Shown piece by piece: positions 1-64,000 of a stretch of 64,000 nucleotides of DNA (position 1 is its first letter; each line of letters opens with the position of its first letter). The stretch lies in contig JANYJE010000066.1 of the NCBI GenBank assembly GCA_025408405.1, forward strand, positions 1 through 64,000, read 5' to 3'. Below the pieces are notes generated by a model. The model did no database searches. It was given only the letters and a program-made list of their open reading frames with translations, and had not been told where the DNA came from. The stretch is from Nitrosomonadales bacterium. GTDB taxonomy: Bacteria; Pseudomonadota; Gammaproteobacteria; Burkholderiales; Gallionellaceae. A program made the position numbers and the translations under genes.

Positions 1-30
1 CAAAACTTCAATCAACATTACATATTGAAA

Positions 31-450
31 ATGGTGAAGCTGGCCGGTAAGCCGGGTTCTGTCGTGGACAGTCATTCCTCTAGGCGTTTCGTTACCTGAC
101 GCTCAAGCAACCTACCCGCAAGCGACGCGAGCAACGTCATAGCCTGCTTATTTGGTCTTGCTCCGGATGGGGTTTACCCTGCCACTGATGTTGCCACCAG
201 CGCGGTGAGCTCTTACCTCGCCATTTCAACCTTACCTGATCCCTTCCCAAGATGCGCATGAGCTTTCGCTCCTGCTCTTCTTGGGTGACTTTGCCGCCCT
301 TGCGGGCGACGAAGTCAGGCCATCGGCGGTGTATTTTCTGTGGCACTTTCCATCGCCTCACGGCGTCCGGCCATTAACCGGCATCCTGCTCTATGGAGCC
401 CGGACTTTCCTCCCCGCACTTGCGTGCGCGGCGACTGCCTAGCCAGCTTC
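31..450 (-). ncRNA. rnpB: RNase P RNA, bacterial class A
   Basis: This is the catalytic RNA of ribonuclease P, which trims the 5' leader from tRNA precursors. Read on the minus strand it starts with GAAGCTGGCTAGGCAGTCGC, continues with the conserved GGAGGAAAGTCCGGGCTCCA block, and ends with GACTGTCCACGACAGAACCC followed by the 3' strand that pairs with the 5' end (GGCCAGCTTC). These blocks and their order match the E. coli-type RNA as I know it, and a length near 420 nt is normal. The ends are set by the terminal helix and could be off by a few bases. ORFs listed across it (137-361, 340-531) are shadows. Confidence 0.96.
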
Positions 451-522
451 ATTGTCAGTTTAACACGCTCACACCAACAACCCCCGCAACAAATTTACCA
501 GGCTGCCGGACACGGCCAACCC

Positions 523-1638
523 TTATTTTGAACTATCAAATAAAAATTCCAGACGTAACTGTAGCAGCGGGCTTAACTGAAAATCCGCAGCTTTGGGAAA
601 ATGTATCTGCGGGCTCAACTCAAAAAATACCCATTTTCGGTGCAATCGATAGCGGTAAAGCATCAATAAAACGTACTCCGTCGCCTCCAGTTGAGGCTGG
701 CTGGCGCCGATGACGCTGGCCTGATACAGCATGGCCGTGCGCTCATTCACGGTGTGATAGACCGAAAAATCCTGGCGCAGATCGAAATTATGCGGATCGT
801 TCATCCACGTCGCAGTACTGGTGGTACGGAACAGCACCGACTCGCTGATAAATTTTTCCAGATCAAGCTGTGAGGTCTCCCCCACACCTATGCTGCCGAA
901 CCAGAATACGGTCTCAGCGATTTTCATTCGCCACATATCCATCGGGATGGAATAGCTGCCCCTGGTTCGCACAAAAGGCTGCAACGGCACGCGAGCTTCA
1001 ACCCCCATATCCGCACTGTAGTGCCATGGACTTTCTGCCGGCTTCTCATAGCGCAACGCCGCAGACGGGTTGTTGCTGGTAACGACATCATTCGCGATGA
1101 CTGGGCGAACTTGAGTTGCATCACCGCTAACATTTTTTTCGGGGTTCGATTCCAGCATCAACTTGAAGCGCCTTTCAGTGGAAGGCAAATCCATTTTCGC
1201 CTGCCCATCCAGCACGATATTGCCCCCTCCACCCGGCTGCTGCACCTTGGTAAAGTTAAGCTGCAACACACTTTTGTTGGCTTCCTGGAAATAACGCGGG
1301 TCGCCGAAGAAGCGATCAATATCATTGGCGAAATCCACAAACTTGCCTGACCAGTAATTGCGCGGCGCATCTGCAGTATCCAGCAGCTCAGACACAAACG
1401 GCATTTCCGATTGCTGTTCCGGCGGTGCTGGAGGTGAGGCTGCCTCGGTTTTTGGCTCTGCCGGTATGCCCTGGCTTTGCGGCTCCATGCTCAGCGGCGC
1501 CGGCTCTGCTGGCAGGACCTGACTTTGAGGTGCCGCAGTTTGCTGGGCAGGTTCCAGCACCGGCTCGGCGCCCAGCAATTCCAAGGGGCACATAAGAGCA
1601 GCGCTCAGCACGAGCCCGCAGGCGAAGTCAACTCGCAT
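523..1638 (-). CDS. Hypothetical exported protein, possible outer-membrane protein
   Basis: Family not recognised. The start at 1638 gives a protein of about 371 residues beginning with a signal-peptide-like stretch (MRVDFACGLVLSAALMC). The ORF track start 15 codons upstream would put charged residues ahead of the hydrophobic core. A low-complexity Pro/Ala/Glu/Gln linker occupies about residues 25-80. The rest alternates polar and hydrophobic residues, and the C-terminus (LLQLRLEFLF) resembles the last strand of an outer-membrane barrel. It lies between rnpB and a small membrane-anchored protein, both on the same strand. An envelope role is inference only. Confidence 0.7.
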   Translation of the reverse strand: MRVDFACGLVLSAALMCPLELLGAEPVLEPAQQTAAPQSQVLPAEPAPLSMEPQSQGIPAEPKTEAASPPAPPEQQSEMPFVSELLDTADAPRNYWSGKFVDFANDIDRFFGDPRYFQEANKSVLQLNFTKVQQPGGGGNIVLDGQAKMDLPSTERRFKLMLESNPEKNVSGDATQVRPVIANDVVTSNNPSAALRYEKPAESPWHYSADMGVEARVPLQPFVRTRGSYSIPMDMWRMKIAETVFWFGSIGVGETSQLDLEKFISESVLFRTTSTATWMNDPHNFDLRQDFSVYHTVNERTAMLYQASVIGASQPQLEATEYVLLMLYRYRLHRKWVFFELSPQIHFPKAADFQLSPLLQLRLEFLFDSSK

Positions 1639-1816
1639 GATGGATTCACGCCTGCAAAAAGAGATTTCGGCCAGATATTGCATTAAGGCATTTTAGATAA
1701 TGCGCTTTGAAGTATAAAACAGCGCGCCAACATCAACATGGACCGAGAACAGCAAGATACCGAACAAACTATCCGCCACCAGATCGCTCGCAACCCCAAC
1801 AGCAGCGGGCTGCGAC

Positions 1817-2038
1817 TTATTTTCCCATCTTGTCCTGCAAAGCCTGCCCGGTTTTTTCCAGCGCCTGCCCGCCTTTTTCCAGGGTCTCCCCGCTTACTTT
1901 CTTGATCTTCTGGTTCAGCGCACTGGTTTCAAATGGATTGGAAAACAATGGCACCTCGCGTCCAATATTAACCCCGAACCACATTCCGATCGCTATTCCG
2001 ACAGAGAGGCTTAGCAATACGACTTTAAGTTGTTTCAT
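1817..2038 (-). CDS. Small membrane-anchored hypothetical protein (73 aa)
   Basis: A 73-residue ORF with one N-terminal transmembrane segment (about residues 6-25, VVLLSLSVGIAIGMWFGVNI). It is followed by a short charged helix with an internal repeat (GETLEKGGQALEKTGQALQDK). A GGGGGA ribosome binding site lies just upstream of the ATG. The fold resembles small single-pass proteins with a helical tail (YtxH-like), but I cannot assign a family or function. The gaps on both sides are over 120 bp, so it may be transcribed alone. Confidence 0.6.
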   Translation of the reverse strand: MKQLKVVLLSLSVGIAIGMWFGVNIGREVPLFSNPFETSALNQKIKKVSGETLEKGGQALEKTGQALQDKMGK

Positions 2039-2164
2039 CCATTCCCCCAGTTATTAGACGCAAGCGTTAATTCATAGCGAAAATTCAATTAGAGCCGCAT
2101 ATGCAAATGTTATAACAGCCGTGCAACTCACTGCTCCACTTTCATCGTACATACATCCAATCAG

Positions 2165-3643
2165 CTAAGCCTCCAGCACCTGCACACTCACTCCCAGCTC
2201 TTTCCATTGCCTTGTTTCTTCCTGCAGGACTGTATCGGTAAGCGGATTTTGTGCAAGCCAGCCGGGTGTCAGCGCGAGGTGAAATTTTGTACCACTGAAA
2301 CGCGCCTGCATTGCAGGTACGGCAACGTTGCCGCGATTGCGGTAAAACAGCGCTGCCAGCCGCAGCGACATGGCCAGTGCGATATCTTCCTGCGTCTTCA
2401 GCATGAAGCGCATTTTGTCCAGGCCACCGCGATGCGCAAGGGTAATCAGGCTCAGGCGTTCCTGCTCTTTTTTCGAGTAACCTGGCATGTCGGCATTCTT
2501 AAGGATGTAGGCAGTGTGTTTGTGATATCCGCTATGCGCGACGCTGATGCCGATTTCATGCATGCTGGCGGCCCAGCCCAGTTGCCGCAATATTTCCTCA
2601 CTCGCCTGCTCGTCCAGAAACTGGCGCGCCAGCTGATCCGCCAGCAAAGCCACGCGTTCGGCCTGGTGCACATCCACATGGTAACGACGCATGAATTGCC
2701 GGGCGGTGACATCGCGCATATCGTTATGATGGAATCGCCCCAGCAGATCGTACAGCACACCTTCACGCAACGCGCCCAGTGCCGGGTCCATTTTCTCGAT
2801 ACCCAGCTCACAGAAGGCTGCATACATAATGGCAAAGCCTCCAGGCAACACTGCGACACGGTCCGGCTTCAAGCCGGACAAATCGAGGCGGCGCACATCG
2901 CCGGCTTTCAGCAGCTGTTCGCGCAGCATTTCCAGGCCGCTGCGAGTAATTCCTCCCTTGCTGTAGCCGTTCTGCTCCAGCACGTCGCACAACATGCGCG
3001 CGCTGCCGGATGAGCCGAGCGCACCATGCCAATGACCGTGTGAGAATTCTTTTACGATGGTTTGCAGCTCATTACGCGCGGCAAATTCAGCCTGTTTGAG
3101 ATTTTGTTTGGTGATTTTTCCGTCAGGAAAGTAACGCAGGCTGTAACTGACACAACCCATGTACAGACTTTCCAGCTTGTGTGGATCGAGGCCCTGGCCA
3201 ATAATAAATTCGGTGGAGCCGCCGCCGATGTCCATCACCAGCCGTTTGCCCTCGGCGTGAGGCAAGCCGTGTGCCACGCCGAGGTAAATCAGACGCGCCT
3301 CTTCACGACCGGCAATAATTTCTATGGGAAATCCGAGAGCCGCTTCGGCCTGCGGCAAAAATTCAGCCGCGTTTTTTGCCACCCGCAAAGAGTTGGTACC
3401 CACTGCTCGCACCGCCCCCGCAGGCAAGCCGCGCAGACGTTCCCCAAAGCGTTGCAGGCAGGAAAGTGCCCGCTGCTGCGCCTCGCGATCGAGACGCTTA
3501 TCCTCGCCCAGGCCTGCGGCAAGGCGTACGGACTCGCGCAAGCCGTCCAGCATGTAGAGCTGGTTATTTTCTACACGCGCCACCTGCAGGCGAAAGCTAT
3601 TGGAGCCAAGGTCAACAGCAGCAAGAATGGGTTGCCGTTCCAC
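2165..3643 (-). CDS. ppx: Exopolyphosphatase, Ppx/GppA family
   Basis: Hydrolyses inorganic polyphosphate processively (Ppx) or pppGpp (GppA); the two cannot be separated here by sequence alone. The ASKHA ATPase fold shows the first phosphate loop AAVDLGSNSFRLQ near residue 8, VGTNSLRVAKNA near 81, IAGREEARLI near 110 and the second phosphate loop VMDIGGGSTEF near 136. The C-terminal half, from about residue 310, is the HD-like helical domain of long Ppx proteins. The length of 492 aa is normal. It lies 59 bp downstream of phoU on the same strand, which fits phosphate control. Confidence 0.93.
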   Translation of the reverse strand: MERQPILAAVDLGSNSFRLQVARVENNQLYMLDGLRESVRLAAGLGEDKRLDREAQQRALSCLQRFGERLRGLPAGAVRAVGTNSLRVAKNAAEFLPQAEAALGFPIEIIAGREEARLIYLGVAHGLPHAEGKRLVMDIGGGSTEFIIGQGLDPHKLESLYMGCVSYSLRYFPDGKITKQNLKQAEFAARNELQTIVKEFSHGHWHGALGSSGSARMLCDVLEQNGYSKGGITRSGLEMLREQLLKAGDVRRLDLSGLKPDRVAVLPGGFAIMYAAFCELGIEKMDPALGALREGVLYDLLGRFHHNDMRDVTARQFMRRYHVDVHQAERVALLADQLARQFLDEQASEEILRQLGWAASMHEIGISVAHSGYHKHTAYILKNADMPGYSKKEQERLSLITLAHRGGLDKMRFMLKTQEDIALAMSLRLAALFYRNRGNVAVPAMQARFSGTKFHLALTPGWLAQNPLTDTVLQEETRQWKELGVSVQVLEA

Positions 3644-3702
3644 AGCGAACTATTCCTGTTGCAGTTGCAAGGCGCACAACGCAGTATTAGCTTGCAGCGC
3701 CA

Positions 3703-4410
3703 CTACTCGCGAGCTTCGCGCTCGATCTCTTCCACGGTAACATGGCGCACATCGCGCCCCTTCACCATGTACACCACATACTCGGCCATGTTCTGCGCAT
3801 GGTCGCCGATGCGCTCGATGGCCTTGGCAATGAACAGTATCTCCAGCGCGGTGGAAATAGTGCGCGGATCCTCCATCATGAAGGTAATGAGATAGCGCAT
3901 GATGGCACGAAATTCCTCATCCACCTGCTCATCCTGGCGCACCACCTGGGCTGCAGCTGCCACATCCAGGCGAGCGAACGCATCCAGCGCCTTGTGCAGC
4001 ATGTCCAGCGCCAGCTCGGCCGCATGCTTGATATCGTGATAGCGCGGCAGATTTAGGCGCTCTTTCTTCGACAGCAGCAGTGCCATGCGTGCAATTTTCT
4101 GCGCCTCATCGCCGATACGCTCCAGGTCGGTAATGGTCTTGATGACGGTCATCACCATGCGCAAGTCGCCTGCCGCAGGCTGGCGGCGCACCAGAATATG
4201 ATTGCAACTTTCGTCGATATCGACTTCCATCGCATTCACGCGATGATCGTCCTCGACCACACGCTTCATCAGGTTCACGTCACCACTGATTAACGATTCT
4301 ATGGCTACGCGTATCTGGCTTTCTACCAGCCCGCCCATTTGCAACACACGTGCACGCACCGCCTCAAGTTCGGCATCAAACTGCTTTGAAGTATGTTCGC
4401 TACTGGCCAT
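3703..4410 (-). CDS. phoU: Phosphate signalling complex protein PhoU
   Basis: Cytoplasmic helical protein that links the Pst phosphate transporter to the PhoR/PhoB two-component system and represses the Pho regulon when phosphate is plentiful. The 235-aa protein has the two three-helix PhoU repeats (about residues 20-110 and 120-215). The metal-binding type motif VDIDESCNHILVRRQP and the helix RMVMTVIKTITDLERIGD, repeated later as FIAKAIERIGDHAQN, are visible. No pst genes are in the window, so phoU is paired here only with ppx (59 bp downstream) and follows rpiA by 70 bp. Confidence 0.96.
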   Translation of the reverse strand: MASSEHTSKQFDAELEAVRARVLQMGGLVESQIRVAIESLISGDVNLMKRVVEDDHRVNAMEVDIDESCNHILVRRQPAAGDLRMVMTVIKTITDLERIGDEAQKIARMALLLSKKERLNLPRYHDIKHAAELALDMLHKALDAFARLDVAAAAQVVRQDEQVDEEFRAIMRYLITFMMEDPRTISTALEILFIAKAIERIGDHAQNMAEYVVYMVKGRDVRHVTVEEIEREARE

Positions 4411-4480
4411 TTGAATTCCTTAACTTAAAATTGTGCTTGCGGATAATACCTGCGCCCTATGACAACTTGATGACAGCGTA

Positions 4481-5146
4481 CTATACGGTGAGTGTCTGCA
4501 CACCGCTGGCGGTGCCCAGCAGCAGCACATCCGCGCCGCGCCGCGCAAACAAGCCATTGGTTACCACACCGGCGATATGGTTCAACGTTGTTTCCAGCTC
4601 CACCGGATTCAAAATTCTCAGGTTATGCACATCCAGAATGAGATTGCCGTTGTCGGTGGTAAAACCTTCACGCAGCCTGGGCTGACCGCCCAGCTTCACC
4701 AGTTCGCGCGCCACATAGCTGCGCGCCATGGGGATGACTTCGATCGGCAAGGGGAATTTGCCCAGCACATCCACCAGCTTGCTGGAGTCGCATACGCAGA
4801 TAAATTTCTTGCTGGCTGCGGCAACGATCTTCTCGCGCGTCAACGCGCCGCCACCGCCCTTGACCATATGCAGGTGGCGCGTAATTTCATCCGCACCATC
4901 CACGTACACCGACAACTCACCCGCATCGTTCAGCGACAACACCTCGATGCCATGCTGTTGCAATCTCTTGGCCGACGCCTCTGAGCTGGCCACCGCACCG
5001 CGGATTTTATGCTTGATCCTGGCCAGCTCATCGATAAAGAAATTGGCAGTAGATCCTGTACCCACCCCCACGATGCAGTCCACTGGAACGTATGCAACCG
5101 CCGCCTGCGCCACCGCGCGCTTCAAATCATCCTGTGTAATCGACAT
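4481..5146 (-). CDS. rpiA: Ribose-5-phosphate isomerase A
   Basis: Interconverts ribose 5-phosphate and ribulose 5-phosphate in the pentose phosphate and Calvin pathways. At 221 aa it is the normal RpiA size. The phosphate-binding motif [15 protein letters not shown] (about residue 27), the catalytic DGADEI (about 83) and [12 protein letters not shown] (about 95) are intact. It is the first gene of the minus-strand run rpiA-phoU-ppx and is divergent from ilvA across a 164-bp gap that must hold both promoters. In a cell with phosphoribulokinase (49.9 kb) this enzyme also feeds ribulose 5-phosphate to CO2 fixation. Confidence 0.97.
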
Positions 5147-5310
5147 ACCACCCTCAGTCTTTCATTCGTCAGTATTATTCTTATATAGTACAAGCGTGCG
5201 ATTATTGCAGGAATTGCCCAGTTTAGAAACCATGCTCAGTCGAAAGTCTTTCTGAATAATCTCAATTCCTGCTAATCTTTAGCAAAAATCAACCTGTAAA
5301 ACATTCATCT

Positions 5311-6828
5311 ATGCAAAGTTACCTCAAGCGCATCCTCACGGCACGCGTCTACGACGTGGCTGTCGAAAGCCCACTGGAAGCCGCACCCACCCTGTCCGCA
5401 CGCATCGGCAACAAGGTGCTGTTGAAACGCGAGGATATGCAGCCGGTATTCTCCTTCAAGCTGCGCGGCGCCTACAACAAAATGGCCCAGCTCACCCCGG
5501 CGCTTCTCAAGCGCGGCGTGATTGCCGCCTCGGCCGGCAACCATGCGCAGGGCGTGGCCCTGTCCGCGCAAAAACTCGGCTGCAAGGCCACGATCGTGAT
5601 GCCGGTGACCACCCCGCAAGTCAAGATCGATGCCGTCAACCACTTCGGCCAGGGTTCGGTACAGATCGTTCTCTACGGTGACAGTTACAACGACGCCTAC
5701 AGCCACGCCCTGCAGCTGCAGGACAAGCGCAAGCTGACCTTCGTGCATCCCTTTGACGATCCCGATGTGATTGCCGGCCAGGGCACCATCGCCATGGAAA
5801 TCCTGCGCCAGCACACCCAGCCCATCCATGCCATCTTCTGCGCCATCGGTGGCGGCGGACTGATCTCGGGCGTGGCGGCCTATGTCAAACAGGTACGCCC
5901 CGACATCAAGGTCATCGGCGTGCAGACCAGCGACTCCGACGCCATGTATCGCTCGCTTAAAGCCAGAAAACGCGTACAACTGACTGATGTCGGTCTGTTC
6001 TCGGACGGCACCGCGGTCAAACTGGTGGGCGAAGAGACCTTCCGCGTGTGCAAAAAATATGTGGACGAAATCATCCTGGTCAACACCGACGAGGTGTGCG
6101 CCGCGATCAAGGATGTATTTCAGGATACGCGCTCCATTCTGGAACCCGCAGGTGCCCTGGCCATCGCCGGCGCCAAGCTCTACGCGGCGCGCGAGAAACT
6201 GTCCGGCCAGACGCTGATCCCGGTGCTGAGCGGCGCCAACATGAACTTCGACCGTCTGCGCTTCGTCGCAGAGCGCGCCGAAATCGGCGAGAGCCGCGAA
6301 GCCATACTGGCGGTCACCATTCCGGAAACCCCGGGCAGTTTCCGCAAATTCTGCGCGCTGCTGGGCAACCGCAACATCACCGAGTTCAACTACCGCTACG
6401 CCGACCCCAAGGTCGCCCAGGTGTTTGTCGGCATCCAGGTGAGCGGCCCGGCGGAGACTTCCAAGCTGGTCTCCAGCTTGCGCAAAAACAAGCTGGAGAC
6501 GCTGGATCTCACCGACAACGAGATGGCCAAGCTGCACCTGCGCCACCTGGTGGGCGGGCGCGCACCCGAGGCCAACGACGAAATCATGTTCCGTTTCGAG
6601 TTCCCCGAGCGCCCCGGCGCCCTGATGAACTTCCTCAACAGCATGAACCACAGCTGGAACATCAGCCTGTTCCACTACCGCAACCACGGTGCGGATTACG
6701 GCCGCGTGCTGGTCGGCATGCAGGTGCCGCGCCAGGACAAGAAGGCGCTACAGCGTTTCCTCGACAAGCTGGGTTATCGTTACTGGGATGAGAGCGACAA
6801 CCCGGCGTACCGGTTGTTCTTGGTCTAA
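5311..6828 (+). CDS. ilvA: Threonine ammonia-lyase, biosynthetic
   Basis: PLP enzyme that deaminates threonine to 2-oxobutanoate, the first step towards isoleucine. The PLP lysine lies in FSFKLRGAYNKM (about K50), the SAGNHAQG motif follows near residue 75, and the glycine-rich phosphate cup GGGGLISG near 183. From about residue 330 there are two ACT-like regulatory domains (AILAVTIPETPGSFRKF and MFRFEFPERPGALMNF). The 505-aa length is that of the long, isoleucine-inhibited form. A 460-aa ORF on the opposite strand is a shadow. Confidence 0.97.
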   Translation: MQSYLKRILTARVYDVAVESPLEAAPTLSARIGNKVLLKREDMQPVFSFKLRGAYNKMAQLTPALLKRGVIAASAGNHAQGVALSAQKLGCKATIVMPVTTPQVKIDAVNHFGQGSVQIVLYGDSYNDAYSHALQLQDKRKLTFVHPFDDPDVIAGQGTIAMEILRQHTQPIHAIFCAIGGGGLISGVAAYVKQVRPDIKVIGVQTSDSDAMYRSLKARKRVQLTDVGLFSDGTAVKLVGEETFRVCKKYVDEIILVNTDEVCAAIKDVFQDTRSILEPAGALAIAGAKLYAAREKLSGQTLIPVLSGANMNFDRLRFVAERAEIGESREAILAVTIPETPGSFRKFCALLGNRNITEFNYRYADPKVAQVFVGIQVSGPAETSKLVSSLRKNKLETLDLTDNEMAKLHLRHLVGGRAPEANDEIMFRFEFPERPGALMNFLNSMNHSWNISLFHYRNHGADYGRVLVGMQVPRQDKKALQRFLDKLGYRYWDESDNPAYRLFLV

Positions 6829-6955
6829 AATTTGCGCATCTTCTTTTGTCCGTAACACGCAGATGGTGGCATGTCTTGGTATCGCGCTTGACGACAACGA
6901 CGCGCTGAAAATTCAGTCGCACGAGATTATTTTCAAGGTAGCGCAGGGAAAAATC

Positions 6956-7870
6956 ATGTCACAACCAGCACCTTGCATCCCCCCCGCTCTTCCGGTCACC
7001 AATCTCGACTGGCGGCGGTTATTACCTTTGGCGGGAAAAGCCAATGCCGCGTTAGCGCGCTATGACGGCATGTTGCAGGCATTGCCTAATCCTGCCGTGC
7101 AGTTTTCCCCGATTGCGGCGAATGAAGCGGTGTTGTCGTCCCGCATTGAGGGCACGCAAGCAACGCTGGAAGAAGTGCTGCAACAGGATGCCGGTATTGA
7201 GCAGGCACAATCGCGACCTGCCGACATCGAAGAAATTTCCAATTACCGCGCCGCGATGCGTGATGCAGAGCAAGCCTTGGCGCATCGTCCGCTTTCCTTG
7301 TCGCTGATTAAGGGCGGGCATCAACGGCTGATGCAAGGCGTGCGCGGCTCCGATAAAACACCTGGTGAGTTTCGCATTGATCAGAATTGGATAGGCAGCA
7401 GTGGTTCGCGCGTGGAACAAGCGCGTTTTATTTCTCCCAATCCTTTGGTGTTGCCGCATGCTCCAGATGTTTGGGCGAGCTATCTGGCTGCCGAGGACGC
7501 AGGCCCGGTTTTACAAGTCGCGATTGCACATGCGCAGTTCGATATTTTGCACCCGTTCAAAGACGGCAATGGCCGTATTGGCCGCATGTTGATTCCGCTG
7601 CTACTGTTCCAGCGCAAGACTTTGTCGCGCCCCATGTTTTATTTGTCCGAATATTTGGAGTCCCATCGCGACCAATATAATGCAATAGCGTTAAGCGCAA
7701 CCAACTTTGCTTTACACAAATTCATTAGCGTTAAGTCTAAGTTACACAGCGCCCATGCCCCCGGCCAAACTAAAAACATGATTTATCAGAATTACTGCAA
7801 CGTAGTAGCCGAGATGCGGGAAGATGCCAAACAATTGGCGACTTGGAAGATGAGAAAATCACAACCATGA
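6956..7870 (+). CDS. Fic family protein with atypical C-terminus
   Basis: Fic proteins transfer AMP or other nucleotide parts to target proteins. The start at 6956 (MSQPAPCIPP) is chosen because residues upstream in the ORF are arginine- and cysteine-rich read-through. An N-terminal Fic_N region carries the inhibitory motif SSRIEGT (about residue 62). The active-site motif HPFKDGNGRIGR (about residue 199) is complete, including the catalytic His. After LSEYLESHRDQYN the usual continuation with helices and winged helix is absent. It is replaced by about 60 unrelated residues from more A+T-rich DNA. The stop overlaps the next start (ATGA). The catalytic core looks intact, but the protein is probably a truncated or recombined version (304 aa). 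Confidence 0.82.
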   Translation: MSQPAPCIPPALPVTNLDWRRLLPLAGKANAALARYDGMLQALPNPAVQFSPIAANEAVLSSRIEGTQATLEEVLQQDAGIEQAQSRPADIEEISNYRAAMRDAEQALAHRPLSLSLIKGGHQRLMQGVRGSDKTPGEFRIDQNWIGSSGSRVEQARFISPNPLVLPHAPDVWASYLAAEDAGPVLQVAIAHAQFDILHPFKDGNGRIGRMLIPLLLFQRKTLSRPMFYLSEYLESHRDQYNAIALSATNFALHKFISVKSKLHSAHAPGQTKNMIYQNYCNVVAEMREDAKQLATWKMRKSQP

Positions 7871-8463
7871 CAGTTCAGGCTATGAAGCAAAGCCTAAGAC
7901 AAAGTATAATCGCGGCCCGCCAGAATTTGGCGGCGGCGGAAAGGGCCGCGGCCAGCCGCGCCATTACGGCGCGCCTGGCCGCGCTGGCAAGCTACCGGAA
8001 CGCCTCCACCGTGCTGGCTTACATGAGCTTCGGTGCCGAGTTTGAAACGGCCGCATGGGTGCGGCAGGCCTTGCAGGACAACAAGCAGGTGCTGCTGCCC
8101 CGGGTAAACCGCGCCAGCAAGGAACTGGATTTGTACCTGGTGGAAGATTTGCAGCGGGATCTTGCGCCAGGCGCCTGGGACATACCCGAGCCCGTGCCGG
8201 AGCGCTGCCGCCTGGCGGGAAGCCTGCATGAAGTGGACTTCATCCTGCTGCCCGGGGTGGCATTCACGCAAGATGGCGCCCGTCTGGGCTATGGCGGTGG
8301 ATTTTACGACAAGCTGATTGCACGCATGCCACACCAGCCGGCGCTGGTTGCCGCAGCCTTCAGCATGCAGCTGGTCACGGCACTTCCGCAGGAAGCTACC
8401 GATCGCAAGATCGAGTGGCTGGTTACCGAGCATGCAACCATACAATGCGCCGCGCAGCACTAG
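7867..8463 (+). CDS. fau: 5-formyltetrahydrofolate cyclo-ligase
   Basis: ATP-dependent enzyme that returns 5-formyl-THF to 5,10-methenyl-THF in one-carbon metabolism. About 198 aa, with the basic N-terminal helix (KQSLRQSIIAAR), LLPGVAFTQDGARLGYGGGFYDK near residues 125-150 as the conserved substrate and ATP site, and a C-terminal DRKIEWLVTE. The start at 7867 overlaps the fic stop by four bases; ATG 7882 is also possible. In many proteobacteria 6S RNA (ssrS) precedes this gene, but here that position is taken by fic and I could not see a 6S RNA. Confidence 0.93.
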   Translation: MTVQAMKQSLRQSIIAARQNLAAAERAAASRAITARLAALASYRNASTVLAYMSFGAEFETAAWVRQALQDNKQVLLPRVNRASKELDLYLVEDLQRDLAPGAWDIPEPVPERCRLAGSLHEVDFILLPGVAFTQDGARLGYGGGFYDKLIARMPHQPALVAAAFSMQLVTALPQEATDRKIEWLVTEHATIQCAAQH

Positions 8464-8522
8464 CGTGGCGTAGCAGTTCAGAGCAATAGTGCCGATCATA
8501 AATTTACTGAGAGAGTAGAGCG

Positions 8523-11183
8523 ATGGAAAACTTACCCGATTACGATCCGCAGGAAACCCAGGAGTGGCTGGATGCACTCGCATCCGTGCTGGAGAACGAG
8601 GGAGCCGAACGCGCGCACTACCTGATCTGCCAGCTGATCCAGAAGGCACGCTTGGGCGGTACGGATATGCCGATGAGCGCGACCACGCCCTATCTCAACA
8701 CCATTCCGCTCGACCGCGAACAACATTCCACCGGCAACCAGGAACTGGAACACCGCATCCGCGCTTTGACGCGCTGGAACGCGATGGCCATCATCCTGAA
8801 CGCCAACAAGGAATCGTCCGAACTGGGCGGCCACATCGCCAGCTTCGCCTCGGCTGCCACGCTGTATGACGTGGGTTTCAACCACTTCTTCCATGGCAAG
8901 ACCGACACGCACGGTGGCGACCTGCTGTACATCCAGGGACACTCGGCCCCCGGCATCTATGCCCGCGCTTACCTCGAAGGCCGCCTGTCCGAAGAACAGC
9001 TGCGCAAATTCCGCCAGGAAGTAGATGGCGACGGCCTCTCCTCCTATCCGCACCCCTGGCTGATGCCCAATTTCTGGCAGTTCCCCACCGTGTCCATGGG
9101 CTTAGGCCCGCTGATGGCGATTTACCAGGCGCGCTTCATGCGTTACCTCGAGCATCGCAGCCTGATCAAGACCGAAGAGCGCAAGGTATGGGCCTTCCTC
9201 GGCGACGGCGAAACCGACGAACCGGAATCGCTGGGCGCCATTTCCATGGCCGGACGCGAAAAGCTGGACAACCTGATTTTCGTGGTCAACTGCAACCTGC
9301 AGCGCCTGGACGGCCCGGTGCGCGGCAACGGCAAGATCATCCAGGAACTGGAAGGCGTGTTCCGTGGCGCCGGCTGGAATGTGATCAAGGTGGTCTGGGG
9401 CCGCTGGTGGGATCGCCTGCTGGCCAAGGACAAGACCGGCCTGCTGCTGAAGCGTATGGAAGAAGTGGTGGACGGCGAATACCAGACCTACAAATCCAGG
9501 GATGGTGCCTACGTGCGCCAGCACTTCTTCGGCAAATATCCCGAGCTGCTGGAGCTGGTATCCGACATGTCGGACGACGAGATCTGGCGCCTCAACCGCG
9601 GCGGCCACGACCCGTTCAAGGTATTCGCCGCCTATGCCGCCGCCGTGAAGCACCAAGGTCAACCGACCGTGATCCTGGCCAAGACCGTCAAGGGCTACGG
9701 TATGGGCGAGGCCGGCGAAGCGCAGAACCCGACGCATCAGCAAAAGAAGATGGGCGAGGATGCGCTGCGCCAATTCCGCGATCGCTTCAACATTCCGGTA
9801 AGCGACGAACAGCTGCCCAAGCTGCCCTTCGTACGCCCGGCAGAAGACAGCCAGGAGATGCAGTATCTGCGCGAGCGCGGCCGCGCCATGGGCAATCTGC
9901 CCGAGCGCAAGCCGGTCACTGCAGCGCTGCAAATTCCCGGTCTGGATGCCTTCGACGCGCTGCTCAAGGGCACCGACGACCGCGAAATTTCCACCACCAT
10001 GGCCTTCGTGCGCATGCTTGGCATACTGGTCAAGGACAAGAATATCGGCAAGCAGGTCGTGCCCATCGTGCCGGACGAATCGCGCACCTTCGGTATGGAA
10101 GGCATGTTCCGCCAGCTTGGCATCTTCTCCCAGGTGGGCCAGTTGTACACCCCGCAGGACGCTGACCAGCTGATGTTCTACAAGGAGGACAAGACCGGCC
10201 AGATCCTGCAGGAAGGCATCAACGAGCCGGGTGCGATGGCCGACTGGATCGCCGCCGCGACTTCCTACGCCAACCATGGCGTGACCATGCTGCCGTTCTA
10301 TATTTACTACTCCATGTTCGGCTTCCAGCGCATTGGCGACCTGGCCTGGGCTGCAGGCGACATGCGTGCACGCGGTTTCATGGTAGGCGGTACCGCCGGC
10401 CGCACCACGCTCAACGGCGAAGGCCTGCAACACCAGGATGGCCACAGCCACCTGCAGGCCGGGCTGATCCCCAACTGCGTGTCCTACGACCCGACCTTTG
10501 CCTATGAGCTGGCTGTGATCGTGCAGGACGGCATGCGCCGCATGCATCAGGAACAGGAAGACGTGTTCTATTACCTCACCGTGATGAACGAGAACTACAC
10601 CCATCCCGCCATGCCGAAAGGTGCGGAAGCGGGCATCATCAAGGGCATGTATCTGTTCAGCGAAGGCAAGGCCAAGGGTGCCAAAGCCCCGCGCGTACAA
10701 CTCTTGGGCAGCGGCACCATCCTGCGCGAATCGATTGCGGCAGCCGAGCTGCTGGAGAAGGATTTCGGCATCGCTGCCGACATCTGGAGCGTGACCAGCT
10801 TTAACGAGCTGCGCCGCGACGGCCTCGATGCCGAGCGTTGGAACATGCTGCATCCGGAAGCCAAGCCACGCGCCAGCTATGTCGAACAATGCCTGGCCAA
10901 GCGCAGCGGCCCCGTGATCGCTTCGACCGACTATATCAAATCGTTTGCCGACCAGATTCGCGCCTTTGTGCCGCAGAAATTCAAGGTGCTGGGCACAGAC
11001 GGTTTCGGCCGCTCGGACACACGCAAGAAACTGCGCGGCTTCTTCGAGGTGGATCGTTACTACATCACCATTGCCGCATTGAAGGCACTGGCCGAGGAAG
11101 GCACGATTGCCGCCAGCGAAGTCAGCCGCGCAATCAAGCTGTACAAGATCAATCCAGACAAACCCAATCCAACGACAGTTTGA
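8523..11183 (+). CDS. aceE: Pyruvate dehydrogenase E1 component, homodimeric type
   Basis: Thiamine-diphosphate enzyme that decarboxylates pyruvate and acetylates the lipoyl arm of E2. At 886 aa it is the single-chain E1 of proteobacteria. The ThDP/Mg motif [13 protein letters not shown] lies near residue 228, and the substrate and catalytic region around [15 protein letters not shown] and the glutamate-containing domain [17 protein letters not shown] follow. A GAGAGAG ribosome site precedes the ATG. aceF begins 17 bp downstream, so the two are one operon. A 595-aa antisense ORF is a shadow. Confidence 0.98.
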
Positions 11184-11200
11184 TCGGACGGGAGAACCAC

Positions 11201-12484
11201 ATGGCAGAAATTAAGCAAATCCTGGTGCCGGACATCGGCAATTACAAAGATGTGCCGGTGATCGAAGTGATGGTCAAGGCGGGCGACACAGTCAGCGCCG
11301 AGCAATCGCTGCTGACGCTGGAAACCGACAAGGCCACGATGGATGTGCCAACGCCGGTTGCCGGCGTGGTGAAAGAAGTAAAGATCAAGGTGGGCGACAA
11401 GGTCTCCGAAGGCAAATTGATCGTGGTGATAGAAGCCAGTGGCAGCAGTGCAGCAGCACCTGCCAGCGCAGCGGCAGCTCCGGCCAAGGCCGCTCCCGCC
11501 GCCGTGACCAACGCGGCCGCTGCTCCAGCACCAGCGCCAGTCCTTGCTGCACCGCTAACCAGCGCCTCTTCCGCCGGCAAATCGCACGCCAGCCCTTCCA
11601 TCCGCCGCTTTGCGCGCGAGCTCGGTGTCGATCTGACACAGGTCAAAGGCAGCAGCCCGAAGGGCCGCATCAACAAGGACGACGTGCAGAATTTCGTCAA
11701 GCAGGCACTGTCGCAGCCACGTGGCGGCGCTGCCGGAGGCAGCGGCATGCAGGTACTGGCAATGCCGGTGATCGACTTCGCCAAATTCGGCGCAGTGGAA
11801 AGCAGGCCGCTGTCGCGCATCAAAAAAATTTCCGGCGCCAACCTGCACCGCAACTGGGTCACTATCCCGCACATCACCCAGTTTGACGAAGCCGACATCA
11901 GCGAGATGGAAGCCTTCCGCAAGCAGATCGGCGTGGAGTATGCCAAGCAGAACATCAAGATCACCCCGCTGGCGTTCATGCTCAAGGCGGCTGCGGCTGC
12001 GCTGCAGGAATTCCCCGATTTCAACGCTTCGCTGGATGCCAGCGGCGAAAATCTGGTGCTGAAAAAATATATCCACATCGGCGTGGCGGTGGATACGCCC
12101 AATGGCCTGATGGTGCCGGTGCTGCGCGACGTGGATAAAAAAGGCCTCGTGCAATTGGCCAAGGAGCTGGGAGAAATCAGCGCCAAGGCACGCGAGCTGA
12201 AGATCACTGCCGCCGACATGCAGGGCGGCTGCTTCACCATTTCCAGCCTCGGCGGCATCGGCGGCACGGCTTTCACGCCCATCATCAACGCCCCTGAAGT
12301 CGCCATCCTGGGCGTGTCCAAGGCCAGCATGAAGCCGGTGTATCAGGACGGCGCATTTGTGCCGCGCCTGATGCTGCCGTTGTCTCTGTCTTATGACCAC
12401 CGCGTGATCGACGGCGCCGCGGCTGCGCGCTTCACCACCTACCTGGCACAGGTGCTGGCCGATATCCGCCGCCTCGCCCTGTAA
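11201..12484 (+). CDS. aceF: Pyruvate dehydrogenase E2, dihydrolipoyllysine acetyltransferase
   Basis: Core of the pyruvate dehydrogenase complex; transfers acetyl from lipoate to CoA. The ORF track begins upstream inside aceE, but GGGAG then ATG at 11201 is the real start (427 aa). There is one lipoyl domain with the lipoylated lysine in [10 protein letters not shown] (K44), an Ala/Pro hinge at about residues 85-125, a peripheral subunit-binding domain ([15 protein letters not shown], about 130), and a catalytic domain ending with the active-site [10 protein letters not shown]3 (lpd) is not immediately downstream, unlike in many operons; nadD follows after 3 bp. Confidence 0.98.
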
Positions 12485-12487
12485 TAC

Positions 12488-13150
12488 GTGAGCAGCGCGC
12501 CAGTCGGCATCTTCGGCGGTACCTTTGACCCGATCCACCACGGGCACTTGCGTCTCGCCCAGGAAGCGCTGGAGCAATGCCGTCTGCGTGAGGTGCGCTT
12601 CATACCCAGCGGCACGCCGCCGCACCGTGTCGCTCCGCTCGCGGCACCCGCGCATCGGCTGGAAATGGTGCGCCAGGCCATTCAGGGACAAACCGGCTTT
12701 GTACTGGACGAACGCGAAGCGGGCCGCACCGATCCCTGCTACAGCGTGGATACGTTAAGCGCGCTGCGCGCCGAACTGGGCCAAGATACTCCGCTGTGCC
12801 TGCTGATCGGCAGCGACGCGTTTTTGCAGCTGCACACCTGGCACCAGTGGCAGCGCCTGTTTGAACTGGCTCACATCGTCGTCATGCAGCGCCCGGGCAA
12901 GCCGGTTGGCAACGCCATGGCCCAGGCCGACACCGGGCTGCTGGCACAATACCAGGCGCGCCTCGCCCCCGCTCCCACCCTGCTGCACGAGGCTGCGAGC
13001 GGTGCGATAGTCGTGCTGGACATGCTGTTGCTGGACATTTCCGCCACCGACATCCGCAGCCGCTGCGCGCAGAAAAAAAGCCTGCGCTATCTTTTGCCGG
13101 ATTCGGTCAACCAATATATTCAAGTCAATCAACTGTACACAACATGCTAA
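12488..13150 (+). CDS. nadD: Nicotinate-nucleotide adenylyltransferase
   Basis: Makes deamido-NAD from nicotinate mononucleotide and ATP. A GTG start at 12488, three bases after the aceF stop, gives 220 aa. The nucleotidyltransferase motif GGTFDPIHHGHLRLA is at about residue 9 and the second motif appears as LLDISATDIRSRC (about residue 180, usually ISSTxIR). Its last seven bases overlap the start of rsfS (ATGCTAA), implying translational coupling. The pair nadD-rsfS-rlmH is conserved across bacteria. Confidence 0.95.
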   Translation: MSSAPVGIFGGTFDPIHHGHLRLAQEALEQCRLREVRFIPSGTPPHRVAPLAAPAHRLEMVRQAIQGQTGFVLDEREAGRTDPCYSVDTLSALRAELGQDTPLCLLIGSDAFLQLHTWHQWQRLFELAHIVVMQRPGKPVGNAMAQADTGLLAQYQARLAPAPTLLHEAASGAIVVLDMLLLDISATDIRSRCAQKKSLRYLLPDSVNQYIQVNQLYTTC

Positions 13151-13488
13151 CCATAGAAGAAAAATCCAAGGCTATCGTCGACGCGCTGGAAGACATCAAG
13201 GGCAACGACATTTCCGTGATCAATACCAGCAACAAGAGCCAGCTGTTTGACCGCATGATCATTTGCAGCGGCACCTCGAATCGCCAGACCCGCGCGCTGG
13301 CCGACAACGTCATCAAGAAAATGCAGGAGCTGGGCGTGCAGGTGTACAGCAGCGAAGGCGAGAAAAGCGGCGAATGGGTGTTGATCGACCTGGGCGAGAT
13401 TCTGGTTCACGTCATGCAGCCCGGCGTGCGCACCTATTACAACCTGGAAGAGCTGTGGGGCAAGCACCCACCCCGCCCCGCCGCCTGA
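13144..13488 (+). CDS. rsfS: Ribosomal silencing factor RsfS
   Basis: Binds ribosomal protein L14 on the large subunit and blocks subunit joining when nutrients are short. At 114 aa it is the typical single RsfS/Iojap domain, with the conserved DRMIICSGTSNRQTRALAD and the C-terminal GEWVLIDLGEILVHVMQP. It overlaps nadD by 7 bp and is followed by rlmH after 50 bp. Confidence 0.96.
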   Translation: MLTIEEKSKAIVDALEDIKGNDISVINTSNKSQLFDRMIICSGTSNRQTRALADNVIKKMQELGVQVYSSEGEKSGEWVLIDLGEILVHVMQPGVRTYYNLEELWGKHPPRPAA

Positions 13489-13538
13489 TGCCAGCCTCAC
13501 TGCATCGCTGACACCGGCATGATTCGGCAGGATCGACC

Positions 13539-14009
13539 ATGAAGCTGCTTATCCTGGCTGTCGGCCACAAGATGCCGGAGTGGGTCAGCAGCGGCTTCAA
13601 CGAATACTCCAAGCGCATGCCGCGCGAGGCCAAGATCGAGCTGGTGGAAATCAAGCCCGAGCCGCGCACCACCGGCAAGACCGTGACGCAGATCATGGAA
13701 GCCGAGGCCCAGCGCATCCGCGCCGCCCTGCCCCGCGACGTATTGCGCATCGTGCTGGATGAGCGCGGCACCCACCTCACCACCAAGCAGTTGACCCAGC
13801 ACATGCAGGACTGGTTGCGCGGCGGCCGCGACGTGGCATTCATCATCGGCGGCGCCGATGGTCTGCACGAATCCGTACGCGACAGCGCCAACCTGCTGCT
13901 GGCCCTGTCCGCCATGGTGCTGCCGCATGGCATGGTGCGCGTGTTGCTGGCCGAACAGCTGTATCGTGCACACAGCCTGTTGCATAACCACCCTTATCAC
14001 CGCGAGTAG
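13539..14009 (+). CDS. rlmH: 23S rRNA pseudouridine-1915 N3-methyltransferase
   Basis: SPOUT methyltransferase that modifies pseudouridine 1915 of 23S rRNA in the assembled ribosome. The 156-aa length is exact for the family, and the knot and SAM-binding residues [12 protein letters not shown] and [13 protein letters not shown] are present, as is the C-terminal [12 protein letters not shown]. It is the last gene before the integron array: its stop lies 3 bp from the end of a truncated cassette ORF on the other strand. Confidence 0.97.
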
Positions 14010-14011
14010 AT

Positions 14012-14179
14012 TCAATACCTGGCACACTGACGGAAGAACACATCTAGAAAAAGGATGAAAGGCAAAAAGCAAGACCAGACCCCGCGCTTTTTATAGTAGC
14101 AAGACGTGTAATCACCTCGCTGCCACTCTTGAATGGCCGCGGCCAATGCGGGTTCTTGGGCTAAACCAACTTCACTCAT
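14012..14179 (-). pseudogene. Probable stump of a tenth integron cassette gene
   Basis: A minus-strand ORF too short for the track. ATG at 14179 lies three bases beyond the R'' box of attC 14183-14241, the spacing seen at other cassette starts here. It encodes 55 residues starting MSEVGLAQEPALAAAIQEW, then changes character (CYYKKRGVW...). It stops just against the end of rlmH. There is no attC on its far side. I read it as the 5' part of a cassette gene cut off at the distal edge of the array; this is inference. Confidence 0.4.
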
Positions 14180-14182
14180 GAC

Positions 14183-14241
14183 GCCCAACGTGGAGCAAGG
14201 GGCGCGCTGAAGGCGCGTCCCGCTTGAGCGCAGGGTTGGGC
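14183..14241 (-). other. attC: attC site of the distal complete cassette
   Basis: GCCCAAC at 14183-14189 and GTTGGGC at 14235-14241 are perfect complements and match the R'' (RYYYAAC) and R' (GTTRRRY) core sites. Between them is an imperfect palindrome (GGGGCGCGC, GGCGCGTCCC). 59 bp long, 7 bp from the stop of the cassette gene at 14249. Confidence 0.85.
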
Positions 14242-14248
14242 ATACGAC

Positions 14249-14833
14249 TCAATCTGAAAGCCATAAATGCACCCAACGCTTCCCAGTGAAGTAGAACGCT
14301 ACACCTGATGATTCGATTGTTCCCGCGACAAAGCCAGAATGGCTTGCTTTGTATCGACGCACTCGACCAGGGTCGGGCGTGTATTCCGATGGTGCATCAT
14401 CAGTATCAAACAAATCTTGATATGAACCACTCTTAATTCTTTCAACGTAAGATCGACCCGGCCCCTCATTTCCGAAATCATACAAATTTGAGACATCCCA
14501 TGCCTTGCCGGATACATGGCGAGCAGCGATAAGTATTGTGTGCTTCCCTTCGGTGAGAAAGAACGCAAAATCAGAGAACCTGTCTCCATCTACATCCGCA
14601 GATGCCACAGCCAGACATGGGTTTCCGTGGTTTTCCTTCTTGTGTTGATCAACACTTTCCTTGTAGTAATCAGAAACCCGCGCTAGGCGATATTTAGGGA
14701 ATTTATTCGGCAGAATTTCCCGTAAGGAGGCTGGTAATTGGGCTTCACAAGGTTCGAGAGAGGGTGACTGTGCATATGCGCCAGCGCAAGCAAGCAGATA
14801 GATGAACAGGGTGGTGCACTTAAGAATCTTCAT
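14249..14833 (-). CDS. Cassette gene: hypothetical secreted protein
   Basis: The ORF track start at 14899 runs into the neighbouring IS; ATG 14833 (MKILKCTTLFIYLLACAGAYA) gives a clean signal peptide and a mature protein ending near 194 aa. The start is six bases from the attC R'' box, typical for a cassette. No domain recognised; the middle region ASADVDGDRFSDFAFFLTEG resembles a D-x-D-x-D loop as in FG-GAP or calcium-binding repeats, so a surface or periplasmic protein is possible. Visibly richer in A+T than rlmH. Confidence 0.75.
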   Translation of the reverse strand: MKILKCTTLFIYLLACAGAYAQSPSLEPCEAQLPASLREILPNKFPKYRLARVSDYYKESVDQHKKENHGNPCLAVASADVDGDRFSDFAFFLTEGKHTILIAARHVSGKAWDVSNLYDFGNEGPGRSYVERIKSGSYQDLFDTDDAPSEYTPDPGRVRRYKASHSGFVAGTIESSGVAFYFTGKRWVHLWLSD

Positions 14834-14846
14834 TTGTGTGCCTAAC

Positions 14847-16663
14847 GAGGTTGTAGAAAAAGTCTCAACATAAACGCATCGTGCCGTGAACCAAGCCAAA
14901 TATCAAGGTCGAATACAGGGACGATATTTCGGAGAAGAACATGGCTCGTTACAAACACATCGACACCAGCCCTCGCTTTCTCGCGGTGGATCTTCAACAG
15001 CAACTTCTGCCCGGCACCTTTGAGCACGCATTGAACCACCTGCTCGACAATGCGCTTGATCTCACTGGCTTTGATACCCGCTTTAACAATGACCTAACCG
15101 GAGCGGCGGCATATCCGCCAGCCATGCTGCTCAAAATCGTCCTGTTCGCCTACAGCCAAGGCATCGTCAGCAGCCGCGCCATCGAGCGGGCATGTAGAGA
15201 GCACATCACCTTCATCGCGTTATCGGGCGACACCTGCCCGCACTTCACCACCCTCGCCAACTTCGTCGGCACCTTGGGCGACGACATCGCCCGTGTATTC
15301 AGCCAGGTGCTGTACATCTGCGACCGCCGGGGATTGATTGGGCGCGAGATGTTTGCCATTGACGGGGTGAAGCTGCCCAGCAACGCCTCCAAGGCCCGGA
15401 GCGGCACCCGGGCTGATTTCGAACGTCAGGCGGACAAACTCGAAGCGGCAGCGCGCATCATGCTCGAACGCCATCGCGAAGAAGATCATCGCGCCGTCGA
15501 ACCCGACCTGCGCGCCAAAGAACTGCAACGCGTCGAGCGCCTGCAACAAGAGTCCGCACAAATGCGTAAGTGGCTGACCGCGCATTCGGAAGAGCGCAAA
15601 GGCAGCAAGGGAGCGATCCGCAAGAGCAACCGCACCGATAATGAATCCGCCAAAATGGCAACCAGCAAAGGCGTCATCCAGGGCTACACCGGCGTTGCCG
15701 CCGTCGATGCAAAACACCAGATCATCGTCGAAGCCCAGGCGCACGGCACCGGCAGCGAGCAGGAGCTGCTCATCCCCGTGGTCAAGGCGATGGAAGAATC
15801 GCTGGCAGACGACACGCTCATCACTGCCGATGCGGGTTACCACAGTGAGGCCAACCTCAAAGAGCTGGCGGCGATGGAAATCAACGCGCTGATTGCCGAC
15901 AACAACATGCGCAGCCGTGACGAACGCTTTGCCGGACAGGGCAAATACAAATCACTACCCGATCCGATTCACGACAAGGGCGGAAAACCGAAACAGGCCG
16001 CGCGCTACCAACCCCACGATTTCGACTACGACCCGGCAGCAAAGACCTGCATCTGCCCTGCGGGCAAGGCGCTCTACGGCAACGGCAGCGACTGCACGAT
16101 CAATGGCTATGCGGCGGTGAAGTTCCAGGGCGCGCAACGGGATTGCGTACCGTGCATGCAGCGCGACCGATGCTTGCTCAAACCGGACAAAACCAAAGTG
16201 CGACAGGTTGCGTTCTTCCAGGGTAAAGCGGGACACGAGAGCTACACCGACCAGATGAAGCGACGCATAGACAGCCCCGAGGGGCGGGCGCGCTACGGCC
16301 AGCGCTTCGCCACGGTGGAGCCGGTGTTCGGCAACCTGCGCCACAACAAGCGGCTGAACCGCTTCACGTTGCGGGGACGCAAGAAAGTCGATGCGCAATG
16401 GAAACTGTACTGCCTGGTGCACAACATCGAGAAGCTGGCACATCATGGGTATGCACTAAAAGTAGGCAATCCACTATCCTGCAAGCTGGATGTGGAATTG
16501 TCACCCCAGTAGGAAGTGAGTATAGGGGCAATACGACTGTGTTGATGCGCGGCCATCGAAAAATCATTTTCTGAAAGAAAAATGGAAAGCAAAAAAACGC
16601 GGGACTCACCGCGCTTTTTTATGTGCCCGATTTCTTGAAAAAAAGGGGTTTTTCTACAGCTTC
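14847..16663 (+). mobile_element. Complete IS1182-family insertion sequence inside an attC site
   Basis: 1817 bp. Terminal inverted repeats are GAGGTTGTAGAAAAAG on the left and GAAGCTGTAGAAAAAC on the right (reverse complement), 16 bp with three mismatches. The element is flanked by AAC on both sides (14844-14846 and 16664-16666), compatible with a 3-bp target duplication. The left flank is GCCTAAC, an attC R'' box, and the right flank continues the attC of the cassette gene at 16741. It carries one intact transposase gene and a hairpin with a T run near 16600 that may terminate it. Confidence 0.88.
14941..16512 (+). CDS. Transposase, IS1182 family
   Basis: 523-aa DDE transposase. The N-terminal third has the helical DUF772-type domain (YPPAMLLKIVLFAYSQGIVSSR). 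The catalytic domain shows MFAIDGVKLPSN (first Asp, about residue 141), a charged insertion at about 160-235, TLITADAGYHSE (second Asp, about 300), and YGQRFATVEPVFGNLRHNK (Glu, about 460). A cysteine cluster (CICPAGKALY, CVPCMQRDRCL) lies before the last motif, as usual in this family. The reading frame is intact, so the element may still be active. Confidence 0.93.
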   Translation: MARYKHIDTSPRFLAVDLQQQLLPGTFEHALNHLLDNALDLTGFDTRFNNDLTGAAAYPPAMLLKIVLFAYSQGIVSSRAIERACREHITFIALSGDTCPHFTTLANFVGTLGDDIARVFSQVLYICDRRGLIGREMFAIDGVKLPSNASKARSGTRADFERQADKLEAAARIMLERHREEDHRAVEPDLRAKELQRVERLQQESAQMRKWLTAHSEERKGSKGAIRKSNRTDNESAKMATSKGVIQGYTGVAAVDAKHQIIVEAQAHGTGSEQELLIPVVKAMEESLADDTLITADAGYHSEANLKELAAMEINALIADNNMRSRDERFAGQGKYKSLPDPIHDKGGKPKQAARYQPHDFDYDPAAKTCICPAGKALYGNGSDCTINGYAAVKFQGAQRDCVPCMQRDRCLLKPDKTKVRQVAFFQGKAGHESYTDQMKRRIDSPEGRARYGQRFATVEPVFGNLRHNKRLNRFTLRGRKKVDAQWKLYCLVHNIEKLAHHGYALKVGNPLSCKLDVELSPQ

Positions 16664-16746
16664 AACGTAGAGCTAACCGGCGCTGCGCGGCTTTATCGCG
16701 CAGCGTCCAGCGACTGAAAGGAGCGAGGTTGAGCGCCGGGTTATGC
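16664..16746 (-). other. attC: attC site split by the IS1182 element (larger part)
   Basis: The R'' box GCCTAAC is at 14840-14846, on the far side of the IS. The larger part runs from AACGTAGAGC to R' GTTATGC at 16740-16746, with the palindromic centre GCTGCGCGGC / GCGCAGCG. Removing the IS and one AAC restores an ordinary attC of about 87 bp. The stop codon of the cassette gene lies within R'. Confidence 0.78.
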
Positions 16747-17106
16747 CTTTGGTTCGTCATCTATGTATGGCTGCAATGGAAGTGCAACAGGAATGCTGAA
16801 CTTGATTTTGTTCATTGATTGTCGATTTTCTTTGCTCTCGCCAGTAGACCCGAGATTAAACATACCGGTTACTACGCCAATTCCCCCTTTCGTACCTGTC
16901 GTTTCTTGCGCCTCAACAGATATATCGAAGTCTACGAAAATGACAGGCAATTGATCGTTTGTTCTGCCGTAAAGTGATTTTGGATCGTTGAGATTGCGTA
17001 CATGAGGACTTACGCGGCCACCAGAAGCCTGAACTTTTTCTTGGGCCTCAACGACTCCACCAATCAGTTGAGAAAGGGTTTCTGAGATGAAGTCCTTTAG
17101 TTGCAT
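16741..17106 (-). CDS. Cassette gene: hypothetical protein (121 aa)
   Basis: A soluble 121-aa protein of unknown function. An N-terminal helix (MQLKDFISETLSQLIGGVVEAQ) is followed by a beta-rich part (VIFVDFDISVEAQ, KGGIGVVTGMF, NKIKFSIPVALPL). That layout reminds me of trypsin-co-occurring small domains (Trypco2), but I cannot confirm membership. A good GGGAG ribosome site precedes the ATG. The stop (TAA) is part of its attC R' box, a hallmark of a mobile cassette. Confidence 0.75.
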   Translation of the reverse strand: MQLKDFISETLSQLIGGVVEAQEKVQASGGRVSPHVRNLNDPKSLYGRTNDQLPVIFVDFDISVEAQETTGTKGGIGVVTGMFNLGSTGESKENRQSMNKIKFSIPVALPLQPYIDDEPKA

Positions 17107-17200
17107 GGTGCACTCCCTGTGATTTTATGGGCATAACGTTCAAATTGAGGGGCTGCGCGCTTTTGCGCAGGAATCTTCCCCCAATTTAATTGACACCTGA

Positions 17201-18005
17201 TTAAGCCAACTGATTTTCATACGTTGCTGGCGACACGTAGTTTAAGGACGAATGCATTCTACTGCAGTTGTAAAACGGAATATAGCTGCGCAGAACCGAG
17301 AGCATTTGGCTATCCTCATCAAATACACGCCCATGCACTACCTCCGTTTTTCATGGAGTGGAAGAAGGATTCCATGAATGCATTGTCAGTCACCTTGCCC
17401 GGACGATTCATGCTCTGGGTGATGCGCAATTGCGCTAGGCGTGCCCGGAAGGCATTGGCGTAATATTCGATACCTCGATCCGTGTGGAAGATCAGCCCCG
17501 GTGGTGGACGGCGCCTAGCCACCGCGTGATTGAGAGCACGCAAGGTCAACACGACATTCTTTTGTCGCCCGAATGCCCACCCCACAACACGCCGCGAGCA
17601 TCTGTCCATTACCACTGCCAGATAGCGGTAGATCGGCCCTACCTTGAGATACGTGATGTCGGCGACCCAAACTTGATTCGGCGCATCAGCCGGGTGTTCA
17701 TGCTGCTGGTTAGGCAGGCTACCGAAAAACTTCTTCAGGTTGGGTGAGGTATAGCGCAACGTCGCCACCCGCGCCTTGATCCCGGAGTTGCGCATAAGCT
17801 TGGCCACGCGATTCTTGCTGGCCGACACACCCAACTCATGTAACCGGCGATATACCCTGGGGCTGCCATAAGTACTGCGGCTGGCCTGATGAATTTGCCT
17901 GATCTGCCGAGCCAAGGTCTCATTCTCCTGTGAGCGCAAGCTGGGGCCACGGCTACGCCAAGCATAGAAGCCGGCACGAGTGACGCCGTACACGCGGCAC
18001 ATCAA
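17201..18005 (-). pseudogene. IS3-family transposase OrfB, frameshifted
   Basis: The ORF track gives 17319-18005 (228 aa). The rve integrase core shows WVADITYLK (first Asp), GLIFHTDRG (second Asp) and DNAFMESFFHSMK (Glu). After HSMK the frame breaks in a run of five A (near 17355). Reading one base further restores the usual end (TEVVHGRVFDED ... TYENQLA, stop at 17201). So a single inserted base, or a sequencing error, truncates the last 50 residues. In-frame codons continue upstream of 18005 (EVFEFIEANRKNNSIAL), as expected for expression through an orfA frameshift. Confidence 0.88.
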
Positions 18006-18364
18006 CGCGATGGAGTTGTTTTTCCGGTTTGCTTCGATGAACTCGAAGACTTCCGTTTTTGATCGGAAGCAAACCGGATGGCTTTTTTTAGGAGTTCGTG
18101 CTCCTCTTGAAGCACCTTGTATTTCTTCTCCAGCTCGCGCAGCCGTTTAAGCTCGGCTGTGGTTTGGTCATCCAGCTTGACACCCTGAGTCACAATCAAT
18201 CCCTCCCGCACTTGTTTGCGCCATCGTGACAGCATGAAGGGATGGATGTCCAGCGCCTCGGCAACATCCTGAATCAGGACATCGGGAAGCTCGCTCAAAC
18301 GTACTGCGGTTGCCTTGAAGTGCATGCTGTAGCGATGTACTTTGGGCGGTCTTGATTTGCCCAT
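18002..18364 (-). CDS. IS3-family transposase OrfA
   Basis: 120-aa helix-turn-helix DNA-binding subunit. The HTH lies near residues 30-55 (IQDVAEALDIHPFMLSRWRKQ), followed by a leucine-zipper-like coiled coil (LKRLRELEKKYKVLQEEHELLKKA). A run of seven A on the coding strand (18083-18089, CTAAAAAAAGC) lies where the -1 frame of orfB is open, a typical slippery site for producing the OrfAB fusion. The OrfA stop overlaps the first ATG of orfB by four bases. Confidence 0.9.
   Translation of the reverse strand: MGKSRPPKVHRYSMHFKATAVRLSELPDVLIQDVAEALDIHPFMLSRWRKQVREGLIVTQGVKLDDQTTAELKRLRELEKKYKVLQEEHELLKKAIRFASDQKRKSSSSSKQTGKTTPSR
18083..18089 (-). promoter_or_regulatory. Putative -1 programmed frameshift site (A7) in the IS3 element
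   Basis: Minus strand reads CTAAAAAAAGCC. The orfA frame is CTA AAA AAA GCC; the -1 frame continues open into orfB (KKSHPVCFRSKTEVFEF). A6-7 followed by G or C is the classic IS3-family slippery sequence. Confidence 0.6.
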
Positions 18365-18413
18365 GAAACACCTCCGTTCCGTTAGGTGGGGGTGTCAATT
18401 ATTTGGGGGGAAG

Positions 18414-18444
18414 AATAGCGTCCCGCTCGAACGGCAGGTTAGGT
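18414..18444 (-). other. attC: attC site split by the IS3 element (R' part)
   Basis: The R'' half is at 17131-17174 (GCATAACGTTCAAATTGAGG...GCGCAGGAAT) and the R' half here ends in GTTAGGT at 18438-18444. Deleting the IS and one AAT joins GCGCAGGAAT to AGCGTCCCGC and rebuilds an attC of about 72 bp. The cassette gene stop (TAA) is inside R'. Confidence 0.78.
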
Positions 18445-19059
18445 TTGTTGGTTGTTAACTTCACGAAGCCGCTCCTCTATTTCAATACCCAAACGGCGCT
18501 TGGCATAATTATCTATGCGGCCAATAAAGCCCGATAGAACTACACAGATTTTAATTTCGTCGATGCTTGACCAATAGCTTGTTTGTGCTTTTGTATGCGT
18601 AGATGGTGGGCGCAAGAAATCAAGCATGAATTTCGAAACATCGGCACCATTGCATACGATGATTTTTGGCTTATGGGTTTTGATTTGCTCTTCCAAAAAG
18701 CCTTTGCAATTACTTATAACAGCCGCAGCTTTTTTTCCTTTCGCGGATTCTGGCGGAAATGATTTGCTTGAGCATTTGACGATGTCGGTGTGTGCCGTGC
18801 CGAAGTCTTTGCCAAAGCTCCCAAACACAGATTCAGAAACCGATTGGAAGTCTTTAAAGTAACCGTGAATCGTCTCAAAGTCGTCGAAATATTTTTCAAG
18901 GTCTGAGGCTGTCCTACTGTCCACCCAATCTTGCTCAGCCGCAGGGTTAAGACCGACAATCCAAACAAGACTGTTTTTCTTCCCTTCTATAAACTCGACT
19001 GGTAGATAGTTGCGCTTAAAACGCAGCCCATATTCTTGGCATGTGGTGCAATCGTTCAT
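18439..19059 (-). CDS. Cassette gene: hypothetical protein, uracil-DNA-glycosylase-like fold candidate
   Basis: 206 aa. N-terminal CTTCQEYG could bind metal. LVWIVGLNPAAEQDW (about residue 31) resembles motif A of the uracil-DNA glycosylase superfamily (GxNP). KPKIIVCNGADVSKF (about 130) is like the central strand, and VVLSGFIGRIDNYAKRRLG (about 172) sits where the second catalytic motif would be, but lacks the usual HPS. So the fold is suggested and the enzyme activity is not. The gene has no clear ribosome site between attC and ATG. Confidence 0.6.
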   Translation of the reverse strand: MNDCTTCQEYGLRFKRNYLPVEFIEGKKNSLVWIVGLNPAAEQDWVDSRTASDLEKYFDDFETIHGYFKDFQSVSESVFGSFGKDFGTAHTDIVKCSSKSFPPESAKGKKAAAVISNCKGFLEEQIKTHKPKIIVCNGADVSKFMLDFLRPPSTHTKAQTSYWSSIDEIKICVVLSGFIGRIDNYAKRRLGIEIEERLREVNNQQT

Positions 19060-19064
19060 AACAA

Positions 19065-19148
19065 ACCTAACGTGAAGAAGGTAAGGGGCTGCGCTTTAGC
19101 GCAGTCCCAGCGTAGCGAAGCGGAGCAAACTTGACCGCAGGGTTAGAG
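19065..19148 (-). other. attC: attC site
   Basis: R'' ACCTAAC at 19065-19071 and R' GTTAGAG at 19142-19148, with the palindromic centre GGGCTGCGC / GCGCAGTCCC typical of the other sites in this array. About 84 bp; three bases from the stop of the gene at 19152. Confidence 0.8.
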
Positions 19149-19151
19149 CTG

Positions 19152-19508
19152 TTAGCGTGTGAACACATAATGACCGACTATCCATGCAGTAATAATAATG
19201 ACAACCCCAAGTGCAACACGTTGGAACCATTTTTCTTTCCATGCTGGATGCGTACCCCAAAAAAGACTAAAAATGTTTGCCATTTTCTCGGAGCCGACGC
19301 TGAAACCGATGGCCGAAACAACAGAAATAATAACGATGCCCGTCTTTGAGAATATAAAAGCATATAGCGCCAGTGGTTCGTAGGAGCCGCCGACCATAGT
19401 AAAGATCAACGGAACAACAAAAAGCGTAAACGCTGCTGCAATGGCAGAAACGAATGCCGTAGCCAGACGTTCACTGAATGAGATTGACTGTCTCTGCCGT
19501 GAGGACAT
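19152..19508 (-). CDS. Cassette gene: small membrane protein
   Basis: 118 aa with three predicted transmembrane stretches (about residues 15-40, 53-72 and 96-115, the last VALGVVIIITAWIVGHYVF). No family recognised. The ATG begins three bases after the attC core CTCTAAC with no room for a Shine-Dalgarno site within the cassette, so translation is either leaderless or depends on the preceding cassette. Confidence 0.65.
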   Translation of the reverse strand: MSSRQRQSISFSERLATAFVSAIAAAFTLFVVPLIFTMVGGSYEPLALYAFIFSKTGIVIISVVSAIGFSVGSEKMANIFSLFWGTHPAWKEKWFQRVALGVVIIITAWIVGHYVFTR

Positions 19509-19518
19509 AGGCTCTAAC

Positions 19519-19677
19519 GAGGCTGTAGAAAAACCAAATGATGGGTCGGAAGGTGTGATTTTTCGGGGGCATCAAACCCCTCCCTGATGTGAGATCGTTC
19601 GATACAGAGCTTTCTGAGAGGTCGCTTTGTAATCATGACAAACACAATTTTTTCATTTTGAGTTTTTCTACAGCCTC
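19519..19677. mobile_element. 159-bp MITE with IS1182-type ends, inserted in an attC
   Basis: Perfect 16-bp terminal inverted repeats GAGGCTGTAGAAAAAC / GTTTTTCTACAGCCTC, matching the ends of the IS1182 element at 14847-16663 (GARGYTGTAGAAAAA). AAC flanks both sides (19516-19518, 19678-19680). It has no coding capacity. It is inserted immediately after the AAC of an attC R'' box, the same position as the full-length IS. Most likely a non-autonomous derivative moved by the same transposase. Confidence 0.88.
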
Positions 19678-19752
19678 AACGTGGGAGCTAAGGGGTGCGC
19701 CGTAGGCGCGTCCCAGCGACCGAAGGGCGCGAACTTGAGCGTAGGGTTAGAA
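19678..19752 (-). other. attC: attC site split by the MITE (larger part)
   Basis: R'' CTCTAAC is at 19512-19518 beyond the MITE; the rest runs from AACGTGGGAGC to R' GTTAGAA at 19746-19752, with centre GGTGCGCC / GGCGCGTCCC. Two bases separate it from the stop of the gene at 19754. Confidence 0.8.
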
Positions 19753-19753
19753 G

Positions 19754-20407
19754 TCAATTGGCAACCTTGGTTGTTCGCTGGTTGGCAACATGTGTGTGAT
19801 CTCCGAGGTGCGTTTGCCCTTTCCATAGGATGAGGATACAGAAGCCAAAGGTCAGAGCACCTACTACGACATGCTTAATGCTGAGGGGGTAACTACACCC
19901 AAGAATGTCCAGCGTAAAGTAGGCCAACGCGAGCCAAATGCACAACGTAAAAAGATTGACGATTTGGTTTGTCTTTGAGACAGAGATATTGCCTGGCCCA
20001 GTAACATGTCTTTCAAAAAAATCATCGCCCGGAGGGCGACCCAAGATGGTTTTGTAGAGCGGCCCAGTGATTTTGTCTTCCAAAATATCAACGTGGTTTT
20101 CCCAATTCTCCTGCCATTGCTTGCTGCCACGATTCACTTGGAACCATGCAAAGGTGAACAGAAAACCAACGCACGCAACAATGAATGCTAGAAATTTTTT
20201 GTCGGCCAGATGCTCGGCACTCAGAATCACAAAGTAACCGGCGAACGCTGCGGCAATGAGCGTCCAGAAATAAGCCGCTCTCTTCCAATAGAGCTCGATC
20301 TCAAACTTCCTGATATCGAGAGCGTGCTCAAGCGCAGCCTCCAATTTCGGGATGTTCTCAGGCTCAATGCCAAAGTCGCTTTTATACTTCGCCTCGTCGA
20401 TTTTCAT
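19754..20407 (-). CDS. Cassette gene: RipA-like octameric membrane protein family (tentative)
   Basis: 217 aa. A soluble N-terminal helix (ENIPKLEAALEHALDIRKFEIELYWKRA) leads into two transmembrane segments (about 46-65 and 72-92). A conserved-looking stretch follows, NRGSKQWQENWENHVDILEDKITGPLYKT. Two more transmembrane segments are near 147-165 and 177-195. The arrangement and the NRGSKxWQENWE motif are what I recall from proteins annotated as RipA family octameric membrane proteins. Assignment is from memory, not a search. Function unknown. Confidence 0.7.
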   Translation of the reverse strand: MKIDEAKYKSDFGIEPENIPKLEAALEHALDIRKFEIELYWKRAAYFWTLIAAAFAGYFVILSAEHLADKKFLAFIVACVGFLFTFAWFQVNRGSKQWQENWENHVDILEDKITGPLYKTILGRPPGDDFFERHVTGPGNISVSKTNQIVNLFTLCIWLALAYFTLDILGCSYPLSIKHVVVGALTFGFCILILWKGQTHLGDHTHVANQRTTKVAN

Positions 20408-20426
20408 AGCGTCATCCGATATTGAC

Positions 20427-20506
20427 TTCTAACGTGGAGCTAACCGGCGCTGCGCGGCTTTATCGCGCAGCGACCGAAGGGAGCGAGGTTGAGCGCCATG
20501 TTATGC
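20427..20506 (-). other. attC: attC site
   Basis: R'' TTCTAAC at 20427-20433 and R' GTTATGC at 20500-20506. The centre CGGCGCTGCGCGGC / CGCGCAGCGACCG is nearly identical to the attC at 16664-16746. The stop of the gene at 20501 lies in R'. Confidence 0.84.
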
Positions 20507-21013
20507 CGCACCCAAGTATGGCTGGAAGAGAGCCTTGAGTTCACGGTTTTCCTTAGCGAACCAATCTACGAGTCCCTCCACATTTTCCTCGGCAGTGGCG
20601 TACTCACGATCATGTGGATTGTTCTGTCCGCCCGCAATGCGGTCGACCAGCCTCTGGAGCTTCCACGCGCCATTAACGAAAGCATTGGCTTTCTCCTCAA
20701 CATCCAGCATGTCTAAATGTCCGTGCTGCTCGATTTCCCACTTGAAGGTATCAATGCGCTCCGTGAGCTCTCGGCTTCGATTTACTTCGCCCATGTGATA
20801 AAGCGTCCAGTACGCCGCACAGTACTTTGAGAAGTGGTGCATTGACTGAAACACTTGCAGCCGCAAAGGGCGGCGGCTTTCGCGAACCGCAATGATATTG
20901 GCTTGCTCCGCAGCTATCCTTTGACCACGTGCGTAGATCGCCGAAAGAACGGAGATCAGCAACGCAATGGCTGCAATGACGTCGGAGACCGCGATGTCCA
21001 GATTAAGCGGCAT
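20501..21013 (-). CDS. Cassette gene: membrane-anchored hypothetical protein
   Basis: 170 aa. One N-terminal transmembrane helix (DVIAAIALLISVLSAIYARG, about residues 10-30) is followed by a helical cytoplasmic domain with many charged residues (SRELTERIDTFKWEIEQHG). No family recognised. The start codon ATG lies inside the preceding R box (GTTATGC), so the first codon is supplied by the recombination site of the next cassette. Confidence 0.68.
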   Translation of the reverse strand: MPLNLDIAVSDVIAAIALLISVLSAIYARGQRIAAEQANIIAVRESRRPLRLQVFQSMHHFSKYCAAYWTLYHMGEVNRSRELTERIDTFKWEIEQHGHLDMLDVEEKANAFVNGAWKLQRLVDRIAGGQNNPHDREYATAEENVEGLVDWFAKENRELKALFQPYLGAA

Positions 21014-21080
21014 AACGTGGAGGTAAGGGGCTGCGCTTTAGCGCAGTCCCAGCGCAGCGAACTTGACCGTAGGGTTAGAA
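21010..21080 (-). other. attC: attC site
   Basis: R'' GCATAAC at 21010-21016 and R' GTTAGAA at 21074-21080, with the hairpin core GGGGCTGCGC / GCGCAGTCCC shared with the site at 19065-19148. The TAA stop of the gene at 21075 lies in R'. Confidence 0.82.
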
Positions 21081-21647
21081 GTCAATTTGAAACTCCCTTG
21101 AGATGCAGGCCCAAGCTTCGAGCGACTGTTCGATACACTCGATTGCACCTGTTATGCGATTATCTTCATTGTCCACTATATCCGCCGTAATCCTTGTCAT
21201 TCCAGGCTGCGAAATCGCGAAAGTTGTTTTCCTTCCTTCGCATGTAATACGATCAATGGCCTCTTGTGGAATGCTATATCCTGATTTCAAGATGCGCGCA
21301 AAACGGCCACTACGACTTTTCGACAGACTTTGATGTTTCTGACGATTGGCGATATCAGAGCACAGTTTGAGGCAAAGATACTTGTCGATTTCATTGTCAA
21401 CAAGCGATTTCATGACGCCACTCTCTGTTGTTTTGGTGATTATGTAATCCCGAACAGACCATAGCCAAACGAAAATTGCGGCGAGATCATCATCCACTTC
21501 GTTTGCGGGTTTGACGGATTCAACAATGACGGTAGTCTCAAATTCGTCACTAGACTTTATAGTGTCACCTGCGCCGCTGCGTTGAGCCATTCTCTCTTTC
21601 AGTCTGGCTATTCGACCAACTAACTCTTCCAGTGACTCAACGGACAT
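21075..21647 (-). CDS. Cassette gene: hypothetical helical protein
   Basis: 190 aa. ATG 21647 is preferred to GTG 21650 because AGGAG is then six bases away. A coiled-coil N-terminus (LEELVGRIARLKERMAQ) precedes a helical domain with LWSVRDYII and CSDIANRQKHQSL, a D-x-x-N-x-x-K-H pattern common in uncharacterised helical proteins. A beta-rich end (MTRITADIVDNEDNRITG) follows. Function unknown. Confidence 0.7.
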   Translation of the reverse strand: MSVESLEELVGRIARLKERMAQRSGAGDTIKSSDEFETTVIVESVKPANEVDDDLAAIFVWLWSVRDYIITKTTESGVMKSLVDNEIDKYLCLKLCSDIANRQKHQSLSKSRSGRFARILKSGYSIPQEAIDRITCEGRKTTFAISQPGMTRITADIVDNEDNRITGAIECIEQSLEAWACISREFQIDF

Positions 21648-21665
21648 CACAAACTCCTGAGTGAC

Positions 21666-21743
21666 TTCTAACGTGGAGCTAAGGGGCGCGCCGCAGGCGC
21701 GTCCCAGCGACCGCAGGGAGCGAACTTGAGCGCAGGGTTAGGC
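21666..21743 (-). other. attC: attC site
   Basis: R'' TTCTAAC at 21666-21672, R' GTTAGGC at 21737-21743, centre GGGGCGCGCC / GGCGCGTCCC. 78 bp. It is 45 bp from the stop of the gene at 21789, a longer spacer than in the other cassettes. Confidence 0.85.
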
Positions 21744-21788
21744 TTTTTACTACAGAGTTGAAGCTGTATATTTCCTCTGGTTTAGGCA

Positions 21789-22079
21789 TTACGATTTCCT
21801 CCAATTGGCGCGATCTTCGATAGTCTCCTCGGGTGAAGATCCGCTTACGGAAGTGTTTAGCGTTATTCGCAAAAATTGCGACTCATTTAGCGATTTGGCC
21901 TTTTTAGAAAGCTGCGCACAATGGTTGGGCATAGCTTTCAACTTTGTTTCAGCACACGTGTAAATTCCGATCCATTTGCAATTCGGGCATTGATACCAAA
22001 ACCAATTTCCATGGTCATCAATTTCGCACCCTACTTCGAGATGACCGCACAACGGGCAAGTTCTTTTTACATACCCCAT
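21789..22079 (-). CDS. Cassette gene: zinc-ribbon hypothetical protein
   Basis: 96 aa. An N-terminal zinc ribbon with CPLCGH and, 20 residues on, CPNCKW (two CxxC knuckles) is clear. The rest is polar with KAMPNHCAQLSKKAK and no known domain. AGGAG seven bases before ATG is a strong ribosome site. It is the second cassette from the integrase. A nucleic-acid-binding or protein-interaction role is plausible, but nothing specific can be said. Confidence 0.72.
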   Translation of the reverse strand: MGYVKRTCPLCGHLEVGCEIDDHGNWFWYQCPNCKWIGIYTCAETKLKAMPNHCAQLSKKAKSLNESQFLRITLNTSVSGSSPEETIEDRANWRKS

Positions 22080-22092
22080 TTAATTCTCCTAT

Positions 22093-22160
22093 GCCTAACG
22101 TTCGAGTTGAGCACCGGCTCGAGCGCAGCGAGGGGCGTGTGCTCGAACGAGTGGTTGGAC
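22093..22160 (-). other. attC: attC site of the first cassette
   Basis: R'' GCCTAAC at 22093-22099 and R' GTTGGAC at 22154-22160. The inner arms GTTCGAG and CTCGAAC are exact complements. 68 bp, sequence different from the other sites of the array. Confidence 0.8.
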
Positions 22161-22180
22161 GTGAGGGATGGCGGCCAGTT

Positions 22181-22312
22181 TCAGCTGCATTTTATCCGTG
22201 CGAAAAACCAAAAATTCCGCCCTCCATTGAACAGACCAAAGCGTTGCCATCGACCGTGCGTATCAACGCTCGCGTTATACGCCGGTACGTGCAACGCTTT
22301 GCACCGTATCAT
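22181..22312 (-). CDS. Possible 43-aa ORF of the first integron cassette
   Basis: Not in the ORF track because of its size. ATG 22312 to TGA 22181 encodes 43 residues (starts MIRCKALHVPAYNASV, ends FARIKCS). The stop is 20 bp from the attC at 22093-22160. It could be a real micro-protein or the cassette could be non-coding. No ribosome site is convincing. Confidence 0.35.
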   Translation of the reverse strand: MIRCKALHVPAYNASVDTHGRWQRFGLFNGGRNFWFFARIKCS

Positions 22313-22385
22313 GCAGGGCAGCCCTTTATACAGCCCCGCTCCCTGTAATAAACTGTTCGGCTGCCCGCTCTAGCCGTCACTTGCG

Positions 22386-22392
22386 GCCAACG
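22386..22392 (-). other. attI: Candidate attI core of the integron
   Basis: On the minus strand this reads GTTGGCC, close to GTTRRRY, about 115 bp from the intI start and at the integrase-proximal edge of the first cassette, where attI should be. Only one mismatch-containing core is seen and attI sequences are poorly conserved, so this is a guess by position. Confidence 0.3.
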
Positions 22393-22437
22393 TAATGTAG
22401 ACACCCATTGCGGTGTATATTCTGGAAAACTGGGGTG

Positions 22438-22443
22438 TATAAT
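22438..22443 (+). promoter_or_regulatory. Possible -10 box of the intI promoter
   Basis: TATAAT in GGGTGTATAATTTGG, about 62 bp before the intI ATG. A good -35 is not evident at 16-18 bp. The 8-mer GGTGTATA occurs twice, 24 bp apart, which may be an operator. No clear LexA box was found. Confidence 0.3.
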
Positions 22444-22505
22444 TTGGCTCATGCTGGCTGTAAGTCCATTGTTTATCAGGCAATAGTTAATCAGGAGACT
22501 TTGTT

Positions 22506-23210
22506 ATGGTTAATGCAAATGCACCTTCTGCCCCAACCCCGCCAAAATTGCTCGATCAAGTCCGCGACAAGATCAGGGTTAAACATTACAGCATCCGCAC
22601 AGAAACGCAATATCTTCAATGGATCAAACGGTTTATCTATTTTCATGGCAAGCAGCATCCGCGCGATCTGGGGGCTGCCGAGATTGAGGCCTTCCTGTCT
22701 CATCTGGCCACTGCGGGAAATGTGTCGGCATCTACCCAGAATCAGGCGCTTTCCGCGTTGCTGTTTCTTTATCGGGAGGTTCTGGGTATTAATTTGCCCT
22801 GGATGGAAACCATGGTGCGCGCAAAGAAGCCGCAGCGCCTGCCGGTGGTGCTGAATCGCACCGAAGTGGGGTTGGTGCTGGAGCGCATGGAAGGGACTTA
22901 CAGTTTGATGGCGCGCTTGCTGTATGGCACGGGCATGCGCTTGATGGAGTGCTGCCTTCTGCGCGTGAAGGATATCGATTTTGGCCAGCGCGAGATTCTG
23001 ATCCGCGATGGCAAGGGCGGCAAAGACAGGGTGACGATGTTGCCGGAAACGTTGATTCGGCCGTTGCAGGAGCATTTGACCAAGCGCCGCTGGCTTTATG
23101 ATGAAGACTTGGGCAAGGGCATGGCCGAGGTGTTTTTACCGGATGCGCTGGCGCGCAAGTATCCCAAGGCCGCTAGCGAGTGGGCGTGGCAGCCCGGTAG
23201 GTTGGGCTGA
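22506..23210 (+). pseudogene. intI: Integron integrase IntI, 3'-truncated
   Basis: Tyrosine recombinase that inserts and excises gene cassettes at attI/attC. AGGAG lies 8 bases before ATG. The N-terminal SAM-like domain (about residues 15-105), box I with the catalytic Arg (YGTGMRLMECCLLRVKDIDF, about 140) and the beta-hairpin Lys (RDGKGGKDRVTMLP, about 165) are present. The start of the IntI-specific insertion follows (FLPDALARKYPKAASEWAW). The true sequence then ends at about 23196 and the last four residues come from a repeat element. About 100 C-terminal residues with the HxxR and Tyr boxes are missing, so it should be inactive. It faces away from the cassettes, the normal orientation. 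Confidence 0.93.
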
Positions 23211-23322
23211 ATGAAATGAAGCCCAACGTTCCCGCACAATGTTGGGCTTCGCGACGCTCTGACGATTTCTCACGCGATTTATCGCGTAGAGAATCGCGTA
23301 ACTCTGTTGCAACCCAAGCTAC
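23197..23322. mobile_element. 126-bp inverted-repeat element (MITE-like) ending intI
   Basis: Ends are GTAGGTTGGGCTG and, reverse-complemented, GTAGCTTGGGTTG. Inside are a hairpin GTTGGGCT / AGCCCAAC (23201-23219), a second GTTGGGCTT copy near 23243, and CGCGATTTATCGCG (23273-23286). No coding capacity. I recall GTAGGTTGGG...AGCCCAAC repeats as dispersed in beta- and gammaproteobacterial genomes. No obvious target duplication, and intI does not resume after it. Confidence 0.75.
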
Positions 23323-23394
23323 ATAATGTCGGCTTCCCCTCTGCGCCATCGGCGGCTATGGCACGCAGTTGCCCGTTAGTGTTTGCTTTGCGAT

Positions 23395-23419
23395 CCGTCC
23401 GCAACTGAGCTGCGGACGG
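23395..23419. repeat. Strong hairpin upstream of csp
   Basis: CCGTCCGCA and TGCGGACGG form a perfect 9-bp stem with a 7-nt loop. No T run follows, so it is not a normal terminator. The rest of 23323-23560 shows no gene. Confidence 0.55.
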
Positions 23420-23560
23420 TCAAAGTGCTGACCGCGACGGGGTCAGGTGCCACACTGTATTCATGTCTCAGCTGCCAAGCTGCCCACAGCTACCATGCCA
23501 GATTACCCTTGTTGTTCCGGCAACCCTTAAGCTGGGCCCATTAATTATTTTAGAATTAGC

Positions 23561-23588
23561 TTGACTCCCGGCCAAATCAGAGTAGAAG
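23561..23588 (+). promoter_or_regulatory. Possible promoter of the cold shock gene
   Basis: TTGACT (23561) and TAGAAG (23583) at 16-bp spacing resemble sigma-70 -35/-10 boxes. This would give a long 5' UTR of about 100 nt, as in cspA-type genes, which fold in the cold. Tentative. Confidence 0.3.
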
Positions 23589-23701
23589 GGTCACAGGTAT
23601 TTGATTCAAAGCTTTTGCAGCACTGGTTTTCCATGTGCAATCTTCGATTCAGATAGTTTTGCGGGAATTTTTTCCGCTATTTTTAAAAAGAGAGTATTCA
23701 C

Positions 23702-23905
23702 ATGGCAACAGGTACAGTTAAATGGTTTAACGATGCAAAAGGTTTTGGATTTGTAACTCCGGATGATGGCAGCGATGATTTGTTTGCGCACTTTTCCGCA
23801 ATCAACATGAACGGCTTCAAGACACTGGCAGAGGGCCAAAAGGTTACCTTTGATGTGACGCAAGGCCCAAAGGGCAAGCAGGCATCCAACATCCAGGCTC
23901 CTTAA
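23702..23905 (+). CDS. Cold shock protein, CspA family
   Basis: 67-aa single cold-shock domain that binds single-stranded RNA or DNA and melts RNA structure. RNP1 KGFGFVTP (about residue 13) and RNP2 DLFAHFSAI (about 26) are intact. It follows the integron and has a long leader and its own terminator, so it is monocistronic. Which Csp paralogue it is cannot be decided. Confidence 0.97.
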
Positions 23906-23926
23906 TCGGCTCCTGATTTGATCAAA

Positions 23927-23955
23927 AGCCCGGCGCGAAAGTGCCGGGCTTTTTG
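23927..23955 (+). terminator. Rho-independent terminator of the csp gene
   Basis: AGCCCGGCGC, GAAA loop, GTGCCGGGCT (10-bp stem with one G-T pair) and then TTTTTG, 21 bp after the csp stop. Confidence 0.9.
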
Positions 23956-23982
23956 TTTGCCGGAAGATTAATTGCGCAGCCT

Positions 23983-24987
23983 TTACCAGCGCAATTTGCG
24001 CCAGCCGGCTTGTTGCGTGGAATTCAGGAAAGTCCAGGCAACCAGGCGACTTTGCTTTTGCCCCTGACTCATGGCGATGGTTTTGTGTGCTTGCACACCG
24101 GCCCGCTGCAGCGCCGCGTAGATGGCGGGCAGGCTGGCTGATTTCGACACCAGGGTGGTAAACCAGAAGCAGCGCGTCGAAATTTGCATGCTTTCGCTGA
24201 TCATGCGCCGGATAAAGGCTTCCTCGCCGCCTGCGCACCACAGCTCCGCATCCTGACCGCCGAAATTCAGGCCGGGACTGGTTTCGATCGCGGCATCCTG
24301 CTTGCCCGCACTGTTCAATTTGCCCAGGTTTTTCCATTTGCGTTGCGTGCCTGCGCCGGCCTCGTCCGGGGAAGCATGAAAAGGCGGGTTGCACAGGCTC
24401 AGGTCGAACCATTCATCATCCAACACGATGCCATTAAAAATCGCATTGGGATCAGGTTGCAAACGCAGGGTTATCTGCCGTGCCAGCGCCGGATTGGCAT
24501 CCAGAATAGCCCGGGCATTAGCCAGCGATGCTGCGTTGATATCGGTCGCGACGAAACTCCAGCCGTATTCGCTGTGCCCGATCAAAGGGTAGATGCAATT
24601 CGCCCCGGTGCCGATATCCAGCACCTGTATAGACCTGCCCCTGGGGATGGCGCCGTGATTGCTGGTGGCCAGCAGGTCGGCCAGGTAATGCACGTAGTCT
24701 GCGCGCCCCGGAACCGGCGGGCAAAGATTGTGTGGCGGGATATCCCAGGCCTGAATACCGTAACTGTCTTGCAGCAGCGCCCGATTCAGCGCCCTGACCG
24801 CAACGGGGTCGGCAAAGTCGATGCCCTGTTCGCTGTGCGCATTCACCCTGACAAAACTACCCAGTGCCACGTCGGCTTGTATCAGGCGCGGGAAGTCATA
24901 GCGCCCCTGATGACGATTGCGCGGATGGAGTTTGCCTGCCAGTACCTGCGCAGAAGAGGGCTGTCGTTTGTGGCTTTTGCTGCGCAT
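23983..24987 (-). CDS. rlmF: 23S rRNA adenine-1618 N6-methyltransferase
   Basis: SAM-dependent enzyme that methylates A1618 of 23S rRNA. The ORF track start at 25653 is far upstream; ATG 24987 (MRSKSHKRQ) gives 334 aa, normal for RlmF. The conserved N-terminus [16 protein letters not shown], the SAM site [16 protein letters not shown] (about 120) and the catalytic motif LCNPPFHAS (about 190, N-P-P-F) are present. It is convergent with the csp gene and divergent from maf. Confidence 0.94.
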
Positions 24988-25125
24988 AAAGCTCGCCGGG
25001 TTGCTGTCAGAACAGGCTGCCAGTGTAAAACATAAACCCGGCAGGCTCCGCTGCATTTGCCCTGAAAATATCTTTTCTGAGCGGCAGTTAGCGTAGCCAT
25101 ATTTTTTTAAGGTATGCTTGTCGCC

Positions 25126-25743
25126 ATGTCCATAATGCCGCACATTTACCTCGCTTCGCAAAGTCCGCGCCGCCGCGATCTGTTGAAACAGATCGGCATC
25201 AACTTCCAGATTCTGCTGTTGCGCACCGACCCGCGCCGTATTCCCGATGTCGATGAAACGCCCCTGCCTGCCGAAGCGCCTGCCGATTATGTGCAGCGCA
25301 TCTGCCAGACCAAGGCACGCGCCGCCTGGGATTCCCTGCTGCACCGCAAGCTGCGGCAGTTTCCCGTGCTCAGTGCCGATACCAGCGTAGCGCTGAACCA
25401 GCAAATTATCGGCAAGCCGCGCGATCGCGCCGACGCGGCGGCTACGCTGCGTTTGTTGTCGGGGCGCAAACATCAGGTATTGAGCGCCGTTGCCGTCATT
25501 CAGGGCGAACGCCTGGAGATGCGCCTGTCCACTACCGAGGTCACCTTTGCCGCCCTGAGCGAGGAACGGATCCAGCGCTATCTGCGCAGCGACGAGGCGC
25601 ATGACAAGGCAGGCGCTTATGGCATACAGGGAGTAGCCGGCGCCTTCGTGCAACGACTGGAAGGCAGCTACTCCGGCGTGATGGGCCTGCCCTTGTACGA
25701 GACCACAGAACTATTACATTCTTTTGGATACCCGGCACCATGA
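25126..25743 (+). CDS. maf: Maf-like nucleotide pyrophosphatase
   Basis: House-cleaning NTP pyrophosphatase (dTTP/UTP type judged by overall similarity). About 205 aa. The N-terminal [18 protein letters not shown] loop binds the phosphates, [22 protein letters not shown] is the substrate-binding block, and [31 protein letters not shown] is the C-terminal signature. ATG 25114, 25126 or 25135 could be the start; none has a well-spaced ribosome site. The stop overlaps rng (ATGA). Confidence 0.93.
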
Positions 25744-27197
25744 CGAACGATATTCTTATCAATGTAACGCCCCAGGAAACGCGGGTCGCCGTGCTGCAAC
25801 AAGGCATCGTGCAGGATCTGCACATCGAGCGCGGCAGCAACCGTGGCATGGTCAGCAATATGTACGTCGGCCGCGTCAAGCGCGTATTGCCCGGCATGCA
25901 ATCGGCCTTTATCGACATCGGCCAGGAGCGCTGCGCCTTTCTGCATGTCGCCGACATCTGGGCAAATCGCAACCATAACGGCGACGCCGCCAAGCCCATC
26001 GAAAAAGTGCTGTTTGAAGGACAGAGCCTGCTGGTGCAGGTAATCAAGGAGCCGATAGGCACCAAGGGCGCGCGCCTGTCCACCCAGATCAGCATCGCCG
26101 GGCGCCTGCTGGTTTACCTGCCGCAGGAAAGCAATATAGGCGTGTCGCAGCGCATCGAGAATGAAGCCGAGCGCAAGCTGCTGCGCGACAAGCTGCAAAA
26201 CCTGCTGCCAGAGAAACACAGCGGCGGCTACATCATCCGCACCCTGGCCGAAACCGCCAGCGCCAGTGAATTCCAGGCTGACATCGCCTATCTCGACAAA
26301 CTCTGGAGCAGCCTGCAACAACGCGCCAAAGGCCTTTCCAACCCGGTGCTGCTATACCAGGAACTGGATCTCAGCCTGCGCGTGCTGCGTGATTTTGTAA
26401 ACGAGGACACCGCGCGCATTCTGGTGGATTCGCGCGAGACCTTTGAACGCATGAGCTCTTTTGCGCAGGACTACATCGATTCCGCCATTCCCAAGCTGGA
26501 ACATTATCTGGGCCAGCGTCCGCTATTTGACCTGTACGGCGTGGAAGACGAAATCGAAAAGGCGCTGTCGCGCCGCGTCGATCTAAAATCCGGCGGCTAT
26601 CTGATTTTCGACCAGACGGAAGCGCTCACCACGGTGGACGTCAACACCGGCGGCTTTGTCGGCGGGCGTAATTTCGACGACACGATCTTCAAGACCAATC
26701 TGGAAGCTGCCCAGGTCATCGCGCGCCAGTTGCGTTTGCGCAATCTGGGGGGGATCATCATCTGCGACTTTATCGACATGGACACGGCCGAACATCGCAA
26801 TGCGGTGCTGGATGAATTCAAGAAGGCGCTGTCGCTCGATCACACGCGCATTACCGTGAACGGTTTTTCTTCGCTGGGCCTGGTGGAAATGACCCGCAAG
26901 CGCACGCGCGAAAGTCTGGCGCACGTGCTGTGCGAGCCGTGCCCTACCTGCCAGGGGCGCGGCGAGGTGAAAACGGCACAGACCGTGTGCTACCAGATTC
27001 AGCGTGAAATTGTGCGCGAGGCGCGCCAGTTCAATGCGCGCGAATACCGCATCCTGGCTTCCCAGCCTGTCATCGACATGTTCCTGGACGAGGAATCGCA
27101 AAGTCTGGCACAGCTTTCCGTGTTTATCGGCAAGCCGGTTTCCCTGCAGATTGAGACGCTATACAGCCAGGAACAATACGACGTGATCCTGATGTAA
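25740..27197 (+). CDS. rng: Ribonuclease G
   Basis: Endoribonuclease of the RNase E/G family that matures the 5' end of 16S rRNA and cuts mRNAs. 485 aa. An S1 RNA-binding domain at about residues 35-125 (VGRVKRVLPGMQSAFIDIG) is followed by the catalytic DNase-I-like region with TVDVNTGGFVGGRNF (about 300) and the Zn-link CEPCPTCQGRG (about 399). There is no long C-terminal scaffold, so it is RNase G rather than RNase E. The start overlaps the maf stop, a conserved pair. Confidence 0.97.
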   Translation: MTNDILINVTPQETRVAVLQQGIVQDLHIERGSNRGMVSNMYVGRVKRVLPGMQSAFIDIGQERCAFLHVADIWANRNHNGDAAKPIEKVLFEGQSLLVQVIKEPIGTKGARLSTQISIAGRLLVYLPQESNIGVSQRIENEAERKLLRDKLQNLLPEKHSGGYIIRTLAETASASEFQADIAYLDKLWSSLQQRAKGLSNPVLLYQELDLSLRVLRDFVNEDTARILVDSRETFERMSSFAQDYIDSAIPKLEHYLGQRPLFDLYGVEDEIEKALSRRVDLKSGGYLIFDQTEALTTVDVNTGGFVGGRNFDDTIFKTNLEAAQVIARQLRLRNLGGIIICDFIDMDTAEHRNAVLDEFKKALSLDHTRITVNGFSSLGLVEMTRKRTRESLAHVLCEPCPTCQGRGEVKTAQTVCYQIQREIVREARQFNAREYRILASQPVIDMFLDEESQSLAQLSVFIGKPVSLQIETLYSQEQYDVILM

Positions 27198-27401
27198 GCG
27201 CGCCAATCGGAATAAGCGTGAACTGAATTTGCCCAGGCACAAACGCCCAGCCAATAAGCGCGGCCCGGTTGCCTGCCGGCTTGGCTTGGTGCACAATGCA
27301 CTTCCAGTTTCGTGGGGATTTAGCAGCCTCCCCGTCCAAGACGCGCAGCGTCCAAGGCATGCTCCAACAATGGATATTGTATTTATCCAAGCGGAGAACC
27401 C

Positions 27402-28757
27402 ATGAAAAACCACATCCCCCACGCAGATCAACAAGCAGCTCCGGCGCCCGTTACTTTCGCGCAGGCATTCGTCTACTGGCTCAAGCTTGGCTTTATCAGT
27501 TTTGGCGGCCCTGCCGGACAGATAGCCATCATGCATCACGATCTGGTGGAGAAGAAGCGCTGGATTTCCGAGAAGCGTTTTTTGCACGCTCTCAATTACT
27601 GCATGGTGCTGCCGGGGCCAGAGGCGCAGCAGCTCGCCATCTACATCGGCTGGCTGATGCATAGAACCTGGGGCGGCATCGTCGCCGGCACCCTGTTCGT
27701 GTTGCCCTCGCTGTTTATCCTGTCAGGACTGACCTACGTTTATCTGGCCTTTGGTGAAGTCACCTTCGTCAAGGGCATATTCAACGGCATCAAGCCGGCA
27801 GTGGTGGCCATCGTCGTGTTCGCCGCATGGCGCATCGGCACGCGCGCGTTGAAAAACAAGCTGCTATGGAGCATGGCCGCCACATCCTTTATTGCCATCT
27901 TCGCCCTGAAAGTGCCGTTCCCTTACATCGTCCTCGGCGCCGGCATCCTTGGCTTTATCGGCGGCAAGATCGTCCCCGAGAAATTCCAGGTTGGCGGCGG
28001 ACATGGCGCCAGCAACAAGAGTTACGGCCGTGCACTGTTTGATGATGACTCCCCTGCTCCGGCGCACACAAAATTCAGCGCCATGCATCTGCTCAAGCTG
28101 ATAGTCGCATTCCTGGCTCTCTGGGGCGCTGGCATGTTGCTGCTGGGTCATCCGGTATTGCAGGACATGGGGGAGTTCTTCAGCAAAGCCGCGCTGGTCA
28201 CATTCGGTGGTGCTTATGCGGTGTTGCCCTACGTCTATCAGGGCGGCGTCGAGCAGTACCACTGGCTGACAGGCACGCAGATGATAGACGGCCTGGCACT
28301 GGGTGAAACCACTCCCGGGCCGCTGATCATGGTGGTGTCTTTCGTCGGTTTCGTCGGCGCCTGGACCCGGCAAATCTTCGGCCCCGATGCCTTGCTGCTT
28401 GCCGGTTTTGCCGGCGCATGTGTGGCGACCTACTTTACCTTCCTGCCGTCCTTCCTGTTCATCCTGGCCGGTGCACCTCTGGTGGAAGCAACCCACGGCG
28501 ATCTCAAGTTCACCGCGCCGCTCACCGGCATTACTGCCGCAGTGGTGGGCGTGATTCTCAATCTGGCACTGTTCTTCGGCTGGCACGTGCTCTGGCCGAA
28601 AGCGAGCGAGGCAGCACCCTTCGCAGGCAGCTTCGAATGGTTTTACGCGTTGATCTCGGCCGCCGCCTTTATTGCACTATGGAAATTCAAGCAGGACGTC
28701 ATGAGCGTCATCGCCGCCTGCGCCGCTATCGGGCTGATCTACACTTATATCGTTTAA
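27402..28757 (+). CDS. chrA: Chromate transporter, long-chain ChrA
   Basis: Inner-membrane CHR-family protein that exports chromate. 451 aa with two homologous halves of about six transmembrane helices: the first has FGGPAGQIAIMHHDLVEKKRW (about residue 30), the second FGGAYAVLPYVYQG and LGETTPGPLIMVVSFVGF (about 270-315). A GGAG ribosome site precedes the ATG. The gap from rng is 204 bp and holds no gene. The ChrB-like gene follows after 24 bp, making a chromate-resistance pair. Confidence 0.95.
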   Translation: MKNHIPHADQQAAPAPVTFAQAFVYWLKLGFISFGGPAGQIAIMHHDLVEKKRWISEKRFLHALNYCMVLPGPEAQQLAIYIGWLMHRTWGGIVAGTLFVLPSLFILSGLTYVYLAFGEVTFVKGIFNGIKPAVVAIVVFAAWRIGTRALKNKLLWSMAATSFIAIFALKVPFPYIVLGAGILGFIGGKIVPEKFQVGGGHGASNKSYGRALFDDDSPAPAHTKFSAMHLLKLIVAFLALWGAGMLLLGHPVLQDMGEFFSKAALVTFGGAYAVLPYVYQGGVEQYHWLTGTQMIDGLALGETTPGPLIMVVSFVGFVGAWTRQIFGPDALLLAGFAGACVATYFTFLPSFLFILAGAPLVEATHGDLKFTAPLTGITAAVVGVILNLALFFGWHVLWPKASEAAPFAGSFEWFYALISAAAFIALWKFKQDVMSVIAACAAIGLIYTYIV

Positions 28758-28781
28758 CGACATCAACACAGTGAGCAAACC

Positions 28782-29207
28782 ATGAAATGGATCACACGTG
28801 AACGTCCCAAGATTGATCGCATCGCCTGCCCTTGGCTGATAGCCCGGTTCATCGACAAGGAAGCAGAGTTTCTCTATGTGCCCAGTGCTGAAGTGCTGCG
28901 GCTAGCCAGCAAAACAGGAGCCATACCATATGATGTTCCTGGTGCGGAGCTCACCCATGTGGGCGAGCTGTGCAGCTTTGATGCTTTTCTAAAAACATAT
29001 CATTTGGCAGACCCTGCACTGCAGCGTCTGGCTGCTATCGTCAGAGGCGCCGATACTTCGAAGCTGGATCTCACGCCGGAATCTGCCGGGCTTTATGCCA
29101 TATCCTTGGGTTTGTCGCACAGCTATCAGGACGACCATGAGATGCTGAAATATGGCATGGTGATGTATGACGCGCTGTATGCCTGGTGCAACAGCTGCCA
29201 TACCTAG
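28782..29207 (+). CDS. ChrB-like protein (C-terminal domain only)
   Basis: 141 aa matching the chromate-resistance ChrB C-terminal domain: WITRERPKIDRIACPWLIARFIDKEAEFLYV at the N-terminus, FDAFLKTYHL in the middle, HEMLKYGMVMYDALYAWC at the end. Classical ChrB is about 310 aa with an N-terminal regulatory domain, which is absent here. Such short forms often sit beside chrA. A role in chromate response is inferred from the context. Confidence 0.9.
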   Translation: MKWITRERPKIDRIACPWLIARFIDKEAEFLYVPSAEVLRLASKTGAIPYDVPGAELTHVGELCSFDAFLKTYHLADPALQRLAAIVRGADTSKLDLTPESAGLYAISLGLSHSYQDDHEMLKYGMVMYDALYAWCNSCHT

Positions 29208-29249
29208 CGACATCAATCTGCTGCATCTATTTCCGCAACACGCGCCCGC

Positions 29250-30392
29250 TTATTTGCGGTTGCTGCCCGCCACGATTTTGTATTCGAACAAACGGCACTC
29301 CAGCGCGCCGTTAAACAGCGGCGTGCGCCGCGATACGGAGAGGCGGATCGATTTTGGCATTTGCAAATCGGCGGTGAGCAGGTAGGCGTTCCAGCCCTTG
29401 AATTTCTGTTTCAGCACATCGCCCAGTTGTGGATACAGCACGCGCATCTCATCCAGCTCGCCCATGCGTTCGCCGTAAGGCAGGTTGGCCACCAGCACGC
29501 CGTGCTCGGCAGGTGCTGCGATTTCCAGCACGTTGGCCTGCTTGAGTGTCACCGCATCCAGCAGGCCGGCGTTTTCCAGATTGAGGCGCGCGGCCTTCAG
29601 TTCGTCGCCGTACAGGTCGCTGCCGTAGATCGGCAGCGGCGCCACCGGCTTTTGCGCGGCGATGGCCTCCTCGCGCATGGCCTGCCATTTCTCTGCGTTA
29701 AAGGTGTTGAGCTTTTCAAACGCGAAGTGCCGCCCTATTCCCGGCGCGATATTCAGCGACATCTGCGCGGCCTCGATCAGAAAGGTGCCGCTGCCGCACA
29801 TCGGGTCAAGCAGCGGCGTACCGGGCTGCCAGCCGCTCAGCAACAGGATTCCCGCCGCCAGATTTTCGCGCAAGGGAGCGATATTGGTGTACTGGCGCAC
29901 GCCACGCTTGAACAGCGCGTCGCCCGAGGTGTCCACGTACAGCATCATCCAGCTCTCATCCAGAAACGCATGGATGCGGATGTCCGGCGCGTGCGTGTTG
30001 ACGCTGGGACGTTCGCCAGTCACTTCGCGGAATTGGTCGCACACCGCGTCCTTGATTTTCAGCGTGGCGAAATCCAGGCTCTGCAACGGACACTTGACCC
30101 CGGTCATGTTGATTTTGATCGTGCGCGACACATCGAACCACTCGTCCCAGGGCAATGCGCGGGCTATATCGTAGACATGCTGCTCGGTGCTGTAGCGCGC
30201 CTTGGCCACGCGCCACAACACGCGGCTGGCCAAGCGGCTGTGCAGATTGACGCGGTAGCTGAGCGAGCCCGGCCCGCTGAAGTGCACGCCGCCATCGGTC
30301 GCGCTGATGCCCCCGGCGCCGAGAGACTTAAGCTCGTCGCAAAGAGGAGCTTCGAGGCCGCGCGGGCACGGTGCAAAAAATTGTTCACTCAT
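29250..30392 (-). CDS. THUMP-domain class I RNA methyltransferase (RlmL N-terminal-like)
   Basis: 380 aa. An N-terminal ferredoxin-like region and THUMP domain (about residues 1-150) bind RNA; a Rossmann methyltransferase follows, with SAM loop DPMCGSGTFLIEAA (about 195) and the catalytic motif VANLPYGERMGE (about 300). This matches the YpsC / RlmL N-terminal half that makes m2G in 23S rRNA, without the RlmK half. The start overlaps the stop of nothing; the CopD/HemJ-like gene upstream overlaps by four bases, suggesting an operon. Confidence 0.9.
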   Translation of the reverse strand: MSEQFFAPCPRGLEAPLCDELKSLGAGGISATDGGVHFSGPGSLSYRVNLHSRLASRVLWRVAKARYSTEQHVYDIARALPWDEWFDVSRTIKINMTGVKCPLQSLDFATLKIKDAVCDQFREVTGERPSVNTHAPDIRIHAFLDESWMMLYVDTSGDALFKRGVRQYTNIAPLRENLAAGILLLSGWQPGTPLLDPMCGSGTFLIEAAQMSLNIAPGIGRHFAFEKLNTFNAEKWQAMREEAIAAQKPVAPLPIYGSDLYGDELKAARLNLENAGLLDAVTLKQANVLEIAAPAEHGVLVANLPYGERMGELDEMRVLYPQLGDVLKQKFKGWNAYLLTADLQMPKSIRLSVSRRTPLFNGALECRLFEYKIVAGSNRK

Positions 30393-30799
30393 AATGGTTT
30401 TACCGTCACCAGTATCACCACCGCCACCAGCAGCAACACGGGAATTTCATTGAACCAGCGATACCACACGTGACCGTGCGAGTTGCGACCTTGTTTAAAT
30501 TGCGCAAGCAGTTTCCCGCAATAAAAATGATAGACCACGAGAATCACGACCAGCGCTAACTTGATGTGCAGCCACAGGCCCGAGAAGCCGTAGCCCAGCC
30601 ACAGCCAGGTGCCGAACAGCAACGCCAGCGCTGCAATCGGCGTGACGAAGCGATACAGCTTGTGCGCCATCAGCAGCAGGCGCACGCGCTCCGCGTCCTC
30701 CTTGGCCATCGCCAGATTGACGAAGATACGCGGCAGATAGAACAGGCCGGCGAACCAGCTGGTGACGAAGATGATATGAAATGCCTTGATCCACAACAT
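30389..30799 (-). CDS. CopD/HemJ-like membrane protein
   Basis: 136 aa from ATG 30799; the ORF track start adds 27 residues without signal. Four transmembrane helices: about 1-20 (MLWIKAFHIIFVTSWFAGLF), 48-67, 74-94 and 115-133. The conserved His in KAFHIIFVTSWFAGLFYLPR and the HK of LMAHKLYRFVT fit HemJ-type protoporphyrinogen oxidase, which replaces HemG/HemY in many bacteria. A CopD-domain membrane protein is the alternative. Confidence 0.82.
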   Translation of the reverse strand: MLWIKAFHIIFVTSWFAGLFYLPRIFVNLAMAKEDAERVRLLLMAHKLYRFVTPIAALALLFGTWLWLGYGFSGLWLHIKLALVVILVVYHFYCGKLLAQFKQGRNSHGHVWYRWFNEIPVLLLVAVVILVTVKPL

Positions 30800-30925
30800 G
30801 AAGATGTTCCTTGAAGGTGCCTTTAATAAATTCAGAATTCCAAACGCCTTACCTGAGCGGCCTGCCCTTGGCAGATCCACTTGATGAAATTGCCATGCCT
30901 GTGCGCCCGATTTTTTGGCGCTTGT

Positions 30926-31327
30926 TCATTTTACGTTCTGGCCGTGCATTTGCCACCACGTTTTCAGGCCGGGATTAACACGCTCCCACAGAACACCGTG
31001 GTACGACGGACTACGCACTTGCATTCCCACTAGCAGCACCGTAAGCGCCATTGCGACAAGGAACGTTTGGTGCCACGCAGGTACGGTGAAAAGCACTGAA
31101 CCAGACGAGAGCAGCAGGAAGACAGCCGCCCATGACAGTTCGTATCTACGCGCCATTCTTATGACGTTGCAAAACAAGAAAAAGTGCCCGATCACGAAGC
31201 CCATAGCCAGACCGAGTGACAACTCCACCCGGCTTGCCCAGCACGCGCCAATTGTGCCGACCACCAAGACTCCGCAATCCACGGGAGAAAGTCGAAATCC
31301 AGGTTTGAATTCGGCGCTGCGCGGCAT
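30926..31327 (-). CDS. Hypothetical membrane protein
   Basis: 133 aa with four hydrophobic segments (about residues 16-32, 37-57, 64-82 and 86-102). A Trp-rich tail follows (LWERVNPGLKTWWQMHG). No family recognised. The sequence before ATG lacks a Shine-Dalgarno site, so the true start may be downstream. Confidence 0.6.
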   Translation of the reverse strand: MPRSAEFKPGFRLSPVDCGVLVVGTIGACWASRVELSLGLAMGFVIGHFFLFCNVIRMARRYELSWAAVFLLLSSGSVLFTVPAWHQTFLVAMALTVLLVGMQVRSPSYHGVLWERVNPGLKTWWQMHGQNVK

Positions 31328-31347
31328 TTGCAGGAGGTCTAACCATT

Positions 31348-31372
31348 CTTAGACGGGCCACCGGCCCGTCTA
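31348..31372. repeat. Perfect palindrome in an intergenic region
   Basis: TTAGACGGGCC and GGCCCGTCTAA form a perfect 11-bp stem with a 3-nt loop. It is followed by TTAAAAAAAATAAAG. No T run follows on the plus strand; on the minus strand the T run precedes the stem. It could be a repeat or an operator between two minus-strand genes. Confidence 0.6.
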
Positions 31373-31462
31373 ATTAAAAAAAATAAAGCGTAGCTATTTT
31401 TGATACCCGATAGATTCATCAGGAATCGCATTCTAACGTTTGAGCATCCGCGCCAAAAGACT

Positions 31463-31972
31463 TCAGCTTAAACATTTGCGCAGTAATATTTCATCGTGTT
31501 CGGGAGTTACCAAGCCTGGAATCGGGCCAATCTGGCAGAAGCCAAGACTCTGATAAAGATTCAAGGCCTGATGATTGAACGATGAGGCCACAACCCACAG
31601 ATTGTTGGCGACAGCGCGTGCCTCTGCTTCTGCCCAGGCCAACAGCTGTTTGCCGATGCCTTTGCCCCGGTAGTTCGGGAACACACCTAACAATTCGATA
31701 TAAGGGCCGCGCAGCCAGGGGTAGCGCACGCAAATAACACCCACCAGATGGCCGTCGACAGAAACCGCGTAGCGATGCAGTGAAGCATCCTCGCGCAGCA
31801 GATAGCCCGCTAACGCAGCGGCGGAAAAATTCAAACTTAACCACGGCTCAGAAGCTGCAAGCATCCCGGCTACGGCTTGAGCCTGCGCACTCGTCAAAGG
31901 AGTTGATAATTGACAACTGTCCAACTTGACTCGGGTTTTGCCAAATGCTTTTTGCGGTGTATTTATAATCAT
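31463..31972 (-). CDS. GNAT family N-acetyltransferase
   Basis: 169 aa. Acetyl-CoA motif A is LLGVFPNYRGKGIGKQLLAWAEAEA (about residues 100-125, R/QxxGxG/A present as RGKGIG), followed by LNLYQSLGFCQIG, the usual beta5-alpha4 region. Substrate unknown. The start at 31972 gives a 25-residue lead-in (MIINTPQKAFGKTR), possibly too long; no better ATG is present. Confidence 0.88.
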   Translation of the reverse strand: MIINTPQKAFGKTRVKLDSCQLSTPLTSAQAQAVAGMLAASEPWLSLNFSAAALAGYLLREDASLHRYAVSVDGHLVGVICVRYPWLRGPYIELLGVFPNYRGKGIGKQLLAWAEAEARAVANNLWVVASSFNHQALNLYQSLGFCQIGPIPGLVTPEHDEILLRKCLS

Positions 31973-32156
31973 GAATTTCCCTGCCCCGGTCCTGCACCCT
32001 GTTCGCTTGCTGCAATAGCAGAGCCCATCTCGTTACGTCCGCTCTTGGGTGGGCCTGTCCGTCAAGCTGCGCAGCGCATATGCGCCAACACAGAATGAAT
32101 TAACGCTGGCATCTCGCTGCTACATCATCTTCCCGTTCGCAGGCAGAGCACTCTCC

Positions 32157-32942
32157 TTATTTGGAAAGACGCCTGCGGAACAATACCAGCGCAACATAAA
32201 ACCCGGCCAGCGTGTAGGCCACCAGCACCGCGAGGTGCAGCGCCGCATTCTGCGGCACGCTGTTGTTCAGCAGCGGCCGCGCCATATCCACCGCATGGGT
32301 GAGCGGCAACAGTTGCGACACCTGCTGCAACACCAGCGGCAATTGCGCAACCGGGAAAAATACGCCGCATAATACCATCATGGGGGTGATCACCAGGGTG
32401 AAGTAGTACATGAAGAAATCGTAGCTGGGCGCGAGTGCGGTCATGATCAGGCCGACGGCGGCGAAGCACAGCCCCAGCAGCAGCGCGAGCGGAATCACCC
32501 ACAGCGAAAGGAGTGTGTGCGACATCCCCATCAGCCAGATCACCAGCAGCACTGCCACGCCCGCCATCAGGCTCTTGCTGGCGGCCCACAAGATTTCCGA
32601 CAGCACGATGTCGTCCAGCGTCACCGGCGTGTTGAGTATCGCCTCCCACGTGCGCTGCTCGTGCATGCGCGAAAAACCCGAATACAGCGCCTCGAAAGAA
32701 GCGCTGTTCATGGTGCTGTAGCACAACGTGCCCGCCGACAGAAACAGCATGTAGGAAGTGCCGCCCATCTCCGGCAACAGGCTGCCCAGGCCGTAGCCCA
32801 GGCCCAGCATGTAGATCACCGGGTCGGCCAGGTGACCGAGGATGGAGGTGATGGCCACCTTGCGCCACACCAGAAAATGCCGCTTCCAGATCGGCACGAA
32901 GCGCAGGCTGATGCGGGGCAGTGTGTAAAATTGTGTGTTCAT
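32157..32942 (-). CDS. ABC-2 type transporter permease (NodJ-like)
   Basis: Inner-membrane component of an ABC-2 exporter. 261 aa, six transmembrane helices and a short N-terminal leader before TSILGHLADPVIYMLGLGYGLG. HEQRTWEAILNTPVTLDDIVL (about 90) is the conserved cytoplasmic loop of NodJ/ABC-2 permeases. The start overlaps the thioesterase stop by four bases (ATGA), and the ATPase is two genes upstream, so all are co-translated. Confidence 0.92.
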   Translation of the reverse strand: MNTQFYTLPRISLRFVPIWKRHFLVWRKVAITSILGHLADPVIYMLGLGYGLGSLLPEMGGTSYMLFLSAGTLCYSTMNSASFEALYSGFSRMHEQRTWEAILNTPVTLDDIVLSEILWAASKSLMAGVAVLLVIWLMGMSHTLLSLWVIPLALLLGLCFAAVGLIMTALAPSYDFFMYYFTLVITPMMVLCGVFFPVAQLPLVLQQVSQLLPLTHAVDMARPLLNNSVPQNAALHLAVLVAYTLAGFYVALVLFRRRLSK

Positions 32943-33403
32943 TTAAGTTGGTCCTGCTCCACTGCGGCGATCACCTCGGCGGGGCTGATCACCCCGCTGC
33001 GCGATTTCACCGCGCCTTTGGAGGTGCCCTCGGCAATCACGCGCTCTGCATTGCTGAAGGTATGCGTCATGTAAAAATACTTTTTGTCCCAATGCGTCAC
33101 TTCCAGTATCACGTCGTAGCGTTCGAACAGGCCCAGCGCCTTCTTGTATTTGATCGTCTGTTCGGCGATTACCGGAATCCACCCGCGCTTGATCATGGTC
33201 TTCAGCATGCCGCTCCTGATAAACAGGTCCGCGCGGTTGAGATCGCAGATGGTCAGGTAGCGCCCGTTGTTCATATGCAGATTGAGATCCAGATCATTCG
33301 GCAGCACGCGCAATGACAGGTGGCTGGCCGCCACTCCCATCGGCAGCTTGTCCTTGAACAGCGCCAGCAGCGACACGTAGATCAGGCGGAAGATCAGGTT
33401 CAT
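32939..33403 (-). CDS. Hotdog-fold thioesterase (THEM6-like)
   Basis: 154 aa from ATG 33403; the ORF track adds 63 upstream codons that belong to the ATPase frame region. [29 protein letters not shown] (about 33-62) with the D-x-N-x-H-M-N-N signature is the acyl-CoA thioesterase hotdog motif. [12 protein letters not shown] is near the end. A basic hydrophobic N-terminus ([14 protein letters not shown]) may anchor it to the membrane. It lies between the ABC ATPase and permease with 4-bp overlaps on both sides, which suggests work on an acyl compound tied to the exporter. Confidence 0.87.
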
Positions 33404-34314
33404 TCGCGCATCTCGCGGCCGGTCAGTTTGATGAACACATCCTCGAGATTCGCCGGGCGGTGCAGGTAGCGCAATTCGGCGTGTCCAAGCAGATGCTCCA
33501 GCAGGGGCTGCGCATCGCTCACGTAGCAGAAAGCCGTTTCGCCGCTGACTTCGAAGCGCTGCGCATATTTTGCGGCATGGCTCTGCGCCCACGCGGACAC
33601 GCCCTCGCCGAATACCTCCACCACCTGCGGTTCGATGTGCTGCGAGATCAATCCGCGCGGCGTGTCCTCGGCGATCATGCGCCCCTGGTCAAGGATGGCC
33701 AGGCGGTGGCACAGGCGCTCGGCCTCGTCCATGAAGTGGGTGGTGAGCAGCAGCGTCTTGCCCTGCGCGGTGAGCTCGCGCAGGCGCTGCCAGATCAGGT
33801 GGCGCGCCTGCGGATCGAGGCCGGTGGTCGGTTCGTCCAGAAAGATGATGTCGGGGTCGTTCACCAGCGCGCGCGCAAGCGTCAATCTGCGCTTCATGCC
33901 GCCGGACAGGGTGGGCACCTTGGCGTCGCGTTTGCTGGTGAGGTTGGCGAACTCCAGCAGATGCGGAATGCGCGCCTCGATTTCCGCATCGTGCAGGCCG
34001 AAATAGCGCCCGTATACCAGCAGGTTTTCCGCCACGGTAAAATCCGGATCGAGGTTATCCATCTGCGGCACCACGCCGATGCGCAGCCTGGCCTCGCGCG
34101 CATGGCGCGGCACGGCATGGCCCAGCAGGCTGAGATTGCCCGCATCCGGATCGATCAGGCCCAGCATCAAACGCAAGGTGGTGGTCTTGCCCGCGCCGTT
34201 AGGCCCGAGCAGTCCATAGCATTCACCGCGCCGGATGTTCAGGCTGACGCCGTCCACCACGCGGCTTCCCGCATAGGATTTCTGCAGATTCTCTACCGCG
34301 ATTACCGTGTTCAT
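33400..34314 (-). CDS. ABC transporter ATP-binding protein (NodI/ABC-2 type)
   Basis: 304 aa from ATG 34314 ([16 protein letters not shown]). Walker [11 protein letters not shown] (about 42), signature [15 protein letters not shown] (about 140), Walker [14 protein letters not shown] and the H-loop [13 protein letters not shown] are complete. It is the partner of the permease at 32157. The start overlaps the stop of the alpha/beta hydrolase by four bases. Confidence 0.94.
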
Positions 34315-34937
34315 AGCGCCTGACCGTTGAAGTGCCGGGTCACGATTTCCTTGATCTGATGCAAGCGCCCGTGAAAATAATGCTCGGCTTCGGGCAGCAC
34401 CACGACCGGCAATTGCTGCGGGCGCGCCCACTCCAGCAGGTCGGCGAGCGCCACCACCTCATCGCGCTCGCCGTGCAGCACCAGGGTATTGGCAGCCACC
34501 TGCGGCATGGCAAAGCGCCCCACTGCGGGCGCGATCAGCACCAGCCGGCTTGGCGTATGCGCATGCGCATGCAGCTTTTCGGCTACGCGCGCCTGCACGT
34601 AGCCGCCGAAAGAAAAACCCGCCAGTATCAGCGGCAGATTACCGAACTCCTGCTGCGCGTAATGCGTCACGGCCAGTGCGTCGTCGACCTCGCCGCGGCC
34701 TTCATCATAGACGCCGCTGCTTTCCCCCACGCCGCGAAAGTTGAAGCGCAAGGCGATAAAACCCAGTTCGGCAAAGGTCTTGGCCAGCGTCGTGACAATT
34801 TTGTTGTCCATGCTGCCGCCCATGACGGGCAGGGGATGTGCCACCACCGCAATGGCGCGCGGCTCGGTCTCCGGCATGTGCGCCACGCCGTGCAGCACGC
34901 CCGAGGGCGCGGGAATGGAAAATTTGTGCAGTCCCAT
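34311..34937 (-). CDS. Alpha/beta hydrolase
   Basis: 208 aa. The nucleophile elbow [12 protein letters not shown] (Ser about 109), an oxyanion-like [15 protein letters not shown] (about 34), the acidic residue in [11 protein letters not shown] (about 155) and the catalytic His in AEHYFHGRL form a dienelactone-hydrolase-like triad. First gene of the four-gene overlapping set. Substrate unknown; with a thioesterase and an ABC exporter nearby, an ester or acyl substrate is a reasonable guess. Confidence 0.88.
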
Positions 34938-34971
34938 TATTCGGGTTTTCCCGATATCAGATTTGCGGGCA

Positions 34972-35283
34972 TCAGATTTTCAGGCGCTCGACCACGCGCC
35001 CGTGCTTCAGGTGCTGTTCGATAATCTCGTCGATGTCGCTTGCATCCACGTAGGTGTACCAGACCCCCTCCGGATACACCACCAGCACCGGGCCTGAGTC
35101 GCAGCGGCCCATGCAGCCTGCGGAGTTGATGCGGATGTGATTTTTTTCAGTGGAGAGGCCCAGCGCCTTGACCTGTTCCTTGGCGTAGTCGCGCAGCTTC
35201 TGTGCGCCCAGGTTGTTGCAGCAACTCTCGCCCTCGGCGCGCTGGTTGGTGCAGAAAAAAACATGCTTATGGTAGTAGCTCAT
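34972..35283 (-). CDS. Thioredoxin-like [2Fe-2S] ferredoxin
   Basis: 103 aa from ATG 35283 (MSYYHKHVFFCTNQR). Four Cys ligands are visible: FFCTNQRAEGESCC near residue 10-22 and GCMGRCDSGPVLVVYPEG near 60, the pattern of thioredoxin-fold (Aquifex-type) ferredoxins. The C-terminus is helical (IDEIIEQHLKHGRVVERL). Its electron partners are not evident from the neighbours. The gap to the hydrolase is 34 bp. Confidence 0.9.
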   Translation of the reverse strand: MSYYHKHVFFCTNQRAEGESCCNNLGAQKLRDYAKEQVKALGLSTEKNHIRINSAGCMGRCDSGPVLVVYPEGVWYTYVDASDIDEIIEQHLKHGRVVERLKI

Positions 35284-35325
35284 GGACGACCTCATGGAAT
35301 TGAGGCGTGATTATACAGCCACCTG

Positions 35326-36393
35326 CTATCTGGCCCGCACCCAGCCTAAATATCCCAACAAGAGCAAGGGGAATAACAGTGCCACGACTTGTGACAGCCC
35401 GTTGTAGTTAAGCATGTGCCCGTAATGCCAGTGATACAGCCGCATCGCACCGGCAGGTGTGCCACTGCCGCCCATCACCCAGTGCACCAGCACCATATAA
35501 GCCAGCACCGCGAGCGCGGCATAAAAAGACAGCTGCTTGCGCGACAGCTGCCTGGCGGCGAGCACCAGCAGCACTCCGGCAAAGATGCCGAACATGGCCT
35601 CACTGTTAAGCCACAGCAGCAATGCCCAGGACTTGAGCAGCACGGCCGCGACAAAAAATTTGGCCAGTATCACCACACCCAGCGCCAGCAGCAACAGGTT
35701 TACCGTGAAGCGCTGTTCGTGCAGCAAGGTCAGCAGCAATACCCCCAGCATCAGCAGATTGAGCGCGACTGCCGCACACTCCAGCCAGCTGAACGGCAGC
35801 ACGGGAATCACCGCAAAGGGCGAAGGCGACGCTTCGCTGATAAACACGCTGCCCAGCATGGGCAAGGATGGGTTGATCTGCGCAAACATCCACAACGCCA
35901 CCAGCGCCAAACCAAAATCACTCACACTGCCACGCCTGAACCACTGCCCGTACCACTGTTGCAAGCGCACGAACCAGGCATGCGCCTCGATGTTCACAGC
36001 CAGCAACACACCACACACCACCCCCGCACCATTGCTGATCAGATCGCTGTTTGAGCTGACGCGAGAGGGCAAATACATCTGCGCATACTCCATCAGCACC
36101 GACATCGCCAGCCCCAGCACCAGGGCCAGCAACAGGCCGCTTGCCGGCAAACGGCTGCGCAGCATCATCGTGAGAAGAAATCCAAACGGCACATACGCCA
36201 GAAAATTGAGGGTGAAATCAAACCAGGTGAAAGTCTGCCCCAGCGGCGCGCTCAGCACCTCCAGAAAACTCAGCCCCTGCTCCTGCCAGCCAGAGAACGG
36301 CGACAGGCTTGCATACACGATGAACAGGGCGTAGCCGGCAGCGAGATAACTGCGCAGATGGGTGCGATGTAATTGCGTAGCGGTTTCTTTCAT
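35326..36393 (-). CDS. VanZ-like family membrane protein
   Basis: 355 aa with about nine transmembrane segments. The VanZ domain covers the N-terminal 130 residues: WFDFTLNFLAYVPFGFLLTM, then LMEYAQMYLPSRVSSNSDLISNGAGVVCGVLL, with the conserved Glu-Tyr and Asn-x-Gly positions. The C-terminal half is a separate hydrophobic region without recognised motif. Function unknown; VanZ proteins have been linked to glycopeptide resistance and envelope roles. Confidence 0.85.
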   Translation of the reverse strand: MKETATQLHRTHLRSYLAAGYALFIVYASLSPFSGWQEQGLSFLEVLSAPLGQTFTWFDFTLNFLAYVPFGFLLTMMLRSRLPASGLLLALVLGLAMSVLMEYAQMYLPSRVSSNSDLISNGAGVVCGVLLAVNIEAHAWFVRLQQWYGQWFRRGSVSDFGLALVALWMFAQINPSLPMLGSVFISEASPSPFAVIPVLPFSWLECAAVALNLLMLGVLLLTLLHEQRFTVNLLLLALGVVILAKFFVAAVLLKSWALLLWLNSEAMFGIFAGVLLVLAARQLSRKQLSFYAALAVLAYMVLVHWVMGGSGTPAGAMRLYHWHYGHMLNYNGLSQVVALLFPLLLLGYLGWVRAR

Positions 36394-36445
36394 GTTGCGA
36401 ACGATTTTATCTGATTCCCGCAGCCATTATCATTTTTGCCGTTTG

Positions 36446-36982
36446 CTATTTCATTTTAGACGCCAGCTTGATCGTTGCGCCCGCCACGATGAAAACGCCA
36501 TTGCCGCGATGATGCAATGTGCGCGGATTTTTTACCGAAGGCTCAATCCACGCCTTGACCACTTCCAGGACAAAGAAGTTGTATTTGTTTACCAGCCGTG
36601 AGTCCGCCACCTTGCACTCCAGGTTGGCATAGCACTCGTCTATGAGCGGTGGCGCCACAAGTGTTGCGGGCATCGCTGTCAGTCCGAATTTCGCAAACTT
36701 GTCGACCTTGCGCCCCGAGCTGTTGCCCACCCCCACCACCTTCTGCGCCAGCTCCGCGGTGGGGATGTTGATCACGCATTCGCGGCTTGCCCGCAGCGCG
36801 TCGAAGCTGTGATTGCGGCCGCTGATCACACAACCCACCAGCGGCGGCTCAAACTCCATCATCGTGAGCCACGACATGGTCATGATGTTGGCCACGCCCT
36901 TGTGTGCGGTAGTGACCAGCACCACCGGCCCAGGTTCGAGCAGGCCGTAAACCCTGGATAAAGGAAAGGATTTTTTTGCCAT
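36446..36982 (-). CDS. Flavin reductase family protein
   Basis: 178 aa from ATG 36982 (MAKKSFPLSRVYGLLEPGPVVLVTT), with GAGG eight bases upstream; the track start adds 30 residues. The FMN-binding split-barrel fold is seen in MTMSWLTMMEFEPPLVGCVISG (about 35-56) and ASRECVINIPTAELA. C-terminal VNKYNFFVLEVVKAWIEP completes the barrel. May reduce FMN for a monooxygenase or bind flavin itself. Divergent from the VOC gene. Confidence 0.88.
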   Translation of the reverse strand: MAKKSFPLSRVYGLLEPGPVVLVTTAHKGVANIMTMSWLTMMEFEPPLVGCVISGRNHSFDALRASRECVINIPTAELAQKVVGVGNSSGRKVDKFAKFGLTAMPATLVAPPLIDECYANLECKVADSRLVNKYNFFVLEVVKAWIEPSVKNPRTLHHRGNGVFIVAGATIKLASKMK

Positions 36983-37133
36983 CGCACACCTCGCTTCCGG
37001 TTTTGCCAGCACAGGCTCAGAATCTTTCCTGGCCATAACGCAGAATCTAGTCTTAATTGGCCCTTTCTGCAATTTGCCATCTGCGTTTCAGGCTACACTG
37101 CGCAACACCCATATCCTTGCAACAGGAGATCCT

Positions 37134-37772
37134 ATGTTTTTTGGCGTAACCCATATCGACGTCCCCGTTACCGGCTTCGCGCGCGCAGAAGCTTTCTGGG
37201 GGAAGCTGATCGGTTTGAAAGAAGTAAAGCGCGGCGAAGGATTCATCGACCTCGATTCCGGCTCGGTCATCTTGCGCCTGCTCCAGGTACAGCAAGTGAC
37301 GCGCCCGGTGTCATTACGCGTGAGCGTCCCCGATGTGCAGCGCGCCTACGAACTGCTAATCCAGTCCGGCGGACGCGCGCTTTACGAGGTGCAGCGCACG
37401 CCAGCGCTCGAACTGGAGGCGCATGTCGCCGATCCCGATGGCAATTCAGTCATCGTCTGGCGCGAACTCAGCGAAGATGAATATGGCTTTGTTCCCGAAC
37501 TGCCCAAGCTGGGAGAATGGACTACCGAGGCCGAGACGCTGTTCAATGAGCTGCTCGCCTACGTTCCTGCACTGTTCCGTTCCATGGCGCGGCGCAAGGT
37601 CACCAGAATCATCGAAGAAGTTGCGGGCTATGACGGTTCTGCCGTCACCCGCGAGCACGTGATACGCGGCTATATTTTGTCGAGTGCAAAAATCAAACGC
37701 GATCGCCTGATCGAGCCGTTGAAAAAATGCGGCATCGATCCAGACAAGTACCAGGAAGAGTTTGATGCTTGA
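37134..37772 (+). CDS. VOC (glyoxalase-like) protein fused to a C-terminal helical domain
   Basis: 212 aa from ATG 37134, chosen because of CAGGAG just before it. Residues 1-120 form a VOC fold (MFFGVTHIDVPVTGFARAEAFWGKLIGL; HVADPDGNSVIVWREL). From about residue 125 a helical tail (TEAETLFNELLAYVPALFRSMARRKVTRIIEEVAGYDGSAVTREHV) resembles the PCP_red domain of light-independent protochlorophyllide reductase subunits. The combination is uncommon as far as I know. No enzyme reaction can be assigned. Confidence 0.82.
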   Translation: MFFGVTHIDVPVTGFARAEAFWGKLIGLKEVKRGEGFIDLDSGSVILRLLQVQQVTRPVSLRVSVPDVQRAYELLIQSGGRALYEVQRTPALELEAHVADPDGNSVIVWRELSEDEYGFVPELPKLGEWTTEAETLFNELLAYVPALFRSMARRKVTRIIEEVAGYDGSAVTREHVIRGYILSSAKIKRDRLIEPLKKCGIDPDKYQEEFDA

Positions 37773-37907
37773 GCAGGCGGGGCAAAACCTTGACAAGGTC
37801 TCAGGGCGTTATTTCCTGAACAGCGCCAACACCCTCAACCCGATGCAGATCGCACCTGATACCCTGCCGTGGCTATGCGGCATATTTTTCTCCTGCACAG
37901 ACCAACT

Positions 37908-39353
37908 TTAATACCGCACTTGCACCCGGTAACCCAGCGTCGTACTGCCTTCCGCCGGAACTGTGATACGCCACACCGCAGTGTTGCTGGCGGCTTTTTC
38001 GTGCGTGTAGTTTTCCCTTAGCATTTTCCAGTCGCCCGGTATGGGCTCCTGCACGACGACGGTGGCGGCTTCTTTCTTGGCGTTCTTCAGCACGATCTCA
38101 TAGGCGCTTTCATATAACGCCGTACCGCGCTCTGGGTTGGGTAGTTTCTTGAAGTCGGTCTGTTTCTTGTCCGCCGTCACGTCGAAGGATTCGCCCAGCC
38201 TGATGCGCACCTTTTCATTCTTTGGGGTGTGGTCGATGCTGTCCTCGCCGACGAACTGCGCGTTGCCGATACTATCCTTTTTGTACACGCGGATCACGCC
38301 CTTGGGCAGCGGCATGCCGAGATGGCTGGCTTCCTTGTTGTCGAACTCAACGAACACGCTCACCTTCATCTTTTGACCGAGGTCGCCGTAACTGCTGCCG
38401 TAGTAATAGTTCGCACCGCGCAGCAGCAATTCCTTGCGTGCGGGCACGCCGGCTGCGGTGAGCAGCGACACCTGCTTGGTCTGATTCTCGGCGATAGTGG
38501 TAGGGCGATCCAGCGTATAGAGGTGATATTCCAGCAAGCCTTCCTCGGACATCTTGTCTACCGCCGCTTCATCCAGTCTGGCCGATTTGCGCATCGCCGG
38601 AGCAGCCATCGGAAATGCCTGACGCACCTGGTTCACATCCCCCGCCACCAGTTGCAGCTTCGCATTGCGGTAAGTTGCGCCGCTGGTATTGGTCAGTGTC
38701 ACCCAGCCAGAGAGATCGAGCTTGTCATCCGCCGCATTCAATTCGGCCACGTAATCGGCCTTCCACGCCAAGCCGCCAGTCAGATAGGACAATTCCACTT
38801 CCTGCTGCGCCGCGCCGCCGTTGTTGAGCGACATGACCAAAGTCGGGCGGTCGCGCAGATTGGCCGGCACATCGGCATAGACGATGCGGCCGGGAATGCC
38901 GGTCTCGATGCGGTCGCCGATTTTCATCACCACGCCTTGATTGGCGGCCAGCACCTGCGCCTGCTCGGTGGTCTCGGCACCTGTCGCGGGATTAGTGCGG
39001 ATGACGCTGACGCTCTTGCCCACGTATTTTTCCAGCAATTTTTGCGGTGTGAGCAGATCGAAATCGAAGTTCTGTTCGATGACAGATAATTTGCCCGGGC
39101 TGGTCAGGCTGCGCAGCAACGCGGTCTCGGGGCGCATGTACGCGCTGACATCGCGGAAAGCCAATGCGCTCTGCCCGCCGCTCAATTGAATTTTGCGTTG
39201 ATCTTTTACCAGCGCCAGATTTTCGTTATAGATGGTGACGGCGACGCTTTGCTGGTCTTGCAGCGTGCTGCGCAGTTCGTCTGCTTGCGCAACAATGCTG
39301 CAGCAGACAGATAAAAGACAGGTGATCAGAATCTGGCATCGAAGAAATGGCAT
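37908..39353 (-). CDS. DUF4139 domain-containing exported protein
   Basis: 481 aa. A signal peptide (MPFLRCQILITCLLSVCCSIVAQA) is followed by beta-rich sequence. VTIYNENLALVKDQRKI near residue 40 and SYLTGGLAWKADYVAELN near 195 are typical of DUF4139; NYYYGSSYGDL and VFVEFDNKEASHLGMPLPKGVIRVYK lie in the C-terminal half. Likely periplasmic or outer-membrane associated. Function unknown. It converges with the VOC gene across 135 bp. Confidence 0.87.
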   Translation of the reverse strand: MPFLRCQILITCLLSVCCSIVAQADELRSTLQDQQSVAVTIYNENLALVKDQRKIQLSGGQSALAFRDVSAYMRPETALLRSLTSPGKLSVIEQNFDFDLLTPQKLLEKYVGKSVSVIRTNPATGAETTEQAQVLAANQGVVMKIGDRIETGIPGRIVYADVPANLRDRPTLVMSLNNGGAAQQEVELSYLTGGLAWKADYVAELNAADDKLDLSGWVTLTNTSGATYRNAKLQLVAGDVNQVRQAFPMAAPAMRKSARLDEAAVDKMSEEGLLEYHLYTLDRPTTIAENQTKQVSLLTAAGVPARKELLLRGANYYYGSSYGDLGQKMKVSVFVEFDNKEASHLGMPLPKGVIRVYKKDSIGNAQFVGEDSIDHTPKNEKVRIRLGESFDVTADKKQTDFKKLPNPERGTALYESAYEIVLKNAKKEAATVVVQEPIPGDWKMLRENYTHEKAASNTAVWRITVPAEGSTTLGYRVQVRY

Positions 39354-39622
39354 GATGGTCTCCGTTGGTTGGCGTGTTGATTAGCGGCAATGCAGTTGCT
39401 GATCTTTGAGTTGGTGAATGTAATCTTCGAGTATCAAAAACAACTCGTCCGTTTTGTGCCCCTTTGCGACATTACGCCCCAATAGTATGAAGTGCGAAAG
39501 CGGACACTATTGGAGCGCAGTTGCTTACCCGAACTAGCCAGTTGGCAATATATGGTTGCTTTCTCAAAACAAGCGTCCAAAATACACTCAACTTCAATCG
39601 TCCATTGTTCGCCCTACTGGGC

Positions 39623-40675
39623 TCATCGACAATACTGCTTGCTCTCGGGACTACCCAATCGACAAATGCTCTGCCGCCACGAATTTTGAAGCAATGCGTC
39701 GTTTCGTAAACTCGCCCTGATAAAGAACGGGGTGAGAGGCTGGAAACTTTCCGGATACTTCTTGGCGTTAAAGTCACAACACATGAAAAAATCATAGAGC
39801 GTGAATTTCACCTGATCTTTCTTGGGAATCTTGGTGACAGCTGCATAAAAATTCTTTCTATCCTCATTCGGCAACAGGCGAGAAATTACTGCAAACGGAT
39901 TGCTGGGCGTTGCCTTGCTCGAAGACAATAAGCGCGGCTGTCCCGTTGAAGGATCAAAATCGTGATAGAAAAAGTTGGCTGACAGAATTGTGAATTGGGG
40001 GCTAATTTCATAGATACCATTCTCAGTGATGGCCCAAATATTGCGTGAGAAAGGATCTAGATGTAACTGAGCTACCCATCCGGAAAGAGAGTTGATTCTC
40101 GCGAATACATTTGTGCCATTCATATCCTGTACGACAATTCCTTCCGCCTGAGAAAAGCCTCCCTCTCCACTATATGCAGTACCAAGCCATAGATGTCCAT
40201 CAACAATCTCAACACTACTCACGTTAGTACACTCTTCCTGCGTTCGGGCATGAATAGTCTTTCCATCGACAACGATCTGTCGGGTATCGTCGGTATCACC
40301 TTCGCCACAATATCTATATGACAGACTGTATCCCACTCCATTAGCGGTATGACCTGTCATCAAATCATTGCTCGTATTCGGTCCATCCAGGAGAGACTTA
40401 ACCGGGAAGCGTTCTCGGAATTGTTCACCATCAACTTCAACCATCTCGCGGTGATTACGTTCGTAGAATAAATATATACGCGGACCAAAAAGGGTGTGCG
40501 AAATAGAATCTTTGGCCTCGTTCGAGGCAAACCCGACGATGTCTCGCCCGAATCCAACTTTCAAGATATTTGGAAGGGTTTCGGAATCTTGAAATTCTGC
40601 GGAAACCGATGAGGTGGTCCACACGCCAACAAGTGCTAGTAGACAGACGATGCGGGGTATTTTTTTAATCAACAT
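39623..40675 (-). CDS. Hypothetical secreted protein
   Basis: 350 aa with a signal peptide (KKIPRIVCLLALVGVWTTSSVSA). The middle looks like a beta-propeller or repeat protein (SVEIVDGHLWLGTAYSGEG, LDPFSRNIWAITENGIYEIS), i.e. W-containing blade-like stretches. Not recognised. Codon use is more A+T rich than its neighbours, suggesting transfer. The 269 bp between its stop and the DUF4139 start contain nothing I can name; the 107-aa ORF at 39472-39795 is probably spurious. Confidence 0.7.
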   Translation of the reverse strand: MLIKKIPRIVCLLALVGVWTTSSVSAEFQDSETLPNILKVGFGRDIVGFASNEAKDSISHTLFGPRIYLFYERNHREMVEVDGEQFRERFPVKSLLDGPNTSNDLMTGHTANGVGYSLSYRYCGEGDTDDTRQIVVDGKTIHARTQEECTNVSSVEIVDGHLWLGTAYSGEGGFSQAEGIVVQDMNGTNVFARINSLSGWVAQLHLDPFSRNIWAITENGIYEISPQFTILSANFFYHDFDPSTGQPRLLSSSKATPSNPFAVISRLLPNEDRKNFYAAVTKIPKKDQVKFTLYDFFMCCDFNAKKYPESFQPLTPFFIRASLRNDALLQNSWRQSICRLGSPESKQYCR

Positions 40676-40860
40676 GGCTCAGGTTGTTTGGTCTAGTAAT
40701 TGTTGTGTAAGCCGATATATAGCTACTCATATAGATCTTGGCCGTTTGCAGAAGTCTGCTCGCCAATATTCACTACCACAAAGCTGCCTTTCGCGAACGG
40801 CTGCTGCTGGGACATTGCTGCCGTGTAACGTATTCACTTTGGCAATCACTCAGTGCCGTC

Positions 40861-41565
40861 CTACCCCGCCAGCCCCACATACACGTTCTGCACATCGTCA
40901 TCGCCATCGATGGCTTCCAGAAACTCTTCCACTTCGGCGCGCTCGGCATCGTTGCTGATCGTGACAGGGTTCTTCGGGCGATAGCCCAGCTGGGCGGAGA
41001 TAACGGTAAAGCCGTGCGCGGGCAAGGCTTTGCACACGGCATCCAGATCGGCGATATCGGTGATGAACAGTGTTGCGCCTGCTTCCGAGGGCTCGAAGTC
41101 CTGCGCGCCCGCCTCGATGGCAGCGACGTCCGGGTCGGCCTCCTTGGAATTCGGCGTCGCCTCGATCATGCCCACGTGGCTGAAGTCCCACGCCACTGAA
41201 CCCTCGGCACCGAGCTGCCCCTTGCGGAACAGTACATTCATACTGGATCTGGTGCGATTCACGTTATCGGACAGGCATTCAACAATGACGGGGACGCGGT
41301 GCGGCGCGAAACCCTCATACACCAGGCGTTCCAGATGCACACCGCCGTCGAGCAGACCCGCGCCTTTCTTGATCGCGCGCTCCAGCGTCTCGCGCGGCAT
41401 CGAGGCTTTCTTGGCCTGCGTAATCACCAGGCGCAGGCGCGAGTTCATGTCCGGGTCGGCTCCCGCGCGCGCGGCGACCATGATGTCCTTGGACAGCTTG
41501 CCGAAGATATTGCCCTTGGCATTCGCTGCGATTTCTTTATGTCTGGCTTTCCACTGTGCGCCCAT
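40861..41565 (-). CDS. yebC: YebC/PmpR family protein
   Basis: 234 aa. N-terminal [26 protein letters not shown] is a variant of the usual MAGHSKWANIKHRK start. [27 protein letters not shown] is conserved. The C-terminal domain ends in [17 protein letters not shown], close to the D-x-D-D-V-Q-x-V-Y-x-N consensus. Family members are reported as transcriptional regulators and, more recently, as ribosome-associated factors for polyproline translation. The usual partner ruvC is not next to it. The 185 bp between it and the gene at 40675 hold no gene. Confidence 0.92.
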
Positions 41566-41770
41566 ATCTGTTCTCTATTTGTGTTGGTTGTACAAAATTC
41601 AAAACGTGCATTTTACGTAGGGCGGGCAACTTTGCCCACTGATTGGTTCAAATTTTCGTTCTTCTAAAACCGCTCATGTAGATCACTCTTTCCAGCAAAT
41701 CATCCTTGACGACTGCATCGACTCAAAACCTCCAGATTTTTATCATATGCACTCCGCAAATTAACACTGG

Positions 41771-44560
41771 TTAATGCGCCTCATCCCAATTTCCGCCCTC
41801 GCCCAAGCCCACTTCCAGCGGCACCTTGAGTTCGGCCACATGGCACATCAGCCCGGGTAATTTTTCTTTTACCTGCACCAGTTCGTTCTCCGGCACTTCC
41901 AGCACCAGCTCGTCGTGCACCTGCATGATAAGCCGCGTCTGTAGTTTTTCTTTTTCCAGCCAGTTCTGCACCGCGACCATCGCGAGCTTGATCAAATCCG
42001 CCGCCGTACCCTGCATGGGCGCGTTGATGGCGGAGCGTTCGGCCGCCTGGCGGCGCATGCCGTTGCCGCCGTTGATTTCGGGCAACCACAATCTTCTGCC
42101 GAACACGGTTTCGACATAGCCCTGGGCCTTGGCCTGCTCGCGCGTGCGCTGCATGTAGTCGGCCACGCCGGGGTAGCGCGCAAAATAGCGCTCGATGTAG
42201 GCTTGAGCTGCACCGCGCTCGATGCCGAGCTGGCTGGCGAGACCGAAGGCGGACATGCCGTAAATCAGGCCGAAATTGATCACCTTGGCATAACGGCGCT
42301 GCTCGCTGCTGACCGCATCGGGTGCGACCGCAAAAATTTCTGCGGCGGTAGCACGGTGCACGTCATGGCCATGTTCGAAGGCGTGCAGCAGCCCGGCATC
42401 GCTCGACAGGTGCGCCATGATGCGCAGCTCGATCTGCGAATAGTCGGCCGAGACGATGCGGCTGTCGGGGCCGGCAATAAAGGCTTCGCGGATGCGTCGG
42501 CCTTCGGCGCTGCGTACCGGGATGTTTTGCAGGTTGGGGTCGCTGGAGGCGAGGCGTCCCGTCACCGCGACCGCCTGCGAGTAGCTGGTGTGCACGCGCC
42601 CGGTGCGCGGGTTGACCATTTGCGGCAGCTTGTCGGTGTAGGTGGACTTGAGCTTGGCCATGCCGCGATATTCCAGCAGCAGCTTCGGGAGCGGGTAATC
42701 CAGCGCCAGCTCCTGCAGCACTTCCTCATCGGTGGAGGGCGTGCCGCTGGGGGTTTTTTTCTTTACCGGCAGACCGAGCTTGTCGAACAGTATTTCCTGT
42801 ACCTGCTTGGGGCTGTTGAGGTTGAAGGGTTGGCCAGCGGCGGCATAGGCCTGCGCTTCGATGGTCAATAATTTTTCGCCCAGCTCGCGGCTCTGCACAT
42901 TAAGCAGGTTGCTGTCGAGCAGCACGCCGTTGCGCTCCATCACATACAGCACCTGCCGCGCGGGCAGCTCGATGTCGCGGTAGACCGCCTCCAGCCTGCC
43001 CTGCGCCTTGATCTGCGGCGACAGCTTCTGGTGCAGTTGCAGGGTGATGTCGGCATCCTCGGCCGCGTAGCGCGTGGCGGTGTCGAGATCGACCTGGTCG
43101 AAACAGATCTGCTTGGCACCCTTGCCCACCACTTCGGCGTAGCTGATGGTTTTTATGCCTAGGTGGCGCAAGGCCAGATTATCCATATCGTGCGGCTTGT
43201 GGCTTTCCAGCACATAGGATTGCAACAGCGTGTCTTCGGCGATGCCGGCCAGAGCAATGCCGTGATTGGCGAAGATGTGCTGGTCGTATTTGAGGTTCTG
43301 CCCCAGCTTCTTGTGCGCGGCACTTTCCAGCCACGGCCTCAGCTTGTGCAGCGCGTGCTCACGTTTCAGCTGATCCGGCGCGCCGGGGTAGTGGTGCGCC
43401 AGCGGCAAGTAGGCCGCATGCTTGGCCTCGATGGCGAAGGAGATGCCGACCAGTTGCGCGCTCATGCTGTCGAGACCCGTGGTTTCGGTGTCCACGCACA
43501 CCAGCTCGGCCTGCATGATTCTGGAAAGCCAGTGGTCGAGCTCGGCCTCGGTGAGGATGCATTCATACTTGCCATCGGATGCTCGTGTTGTGTCATTGCT
43601 ATGTTCCCTCTCCCCCCGGGGGAGGGCTTGGGTGGGGGAGGGTTGCAGCACGAACGCTCCCGCACTCCCGGAGGGAGAGGGTGGCCGTTGCGCGCCATCT
43701 AAATCGCGCAGCCAGCTCCTGAAGCCGAAGTGCTCGAACAGGCTGCGCAGATGCTCGGTGTCCTGCGGCGGCGCTGCCAGTTCATCAAAGCGTGCCGGCA
43801 ATGGGACGTCGCACTTCACCGTGAGCAGCCTGCGCGCCTGCGGCAGCCACTCCAGTGCGGCACGCAGGTTTTCACCCACCACGCCGCCCACTTCATCCGC
43901 ATGCGCCATCAGGTTGTCCAGCGTGCCGTATTGGGCGAGCCATTTCACCGCGGTCTTGGGGCCGCACTTGGTGACCCCCGGCACGTTGTCCACGGTATCG
44001 CCGACCAGGGTCAGGTAATCCACGATGCGCGCGGGCGGCACGCCGAATTTGGCGAGCACGCCCGCCTCATCCAGCGTCTCGTTGCTCATGGTGTTGATCA
44101 GGGTGACCTGGCTGTTCACCAGTTGCGTCAGATCCTTGTCGCCGGTGGAGATGATGCAGCGCCCGCCGCCCTGCGCGGTCTGCTGCGCCAGGGTGCCGAT
44201 CACGTCGTCCGCCTCCACGCCGTCCACCATCAGGATGTTCCAGCCCAGCGCCGCCACTGCCTGATGCAGCGGCTCGATCTGTGCGGCCAGCTCTGGCGGC
44301 ATGGAGGGGCGGTGCGCCTTGTATTCCGGGTACCAGTCGTCGCGGAAGGTTTTGCCTTTGGCATCGAATACGCAGGCGCTATAATCGGCCGGGTAGTCGG
44401 CGCGCAGTTTGCGCAGCATGTTGAGCACGCCCTGGATGGCGCCGGTGGGCTCGCCATTGGGGCTGCGCAAATCGGGCATCGCATGGAAGGCGCGATACAG
44501 GTAAGATGAACCGTCTACCAGCAGCAGTGTTTTAGAGAAACTTGCTTCACTCGTTTTCAT
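41771..44560 (-). CDS. polA: DNA polymerase I
   Basis: Repair and Okazaki-fragment polymerase. 929 aa from ATG 44560 (MKTSEASFSKTLLLVDGSSYLYRAFH). The 5'-nuclease domain covers about 10-300 (MVDGVEADDVIG, ISTGDKDLTQLV). A 3'-5' exonuclease domain follows (LVCVDTETTGLDSM, near 375), then the polymerase with SADYSQIELRIMAHLS, YAKVINFGLIYGMSAFGL and MQVHDELVLEV. Between the first two domains about 25 codons (43607-43681) come from a palindromic repeat, kept in frame. The opposite-strand LOG gene starts 22 bp upstream. Confidence 0.97.
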   Translation of the reverse strand: MKTSEASFSKTLLLVDGSSYLYRAFHAMPDLRSPNGEPTGAIQGVLNMLRKLRADYPADYSACVFDAKGKTFRDDWYPEYKAHRPSMPPELAAQIEPLHQAVAALGWNILMVDGVEADDVIGTLAQQTAQGGGRCIISTGDKDLTQLVNSQVTLINTMSNETLDEAGVLAKFGVPPARIVDYLTLVGDTVDNVPGVTKCGPKTAVKWLAQYGTLDNLMAHADEVGGVVGENLRAALEWLPQARRLLTVKCDVPLPARFDELAAPPQDTEHLRSLFEHFGFRSWLRDLDGAQRPPSPSGSAGAFVLQPSPTQALPRGEREHSNDTTRASDGKYECILTEAELDHWLSRIMQAELVCVDTETTGLDSMSAQLVGISFAIEAKHAAYLPLAHHYPGAPDQLKREHALHKLRPWLESAAHKKLGQNLKYDQHIFANHGIALAGIAEDTLLQSYVLESHKPHDMDNLALRHLGIKTISYAEVVGKGAKQICFDQVDLDTATRYAAEDADITLQLHQKLSPQIKAQGRLEAVYRDIELPARQVLYVMERNGVLLDSNLLNVQSRELGEKLLTIEAQAYAAAGQPFNLNSPKQVQEILFDKLGLPVKKKTPSGTPSTDEEVLQELALDYPLPKLLLEYRGMAKLKSTYTDKLPQMVNPRTGRVHTSYSQAVAVTGRLASSDPNLQNIPVRSAEGRRIREAFIAGPDSRIVSADYSQIELRIMAHLSSDAGLLHAFEHGHDVHRATAAEIFAVAPDAVSSEQRRYAKVINFGLIYGMSAFGLASQLGIERGAAQAYIERYFARYPGVADYMQRTREQAKAQGYVETVFGRRLWLPEINGGNGMRRQAAERSAINAPMQGTAADLIKLAMVAVQNWLEKEKLQTRLIMQVHDELVLEVPENELVQVKEKLPGLMCHVAELKVPLEVGLGEGGNWDEAH
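43607..43681. repeat. 75-bp palindromic repeat inserted in frame in polA
   Basis: Outer arms CCCTCTCCC and GGGAGAGGG, inner CCCCCCGGGGGAGGG, with the GGCTTGGGTGGGG core of repeats I recall from many proteobacterial genomes. Its length is a multiple of three and it has no stop in the polA frame, where it is read as about LQPSPTQALPRGERE in the interdomain linker. Confidence 0.75.
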
Positions 44561-44581
44561 TATTGGTAAGGAATTAATAAG

Positions 44582-45298
44582 ATGAACAGTCAGTCCAGTT
44601 TTCCTCGCTCGCAATCGCCGGAGCTGTCGCATTCGAAAGAGGCATGGCGGGTATTCGGCATTATGTCAGAGTTCGTTGCGGCGACCCAACGCCTCTCCGA
44701 CATCCAGCCTGCGGTGAGCATCTTCGGCAGCGCGCGCACGCCGCATGATCACCCTTATTACAAGCTCACCGAGGAGATTGCACGGCTGTTGTCGGACGCC
44801 GGATTTTCGGTCATCTCCGGCGGCGGTCCCGGCATCATGGAGGCGGCCAACAAGGGCGCGTTCTACGGCAAGTCGGCCAGCGTCGGGCTGAACATCCAGC
44901 TGCCGCACGAGCAGCACAACAATCCCTACCAGAACGTGAGCCAGAGCTTCCAGCATTTCTTCACGCGCAAGGTGATGTTCGTGAAATTCGCCAGCGCCTA
45001 TGTAGTGATGCCCGGCGGTTTCGGCACCATGGACGAGGTGATGGAAGCGCTCACCCTGGTGCAGACCGGCAAGACACGGCGCATGCCCATCATCCTGGTC
45101 GGCAGCAAATTCTGGGGGGGGCTGGTGGAATGGTTCCGCCAGTCGCTGCTGCTGGAGCACATGATCAGCCCGGAAGACATGGACCTGATCCAGGTCATCG
45201 ACGAGCCGGAACAGGTCGTGGGCGCAATCTTCAAGCATTACGAAACGCGCGGCTTCGAGCCATCCGAAGCAGAACGCGAGATGCAACTGAACCTGTAA
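44582..45298 (+). CDS. LOG family protein (lysine-decarboxylase-like fold)
   Basis: 238 aa. VSIFGSARTPHDHPYY starts the Rossmann fold; VISGGGPGIMEAANKGA (about 78) and VVMPGGFGTMDEVMEAL (about 140) are the nucleotide-monophosphate phosphoribohydrolase (LOG) motifs. Such proteins cleave nucleoside 5'-monophosphates. Divergent from polA with 21 bp between starts, so promoters overlap the coding ends or lie within polA. Confidence 0.92.
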   Translation: MNSQSSFPRSQSPELSHSKEAWRVFGIMSEFVAATQRLSDIQPAVSIFGSARTPHDHPYYKLTEEIARLLSDAGFSVISGGGPGIMEAANKGAFYGKSASVGLNIQLPHEQHNNPYQNVSQSFQHFFTRKVMFVKFASAYVVMPGGFGTMDEVMEALTLVQTGKTRRMPIILVGSKFWGGLVEWFRQSLLLEHMISPEDMDLIQVIDEPEQVVGAIFKHYETRGFEPSEAEREMQLNL

Positions 45299-45412
45299 CG
45301 CAAAAAAGGCAAGGGGGAAGAGTAACAGCAGCACGGCGGTTTTCCCCTTGTCCCTTATTTATCTTCCTTACTCTGCTAAAATACGGCCATGCAAAATCAC
45401 CGGGGAAATGCG

Positions 45413-45748
45413 ATGCGCCTGTTTACCGCTTTATTTTTAAGCAGCCTGTGCTGGACAGCCTACGCTGCCCAGCCACTTCCACCTGATTTGCAGCCGCTGC
45501 CCCCGCCGCCTCACCTCGACAGCAAAGGGCAGGACAACGATCTGGAGCCTCAGGTCACCATTACCAAAGAAAAAGACATGACCATTGAGGAATACCGTTC
45601 CGGCGGCAAACTCTACATGATCAAGATCACGCCCAAGGTAGGGCCTCCCTACTATATGGTAGACGATCAGGGGGACGGCAAATTTTCCCGCCAGGACAGC
45701 CAGGACAGCGGCTTGCGCCCCCCGCGCTGGATCATCCACCGTTTCTAA
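45413..45748 (+). CDS. DUF2782 domain-containing protein
   Basis: 111 aa from ATG 45413 (MRLFTALFLSSLCWTAYA, signal peptide); the track start adds 8 residues. A Pro-rich stretch (PLPPDLQPLPPPPH) leads to the DUF2782 core EPQVTITKEKDMTIEEYRSGGKLYMIKITPKVGPPYYMVD. Expected to be periplasmic. It lies between polA/LOG and thrB, its common position in betaproteobacteria. Function unknown. Confidence 0.9.
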   Translation: MRLFTALFLSSLCWTAYAAQPLPPDLQPLPPPPHLDSKGQDNDLEPQVTITKEKDMTIEEYRSGGKLYMIKITPKVGPPYYMVDDQGDGKFSRQDSQDSGLRPPRWIIHRF

Positions 45749-45784
45749 ATTTCCAGTCTCATTCAGCTGACACTCATATAAGTC

Positions 45785-46732
45785 ATGGCAGTTTTCACCC
45801 GCGTCACCGCAGCAGAATTTTCTTCCTGGCTTAGCCATTACTCTCTGGGTACCCTGCTGGAGCTGGAAGGCATCGCCTCGGGCATAGAAAATACCAATTA
45901 TTTTGTCACCACCAGCAACGGCCGCTTCGTGCTGACGCTGTTTGAAAAGCTCACGGCGCAGGAGCTGCCCTTTTATTTGAACCTGATGGCACATCTGGCG
46001 CGCCACGGCATTCCCTGCCCCAGCCCGGTGGCGGATCGCGACAACAATTTTCTCGGCACCCTGAATGGCAAGCCCGCCTGTATCGTCAGCCGCCTCTCGG
46101 GCAAGTCGCTGATTCAACCCGAAGCCGCGCACTGTGCGGCAGTGGGCGCCATGCTGGGACAGATGCATGTGGCCGGACAGGGTTTTGCGGAGAGCATGCC
46201 CAACCCGCGCGGCGCCGCGTGGCGCGCCACGACAGCGCGACAGGTGCAGCCCTTTCTGAACACGCAGGATGCAGAACTGCTGCAAAGCGAAGTTGCCTTC
46301 CATGCCGCGCATTCACTGGCCGGCTTGCCGCAAGGCGTGGTGCACGCGGATCTGTTCCGCGATAACGTGCTGTTTGATGGCGAGCGTGTCGGCGGCCTGA
46401 TTGATTTCTATTTTGCCTGCAACGACAGCTTGCTCTACGACGTGGTCATCACCGTGAATGACTGGTGCATGGGTAGCGACGCCAAGCTTGACGCGATACG
46501 CGCGCGCGCGCTGCTCGACGCCTACCATGCGGCGCGCCCTTTCAGCGCACAGGAAGCCGCAATGTGGCCCATCGCTCTGCGCGCCGCCGCGTTGCGCTTC
46601 TGGATTTCACGCCTGTTTGACCTGCATTTGCCGCGCGATGGCGAACTCATCAACGCGCACAATCCCGATCAATTCAAACGCATCCTGCAACAGCATATCG
46701 CCGCCAATGGTGGCGCAATCAATTTGGTATGA
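45785..46732 (+). CDS. thrB: Homoserine kinase
   Basis: Phosphorylates homoserine in threonine synthesis; supplies substrate for the pathway that ends in ilvA's threonine. 315 aa, APH-fold type: GIENTNYFVTTSNGRFVLTLFE (about 34) is the nucleotide-binding region, VVHADLFRDNVLFDGERVGGLIDFYFAC (about 185) is the Brenner catalytic motif with the DFG-like Asp. Membrane protein gene follows after 7 bp. Confidence 0.95.
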   Translation: MAVFTRVTAAEFSSWLSHYSLGTLLELEGIASGIENTNYFVTTSNGRFVLTLFEKLTAQELPFYLNLMAHLARHGIPCPSPVADRDNNFLGTLNGKPACIVSRLSGKSLIQPEAAHCAAVGAMLGQMHVAGQGFAESMPNPRGAAWRATTARQVQPFLNTQDAELLQSEVAFHAAHSLAGLPQGVVHADLFRDNVLFDGERVGGLIDFYFACNDSLLYDVVITVNDWCMGSDAKLDAIRARALLDAYHAARPFSAQEAAMWPIALRAAALRFWISRLFDLHLPRDGELINAHNPDQFKRILQQHIAANGGAINLV

Positions 46733-46739
46733 GGTAATG

Positions 46740-47528
46740 ATGGAAGCACAAAAAGTAAATACGGGCCACGGCTGGCTGTGGGTCAATCATGGTTACCGCC
46801 TGATCATGCGCAGCCCCTTGCTTGCTCTGGTGCTGGCATTGACAGGCGCGCTGGGCGTGTACCTTACGCTGCGCATCCCCGTGGCAGGCGTGCTGCTGGC
46901 AATCATTCTGATGCCGATACTGCTGGCCGGATACATGCGCGTTTGCCGGGCGCTGGAATTCCACCAGAAAGTTGAGCCCACCTATCTTTTCGAGGGCTTT
47001 GAAAAACGCACGGCGCAGCTGATTGCACTGGGTGGCCTGATGATGGGAGGGATGGTCATTATCTCCATCGTCATCACGACGGTGGGCGGATCGGCACTTT
47101 CCGGCTTGCTCGAAAACTACCAGACCACGGAGGATCCGGACGTGCTGGTGGATGCCATGTGGGCAGCCGGCTCCAGCGTGTCACTCAGTCTGATGCTGGG
47201 AGTGGCGCTGCTGTTTGTACTGATGCTCGCCCTGCAGTTTGCCCCCATGCTGGTTTTCTTTGACGGGATGACTCCGCTCGCGGCGCTAAGGACCAGCCTG
47301 GTCGGCACGCTGCGCAACATCATCCCGTTCACGTTTTACAGCCTGATATTGCAGCTGTTCGCAATAATCGCCAGCTTCATTCCCTTCGATCTGGGCTGGA
47401 TGTTGCTGCTGCCGCTGGGCTTGACTTCGATGTATGTGAGCTACCGCGATATATTTCCCACGCCGAAAAAAATGCATGCTGCCAGCGCAGATGACGCCGT
47501 CACGCCAGACGAAAACTCACACACCTGA
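46740..47528 (+). CDS. BPSS1780-family membrane protein
   Basis: 262 aa from ATG 46740, with GAGG five bases upstream; the track start runs back into thrB. Six or so transmembrane helices, for example SPLLALVLALTGALGVYLTLRIPVAGVLLAIILMPILLAGYM. The N-terminal GHGWLWVNHGYRLIMRSP resembles the W-x-W-x-x-x-x-x-L-F pattern of the BPSS1780 family. The C-terminus is cytoplasmic and polar. Function unknown. It converges with uvrD. Confidence 0.82.
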   Translation: MEAQKVNTGHGWLWVNHGYRLIMRSPLLALVLALTGALGVYLTLRIPVAGVLLAIILMPILLAGYMRVCRALEFHQKVEPTYLFEGFEKRTAQLIALGGLMMGGMVIISIVITTVGGSALSGLLENYQTTEDPDVLVDAMWAAGSSVSLSLMLGVALLFVLMLALQFAPMLVFFDGMTPLAALRTSLVGTLRNIIPFTFYSLILQLFAIIASFIPFDLGWMLLLPLGLTSMYVSYRDIFPTPKKMHAASADDAVTPDENSHT

Positions 47529-47556
47529 CACCGGACATTCACGGCCCGTCAGCACT

Positions 47557-49722
47557 CTACAGGGCCGTCAGCTTGGCATACTCCAGCGCCAGCCACTTGG
47601 TGCCTGCCTTGCGGAAATTGACCTGCACTCGTGCATCGGTGCCGCTGCCTTCCACATTGACCACCACGCCCTCGCCAAATTTCGCGTGCTGCACCGCCTG
47701 GCCTATGCGCCAGCCTGATTCACTGGCCGGGCGCGGCACAGGGGCGGCGTAAGCAGCAGGTGCCGCTGGCGCATACGAAGCGGTATAGGCCGGTGTAAAA
47801 GTCTTGCGCTGCGACGCGCGCGGGGTGATCCAGTGCAGCAGCTCCTCCGGCAACTCGCGCAAAAAGCTGGATGCCAGATTGTAGTTCACCTGCCCGTGCA
47901 ACATGCGGCTCTGCGCGAAGGTCAGGTAGAGGCGCCGGCGCGCGCGCGTGATGGCGACATACATCAGGCGCCGCTCTTCATCCAGGCCTCCGTCTTCGCG
48001 CTGGCTGTTCTGGTGCGGGAACAATCCCTCCTCCAGTCCGGTAACGAACACGCTGTGAAACTCCAGCCCCTTGGCCGCGTGCACTGTCATCAGGTTGAGC
48101 GCATCGGCATTGGCTTCTGCCTGATGCTCGCCCGCTTCCAGCACAGCATGCGTCAGAAAGGCGGTAAGGCTGTCGTCCTCGTTCTCGTGCACGAACATGG
48201 TGGCCGCAGTCAGCAGCTCGTTCAAGTTTTCCAGACGCTCTTCCGCCTCGCGCTTCTTCGCGCCGGTTTCGTTCTGGTAATGCGCAACCAGCCCGCTGTG
48301 CTCGAGCACGTGATCGACGATCTCGGGGAGCGGCAGTTCGCGCGTGGCGTTGCGCATGCTGTCGATCAGGGCGACAAACCCGGCCACCTTGCCGCCCGCG
48401 CGCGCGGCCGCGTCCCACAAGGTGGTGTTATGCATGCGCGCCGACTCCTGCAACTGCTCGATGCTGCGCGCACCGATGCCGCGCGTGGGAAAATTGATGA
48501 TGCGCAGCAGGGCGTTGTCATCGTCCTGGTTTTCCAGCAGGCGCAGGTAGGCCAGCGCGTGCTTGATCTCCTGGCGCTCGAAGAAGCGCTGCCCGCCATA
48601 CACGCGGTAGGCCATGCCGGCTGACACCAGCGCGTGTTCCAGCACGCGCGACTGCGCGTTGGAGCGGTACAGCAAGGCGATTCCAGACAGCGCCACGCCT
48701 TCGCGATGCAATTGCTTTACCTCGTCCACGATAAAGCGCGCCTCTTCGGTGTCGGTGGGCGCCTCATACACGCGCAGCTCTTCGCCCTTGTGCTCGGCAG
48801 TCCACAGGTTTTTGCCGAGGCGGCTGCGGTTGTGCTTGATCAGCGCGTTGGCGGCATCCAGGATATGGCCGTGCGAGCGGTAATTCTGCTCCAGCTTGAT
48901 CACGCTCTGCACGTGAAAGTCGCGCGTGAGCTCCTGCATGTTGCCGACGTTGGCGCCGCGAAAGGCATAGATGGACTGGTCATCGTCCCCCACTGCGAAC
49001 AGCGCGTTGTTGCTGCCCGCAAGGAGTTTCAGCCACTGGTATTGCAGCTTGTTGGTATCCTGGAATTCGTCCACCAGAATATGTTTGAAGCGCGCCTGGT
49101 AATGCTCGCGCAGCTGCTGGTTGCGCGACAGCAGCTCGTAGCAGCGCAGCAGCAGCTCGGCAAAATCCACCACGCCTTCGCGCTGGCATTGCTCGTCATA
49201 GGCCGCAAAAATCTCCACCTTGCGCCGCGAGTAAGGGTCGTATGCCTCCACCTCGTGCGCGCGCAAACCCTGTTCCTTGTGGCCGCCGATAAACGATTGC
49301 ACTTCACGCGGCGGAAATTTTTCGTCGTCTACATTCAGCGCCTTCATCACGCGCTTGATGGCGGAAAGCTGGTCGGCACTGTCCAGAATCTGGAATGTTT
49401 GCGGCAGCGCGGCCTCGCGATAATGGGCGCGCAGCAAACGGTTGCACAGGCCGTGAAAAGTGCCTATCCACATGCCGCGCGTGTTGATCGGCAACATCGC
49501 CGACAGGCGCGTAACCATTTCCTTGGAAGCCTTGTTGGTAAAGGTTACCGCCAGCACGCCCTGCGGGCTGACCATGCCGTTGGAAATCAGCCAGGCGATG
49601 CGCGTGGTCAGCACGCGCGTCTTGCCGCTGCCCGCCCCGGCCAGGATCAGGGCGGATTGTGCGGGCAGGGTAACGGCGGCGAGTTGTTCGGGATTGAGGC
49701 CGGAAAGCAGGGAGGAAGTCAT
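47557..49722 (-). CDS. uvrD: DNA helicase II, UvrD/PcrA type
   Basis: 3'-5' SF1 helicase for mismatch and nucleotide-excision repair. 721 aa from ATG 49722 (MTSSLLSGLNPEQLAAVTLP). Motif I AGAGSGKTRVLTTRIA (about 30), Ia TFTNKASKEM, II DEFQDTNKLQYQWL (about 220), III VGDDDQSIYAFRGA, IV LEQNYRSHGHILDAAN, V HAAKGLEFHSVFV and VI YVAITRARRRLYL are all present. The C-terminal tail KFGEGVVVNVEGSG is the tudor-like RNAP-binding region of UvrD/PcrA. Confidence 0.96.
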   Translation of the reverse strand: MTSSLLSGLNPEQLAAVTLPAQSALILAGAGSGKTRVLTTRIAWLISNGMVSPQGVLAVTFTNKASKEMVTRLSAMLPINTRGMWIGTFHGLCNRLLRAHYREAALPQTFQILDSADQLSAIKRVMKALNVDDEKFPPREVQSFIGGHKEQGLRAHEVEAYDPYSRRKVEIFAAYDEQCQREGVVDFAELLLRCYELLSRNQQLREHYQARFKHILVDEFQDTNKLQYQWLKLLAGSNNALFAVGDDDQSIYAFRGANVGNMQELTRDFHVQSVIKLEQNYRSHGHILDAANALIKHNRSRLGKNLWTAEHKGEELRVYEAPTDTEEARFIVDEVKQLHREGVALSGIALLYRSNAQSRVLEHALVSAGMAYRVYGGQRFFERQEIKHALAYLRLLENQDDDNALLRIINFPTRGIGARSIEQLQESARMHNTTLWDAAARAGGKVAGFVALIDSMRNATRELPLPEIVDHVLEHSGLVAHYQNETGAKKREAEERLENLNELLTAATMFVHENEDDSLTAFLTHAVLEAGEHQAEANADALNLMTVHAAKGLEFHSVFVTGLEEGLFPHQNSQREDGGLDEERRLMYVAITRARRRLYLTFAQSRMLHGQVNYNLASSFLRELPEELLHWITPRASQRKTFTPAYTASYAPAAPAAYAAPVPRPASESGWRIGQAVQHAKFGEGVVVNVEGSGTDARVQVNFRKAGTKWLALEYAKLTAL

Positions 49723-49816
49723 GGCGCAATTATGCCATGGCACATGAGTTCCCAAGTCGTCAAAAAAGGACCTTGTCCATGCCGGGCCAGTAAAATAAAT
49801 TCGAAATGATCAATGC

Positions 49817-49850
49817 AAACGGGGGACCGATCGAAATCAGTCCCCCGTTT
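49817..49850. terminator. Hairpin downstream of prk
   Basis: AAACGGGGGAC and GTCCCCCGTTT form an 11-bp perfect stem with a 12-nt loop between the prk stop and the uvrD start. On the minus strand the T run after it is short (TTTGC), so termination may be weak. Confidence 0.6.
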
Positions 49851-49878
49851 ATTTTCCCGAAACAACTTCAGGAAATTT

Positions 49879-50769
49879 TTACTTCTTTTTTCTCTCAATC
49901 AGTTCATGCATGATCGGGGCCAGGATCACTTCCATCGCATAGCTCATCTTGCCGCCGGGCACCACCAGTGTATTGGCGCGTGACATGAATGAACATGGAA
50001 TCATGCTGAGCATGTAAGGGAAATCCACACCCTTGGGATTGCGGAAGCGGATCACCACAAAGCTTTCATCTGGCGTAGGAATGTCGCGCGCGATGAAGGG
50101 GTTGGATGTGTCCACAGTCGCCACGCGCTGGAAGTTGATGTCAGTGCGCGAGAATTGCGGGGTAATGAATTTGATGTAGTCGGGCATGCGACGCATGATC
50201 GTATCCACAGTCGCCTCGGCGGAATAGCCACGCTCTGCCTGGTCACGATGGATTTTCTGAATCCACTCGAGGTTGACTACCGGCACCACGCCGATACCCA
50301 GATCCACATATTGGGCCGCGTCGATTTTGCCATCGGTTGCCAGGCCATGCAGACCTTCATAGAACAGCAGGTCGGAATTCGCTTCAATGTCTTCCCACGG
50401 GGTAAACACGCCCGGCTTCAGGTCGGTCAGACCAAAGTGCTTGTTGTGCTGAACGGCTTCTGCGTCGCTGTGCACATAGTAACGGCGCTTGCACATCCCG
50501 GTCTCGCCATAGAACTTGAAGGTTTCTTCAATCTTGTCGAAATGGTTGGCTTCAGGGCCGAAGTGGCTGAAAGAGTTGTTGCCGGCCTTTGCGGCTTCGG
50601 CAGAAGCTGCGCGGAACGCCATGCGATCCAGGCTGTGCAGGCTGTCGCCTTCGATCACCGCTGCGGTGATTTTTTCGCGGCGAAAAATATTTTCAAAAGC
50701 ACGCTTAACGGTGGTCGTGCCTGCTCCTGACGAGCCGGTTACTGCAATTACGGGATGCTTGCGGGACAT
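49879..50769 (-). CDS. prk: Phosphoribulokinase
   Basis: Makes ribulose 1,5-bisphosphate, the CO2 acceptor of the Calvin cycle. 296 aa is the proteobacterial class I (octameric, NADH-activated type) length. The P-loop VTGSSGAGTTTVKRAF (about 10), EGDSLHSLDRMAF with the catalytic Asp (about 40), YVHSDAEAVQHNKHFG and FYEGLHGLATDG (about 137) are intact. No other cbb genes are in the window, so it is detached from a cbb operon. It implies autotrophy. Confidence 0.96.
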   Translation of the reverse strand: MSRKHPVIAVTGSSGAGTTTVKRAFENIFRREKITAAVIEGDSLHSLDRMAFRAASAEAAKAGNNSFSHFGPEANHFDKIEETFKFYGETGMCKRRYYVHSDAEAVQHNKHFGLTDLKPGVFTPWEDIEANSDLLFYEGLHGLATDGKIDAAQYVDLGIGVVPVVNLEWIQKIHRDQAERGYSAEATVDTIMRRMPDYIKFITPQFSRTDINFQRVATVDTSNPFIARDIPTPDESFVVIRFRNPKGVDFPYMLSMIPCSFMSRANTLVVPGGKMSYAMEVILAPIMHELIERKKK

Positions 50770-50895
50770 GAATAAACCTCTCCAGAAGAACTAAATAAAA
50801 GACGTATTAAATTTATTTTCGGCGACATTCTAGCAGAATGCGGCCCCTCCGGACAGCACGCATATTTACTGCCGGAATCAAACCCGTTGATTTAA

Positions 50896-53640
<2,745 letters not shown>

Positions 53641-53668
53641 TCTGCTGATTTATTTTGGGAGTCCGACC

Positions 53669-54184
53669 ATGCGCATCACCCTGCTACTGACTGTTGTTGT
53701 TTTGCTCAGCGCCTGCGGCTTTCACATGCGCGGCCATGACAAGCAAGGGACGGAATATGCCTTTCATACCGTTTATCTGAAAGCGGCGGCGGAAACACCA
53801 TTTGTCACCGAATTGCGCCTTTATCTGGAGCTGAGCAAGTTGGCCCTTGCCAGCTCTGCGGCACAGGCCGATCTGGTTCTGGACGTGGTTTCCGAGTCCA
53901 ATGATAAGCAGATCATCGCCTTGTCCGGTTCTGGCCAGGTGCGTGAGTTCCAGTTGCGCTACAAGGTTGCGCTGCGCGCTTACGACAACAAGCAGAATGA
54001 CTGGCTCAGCGCGGATGAAATCCTGTTGCAACGCAGCCTGACTTTCGATGACTCACAGGTGCTCGCGAAAGAACAGGAAGAAGCCATGCTCCTGCGCGAC
54101 ATGCGCTCGGATGCCGTACAACAGGTTATGCGCCGCTTGGCGCGCGCAAAACCCCGCACTGAAAATAGTGATGTAGCGCGATGA
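53669..54184 (+). CDS. lptE: LPS assembly lipoprotein LptE
   Basis: Outer-membrane lipoprotein that plugs LptD and helps insert lipopolysaccharide. 171 aa. Signal sequence MRITLLLTVVVLLSACGFHMRG with lipobox LSAC (Cys about 16). The core FVTELRLYLELSKL, SGSGQVREFQLRYKVALRAYD and LLQRSLTFDDSQVLAKEQEE are usual for the family. Its last four bases overlap holA. Confidence 0.93.
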   Translation: MRITLLLTVVVLLSACGFHMRGHDKQGTEYAFHTVYLKAAAETPFVTELRLYLELSKLALASSAAQADLVLDVVSESNDKQIIALSGSGQVREFQLRYKVALRAYDNKQNDWLSADEILLQRSLTFDDSQVLAKEQEEAMLLRDMRSDAVQQVMRRLARAKPRTENSDVAR

Positions 54185-55200
54185 AGCTATCTGGCGAAGA
54201 TCTGCCGCGTCATCTGGCTGGCGGGCTGCAACCGCTCTATGTCATCCACGGCGAAGCCCTGCTGCTTGCCATAGAAGCTGCCGATGCCATACGCGCGGCG
54301 GCGCGCAATAGCGGTTACAGCGAGCGCGAGGTGATCATCGCCGAAGCAGGCTTTAAATGGGCGGAGCTACGCAACAGCGCGCAAAGCATGTCACTGTTTT
54401 CCTCGCGCAAGCTGGTTGATCTGCGCATTCCCTCGGGCAAGCCCGGTGTGGAAGGCGCGCAAGCCCTGCAGGATTATTGCCAGCAGCTGCATGCCGACAC
54501 CGTGACACTGGTGTCCTTGCCGCGCCTTGATGGCGCGGCGCAGAAGAGCAAATGGTTCGGCGCGCTGGCTGAACGGGGCGTGGTCATCTCCGCCGATGGA
54601 ATCCAGCTGAACGCTCTACCAGCCTGGATTGCCGGTCGTTTAAAGCGGCAGCAACAATCGGCCGATGCGGACACGCTGGCATTTCTGGCACAGCGCGTGG
54701 AAGGCAATCTGCTCGCTGCTTTTCAGGAAATCCAGAAGCTGGCTTTACTGTTTCCCGCCGGTCCACTGTCATTCGACCAGGTAAAAGACGCGGTGATGGA
54801 TGTGGCACGCTACGACGTATTCAAACTTTCAGAGGCCATGCTGGCCGGTGATGCGGCACGCTTTGTGCACATCCTCGAAGGCCTGCGTGCCGAGGGTACA
54901 GCCACAGTGCTGATTTTATGGGCGCTCGCCGAAGACATCCGCACCCTCGCCCGGGTATCGCGCGCCCTGCAAAGCAGCGGGAATCTGGCGCATGCGCTGC
55001 GCGATGCCCGCGTATGGGGCGTGCGCCAGCAACTGGTAGAACGTGCCGTGCGCCGCTTCTCCCCTGCGCTGGCCGAGCGCGCCTTGCGCCAGGCGGCCCA
55101 TATAGACAAGCTGGTGAAAGGCCTGCGTAGCGGCGACGCGTGGGACGAGCTAATGCAGCTAGGCGTGCGCTGCGCCCGTGCGGGAGTCGCAACAAGATGA
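54181..55200 (+). CDS. holA: DNA polymerase III delta subunit
   Basis: Clamp-loader wrench subunit that opens the beta clamp. 339 aa. N-terminal beta-interacting part YVIHGEALLLAIEAADAI, central RQQQSADADTLAFLAQRVEGNLLAAFQEIQKLALL (about 160-200) and the C-terminal collar domain LHALRDARVWGVRQ... are in the right order. ATG overlaps the lptE stop (ATGA). Confidence 0.94.
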   Translation: MKLSGEDLPRHLAGGLQPLYVIHGEALLLAIEAADAIRAAARNSGYSEREVIIAEAGFKWAELRNSAQSMSLFSSRKLVDLRIPSGKPGVEGAQALQDYCQQLHADTVTLVSLPRLDGAAQKSKWFGALAERGVVISADGIQLNALPAWIAGRLKRQQQSADADTLAFLAQRVEGNLLAAFQEIQKLALLFPAGPLSFDQVKDAVMDVARYDVFKLSEAMLAGDAARFVHILEGLRAEGTATVLILWALAEDIRTLARVSRALQSSGNLAHALRDARVWGVRQQLVERAVRRFSPALAERALRQAAHIDKLVKGLRSGDAWDELMQLGVRCARAGVATR

Positions 55201-55364
55201 AGCCTGATTCCAATTTCAATTCGAAGGTGAAGCAAGGCGGCGGTGAGCAAACGACAAAGGCAGTGCAACCAGCACGGCCAAGAGTGAGCGAGGCTATCAA
55301 TTCCGCATCTGCTTTAGCCGATAGCGGATTGCGCACTTTTAGTGATGCCAACGCAGGGGCACCG
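55197..55364 (+). other. 168-bp segment between holA and cutA, possible dispersed repeat
   Basis: Open in the cutA frame from ATG 55197, which overlaps the holA stop, so an N-terminal extension of 56 residues is formally possible. The encoded text (KVKQGGGEQTTKAVQPARPR) is low in structure and I vaguely recall the same sequence from other genomes as a repeated piece. A better ribosome site (AGGGG) is next to 55365. Confidence 0.4.
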
Positions 55365-55712
55365 ATGAAGTGTAATTGGAACGAGGAAGTATTGCTGGTG
55401 CTGACTAACCTGCCTGATCACGCCAGTGCCCAGCGTTTGGCGCAGGCGCTGGTCTCAAGCCGAGCCGCAGCCTGTGTTAACGTGCTGGCCGAATGCACTT
55501 CGGTGTATCGTTGGCAGGGAGCAGTGGAGACTGCACGCGAAGTTCCGTTGCTGATCAAATCCACGCGTTCCGCCTACGCACGTTTGCAGGAAGAAATACG
55601 CGCGCAGCATCCTTATGAACTTCCGGAGATTATCGCCATCCCACTCAGCACCGGCTTGCCCGCCTATCTGCAATGGGTAGCCAATGAAACTCAATTTAAC
55701 AACAAGGATTAA
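55365..55712 (+). CDS. cutA: Divalent-cation tolerance protein CutA
   Basis: 115 aa from ATG 55365 (MKCNWNEEVLLVLTNLPD), a PII-like trimeric protein linked to copper tolerance. Family signature ALVSSRAAACVNVLAECTSVYRWQGAVETAREVPLLIKSTRSAY and HPYELPEIIAIPLSTGLPAYLQWV is complete. Just upstream of dsbD (6 bp), the usual cutA-dsbD order, which supports an envelope/redox link. Confidence 0.92.
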   Translation: MKCNWNEEVLLVLTNLPDHASAQRLAQALVSSRAAACVNVLAECTSVYRWQGAVETAREVPLLIKSTRSAYARLQEEIRAQHPYELPEIIAIPLSTGLPAYLQWVANETQFNNKD

Positions 55713-55717
55713 GCCCT

Positions 55718-57586
55718 ATGCGTTTTGTGCTTCTGTTGCTGCTGTTTCTTCAACCTCTCGCCCATGCAGATAGTTTGCTGGAACGACTGCCTTTGCTTGG
55801 CACAAAAAAACAGGCCTCCTTCCTCCCCCCCGACCAGGCATTCGAACTGAGCGTCAGCTCGCGCGACGCACACACGCTGATTGCCAGCTTCAGGGTTACG
55901 CCCAGTTACTACCTGTATCGCGACAAGGTGAGCTTCAGCCTCAAGGACGATGCAGCCAAAACTGCCAATGCCCGGATCACCAAGGTCAGCCTGCCGCAGG
56001 GTGAGCCCAAGCAAGATCCCAACTTCGGCGAGATGAGGGTGTTCCACCAATCGTTCCAGGCTGAAATTGCGCTGGAAAGCAGCAGCAAATCCCCCCAGCA
56101 GATCACGCTGCAGGCCAGCTATCAGGGGTGCAGCGAGGACGGCCTTTGCTATCCGCCCATCGACAAGGAAATCACGCTGACCCTGCCCGCCGGCATGATC
56201 GCAGCAGCAGCGCTCAAACCGGCGCAAGCCAGCGCTGCAGCGACAGCCGCCACGCCGTCCCAGTCGGCCAGCAGTGAGCGCCCTGCCTCTGAAAACAGCC
56301 AGATTGCCAGGCTGTTCCAACAGGGCAGCTTCTGGCTGATTGTCTCGTTCTTTTTCGGCGCCGGCCTGCTCCTGGCCTTTACGCCCTGCATGTTTCCCAT
56401 GGTGCCCATCCTCTCCGGCATTATCGTCGGGCGTGGCCACCACCTGACCAAGAGCCACGCATTCATCCTGTCCCTGTCCTACGTGCTCGGGATGGCGCTC
56501 ACTTACGCCGCAGCAGGCGTCGCAGCCGGGCTGTCCGGCACGCTGCTGTCGAACGCGCTGCAAACACCGGCTGTACTGGGCAGTTTCGCTGCAATTTTTG
56601 TGCTGCTGTCCTTGTCCATGTTTGGCTTCTACGAACTGCAATTGCCTTCAGCCCTGCAAAACAAGCTTGCCAGCGGCAGCAACCGCTTGCACGGCGGGCA
56701 TATCAGCGGCGTGTTTGTGATGGGCGCCCTTTCCGCCATTATCGTCAGCCCATGCGTTGCCGCTCCGCTTGCCGCCGCACTCTTATACATAGGCCAGACA
56801 CACGACGCTTTCCTCGGAGGCATGGCTCTGTTTTCCCTGGCGCTCGGCATGGGGTTACCGCTGCTGCTGATCGGCACTTCAGCCGGTGCATTGCTGCCCA
56901 AGGCGGGCGCTTGGATGGAATCGGTCAAGCGCTTCTTTGGCGCGCTGCTGCTGGCTCTGGCAATCTGGATTATTGCGCCGCTGCTGTCTGTGAGTGTGCA
57001 AATGCTGCTGTGGGCAACCCTGCTGATACTGTCTGCCGTCTATATGCATGCGCTGGATGGCCTGCCCAGCAATGCCAGCGGCTGGCGCAAGCTGTGGAAG
57101 GGATTGGGCATACTCGCCCTGCTGCTGGGCTGCGCCTTTCTGATCGGCGTGCTGTCGGGAGCACGCGACATCCTGCGCCCCCTGTCTTCCCTGGGAGGCA
57201 CTGTCCAGGCCGAAACAGAGGACAAGCTGCAGTTCGTCCGCATCAAAAATCTGGCTGAGCTGAACAAACGCATCGCACAGGCCAAAGGCAAACGCGTCAT
57301 GCTGGATTTTTATGCGGATTGGTGCGTTTCATGCAAGGAAATGGAGCGCTTTGCCTTTGCCGATGACCGCGTGCGCTCAAAACTGCAAAACACGCTACTG
57401 CTGCAGGCAGATGTCACCGCCAACAGCGAGGATGACCGGGCACTATTGCAACATTTCGAGCTTTTCGGCCCTCCTGCCATCTTGTTTTTCGACACTCGGG
57501 GGCGCGAAGTCGCCGACGATCGCGTAACCGGCTATCAGGATATCGAACAGTTCATGCTTACGCTCAACAACGTTATTGAAAATTAG
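55718..57586 (+). CDS. dsbD: Thiol:disulfide interchange protein DsbD
   Basis: Carries electrons from cytoplasmic thioredoxin across the inner membrane to periplasmic thiol proteins. 622 aa: signal peptide ([15 protein letters not shown]), DsbD-alpha with [13 protein letters not shown] (two Cys, about 130), eight transmembrane helices with [14 protein letters not shown] (about 223) and [10 protein letters not shown] (about 343), and a C-terminal thioredoxin domain with [10 protein letters not shown] (about 535). All six catalytic Cys are present. Confidence 0.97.
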
Positions 57587-57647
57587 AAAACGATTAAATT
57601 CAGGCAAAATCTGGACAAACATACCCAATTTACGGCAAAATGCACAC

Positions 57648-58091
57648 GTGAAAAATATTCTGGTGTTAAACGGCCCCAACCTGAATCTGCTCGGCAGTCG
57701 CGAGCCGGACGTTTATGGTCGCGTCACGTTAACCGAAATTAATCAAAAATTGACGCAATTAGCGCTGAAAAACGGCGCAAATATATCCACATTGCAAAGC
57801 AACGCCGAGGCAGAGCTGATTGCACGAGTGCATGCGGCACGCCAGGATGGAACAGACTTCATAATCATCAATCCGGCCGCTTTTACCCATACCAGTGTCG
57901 CACTGCGTGATGCACTGGCTGCCGTGGCGATTCCTTTTGTTGAGGTTCATCTCTCCAATGTGTTCGCACGCGAAGCCTTCCGCAAGGAGTCTTATTTTTC
58001 CGACCTCGCCGTTGGCGTCATCAGCGGTTTAGGCGCGAGCGGCTATGAGCTCGCACTGCAATACGCATTACAAGTACCAGGCAACCGGTAA
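57648..58091 (+). CDS. aroQ: 3-Dehydroquinate dehydratase, type II
   Basis: Third step of the shikimate pathway. GTG 57648 ([16 protein letters not shown]) gives 147 aa, exact for the family; the track start adds 24 residues. Catalytic Tyr in [10 protein letters not shown], conserved [20 protein letters not shown] and the His in [15 protein letters not shown] are all present. The preceding dsbD-aroQ-accB-accC order is common. Confidence 0.96.
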
Positions 58092-58170
58092 CAAGTGACA
58101 GGCGCAAGTAATAACCAGCGGGGTTTCTATTCACTCGTCACCAAACAGCATTATTTCTAGGGAGTTAATC

Positions 58171-58611
58171 ATGGATTTACGCAAAATCAAGACACTGATA
58201 GAACTGGTTGAAAATTCCGGCATCGCCGAACTGGAAATCAGCGAAGGCGAAGAACGCGTACGTATTTCACGTTCTTCCCAAGTACAGCATGTATATGCCA
58301 GTAGCGCACCACAACCTCAGTTCGCAGCCCCAGCTCCAGCGGCACCTGCCGCAGCTGCGGCACCAGCGGCACCGGAAGGCCATATCGTCAAGTCACCCAT
58401 GGTAGGCAGCTTTTATCGCTCCGCCTCGCCGGGTTCCAAACCATTCGTCGATATCGGCCAGGCGGTCAGCTCAGGCGACACCCTGTGCATCATTGAAGCG
58501 ATGAAGCTGCTGAATGAAATTGAATCTGATCAGAGCGGTGTAATCAAGGCCATTCTGGTTGAAAATGGGCAAGCCGTTGAGTTCGGCCAACCACTCTTTA
58601 TTATTGGATAA
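58171..58611 (+). CDS. accB: Biotin carboxyl carrier protein
   Basis: Carries the biotin of acetyl-CoA carboxylase in fatty-acid synthesis. 146 aa: N-terminal helix with [24 protein letters not shown], an Ala/Pro hinge (about 50-68), and the biotinyl domain with [12 protein letters not shown] (Lys about 112). accC follows after 59 bp. Confidence 0.97.
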
Positions 58612-58670
58612 CGATCCTGCACATCATCGGTTGATGATGTGCGCAGCACCCCAGCAGGAGTACCCAGAAA

Positions 58671-60026
58671 ATGTTTGAAAAAATACTGATCGCGAATCGC
58701 GGCGAAATTGCCCTGCGTATTCAGCGCGCCTGTCGCGAGATGGGCATCAAGACCGTAGCCGTGCACTCTGAGGCAGATGCCGATGCCAAGTATGTCAAGC
58801 TGGCAGACGAATCGGTATGCATTGGGCCAGCTCCCTCTTCCTTGAGCTATCTGAATATTCCCGCCATTATCAGTGCAGCGGAAGTAACCGACGCGCAAGC
58901 GATACACCCCGGTTACGGCTTCCTCTCCGAAAACGCGGATTTTTCCGATCGTGTGGAAAAGAGCGGATTCGTATTTATCGGCCCGAAAGCCGAGACCATA
59001 CGCCTGATGGGCGACAAGGTTTCTGCCAAGATCGCCATGAACAAGGCCGGCGTACCCTGCGTACCGGGCGTCGAAGGCGCGCTGCCGGAAGATCCGGCTG
59101 AAATCGTGAAAATCGCACGCAGCATCGGCTATCCGGTCATCATCAAGGCAGCTGGCGGCGGCGGCGGCCGTGGCATGCGCGTGGTGCATACCGAAGCCGC
59201 GCTGGTGAATGCAGTCAACATGACACGCTCCGAAGCACAGGCTGCATTCAACAACCCCATGGTATACATGGAGAAATTCCTGGAAAACCCGCGCCATATC
59301 GAGTTCCAGGTGCTGGCCGACACGCATGGCAATGCCGTTTATCTGGGCGAGCGCGACTGCTCCATGCAGCGTCGCCACCAGAAAATTATTGAAGAAGCGC
59401 CCGCCCCCATGCTCAATCCCAAGCTGCGCGACAAGATCGGCGAGCGTTGCGCCGAGGCATGTCGCAAGATTGGCTATCGCGGCGCTGGCACCTTCGAGTT
59501 CCTGTTTGAGAACAACGAGTTCTTCTTTATCGAGATGAACACCCGCGTGCAGGTGGAACATCCGGTGACAGAAATGATTACCGGCATCGACATCGTGCAG
59601 GAACAGATACGCATTGCCGCAGGTGAAAAGCTGCGCTTCCGCCAGAGGGACATCCAGTTCCGGGGGCATGCTGTCGAGTGCCGTATCAATGCGGAGCATC
59701 CGTATAAATTCACCCCCTCACCCGGCCGCATCACCACCTGGCATACCCCGGGCGGCCCCGGCATCCGTGTGGATTCCCACGTGTATGCCAACTATGTCAT
59801 CCCGCCGCATTACGACTCCATGATAGGCAAGGTGATTGCCTACGGCGATACGCGTGAACAGGCGATGGCGCGCATGCGCACCGCCCTGTCGGAAATGGCG
59901 GTCGAGGGCATCCTGACCAACATCCCCTTGCATCAGGAGTTGATGCTGGACGCCGCGTTTATCCGTGGCGCCACCAGTATTCATTATCTGGAACACAAGT
60001 TAGCCGAACGCGCCAAGGCCAAATAA
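58671..60026 (+). CDS. accC: Biotin carboxylase
   Basis: ATP-grasp enzyme that carboxylates biotin on AccB. 451 aa, full length. N-terminal [13 protein letters not shown], glycine loop [13 protein letters not shown] (about 162), [20 protein letters not shown] and the catalytic [14 protein letters not shown] (about 288) are intact. prmA starts one base after the stop. Confidence 0.98.
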
Positions 60027-60027
60027 T

Positions 60028-60915
60028 ATGGCATGGCTAACGCTGACCGTGAATGCGGATGCTGCATATGCGGAGAGCCTGAGCGAAGCACTGCTGGAGC
60101 TGGGCGCCTTGTCGGTGGACATGCACGACGCGGACGCCGACACTCCGGAAGAGCAGGCCATTTTCGGCGAACCGGGCGAACCCACCTCCAGCCTGTGGTC
60201 ACATAATCGCGTCACCGCGCTGTTCCCCGAGGATGCACAGGTACAGGACATCCTGCTGCAAGCCTCGCTGGCAGCAGGCTTGCAACAATCGCCGCCGCAC
60301 CACATTGCCCCCCTGCCGGACAATGATTGGGTACGCCTGACGCAATCGCAGTTCGACCCCATACGCATTTCACAACGCCTGTGGATAGTCCCCACCTGGC
60401 ATACGCCTGTTGAACCCGATGCCATCAACATCGTGCTCGATCCCGGTCTGGCATTCGGTACCGGCAGCCATCCGACTACGCGACTGTGCCTGCGCTGGCT
60501 GGATGAAAACCTGCGCGGCGGCGAAAACGTGCTGGATTACGGTTGCGGCTCGGGCATCTTGGCGATAGCTGCCATGAAACTGGGTGCCGGCAGTGCCTAT
60601 GGTGTGGATGTGGATGCACAGGCCGTGCAATCCAGCCGCGACAATGCGCTGGCCAACCAGGTCGAAGCACGCTTTGACTTGCCTGATAAAAATCTGCAGC
60701 ATTACGACATCGTCGTTGCCAACATTCTCACCAACCCGCTCAAGGTGCTCGCTCCGCTGCTGGCGGGTGCAACCCGCCAGGGCGGGCAAATTGTGTTGTC
60801 CGGCATACTGGGCGAACAGGCCGAAGACGTGATGCAAGTCTATGCGCAATGGTTCAACCTTAAACCAGCAGTCATGGAGGATGGCTGGGCGCGTTTGTCA
60901 GGTATCAGAAAATGA
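60028..60915 (+). CDS. prmA: Ribosomal protein L11 methyltransferase
   Basis: Trimethylates ribosomal protein L11. 295 aa: N-terminal substrate-binding domain, then DPGLAFGTGSHPTTRLCLRWL (about 140), SAM motif VLDYGCGSGILAIAAMKLGA (about 172) and VVANILTNPL (catalytic-type NxL, about 230). Overlaps the next gene by four bases. Confidence 0.95.
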   Translation: MAWLTLTVNADAAYAESLSEALLELGALSVDMHDADADTPEEQAIFGEPGEPTSSLWSHNRVTALFPEDAQVQDILLQASLAAGLQQSPPHHIAPLPDNDWVRLTQSQFDPIRISQRLWIVPTWHTPVEPDAINIVLDPGLAFGTGSHPTTRLCLRWLDENLRGGENVLDYGCGSGILAIAAMKLGAGSAYGVDVDAQAVQSSRDNALANQVEARFDLPDKNLQHYDIVVANILTNPLKVLAPLLAGATRQGGQIVLSGILGEQAEDVMQVYAQWFNLKPAVMEDGWARLSGIRK

Positions 60916-61682
60916 CAGAAATCACTCAATGTCCGCAGTGCGGCACTCGCTTCAGAGTTACCCAGGCTCAGCGCGAATCACATCAAGGCATGGTGCGCTG
61001 CGGTCGTTGCCAGGAAGTGTTCAATGCCGCCGCGCACCTGTATGACGATGAGCCCAGCCCGCAATTGGTGCTGCCGATCGAGCCTGTTGAACACGCCCAC
61101 CCACCGAAAAACCTGGAAGCGAGCCCTGACGCTGCCGCCGCGCAAGACTCCAATGACTTCAGTTATCTGGATGATGTATATGAGGTCCCGCAACCTGCCC
61201 GGCAGCACCGCTGGCCGTGGCGCATCGCCGCGCTGGCGCTGCTCTTGCTGCTGGCGGCGCAGGCAGTTTATTTCTACCGTGTCGAACTCTCCGCCAGCCA
61301 GCCGACCCTTAAACCCGCCCTGGCCCACGCTTGCGCAGTGTTCAAATGCACTATCCCGCTACCGCAGCAGCCAGACCTGTTGAGTATCGAGTCGTCTGCA
61401 CTGGAGGCAGATCCGACCCAGGCCAACGTCATCACACTGAGCACACTGCTGCGCAACCGCGCCCCCTACGCGCTAGCCTACCCCAACCTCGAACTCACTC
61501 TCACCAATTTTGACGACAAAGCGCTTGCGCGCCGCACCTTCCGTCCCGAGGAATACCTCTCAGCCAGCGATAACGAGAAACTGGGCTTGCCTGCCAACCG
61601 CGAGACCAGCGTCAAGCTGCACCTCAATACTACAGACCTCAAGCCGGCCGGCTACCGACTTTACCTGCTGTACCCGCAGTAA
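60912..61682 (+). CDS. Zinc-ribbon DUF3426 membrane protein
   Basis: 256 aa. N-terminal MJ0042-type zinc ribbon with CPQCGTRF and CGRCQEVFNA (two CxxC, about residues 7-40). An acidic linker follows, then one transmembrane helix (IAALALLLLLAAQAVYFY, about 105-123), then a periplasmic DUF3426 domain. It is downstream of prmA in many betaproteobacteria. Function unknown. Confidence 0.9.
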   Translation: MTEITQCPQCGTRFRVTQAQRESHQGMVRCGRCQEVFNAAAHLYDDEPSPQLVLPIEPVEHAHPPKNLEASPDAAAAQDSNDFSYLDDVYEVPQPARQHRWPWRIAALALLLLLAAQAVYFYRVELSASQPTLKPALAHACAVFKCTIPLPQQPDLLSIESSALEADPTQANVITLSTLLRNRAPYALAYPNLELTLTNFDDKALARRTFRPEEYLSASDNEKLGLPANRETSVKLHLNTTDLKPAGYRLYLLYPQ

Positions 61683-62112
61683 TGCTCCGGCACCGTCTCC
61701 TGTGCCTGCCAGCTGTTGAAATTAATAATTTTCGGCGAGCATGAAAACCAGTTGGATCATCAAAAAAGGTTGACTGGCAGCCTTCTTGCGCGTGCCAAAC
61801 AAATCGGGGAACTGCAACTTCATGCTGGCTTGTGGTGAGACTTCCGCTAGCGCGGCAAAATATTGCGACGAAACTGAACCCGCTTTGCATTTAGAAACGA
61901 AGAGCATTGCATGCCGTGGCATAATTATCCGATGATATCTTTCTTGCTTTTTAGCTGCAATTCAGGACCACGCCAAGCGGCCACCCTGCCGCACCAGTCC
62001 GGGCTGATCGTCATCGGCTCTGATATCTGCACTATGAACATCGCTTGCTTGATCAGCTGGGGTGCTGCGGGTCTGCCAATTTGAATTGATGGGCAACTTC
62101 TCTTAATTCGCC
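61683..62112 (+). other. 430-bp stretch without a convincing gene
   Basis: Holds only small open frames: minus 61722-61922 (66 aa, last part KKAASQPFLMIQLVFMLAENY) and plus 61932-62084 (50 aa). Neither has a ribosome site or recognisable sequence. They may be remnants at a boundary where the polysaccharide-modification genes were joined to the accBC-prmA cluster. Confidence 0.5.
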
Positions 62113-63588
62113 ATGTTATTTAATTCCTACGCGTTCATTTTTCTGTATTTGCCGGTAGTGCTACTGATCTATTTTCAGATGGCAAGACTCGGACATGCTT
62201 ATGCAGCAGGCTGGCTGGCAATGGCTTCGTTGGTTTTCTATGGCTACTGGAACCCAGCCTATGTTGGTCTGCTGCTGTGCTCGATTATCTTCAATTACGC
62301 TTTTGGCATTTGGATTGCGAGGGCGCGCAGTAAAGCGGGGGCGGTGAATGGAAAACAGCTATTGGTGCTAGCGGTAGGTCTCAATCTGTTGCTGCTTGCT
62401 TATTACAAATATGCCAATTTCTTTCTAGGCAGTGCCAACAGCGTGGCAGGATTAAATCTCTCGCTGGGTGACATTATTTTGCCGCTGGGTATTTCTTTTT
62501 TCACGTTTACGCAGATCGCATTTCTGGTGGATACCTGGCAGGGCAAGGTAAAAGAATACAACTTTATTCACTACATGCTGTTCGTTACGTATTTCCCGCA
62601 TTTGATTGCAGGGCCGGTGTTGCATCACGGTGAGATGATGCCGCAATTCGCACAGCGAAATAATTATCGCGTCAATTGGGATCATGTGGCCGACGGAATC
62701 GTGTTGTTCACGTTGGGGTTGTGCAAGAAAACGCTTTGGGCAGATTCGTTTGCACCTTATGCTCACGCGGTATTTGGCGGCGTCCAGCGCGGCGAAATTC
62801 CGACCATTTATGAGGCATGGTCGGGAGCGCTGGCCTACACCATGCAAATCTATTTCGATTTTTCCGGCTACACGGACATGGCGCTGGGTATTGCACTGAT
62901 GTTCAACATCCGTCTGCCGATCAATTTCTATTCCCCGTACAAGGCCACCAGCATCATCGAATTTTGGCGTCGTTGGCACATGACGTTGTCGCGTTTTTTG
63001 CGTGACTATCTGTATATCCCCTTGGGCGGTAACCGCAAGGGCAAGCTGCGCCGCTATATAAACTTGATGGTTACCATGCTGCTGGGAGGCTTGTGGCATG
63101 GTGCCGGTTGGACCTATGTCTGCTGGGGAGCGCTGCATGGCGCTTACTTGAGCGTTAACCATGTGTGGCGCGAATGGTTGCCGGCCAGATGGGTGAAATG
63201 GACTCCCGCCTGGATTTCCAGTTTAACCGGAGGCGTGATCACTTTTATCGCGGTGGTAGCTGCCTGGGTTGTGTTCTACTCGGCAGATATTACTCACGCT
63301 GCGGTAATGCTGAAGGCGATGTCAGGCATTGAGGCGCGACCCATCACGTTCGATGCGGTCATACACAAACAATTGTTATTAAGCACGAACCTCAGCGGCC
63401 GGGAGTTGGTCATATTGCTGCTTTCGGCATTTGCATGGGTATGGATATTGCCTAATTCCACTACCGTAAAATTTATCAAGGGTAATTTCGTACTGATGCT
63501 GGCCCAGGCAATTGCGGTTGTGTATTTGCTTTACCTTGCCATAGACCGCTTTGGAAGTTACAGCCCCTTCCTATATTTCCAATTCTGA
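62113..63588 (+). CDS. MBOAT family O-acyltransferase (AlgI-like)
   Basis: Polytopic inner-membrane protein that moves acyl groups to a periplasmic partner for polysaccharide O-acetylation. 491 aa with about ten transmembrane helices. LLAYYKYANFF, YFPHLIAGPVLHHGEMMPQF (first conserved His region), YIPLGGNRKG and the catalytic GGLWHGAGWTYVCWGALHG (about 330) match AlgI/DltB-type MBOAT proteins. The next gene is its likely partner, five bases downstream. Confidence 0.94.
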   Translation: MLFNSYAFIFLYLPVVLLIYFQMARLGHAYAAGWLAMASLVFYGYWNPAYVGLLLCSIIFNYAFGIWIARARSKAGAVNGKQLLVLAVGLNLLLLAYYKYANFFLGSANSVAGLNLSLGDIILPLGISFFTFTQIAFLVDTWQGKVKEYNFIHYMLFVTYFPHLIAGPVLHHGEMMPQFAQRNNYRVNWDHVADGIVLFTLGLCKKTLWADSFAPYAHAVFGGVQRGEIPTIYEAWSGALAYTMQIYFDFSGYTDMALGIALMFNIRLPINFYSPYKATSIIEFWRRWHMTLSRFLRDYLYIPLGGNRKGKLRRYINLMVTMLLGGLWHGAGWTYVCWGALHGAYLSVNHVWREWLPARWVKWTPAWISSLTGGVITFIAVVAAWVVFYSADITHAAVMLKAMSGIEARPITFDAVIHKQLLLSTNLSGRELVILLLSAFAWVWILPNSTTVKFIKGNFVLMLAQAIAVVYLLYLAIDRFGSYSPFLYFQF

Positions 63589-63592
63589 CGCC

Positions 63593-64000
63593 ATGAAGCA
63601 CGCCAAATTCTTCTCGATTTTTGTGGTCACCGTGGTGGGGCTTTATGGCTCTGTTGGATTTTATTGTCTGCCACTGGCAAGCTTTGAAGGCGATTTGACC
63701 CGAATGGCTAAACTGCCTGAATCTCTGTTCGGATGGACAAAAGAGCAACCTGCGATCAATCCCACCCTTATGCAATCTGCCGAATGGCAGGATGCAGATG
63801 TGCTGGCGATTGGCGACAGCTTTACCAACGCTCAAGTCTGGCAAACAGTGTTCGCGCAGCACGGAGTGCGCATTAGAACTGAGAGCTGGGCAAGCATGTA
63901 CAACATTTGCGAGGATGTTTCGGATTGGATTCGGAATAGGGGCTTCAAGGGGAAGTACGTCATTATCGAAAGTGCTGAGAAATATATAGAAGGTCGCCTG
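63593..64000 (+). CDS. SGNH/AlgX-like acetyltransferase partner, cut by the window end
   Basis: 136 codons visible. A signal-anchor (FFSIFVVTVVGLYGSVGFYCL) is followed by VLAIGDSFTNAQVW (about residue 70), the GDS nucleophile block of SGNH hydrolases as in AlgJ/AlgX. Such proteins transfer acetyl from the MBOAT partner to an exopolysaccharide. The rest lies beyond the window. Confidence 0.8.
   Translation, partial: MKHAKFFSIFVVTVVGLYGSVGFYCLPLASFEGDLTRMAKLPESLFGWTKEQPAINPTLMQSAEWQDADVLAIGDSFTNAQVWQTVFAQHGVRIRTESWASMYNICEDVSDWIRNRGFKGKYVIIESAEKYIEGRL

What the first reader, a model, noticed from the sequence alone, without database searches (positions are those of the whole stretch)
19512..19752. 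MITE with the same ends at the same base of another attC
The 159-bp element has perfect 16-bp TIRs matching those of the IS1182 element 5 kb away and sits after the AAC of CTCTAAC. Two elements of different length at the same position of two attC sites argue for target choice rather than chance.
Basis: seen in the sequence. Interest (0 to 1): 0.8.

Follow-up and report, generated by a model that had tools for sequence, protein, structure and literature searches.

The report
Integron-targeting jumping DNA, IS1182 type
A widespread family of short mobile DNA elements, and the larger IS1182-type insertion sequences that probably move them, insert in one orientation at the exact three bases (GTT) where bacterial integrons cut and join their gene cassettes, so integron arrays carry their own specialised genomic parasites.

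Summary
The 159-bp MITE (19519-19677) and the 1,817-bp IS1182-family element (14847-16663) each lie between two copies of AAC (GTT on the cassette strand), at the R' core (G^TTRRRY) of two attC sites in a chromosomal integron array next to a truncated intI. A scan of about 85,000 genomes that ignored flanks gave 124 similar MITEs in 116 loci, in clustered lengths (147-149, 154-160, 163-168 bp). Of these, 110 have GTT on both sides. Covariance models place an attC ending exactly at the element for 82, always at R' and never at R''. Elements oriented only by their flanks match internally on the same strand in 126 of 127 cases. IS1182-like elements with the same ends occupy the same site in many Beta- and Gammaproteobacteria. 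Their transposases form a deep clade apart from other IS1182 members, which lie outside attC. One natural empty site and two non-GTT sites show a 3-bp target duplication. A few copies lie outside attC. Closest known: IS1111-attC elements (DEDD, different family), group IIC-attC introns, and hairpin-targeting IS1272 (IS1182 family). I found no description of an IS1182/MITE attC lineage in the papers searched.

The parts
19519..19677 (-). 159-bp MITE; perfect 16-bp TIRs at 19519-19534 and 19662-19677 (oriented with the cassettes, minus strand)
19516..19518 (.). AAC (GTT), cassette-side copy of the 3-bp target duplication
   Evidence: duplication inferred
19678..19680 (.). AAC (GTT), attC-side copy of the 3-bp target duplication
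19673..19752 (-). attC site whose R' end carries the MITE
   Evidence: attC covariance model R1, E 1.4e-8
14847..16663 (+). IS1182-family insertion sequence, 1,817 bp, same end motif, inserted at the same base of another attC (transposase antiparallel to the cassettes)
14941..16512 (+). transposase, 523 aa, IS1182 family (NF033551 285.7 bits, above the cut-off of 270)
16663..16746 (-). attC site whose R' end carries the IS
   Evidence: R1, E 6.5e-7
14183..14241 (-). uninterrupted attC of the same array
19065..19148 (-). uninterrupted attC
20427..20506 (-). uninterrupted attC
21010..21080 (-). uninterrupted attC
21666..21743 (-). uninterrupted attC
22093..22160 (-). uninterrupted attC, nearest to intI
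22506..23210 (+). integron integrase gene, truncated (covers 215 of 315 model positions)
   Evidence: TIGR02249 303.8 bits

Best explanation
These are transposable elements specialised for integrons. An IS1182-family DDE transposase lineage, with ends near GAGGCTGTAGAAAAAC, inserts itself and (inferred) non-autonomous MITEs with the same ends into the R' core of attC sites. It duplicates the three bases GTT that contain the integrase exchange point. Shown: the site, the fixed orientation, the 3-bp duplication, the shared ends and target of IS and MITE, and independent insertions next to unrelated cassettes. Inferred: the IS1182 transposase mobilises the MITEs in trans; the transposase or its complex recognises the attC stem-loop together with an RCGTTR core; and the upstream attC stays usable because its body is untouched and the junction reads GTTGAGG or GTTCAGG, close to GTTRRRY, so the element becomes the 5' part of the next cassette and could travel with it.
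For: Host genome: the closest matches to the TIR (0-1 mismatch, 11 hits) are all at AAC/GTT cores on four contigs, with 0 hits for the reversed control pattern. Flank-blind scan: 124 elements, 111 GTT on the attC side, 120 GTT on the cassette side, 119 of 120 followed by a purine, commonest 7-mer GTTAGGC. attC models: 82 of 124 abut an attC at R', 0 on the wrong side; 15 of these come from loci not used to train R3 and not found by R2. The same models give no hit in control loci of other IS1182 elements (15 with R2, 4 of these also with R3). Duplication: the empty site CACGTTGCC beside the occupied CACGTT|el|GTTGCC in a duplicated rhs fragment; ATT/ATT and TTT/TTT copies; 7 GTT/GTT sites where the base before GTT is not the element's terminal C, so 3 bp and not 4. 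Orientation: 126 of 127 best internal matches are on the same strand after orienting by flanks alone. IS: 35 IS1182-like loci with this end motif; all 20 whose two ends were both located sit at the core (one with a degenerate GCGT on one side), and transposase orientation is fixed within clades. Tree: other IS1182s are one side of a branch (100/100) and the antiparallel attC subgroup is one clade (100/100). Independent events: 21 element pairs share similar attC flanks but no cassette-side similarity; none show the reverse.
Against: No transposition was observed. MITE interiors match the IS only in the terminal ~25-40 bp, so parentage is by ends and shared target, not by internal deletion. 42 of 124 elements have no model-detected attC; some are truncated loci, tandem copies or divergent attCs, but a few are true off-target sites (L092, L151, L176). 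The attC models were trained partly on sites from the same genomes, and R3 partly on element-bearing sites.
Confidence: 0.88

Rival explanations
1. The MITEs are integron gene cassettes without genes, moved by the integron integrase; GTT on both sides is simply the two G^TT junctions of a cassette.
For: Cassette insertion also leaves GTT on both sides; every copy has the same orientation relative to attC; elements occur in arrays and in tandem with shared GTT (G115:C16).
Against: The element has no R'' box or attC of its own, only perfect terminal repeats. Much larger IS1182 elements with a transposase use the same ends and site. Two copies have ATT/ATT or TTT/TTT, which cassette insertion would not give. 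No pair of loci shares the cassette-side flank while differing in attC.
Confidence: 0.06
2. The elements recognise a short sequence (RCGTTR) only, and are seen in attC because they survive there, since integron arrays are tolerant DNA.
For: 88 of 124 insertions read RCGTT|el|GTTR, and the off-target rhs copy also has CACGTTG.
Against: The window alone has 122 RCGTTR sites and 8 model-detected attCs, yet both insertions are in attC. Intergenic RCGTTR sites should be used too. R'' boxes are never used.
Confidence: 0.12
3. The transposase targets stem-loops in general, like IS1272, and attC is just the commonest strong stem-loop with a suitable foot.
For: IS1272 (IS1182 family) targets hairpins (PMC5678879, PMC4923244). 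L176 sits at the foot of a long non-attC palindrome; L084 and L157 abut what looks like a group II intron 3' end; in L083, L109 and L172 the attC hairpin next to the element is partly or wholly missing.
Against: Terminators are far more numerous than attCs but are rarely hit; the GTT core and R'-only use need sequence information that IS1272 does not need.
Confidence: 0.25
4. Chance: two insertions happened to fall in attC.
For: Only two elements in the window.
Against: 110 of 124 elements found without regard to flanks have GTT on both sides, and 82 abut an attC.
Confidence: 0.001

Closest known systems
IS1111-attC group (Tetu and Holmes 2008; Post and Hall 2009; cited in PMC12444791)
   Same: Insertion sequences that specifically target attC sites of gene cassettes, site- and orientation-specific.
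   Different: DEDD transposase guided by a seekRNA (PMC11187229) with subterminal inverted repeats. Here the transposase is IS1182-type (DDE, PF13751/PF01609) with terminal repeats and a 3-bp duplication, plus large MITE families. The original papers were not held, so details are from citing papers and general knowledge.
IS1272 / TnSha1 (IS1182 family)
   Same: Same transposase family; structure-linked target choice (hairpins).
   Different: IS1272 deletes or replaces the hairpin, shows no target duplication and no sequence preference, and inserts in both orientations (PMC5678879, PMC4923244). Here the hairpin is usually kept, GTT is duplicated and orientation is fixed.
Group IIC-attC introns
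   Same: Mobile elements that insert after the stem-loop of attC (PMC7923331).
   Different: Retroelements with an RNA intermediate; no inverted repeats or target duplication.
MITE-like structures flanking a class 1 integron (Gillings et al. 2009, cited in PMC8618304)
   Same: Short inverted-repeat elements associated with integrons.
   Different: They flank a whole integron rather than occupying attC cores; not compared in sequence here.

Membership tests
IS1182 family (transposase) | Transposase matches the curated IS1182 model | tested here: met
   NF033551 285.7 bits, cut-off 270; DDE_Tnp_1_6 and DUF772 domains
IS1182 family (transposase) | One transposase gene between terminal inverted repeats | tested here: met
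   Window IS 14847-16663 and 19 other copies with both ends located
IS1182 family (transposase) | Groups with other IS1182 members in a tree | tested here: inconclusive
   The attC group is a long, well-supported branch opposite 14 other IS1182 proteins (100/100), at 22-28% identity
MITE | Short, no coding gene, TIRs shared with an autonomous element, multiple copies | tested here: met
   159 bp, no ORF listed within it at >=80 aa; TIR shared with IS; copies and 124 relatives
MITE | Target-site duplication | tested here: met
   3 bp; empty site, ATT/ATT and TTT/TTT copies
MITE | Mobilised in trans by the related transposase | not testable with these tools
   Needs a transposition assay
IS1111-attC group | DEDD transposase of the IS110/IS1111 type | tested here: not met
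   Pfam and NCBIfam give DDE/IS1182 domains only
IS1111-attC group | Insertion into attC in a fixed position and orientation | tested here: met
Integron gene cassette | Carries its own attC (R''-L''-L'-R') at the 3' end | tested here: not met
   Only the TIR stem is conserved in an alignment of 40 elements

The most novel reading that the evidence does not exclude
A DDE transposase lineage that reads the folded attC (cruciform or single-stranded hairpin, possibly as the integrase-attC complex) and inserts only at the R' exchange core, with MITE families of almost fixed length across distant phyla that regenerate the core and ride inside cassettes: a dedicated transposon ecology of integrons.
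Probability: 0.3. Interest if true: 0.85.

Novelty: new variant of a known kind. Interest (0 to 1): 0.72.

Why it matters
Integrons are the main gene-capture platforms of Gram-negative bacteria. A third, unrelated type of element specialised on attC (after IS1111-attC and group IIC-attC introns) would show that the attC core is a repeatedly exploited niche. It would help explain non-coding DNA inside cassette arrays, give a ready marker (CTGTAGAAAAA inverted pairs) for annotating arrays, and offer a natural probe of how a DDE transposase tells R' from R'' of a near-palindrome. It is so far an environmental phenomenon: no match was found in 72,556 plasmid records with two MITE queries, and the transposase only at 40-44% identity in two Pseudoalteromonas megaplasmids.

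Tried and rejected
Conserved RNA or DNA structure inside the MITE: none beyond the TIR stem, one co-varying pair at position 16; no Rfam hit in 10 loci. MITE as an internal deletion of a known IS copy: only the ends match. Simple fold or R''-complementarity tests for attC: significant but weak, because controls came from the same integron loci or the test was too permissive; replaced by strand-specific covariance models. Viral contigs: one true copy (L230, AAC on both sides) and two chance matches. Plasmids: none for the MITEs. Literature: no held open paper links IS1182 to attC targeting; the Tetu and Holmes paper itself is not held, so priority cannot be fully excluded.

Full report
Observation. 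The window (contig 66 of a 2.5-Mb draft genome) contains a 159-bp element at 19519-19677 with perfect 16-bp inverted ends, AAC on both sides, and a second, larger element at 14847-16663 with near-identical ends and AAC on both sides. The larger one carries a 523-aa transposase that passes the IS1182 model. Both lie in a chromosomal integron: eight attC sites, all on the minus strand between 14183 and 22160, next to a truncated integrase gene at 22506-23210. The attC model R1 was trained without the two interrupted window sites (it includes three joined empty sites from other MITE insertions) and still finds both, each ending at the inserted element. On the cassette strand the insertion point is the R' core: attC-...CGTT | element | GTTRRRY.

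Host genome. Three more MITE copies lie on contig 15 in another cassette array; two full-length copies read CGTT|el|GTTATGC and CGTT|el|GTTAGCC, and one has lost its attC-side end. A second full-length IS on contig 77 and single ends on contigs 15, 22 and 67 are at the same kind of junction. A different IS1182 element of the same genome (contig 68, ends GAGGCTGTGTAAAAAC) is not at an attC.

Flank-blind survey. I scanned about 85,000 genomes for two inverted CTGTAGAAAAA ends 112-142 bp apart, with no condition on flanks, and obtained 124 distinct elements in 116 loci, from Beta- and Gammaproteobacteria, Nitrospirota and others. Lengths cluster at 147-149, 154-160 and 163-168 bp. In 30 elements of exactly 159 bp the interior is only about 56% identical without gaps, so length is kept while sequence drifts. 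GTT stands on the attC side in 111 and on the cassette side in 120; both in 110; 119 of the 120 continue with a purine; the commonest 7-mer is GTTAGGC. Two further attC models place an attC exactly at the element for 82 of 124, always at R', never at R''. Of the other 42, several are cut by the end of the locus, lie on a tandem copy, abut what looks like a group II intron end, or look like divergent attCs; a minority are true non-attC sites.

Duplication. In Marinobacter mangrovi (L092) a MITE interrupts a duplicated rhs-like fragment; the paralogue 1.7 kb away is empty. CACGTTGCC became CACGTT|el|GTTGCC with nothing lost. Two copies sit at ATT/ATT and TTT/TTT. Seven GTT/GTT sites have a base other than C before the first GTT, so the duplication is three bases. 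These cases argue against integrase-mediated cassette insertion, which would bring its own GTT.

Orientation. When elements are oriented only by their flanks, 126 of 127 best internal matches are on the same strand. In IS copies the transposase runs with the cassettes in most lineages and against them in one well-supported subgroup that contains the window copy. The orientation is therefore fixed within lineages.

The IS. With P0001 as query, IS1182-like copies with this end motif were found in seven genera of the family and in hosts of the MITEs such as Sulfuriferula, Oceanospirillum, Microbulbifer, Marinobacter and Marinospirillum, and in further genomes of the class. In the tree the attC-located transposases are separated from 14 other IS1182 proteins with full support; long branches make the depth uncertain. 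Oceanospirillum and Microbulbifer IS and MITEs share the variant end CAGG on the attC side, which fits mobilisation in trans. Integron integrase is found in 34 of 39 element-bearing genomes tested (35 of them sampled from the survey) against 60 of 143 from the class.

Mechanism. Shown: site, orientation, duplication, shared ends. Inferred: the IS1182-type transposase moves both; it reads a short core (RCGTTR, 88 of 124 sites) plus something of attC, because the core alone occurs 122 times in this window. The IS1182 member IS1272 is known to choose hairpins (PMC5678879, PMC4923244), and three loci here (L083, L109, L172) have lost part or all of the attC hairpin next to the element, reminiscent of IS1272's hairpin replacement. 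After insertion the upstream attC still scores as a complete attC because the junction reads GTTGAGG or GTTCAGG. The element thus becomes the first part of the next cassette. Whether IntI still uses these sites was not tested.

Novelty. attC-targeting insertion sequences are known (IS1111-attC), as are attC-targeting introns, and hairpin targeting is known for IS1182 members. An IS1182 lineage with MITE families dedicated to attC was not found in the open literature searched; subscription papers, ISfinder and INTEGRALL could not be checked.

Noticed in passing
window 17176-18416: An IS3-family element (transposase 17319-18005, minus) appears inserted inside the hairpin of another attC of the same array (halves at about 17132-17175 and 18417-18440).
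   Followed up: partly
window 22506-23210: The integron integrase gene is truncated (215 of 315 model positions), and it is the only integrase match in this draft genome.
   Followed up: partly
L083 4861-5009; L109 7273-7431; L172: The attC hairpin next to the element is partly or fully missing; in L083 the MITE stands directly between GCCTAAC and GTTAGGC, as if it had replaced the hairpin (compare IS1272).
   Followed up: partly
L084 7077; L157 674: What looks like a group II intron 3' end abuts the MITE at the attC core; in L157 the duplicated triplet is ATT, as expected if the intron came first.
   Followed up: partly
G137 (Oceanospirillum maris): About 51 CTGTAGAAAAAS end motifs against 1 in the reversed control: a strong expansion of these elements in one genome.
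   Followed up: no
L037, L038 (family genomes G074, G054): Other, shorter elements (about 105 bp) with the same ends and a different interior, also at GTT of attC-like sites.
   Followed up: partly
L200-L207, L222, L223: Other IS1182 elements with ends such as CAGGCTGTGTGAAAAC or GATTCTGTTGAAAAAC often follow a ..CTTTTGGCC-like motif, suggesting that other lineages of the family have their own preferred site.
   Followed up: no

Follow-up and report, generated by a model that had tools for sequence, protein, structure and literature searches.

Integron cassettes that carry an attC site but no gene have been described with promoter activity in Treponema (PMC6557892) and Vibrionaceae (PMC11014356), where the promoter was either proposed or shown and where, in Treponema TMB4, the ORF-less cassette also occupies the first position of the array (PMC6557892). 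Activity in these systems was reported for one cassette at a time, and the terms sRNA, hairpin, and secondary structure did not occur in a text search of the Vibrionaceae paper (PMC11014356). Another small noncoding structured element carried on integron cassettes is sRNA-Xcc1 (RF02221; PMC2996969 and PMC12444791), which lies beside symE and is oriented against Pc (PMC12444791). Furthermore, the block imposed by an attC site can be relieved by a short ORF that runs through it (reviewed in PMC8876359). Gene-less promoter cassettes as such are already known. In contrast to the cassettes described one by one, we report here a single homologous family whose members share a promoter-like box and a covarying hairpin, distributed across many species and previously unnamed; limited literature searches, from which subscription journals were mostly missing, found no paper on this family of hairpin cassettes.

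The window that we analyzed comprises 64,000 nucleotides of a Gallionellaceae genome, in which the cassette array reads along the minus strand, away from a plus-strand integron integrase gene (Table 1). DNA homology between the window and five relatives with integrases 79 to 85% identical (L004, L005, L006, L007, and L009) ended at 22389/22390, and homology with two others (L011 and L008) ended no more than 5 to 9 bases from this junction. Because the DNA is shared from intI to 22390 and then diverges abruptly at a GTT core, we assigned the boundaries of the first cassette and its attC site accordingly. The element has the architecture of an integron cassette, with an attI/attC crossover upstream and its own attC downstream. 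These results place the attI core exactly where the original prediction had put it, to the base, and confirm its observation that the interval up to the first attC contains no normal gene, only a 43-amino-acid ORF with a stop codon 20 bp from attC. No open reading frame of the cassette was conserved, and an NCBIfam profile search of the ORFs tested in it returned no family matches. The integrase of the window lacks its C-terminal part, open frames in relatives being mostly 320 to 345 amino acids long, and the array of the window may be frozen. A palindromic repeat, GGTTGGGCTGAATGAAATGAAGCCCAAC (23200 to 23227), lies directly behind the truncated integrase gene, and in Nitrotoga (L075/L133) a similar repeat lies behind a hairpin cassette copy that is itself truncated. 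Elsewhere in the window, we observed a cassette gene for an 8xMP membrane protein (19754 to 20407; PF24838, E = 7e-42), a gene with a weak match to the uracil-DNA glycosylase superfamily (18439 to 19059; PF03167, E = 6e-7), and a chrB-b RNA motif (27313 to 27362; RF03086, 42.7 bits) upstream of a gene resembling a chromate transporter.

Table 1. Coordinates of the integron features around the first cassette of the window
Feature	Positions	Strand	Remarks
Integron integrase, cut off after residue 229	22506..23210	+	Match to profile TIGR02249 ends at position 215 of 315
attI core GTT (G 22391, TT 22390-22389)	22389..22391	-	Crossover between G 22391 and T 22390
First cassette, 292 bp, without a normal gene	22099..22390	-	From attI crossover to attC crossover; set by end of homology and attC core
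Upstream hairpin GGGCAGCC...GGCTGCCC	22316..22366	-	Window subfamily only
Promoter-like block: TGTATA (22332-22327), then extended -10-like TGATACGGT (22311-22303)	22303..22332	-	Weak consensus match in window
43-aa ORF	22181..22312	-	Not conserved
Conserved family core: long imperfect hairpin with bulged G and A at a distance of six pairs	22236..22301	-	Match to model R3, E = 1e-7
Short in-frame ORF through attC, 31 aa	22095..22190	-	Stop is the TAG of GTTAGGC
First attC, 68 bp, GTCCAAC...GTTAGGC	22093..22160	-	Core GTTAGGC at 22099-22093
Cassette 2 gene, product of 96 aa with CPxC...CPxC (zinc-ribbon-like on visual inspection)	21789..22079	-	First gene behind the element

The closest homologues of the first cassette were four copies in two genomes of another taxonomic family, with 87% identity over 100 to 111 bp; two of these copies are identical tandem repeats of one 297-bp cassette (L055). 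A covariance model built from these sequences (R1) found approximately 20 further members in the two taxonomic families concerned. A broader model (R2) extended the membership to other families of the order and, within the class, to nine additional genomes from other families. With stricter filters, R2 detected no members in 398 other genomes from across the phylum. As an independent test of membership, a model built solely from members unlike the window type (R3) still matched the window hairpin, with an E value of about 1e-7 in 102 kb. Named carriers of the exact core pattern were Gallionellaceae, Sideroxydans, Gallionella, Candidatus Nitrotoga, Sulfuricellaceae, Sulfuriferula, and a Methylotenera MAG; two copies (L124 and L133) are present in the cultured Candidatus Nitrotoga sp. 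BS. Overall, the family was detected in integrons of Gallionellaceae and other Gammaproteobacteria (in the GTDB sense). We found no matches in plasmids and phages by distant DNA search or in viral contigs by exact core patterns. As expected of a mobile element, homologues occur at other positions, in other arrays, and in other species, and they are second or later cassettes in five genomes (G320, G238, G153, G074, and G339). Several genomes hold more than one copy (G339, G1040, G995, and others). The homologue search in integrons that the original prediction had called for thus returned clear relatives in other arrays, and their presence in other genomes indicates that the first cassette is not a decayed remnant unique to one genome. 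In one of the contig stretches examined (L054, 1625 to 1793), the proteobacterial sRNA psRNA2 (RF02349, 124 bits) lies beside a transposase-like gene, approximately 1.3 kb from the hairpin cassette.

Among the 18 copies with intI on the same contig stretch, 13 are first cassettes, a count that is an upper estimate because six of these first cassettes come from short stretches and the attC finder misses sites. The 13 copies lie 135 to 268 bp from the integrase start and read away from the integrase. Two further copies, in genomes of other families of the class, also lie beside intI. The family searches were not conditioned on the presence of intI.

Between the cassette start and attC, we distinguished three modules: a promoter-like block, a long hairpin, and a tail. 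An extended -10-like TGnTA occurs in 36 of the 38 distinct copies, located 5' of the hairpin at a distance of 7 to 11 nt, which is 9 or 10 nt in 32 copies. In the alignment of the largest subfamily, all 10 sequences have an invariant TTTACA approximately 17 nt upstream of TGnTA, and the intervening 16- to 17-nt spacer is variable; a fixed TTTACA with a variable spacer is the pattern that would be expected of a promoter. The block of the window aligns with the TTTACA-N17-TATTGA of this subfamily, which is preceded by TG, and takes the form of TGTATA, 18 nt, and TACGGT with TGA before it. A consensus promoter scan of the window cassette accepted no promoter, with TGTATA and TACGGT being poor matches to the -35 and -10 elements, and likeness to a -35 element is also poor in several other subfamilies. 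The upstream hairpin of the window subfamily appears in relatives as TTTGGCAACC...GGTTGCCAAA, with two pairs changed on both sides.

In many members, the tail contains a stretch resembling a ribosome-binding site as well as a short ORF extending into or through attC. The ribosome-binding site of the corresponding 31-amino-acid ORF is weak in the window, and translation of this ORF through attC is possible. Similarly to ORF-11 and ORF-17 of attI1 and to known attC-spanning ORFs, it ends at the TAG of GTTRRRY, an arrangement that can link translation to the following cassette (PMC8876359); unlike ORF-11 and ORF-17, the predicted ORF lies within the cassette rather than in attI, and its peptide is not conserved. 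We did not detect protein selection on the attC-spanning ORF, for which the close relatives L067/L068 and L074/L077 differ, within each pair, mainly by amino acid changes, and its amino acid sequence is not conserved among members. In the window, AGGAGAATTAA precedes the start of the cassette 2 gene at 22079, approximately 14 bp beyond attC. Genes in the next cassette are co-oriented with the element and differ between genomes; as judged by eye, they include zinc ribbons, a HigB/HigA-like pair, a SnoaL-like protein, a TIR domain, and a DNA methyltransferase. The element is therefore not a control region dedicated to a single gene.

The original prediction mentioned neither the hairpin nor the homologous cassettes in other arrays nor the truncation of the integrase. 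The hairpin was recognized as a strong inverted repeat inside the first cassette, with a fold z-score of -3.9 relative to shuffled sequences, and across the family copies it spans about 65 nt with a mean folding energy of -37 kcal/mol. Its arms form 29 pairs, 18 of which have changes on both sides, so that pairing is kept while the sequence changes. Paired cells amounted to 88% in the hairpin, compared to 77% in shuffles and 27 to 39% when the partner was slid (27 to 34% for a shift of a single base), and the pairs covary beyond both the shuffled and the slid controls, as expected of a structured RNA. Nested within the 5' arm, we also observed an alternative hairpin (TGAGC/GCTCA and GTGCAA/TTGCAC; columns 39 to 57 of alignment A3, approximately 22304 to 22286 in the window), which was 81% paired with covariation above all shuffles. 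This is moderate support, as the nested hairpin fails in several members; it could compete with the long hairpin.

These sequence comparisons establish a conserved family of gene-less cassettes with a promoter-like block, a hairpin, and a preference for the first position, from which we infer function. We tentatively favor, at somewhat less than an even chance, a reading of the first cassette as a member of a mobile family of gene-less promoter/leader cassettes. TGnTA with TTTACA or TGTATA approximately 17 bases upstream would represent a sigma-70 promoter of the extended -10 type, directed away from intI. Transcription would start inside the 5' arm of the hairpin, and array transcripts would then begin with a stable stem-loop acting as a 5' stabilizer or leader, after which a ribosome-binding site and a short ORF would allow ribosomes to cross the attC hairpin and reach the following cassette. 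The cassette could thereby serve as a portable substitute for, or booster of, the array promoter Pc and would be most useful in first position. The homologues, the TGnTA and TTTACA motifs, the covariation, the R3 match, the first position, the differing co-oriented next genes, and the precedents of promoter activity in ORF-less cassettes and of relief of the attC block by a short ORF are consistent with this promoter/leader function; the weak -35 and -10 elements of the window, the poor -35 elements of several subfamilies, the partly inflated position count, the missing signal of protein selection on the attC-spanning ORF and its weak ribosome-binding site in the window, and the lack of a G-U bias described below count against it.

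The main rival is that the hairpin works as DNA, extruded or folded as a single strand and bound by the integrase or another protein as attC is, to regulate attI use, integrase expression, or cassette mobility. We consider this unlikely, although several properties of the hairpin point toward it. The arms are near-perfect Watson-Crick duplexes with almost no tolerance of G-T: G-U makes up about 2% of pairs, with 19 on the presumed RNA strand and 24 on the other in 39 sequences, and an apparent strand bias among 18 sequences (10 versus 2) was gone in this larger set. A structured RNA would be expected to have G-U more commonly on the transcribed strand. With G-U equally rare on both strands, the form in which the hairpin acts may be DNA and not RNA; this rarity counts against a pure RNA reading or is a sign that replication errors that correct the palindrome dominate. 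Extrahelical bases are part of attC geometry, and folds of 28 of the 38 copies contain two bulges on one strand, most often G and A, approximately six pairs apart and adjoining a three-pair apex (AAC/GTT or AAG/CTT). The hairpin thus resembles attC sites in that it is long and imperfectly palindromic, has its two extrahelical bases on the same strand, and keeps its pairing despite sequence change; it also lies beside attI. In L069 (1501 to 1713) and L078 (1463 to 1605), the inner hairpin appears to be inverted relative to the other copies, with no change in the orientation of the outer arms or the promoter-like block, which would also fit a DNA site. However, a pure DNA site would not need TGnTA at a fixed distance. 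A second attC was rejected as the identity of the hairpin: the RYYYAAC/GTTRRRY outer boxes are absent at its base, the AAC/GTT trio faces the loop whereas that of attC faces the hairpin base, and the cassette has a separate attC.

That the cassette encodes a stand-alone, trans-acting small RNA, for which sRNA-Xcc1 of Xanthomonas integrons is a precedent, appears less likely still. The promoter-like box directly 5' of the conserved hairpin and the lack of a partner gene fit such an RNA. In contrast to sRNA-Xcc1, the window element stands alone and reads with the array. Rfam searches at gathering and relaxed thresholds found nothing credible on the cassette or its homologues, however, and the covariance model of RF02221, a family named in the Rfam 15 paper, gave no match even at relaxed thresholds. 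Furthermore, no U-run lies immediately 3' of the hairpin, no loop sequence common to the subfamilies is available for target pairing, and the G-U signature is absent.

Two other explanations are improbable. In one, the cassette would combine a promoter with a folded-DNA site whose attC-like bulges bind the integrase, so that the cassette in the first slot would set both array expression and attI recombination. In the other, of comparably low probability, the cassette is selfish and without host function, its palindrome preserved by template switching and its spread due to the integrase alone. Template switching during replication can mimic compensatory change, and the multiple copies per genome and the inverted inner hairpins of some copies would suit a selfish element. 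Nonetheless, the bulges and TGnTA stay in place while the arms change completely, template switching would erase the bulges, and the first-position preference also speaks against this explanation; the conserved bulges argue against replication correction alone. A 43-amino-acid micro-protein as the product of the cassette can be dismissed. The ORF exists, and its first 21 codons resemble those of the nearest relatives, but a 1-base indel shifts the frame between these relatives and the window. Frames from the aligned ATG or GTG range from 6 to 92 codons across 18 homologues, with a stop within 13 codons in 10; the start codon shares bases with the TG of the conserved TGnTA; and no ribosome-binding site is evident. 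Of the micro-protein, RNA, and promoter options in the original prediction, the first therefore falls, and the promoter-like block, covarying hairpin, and first-position preference favor a noncoding element. Related cassettes contain no conserved ORF, an outcome that the original prediction had named as refuting and that counts against the peptide, whereas conservation does extend to the cassette.

Array promoters are usually viewed as part of the integron platform, and cassettes without a gene have been regarded as curiosities or as degenerate genes. The approximately 40 distinct sequences and the covariance models now provide a comparative set for the function of ORF-less cassettes, in a setting of chromosomal integrons of iron- and nitrite-oxidizing bacteria far from the clinic. 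From its usual first position, the element could control all genes behind it. If the promoter/leader reading is true, the conserved, mobile family of first-position promoter/hairpin cassettes would make expression control itself a trait that moves between arrays in cassette form.
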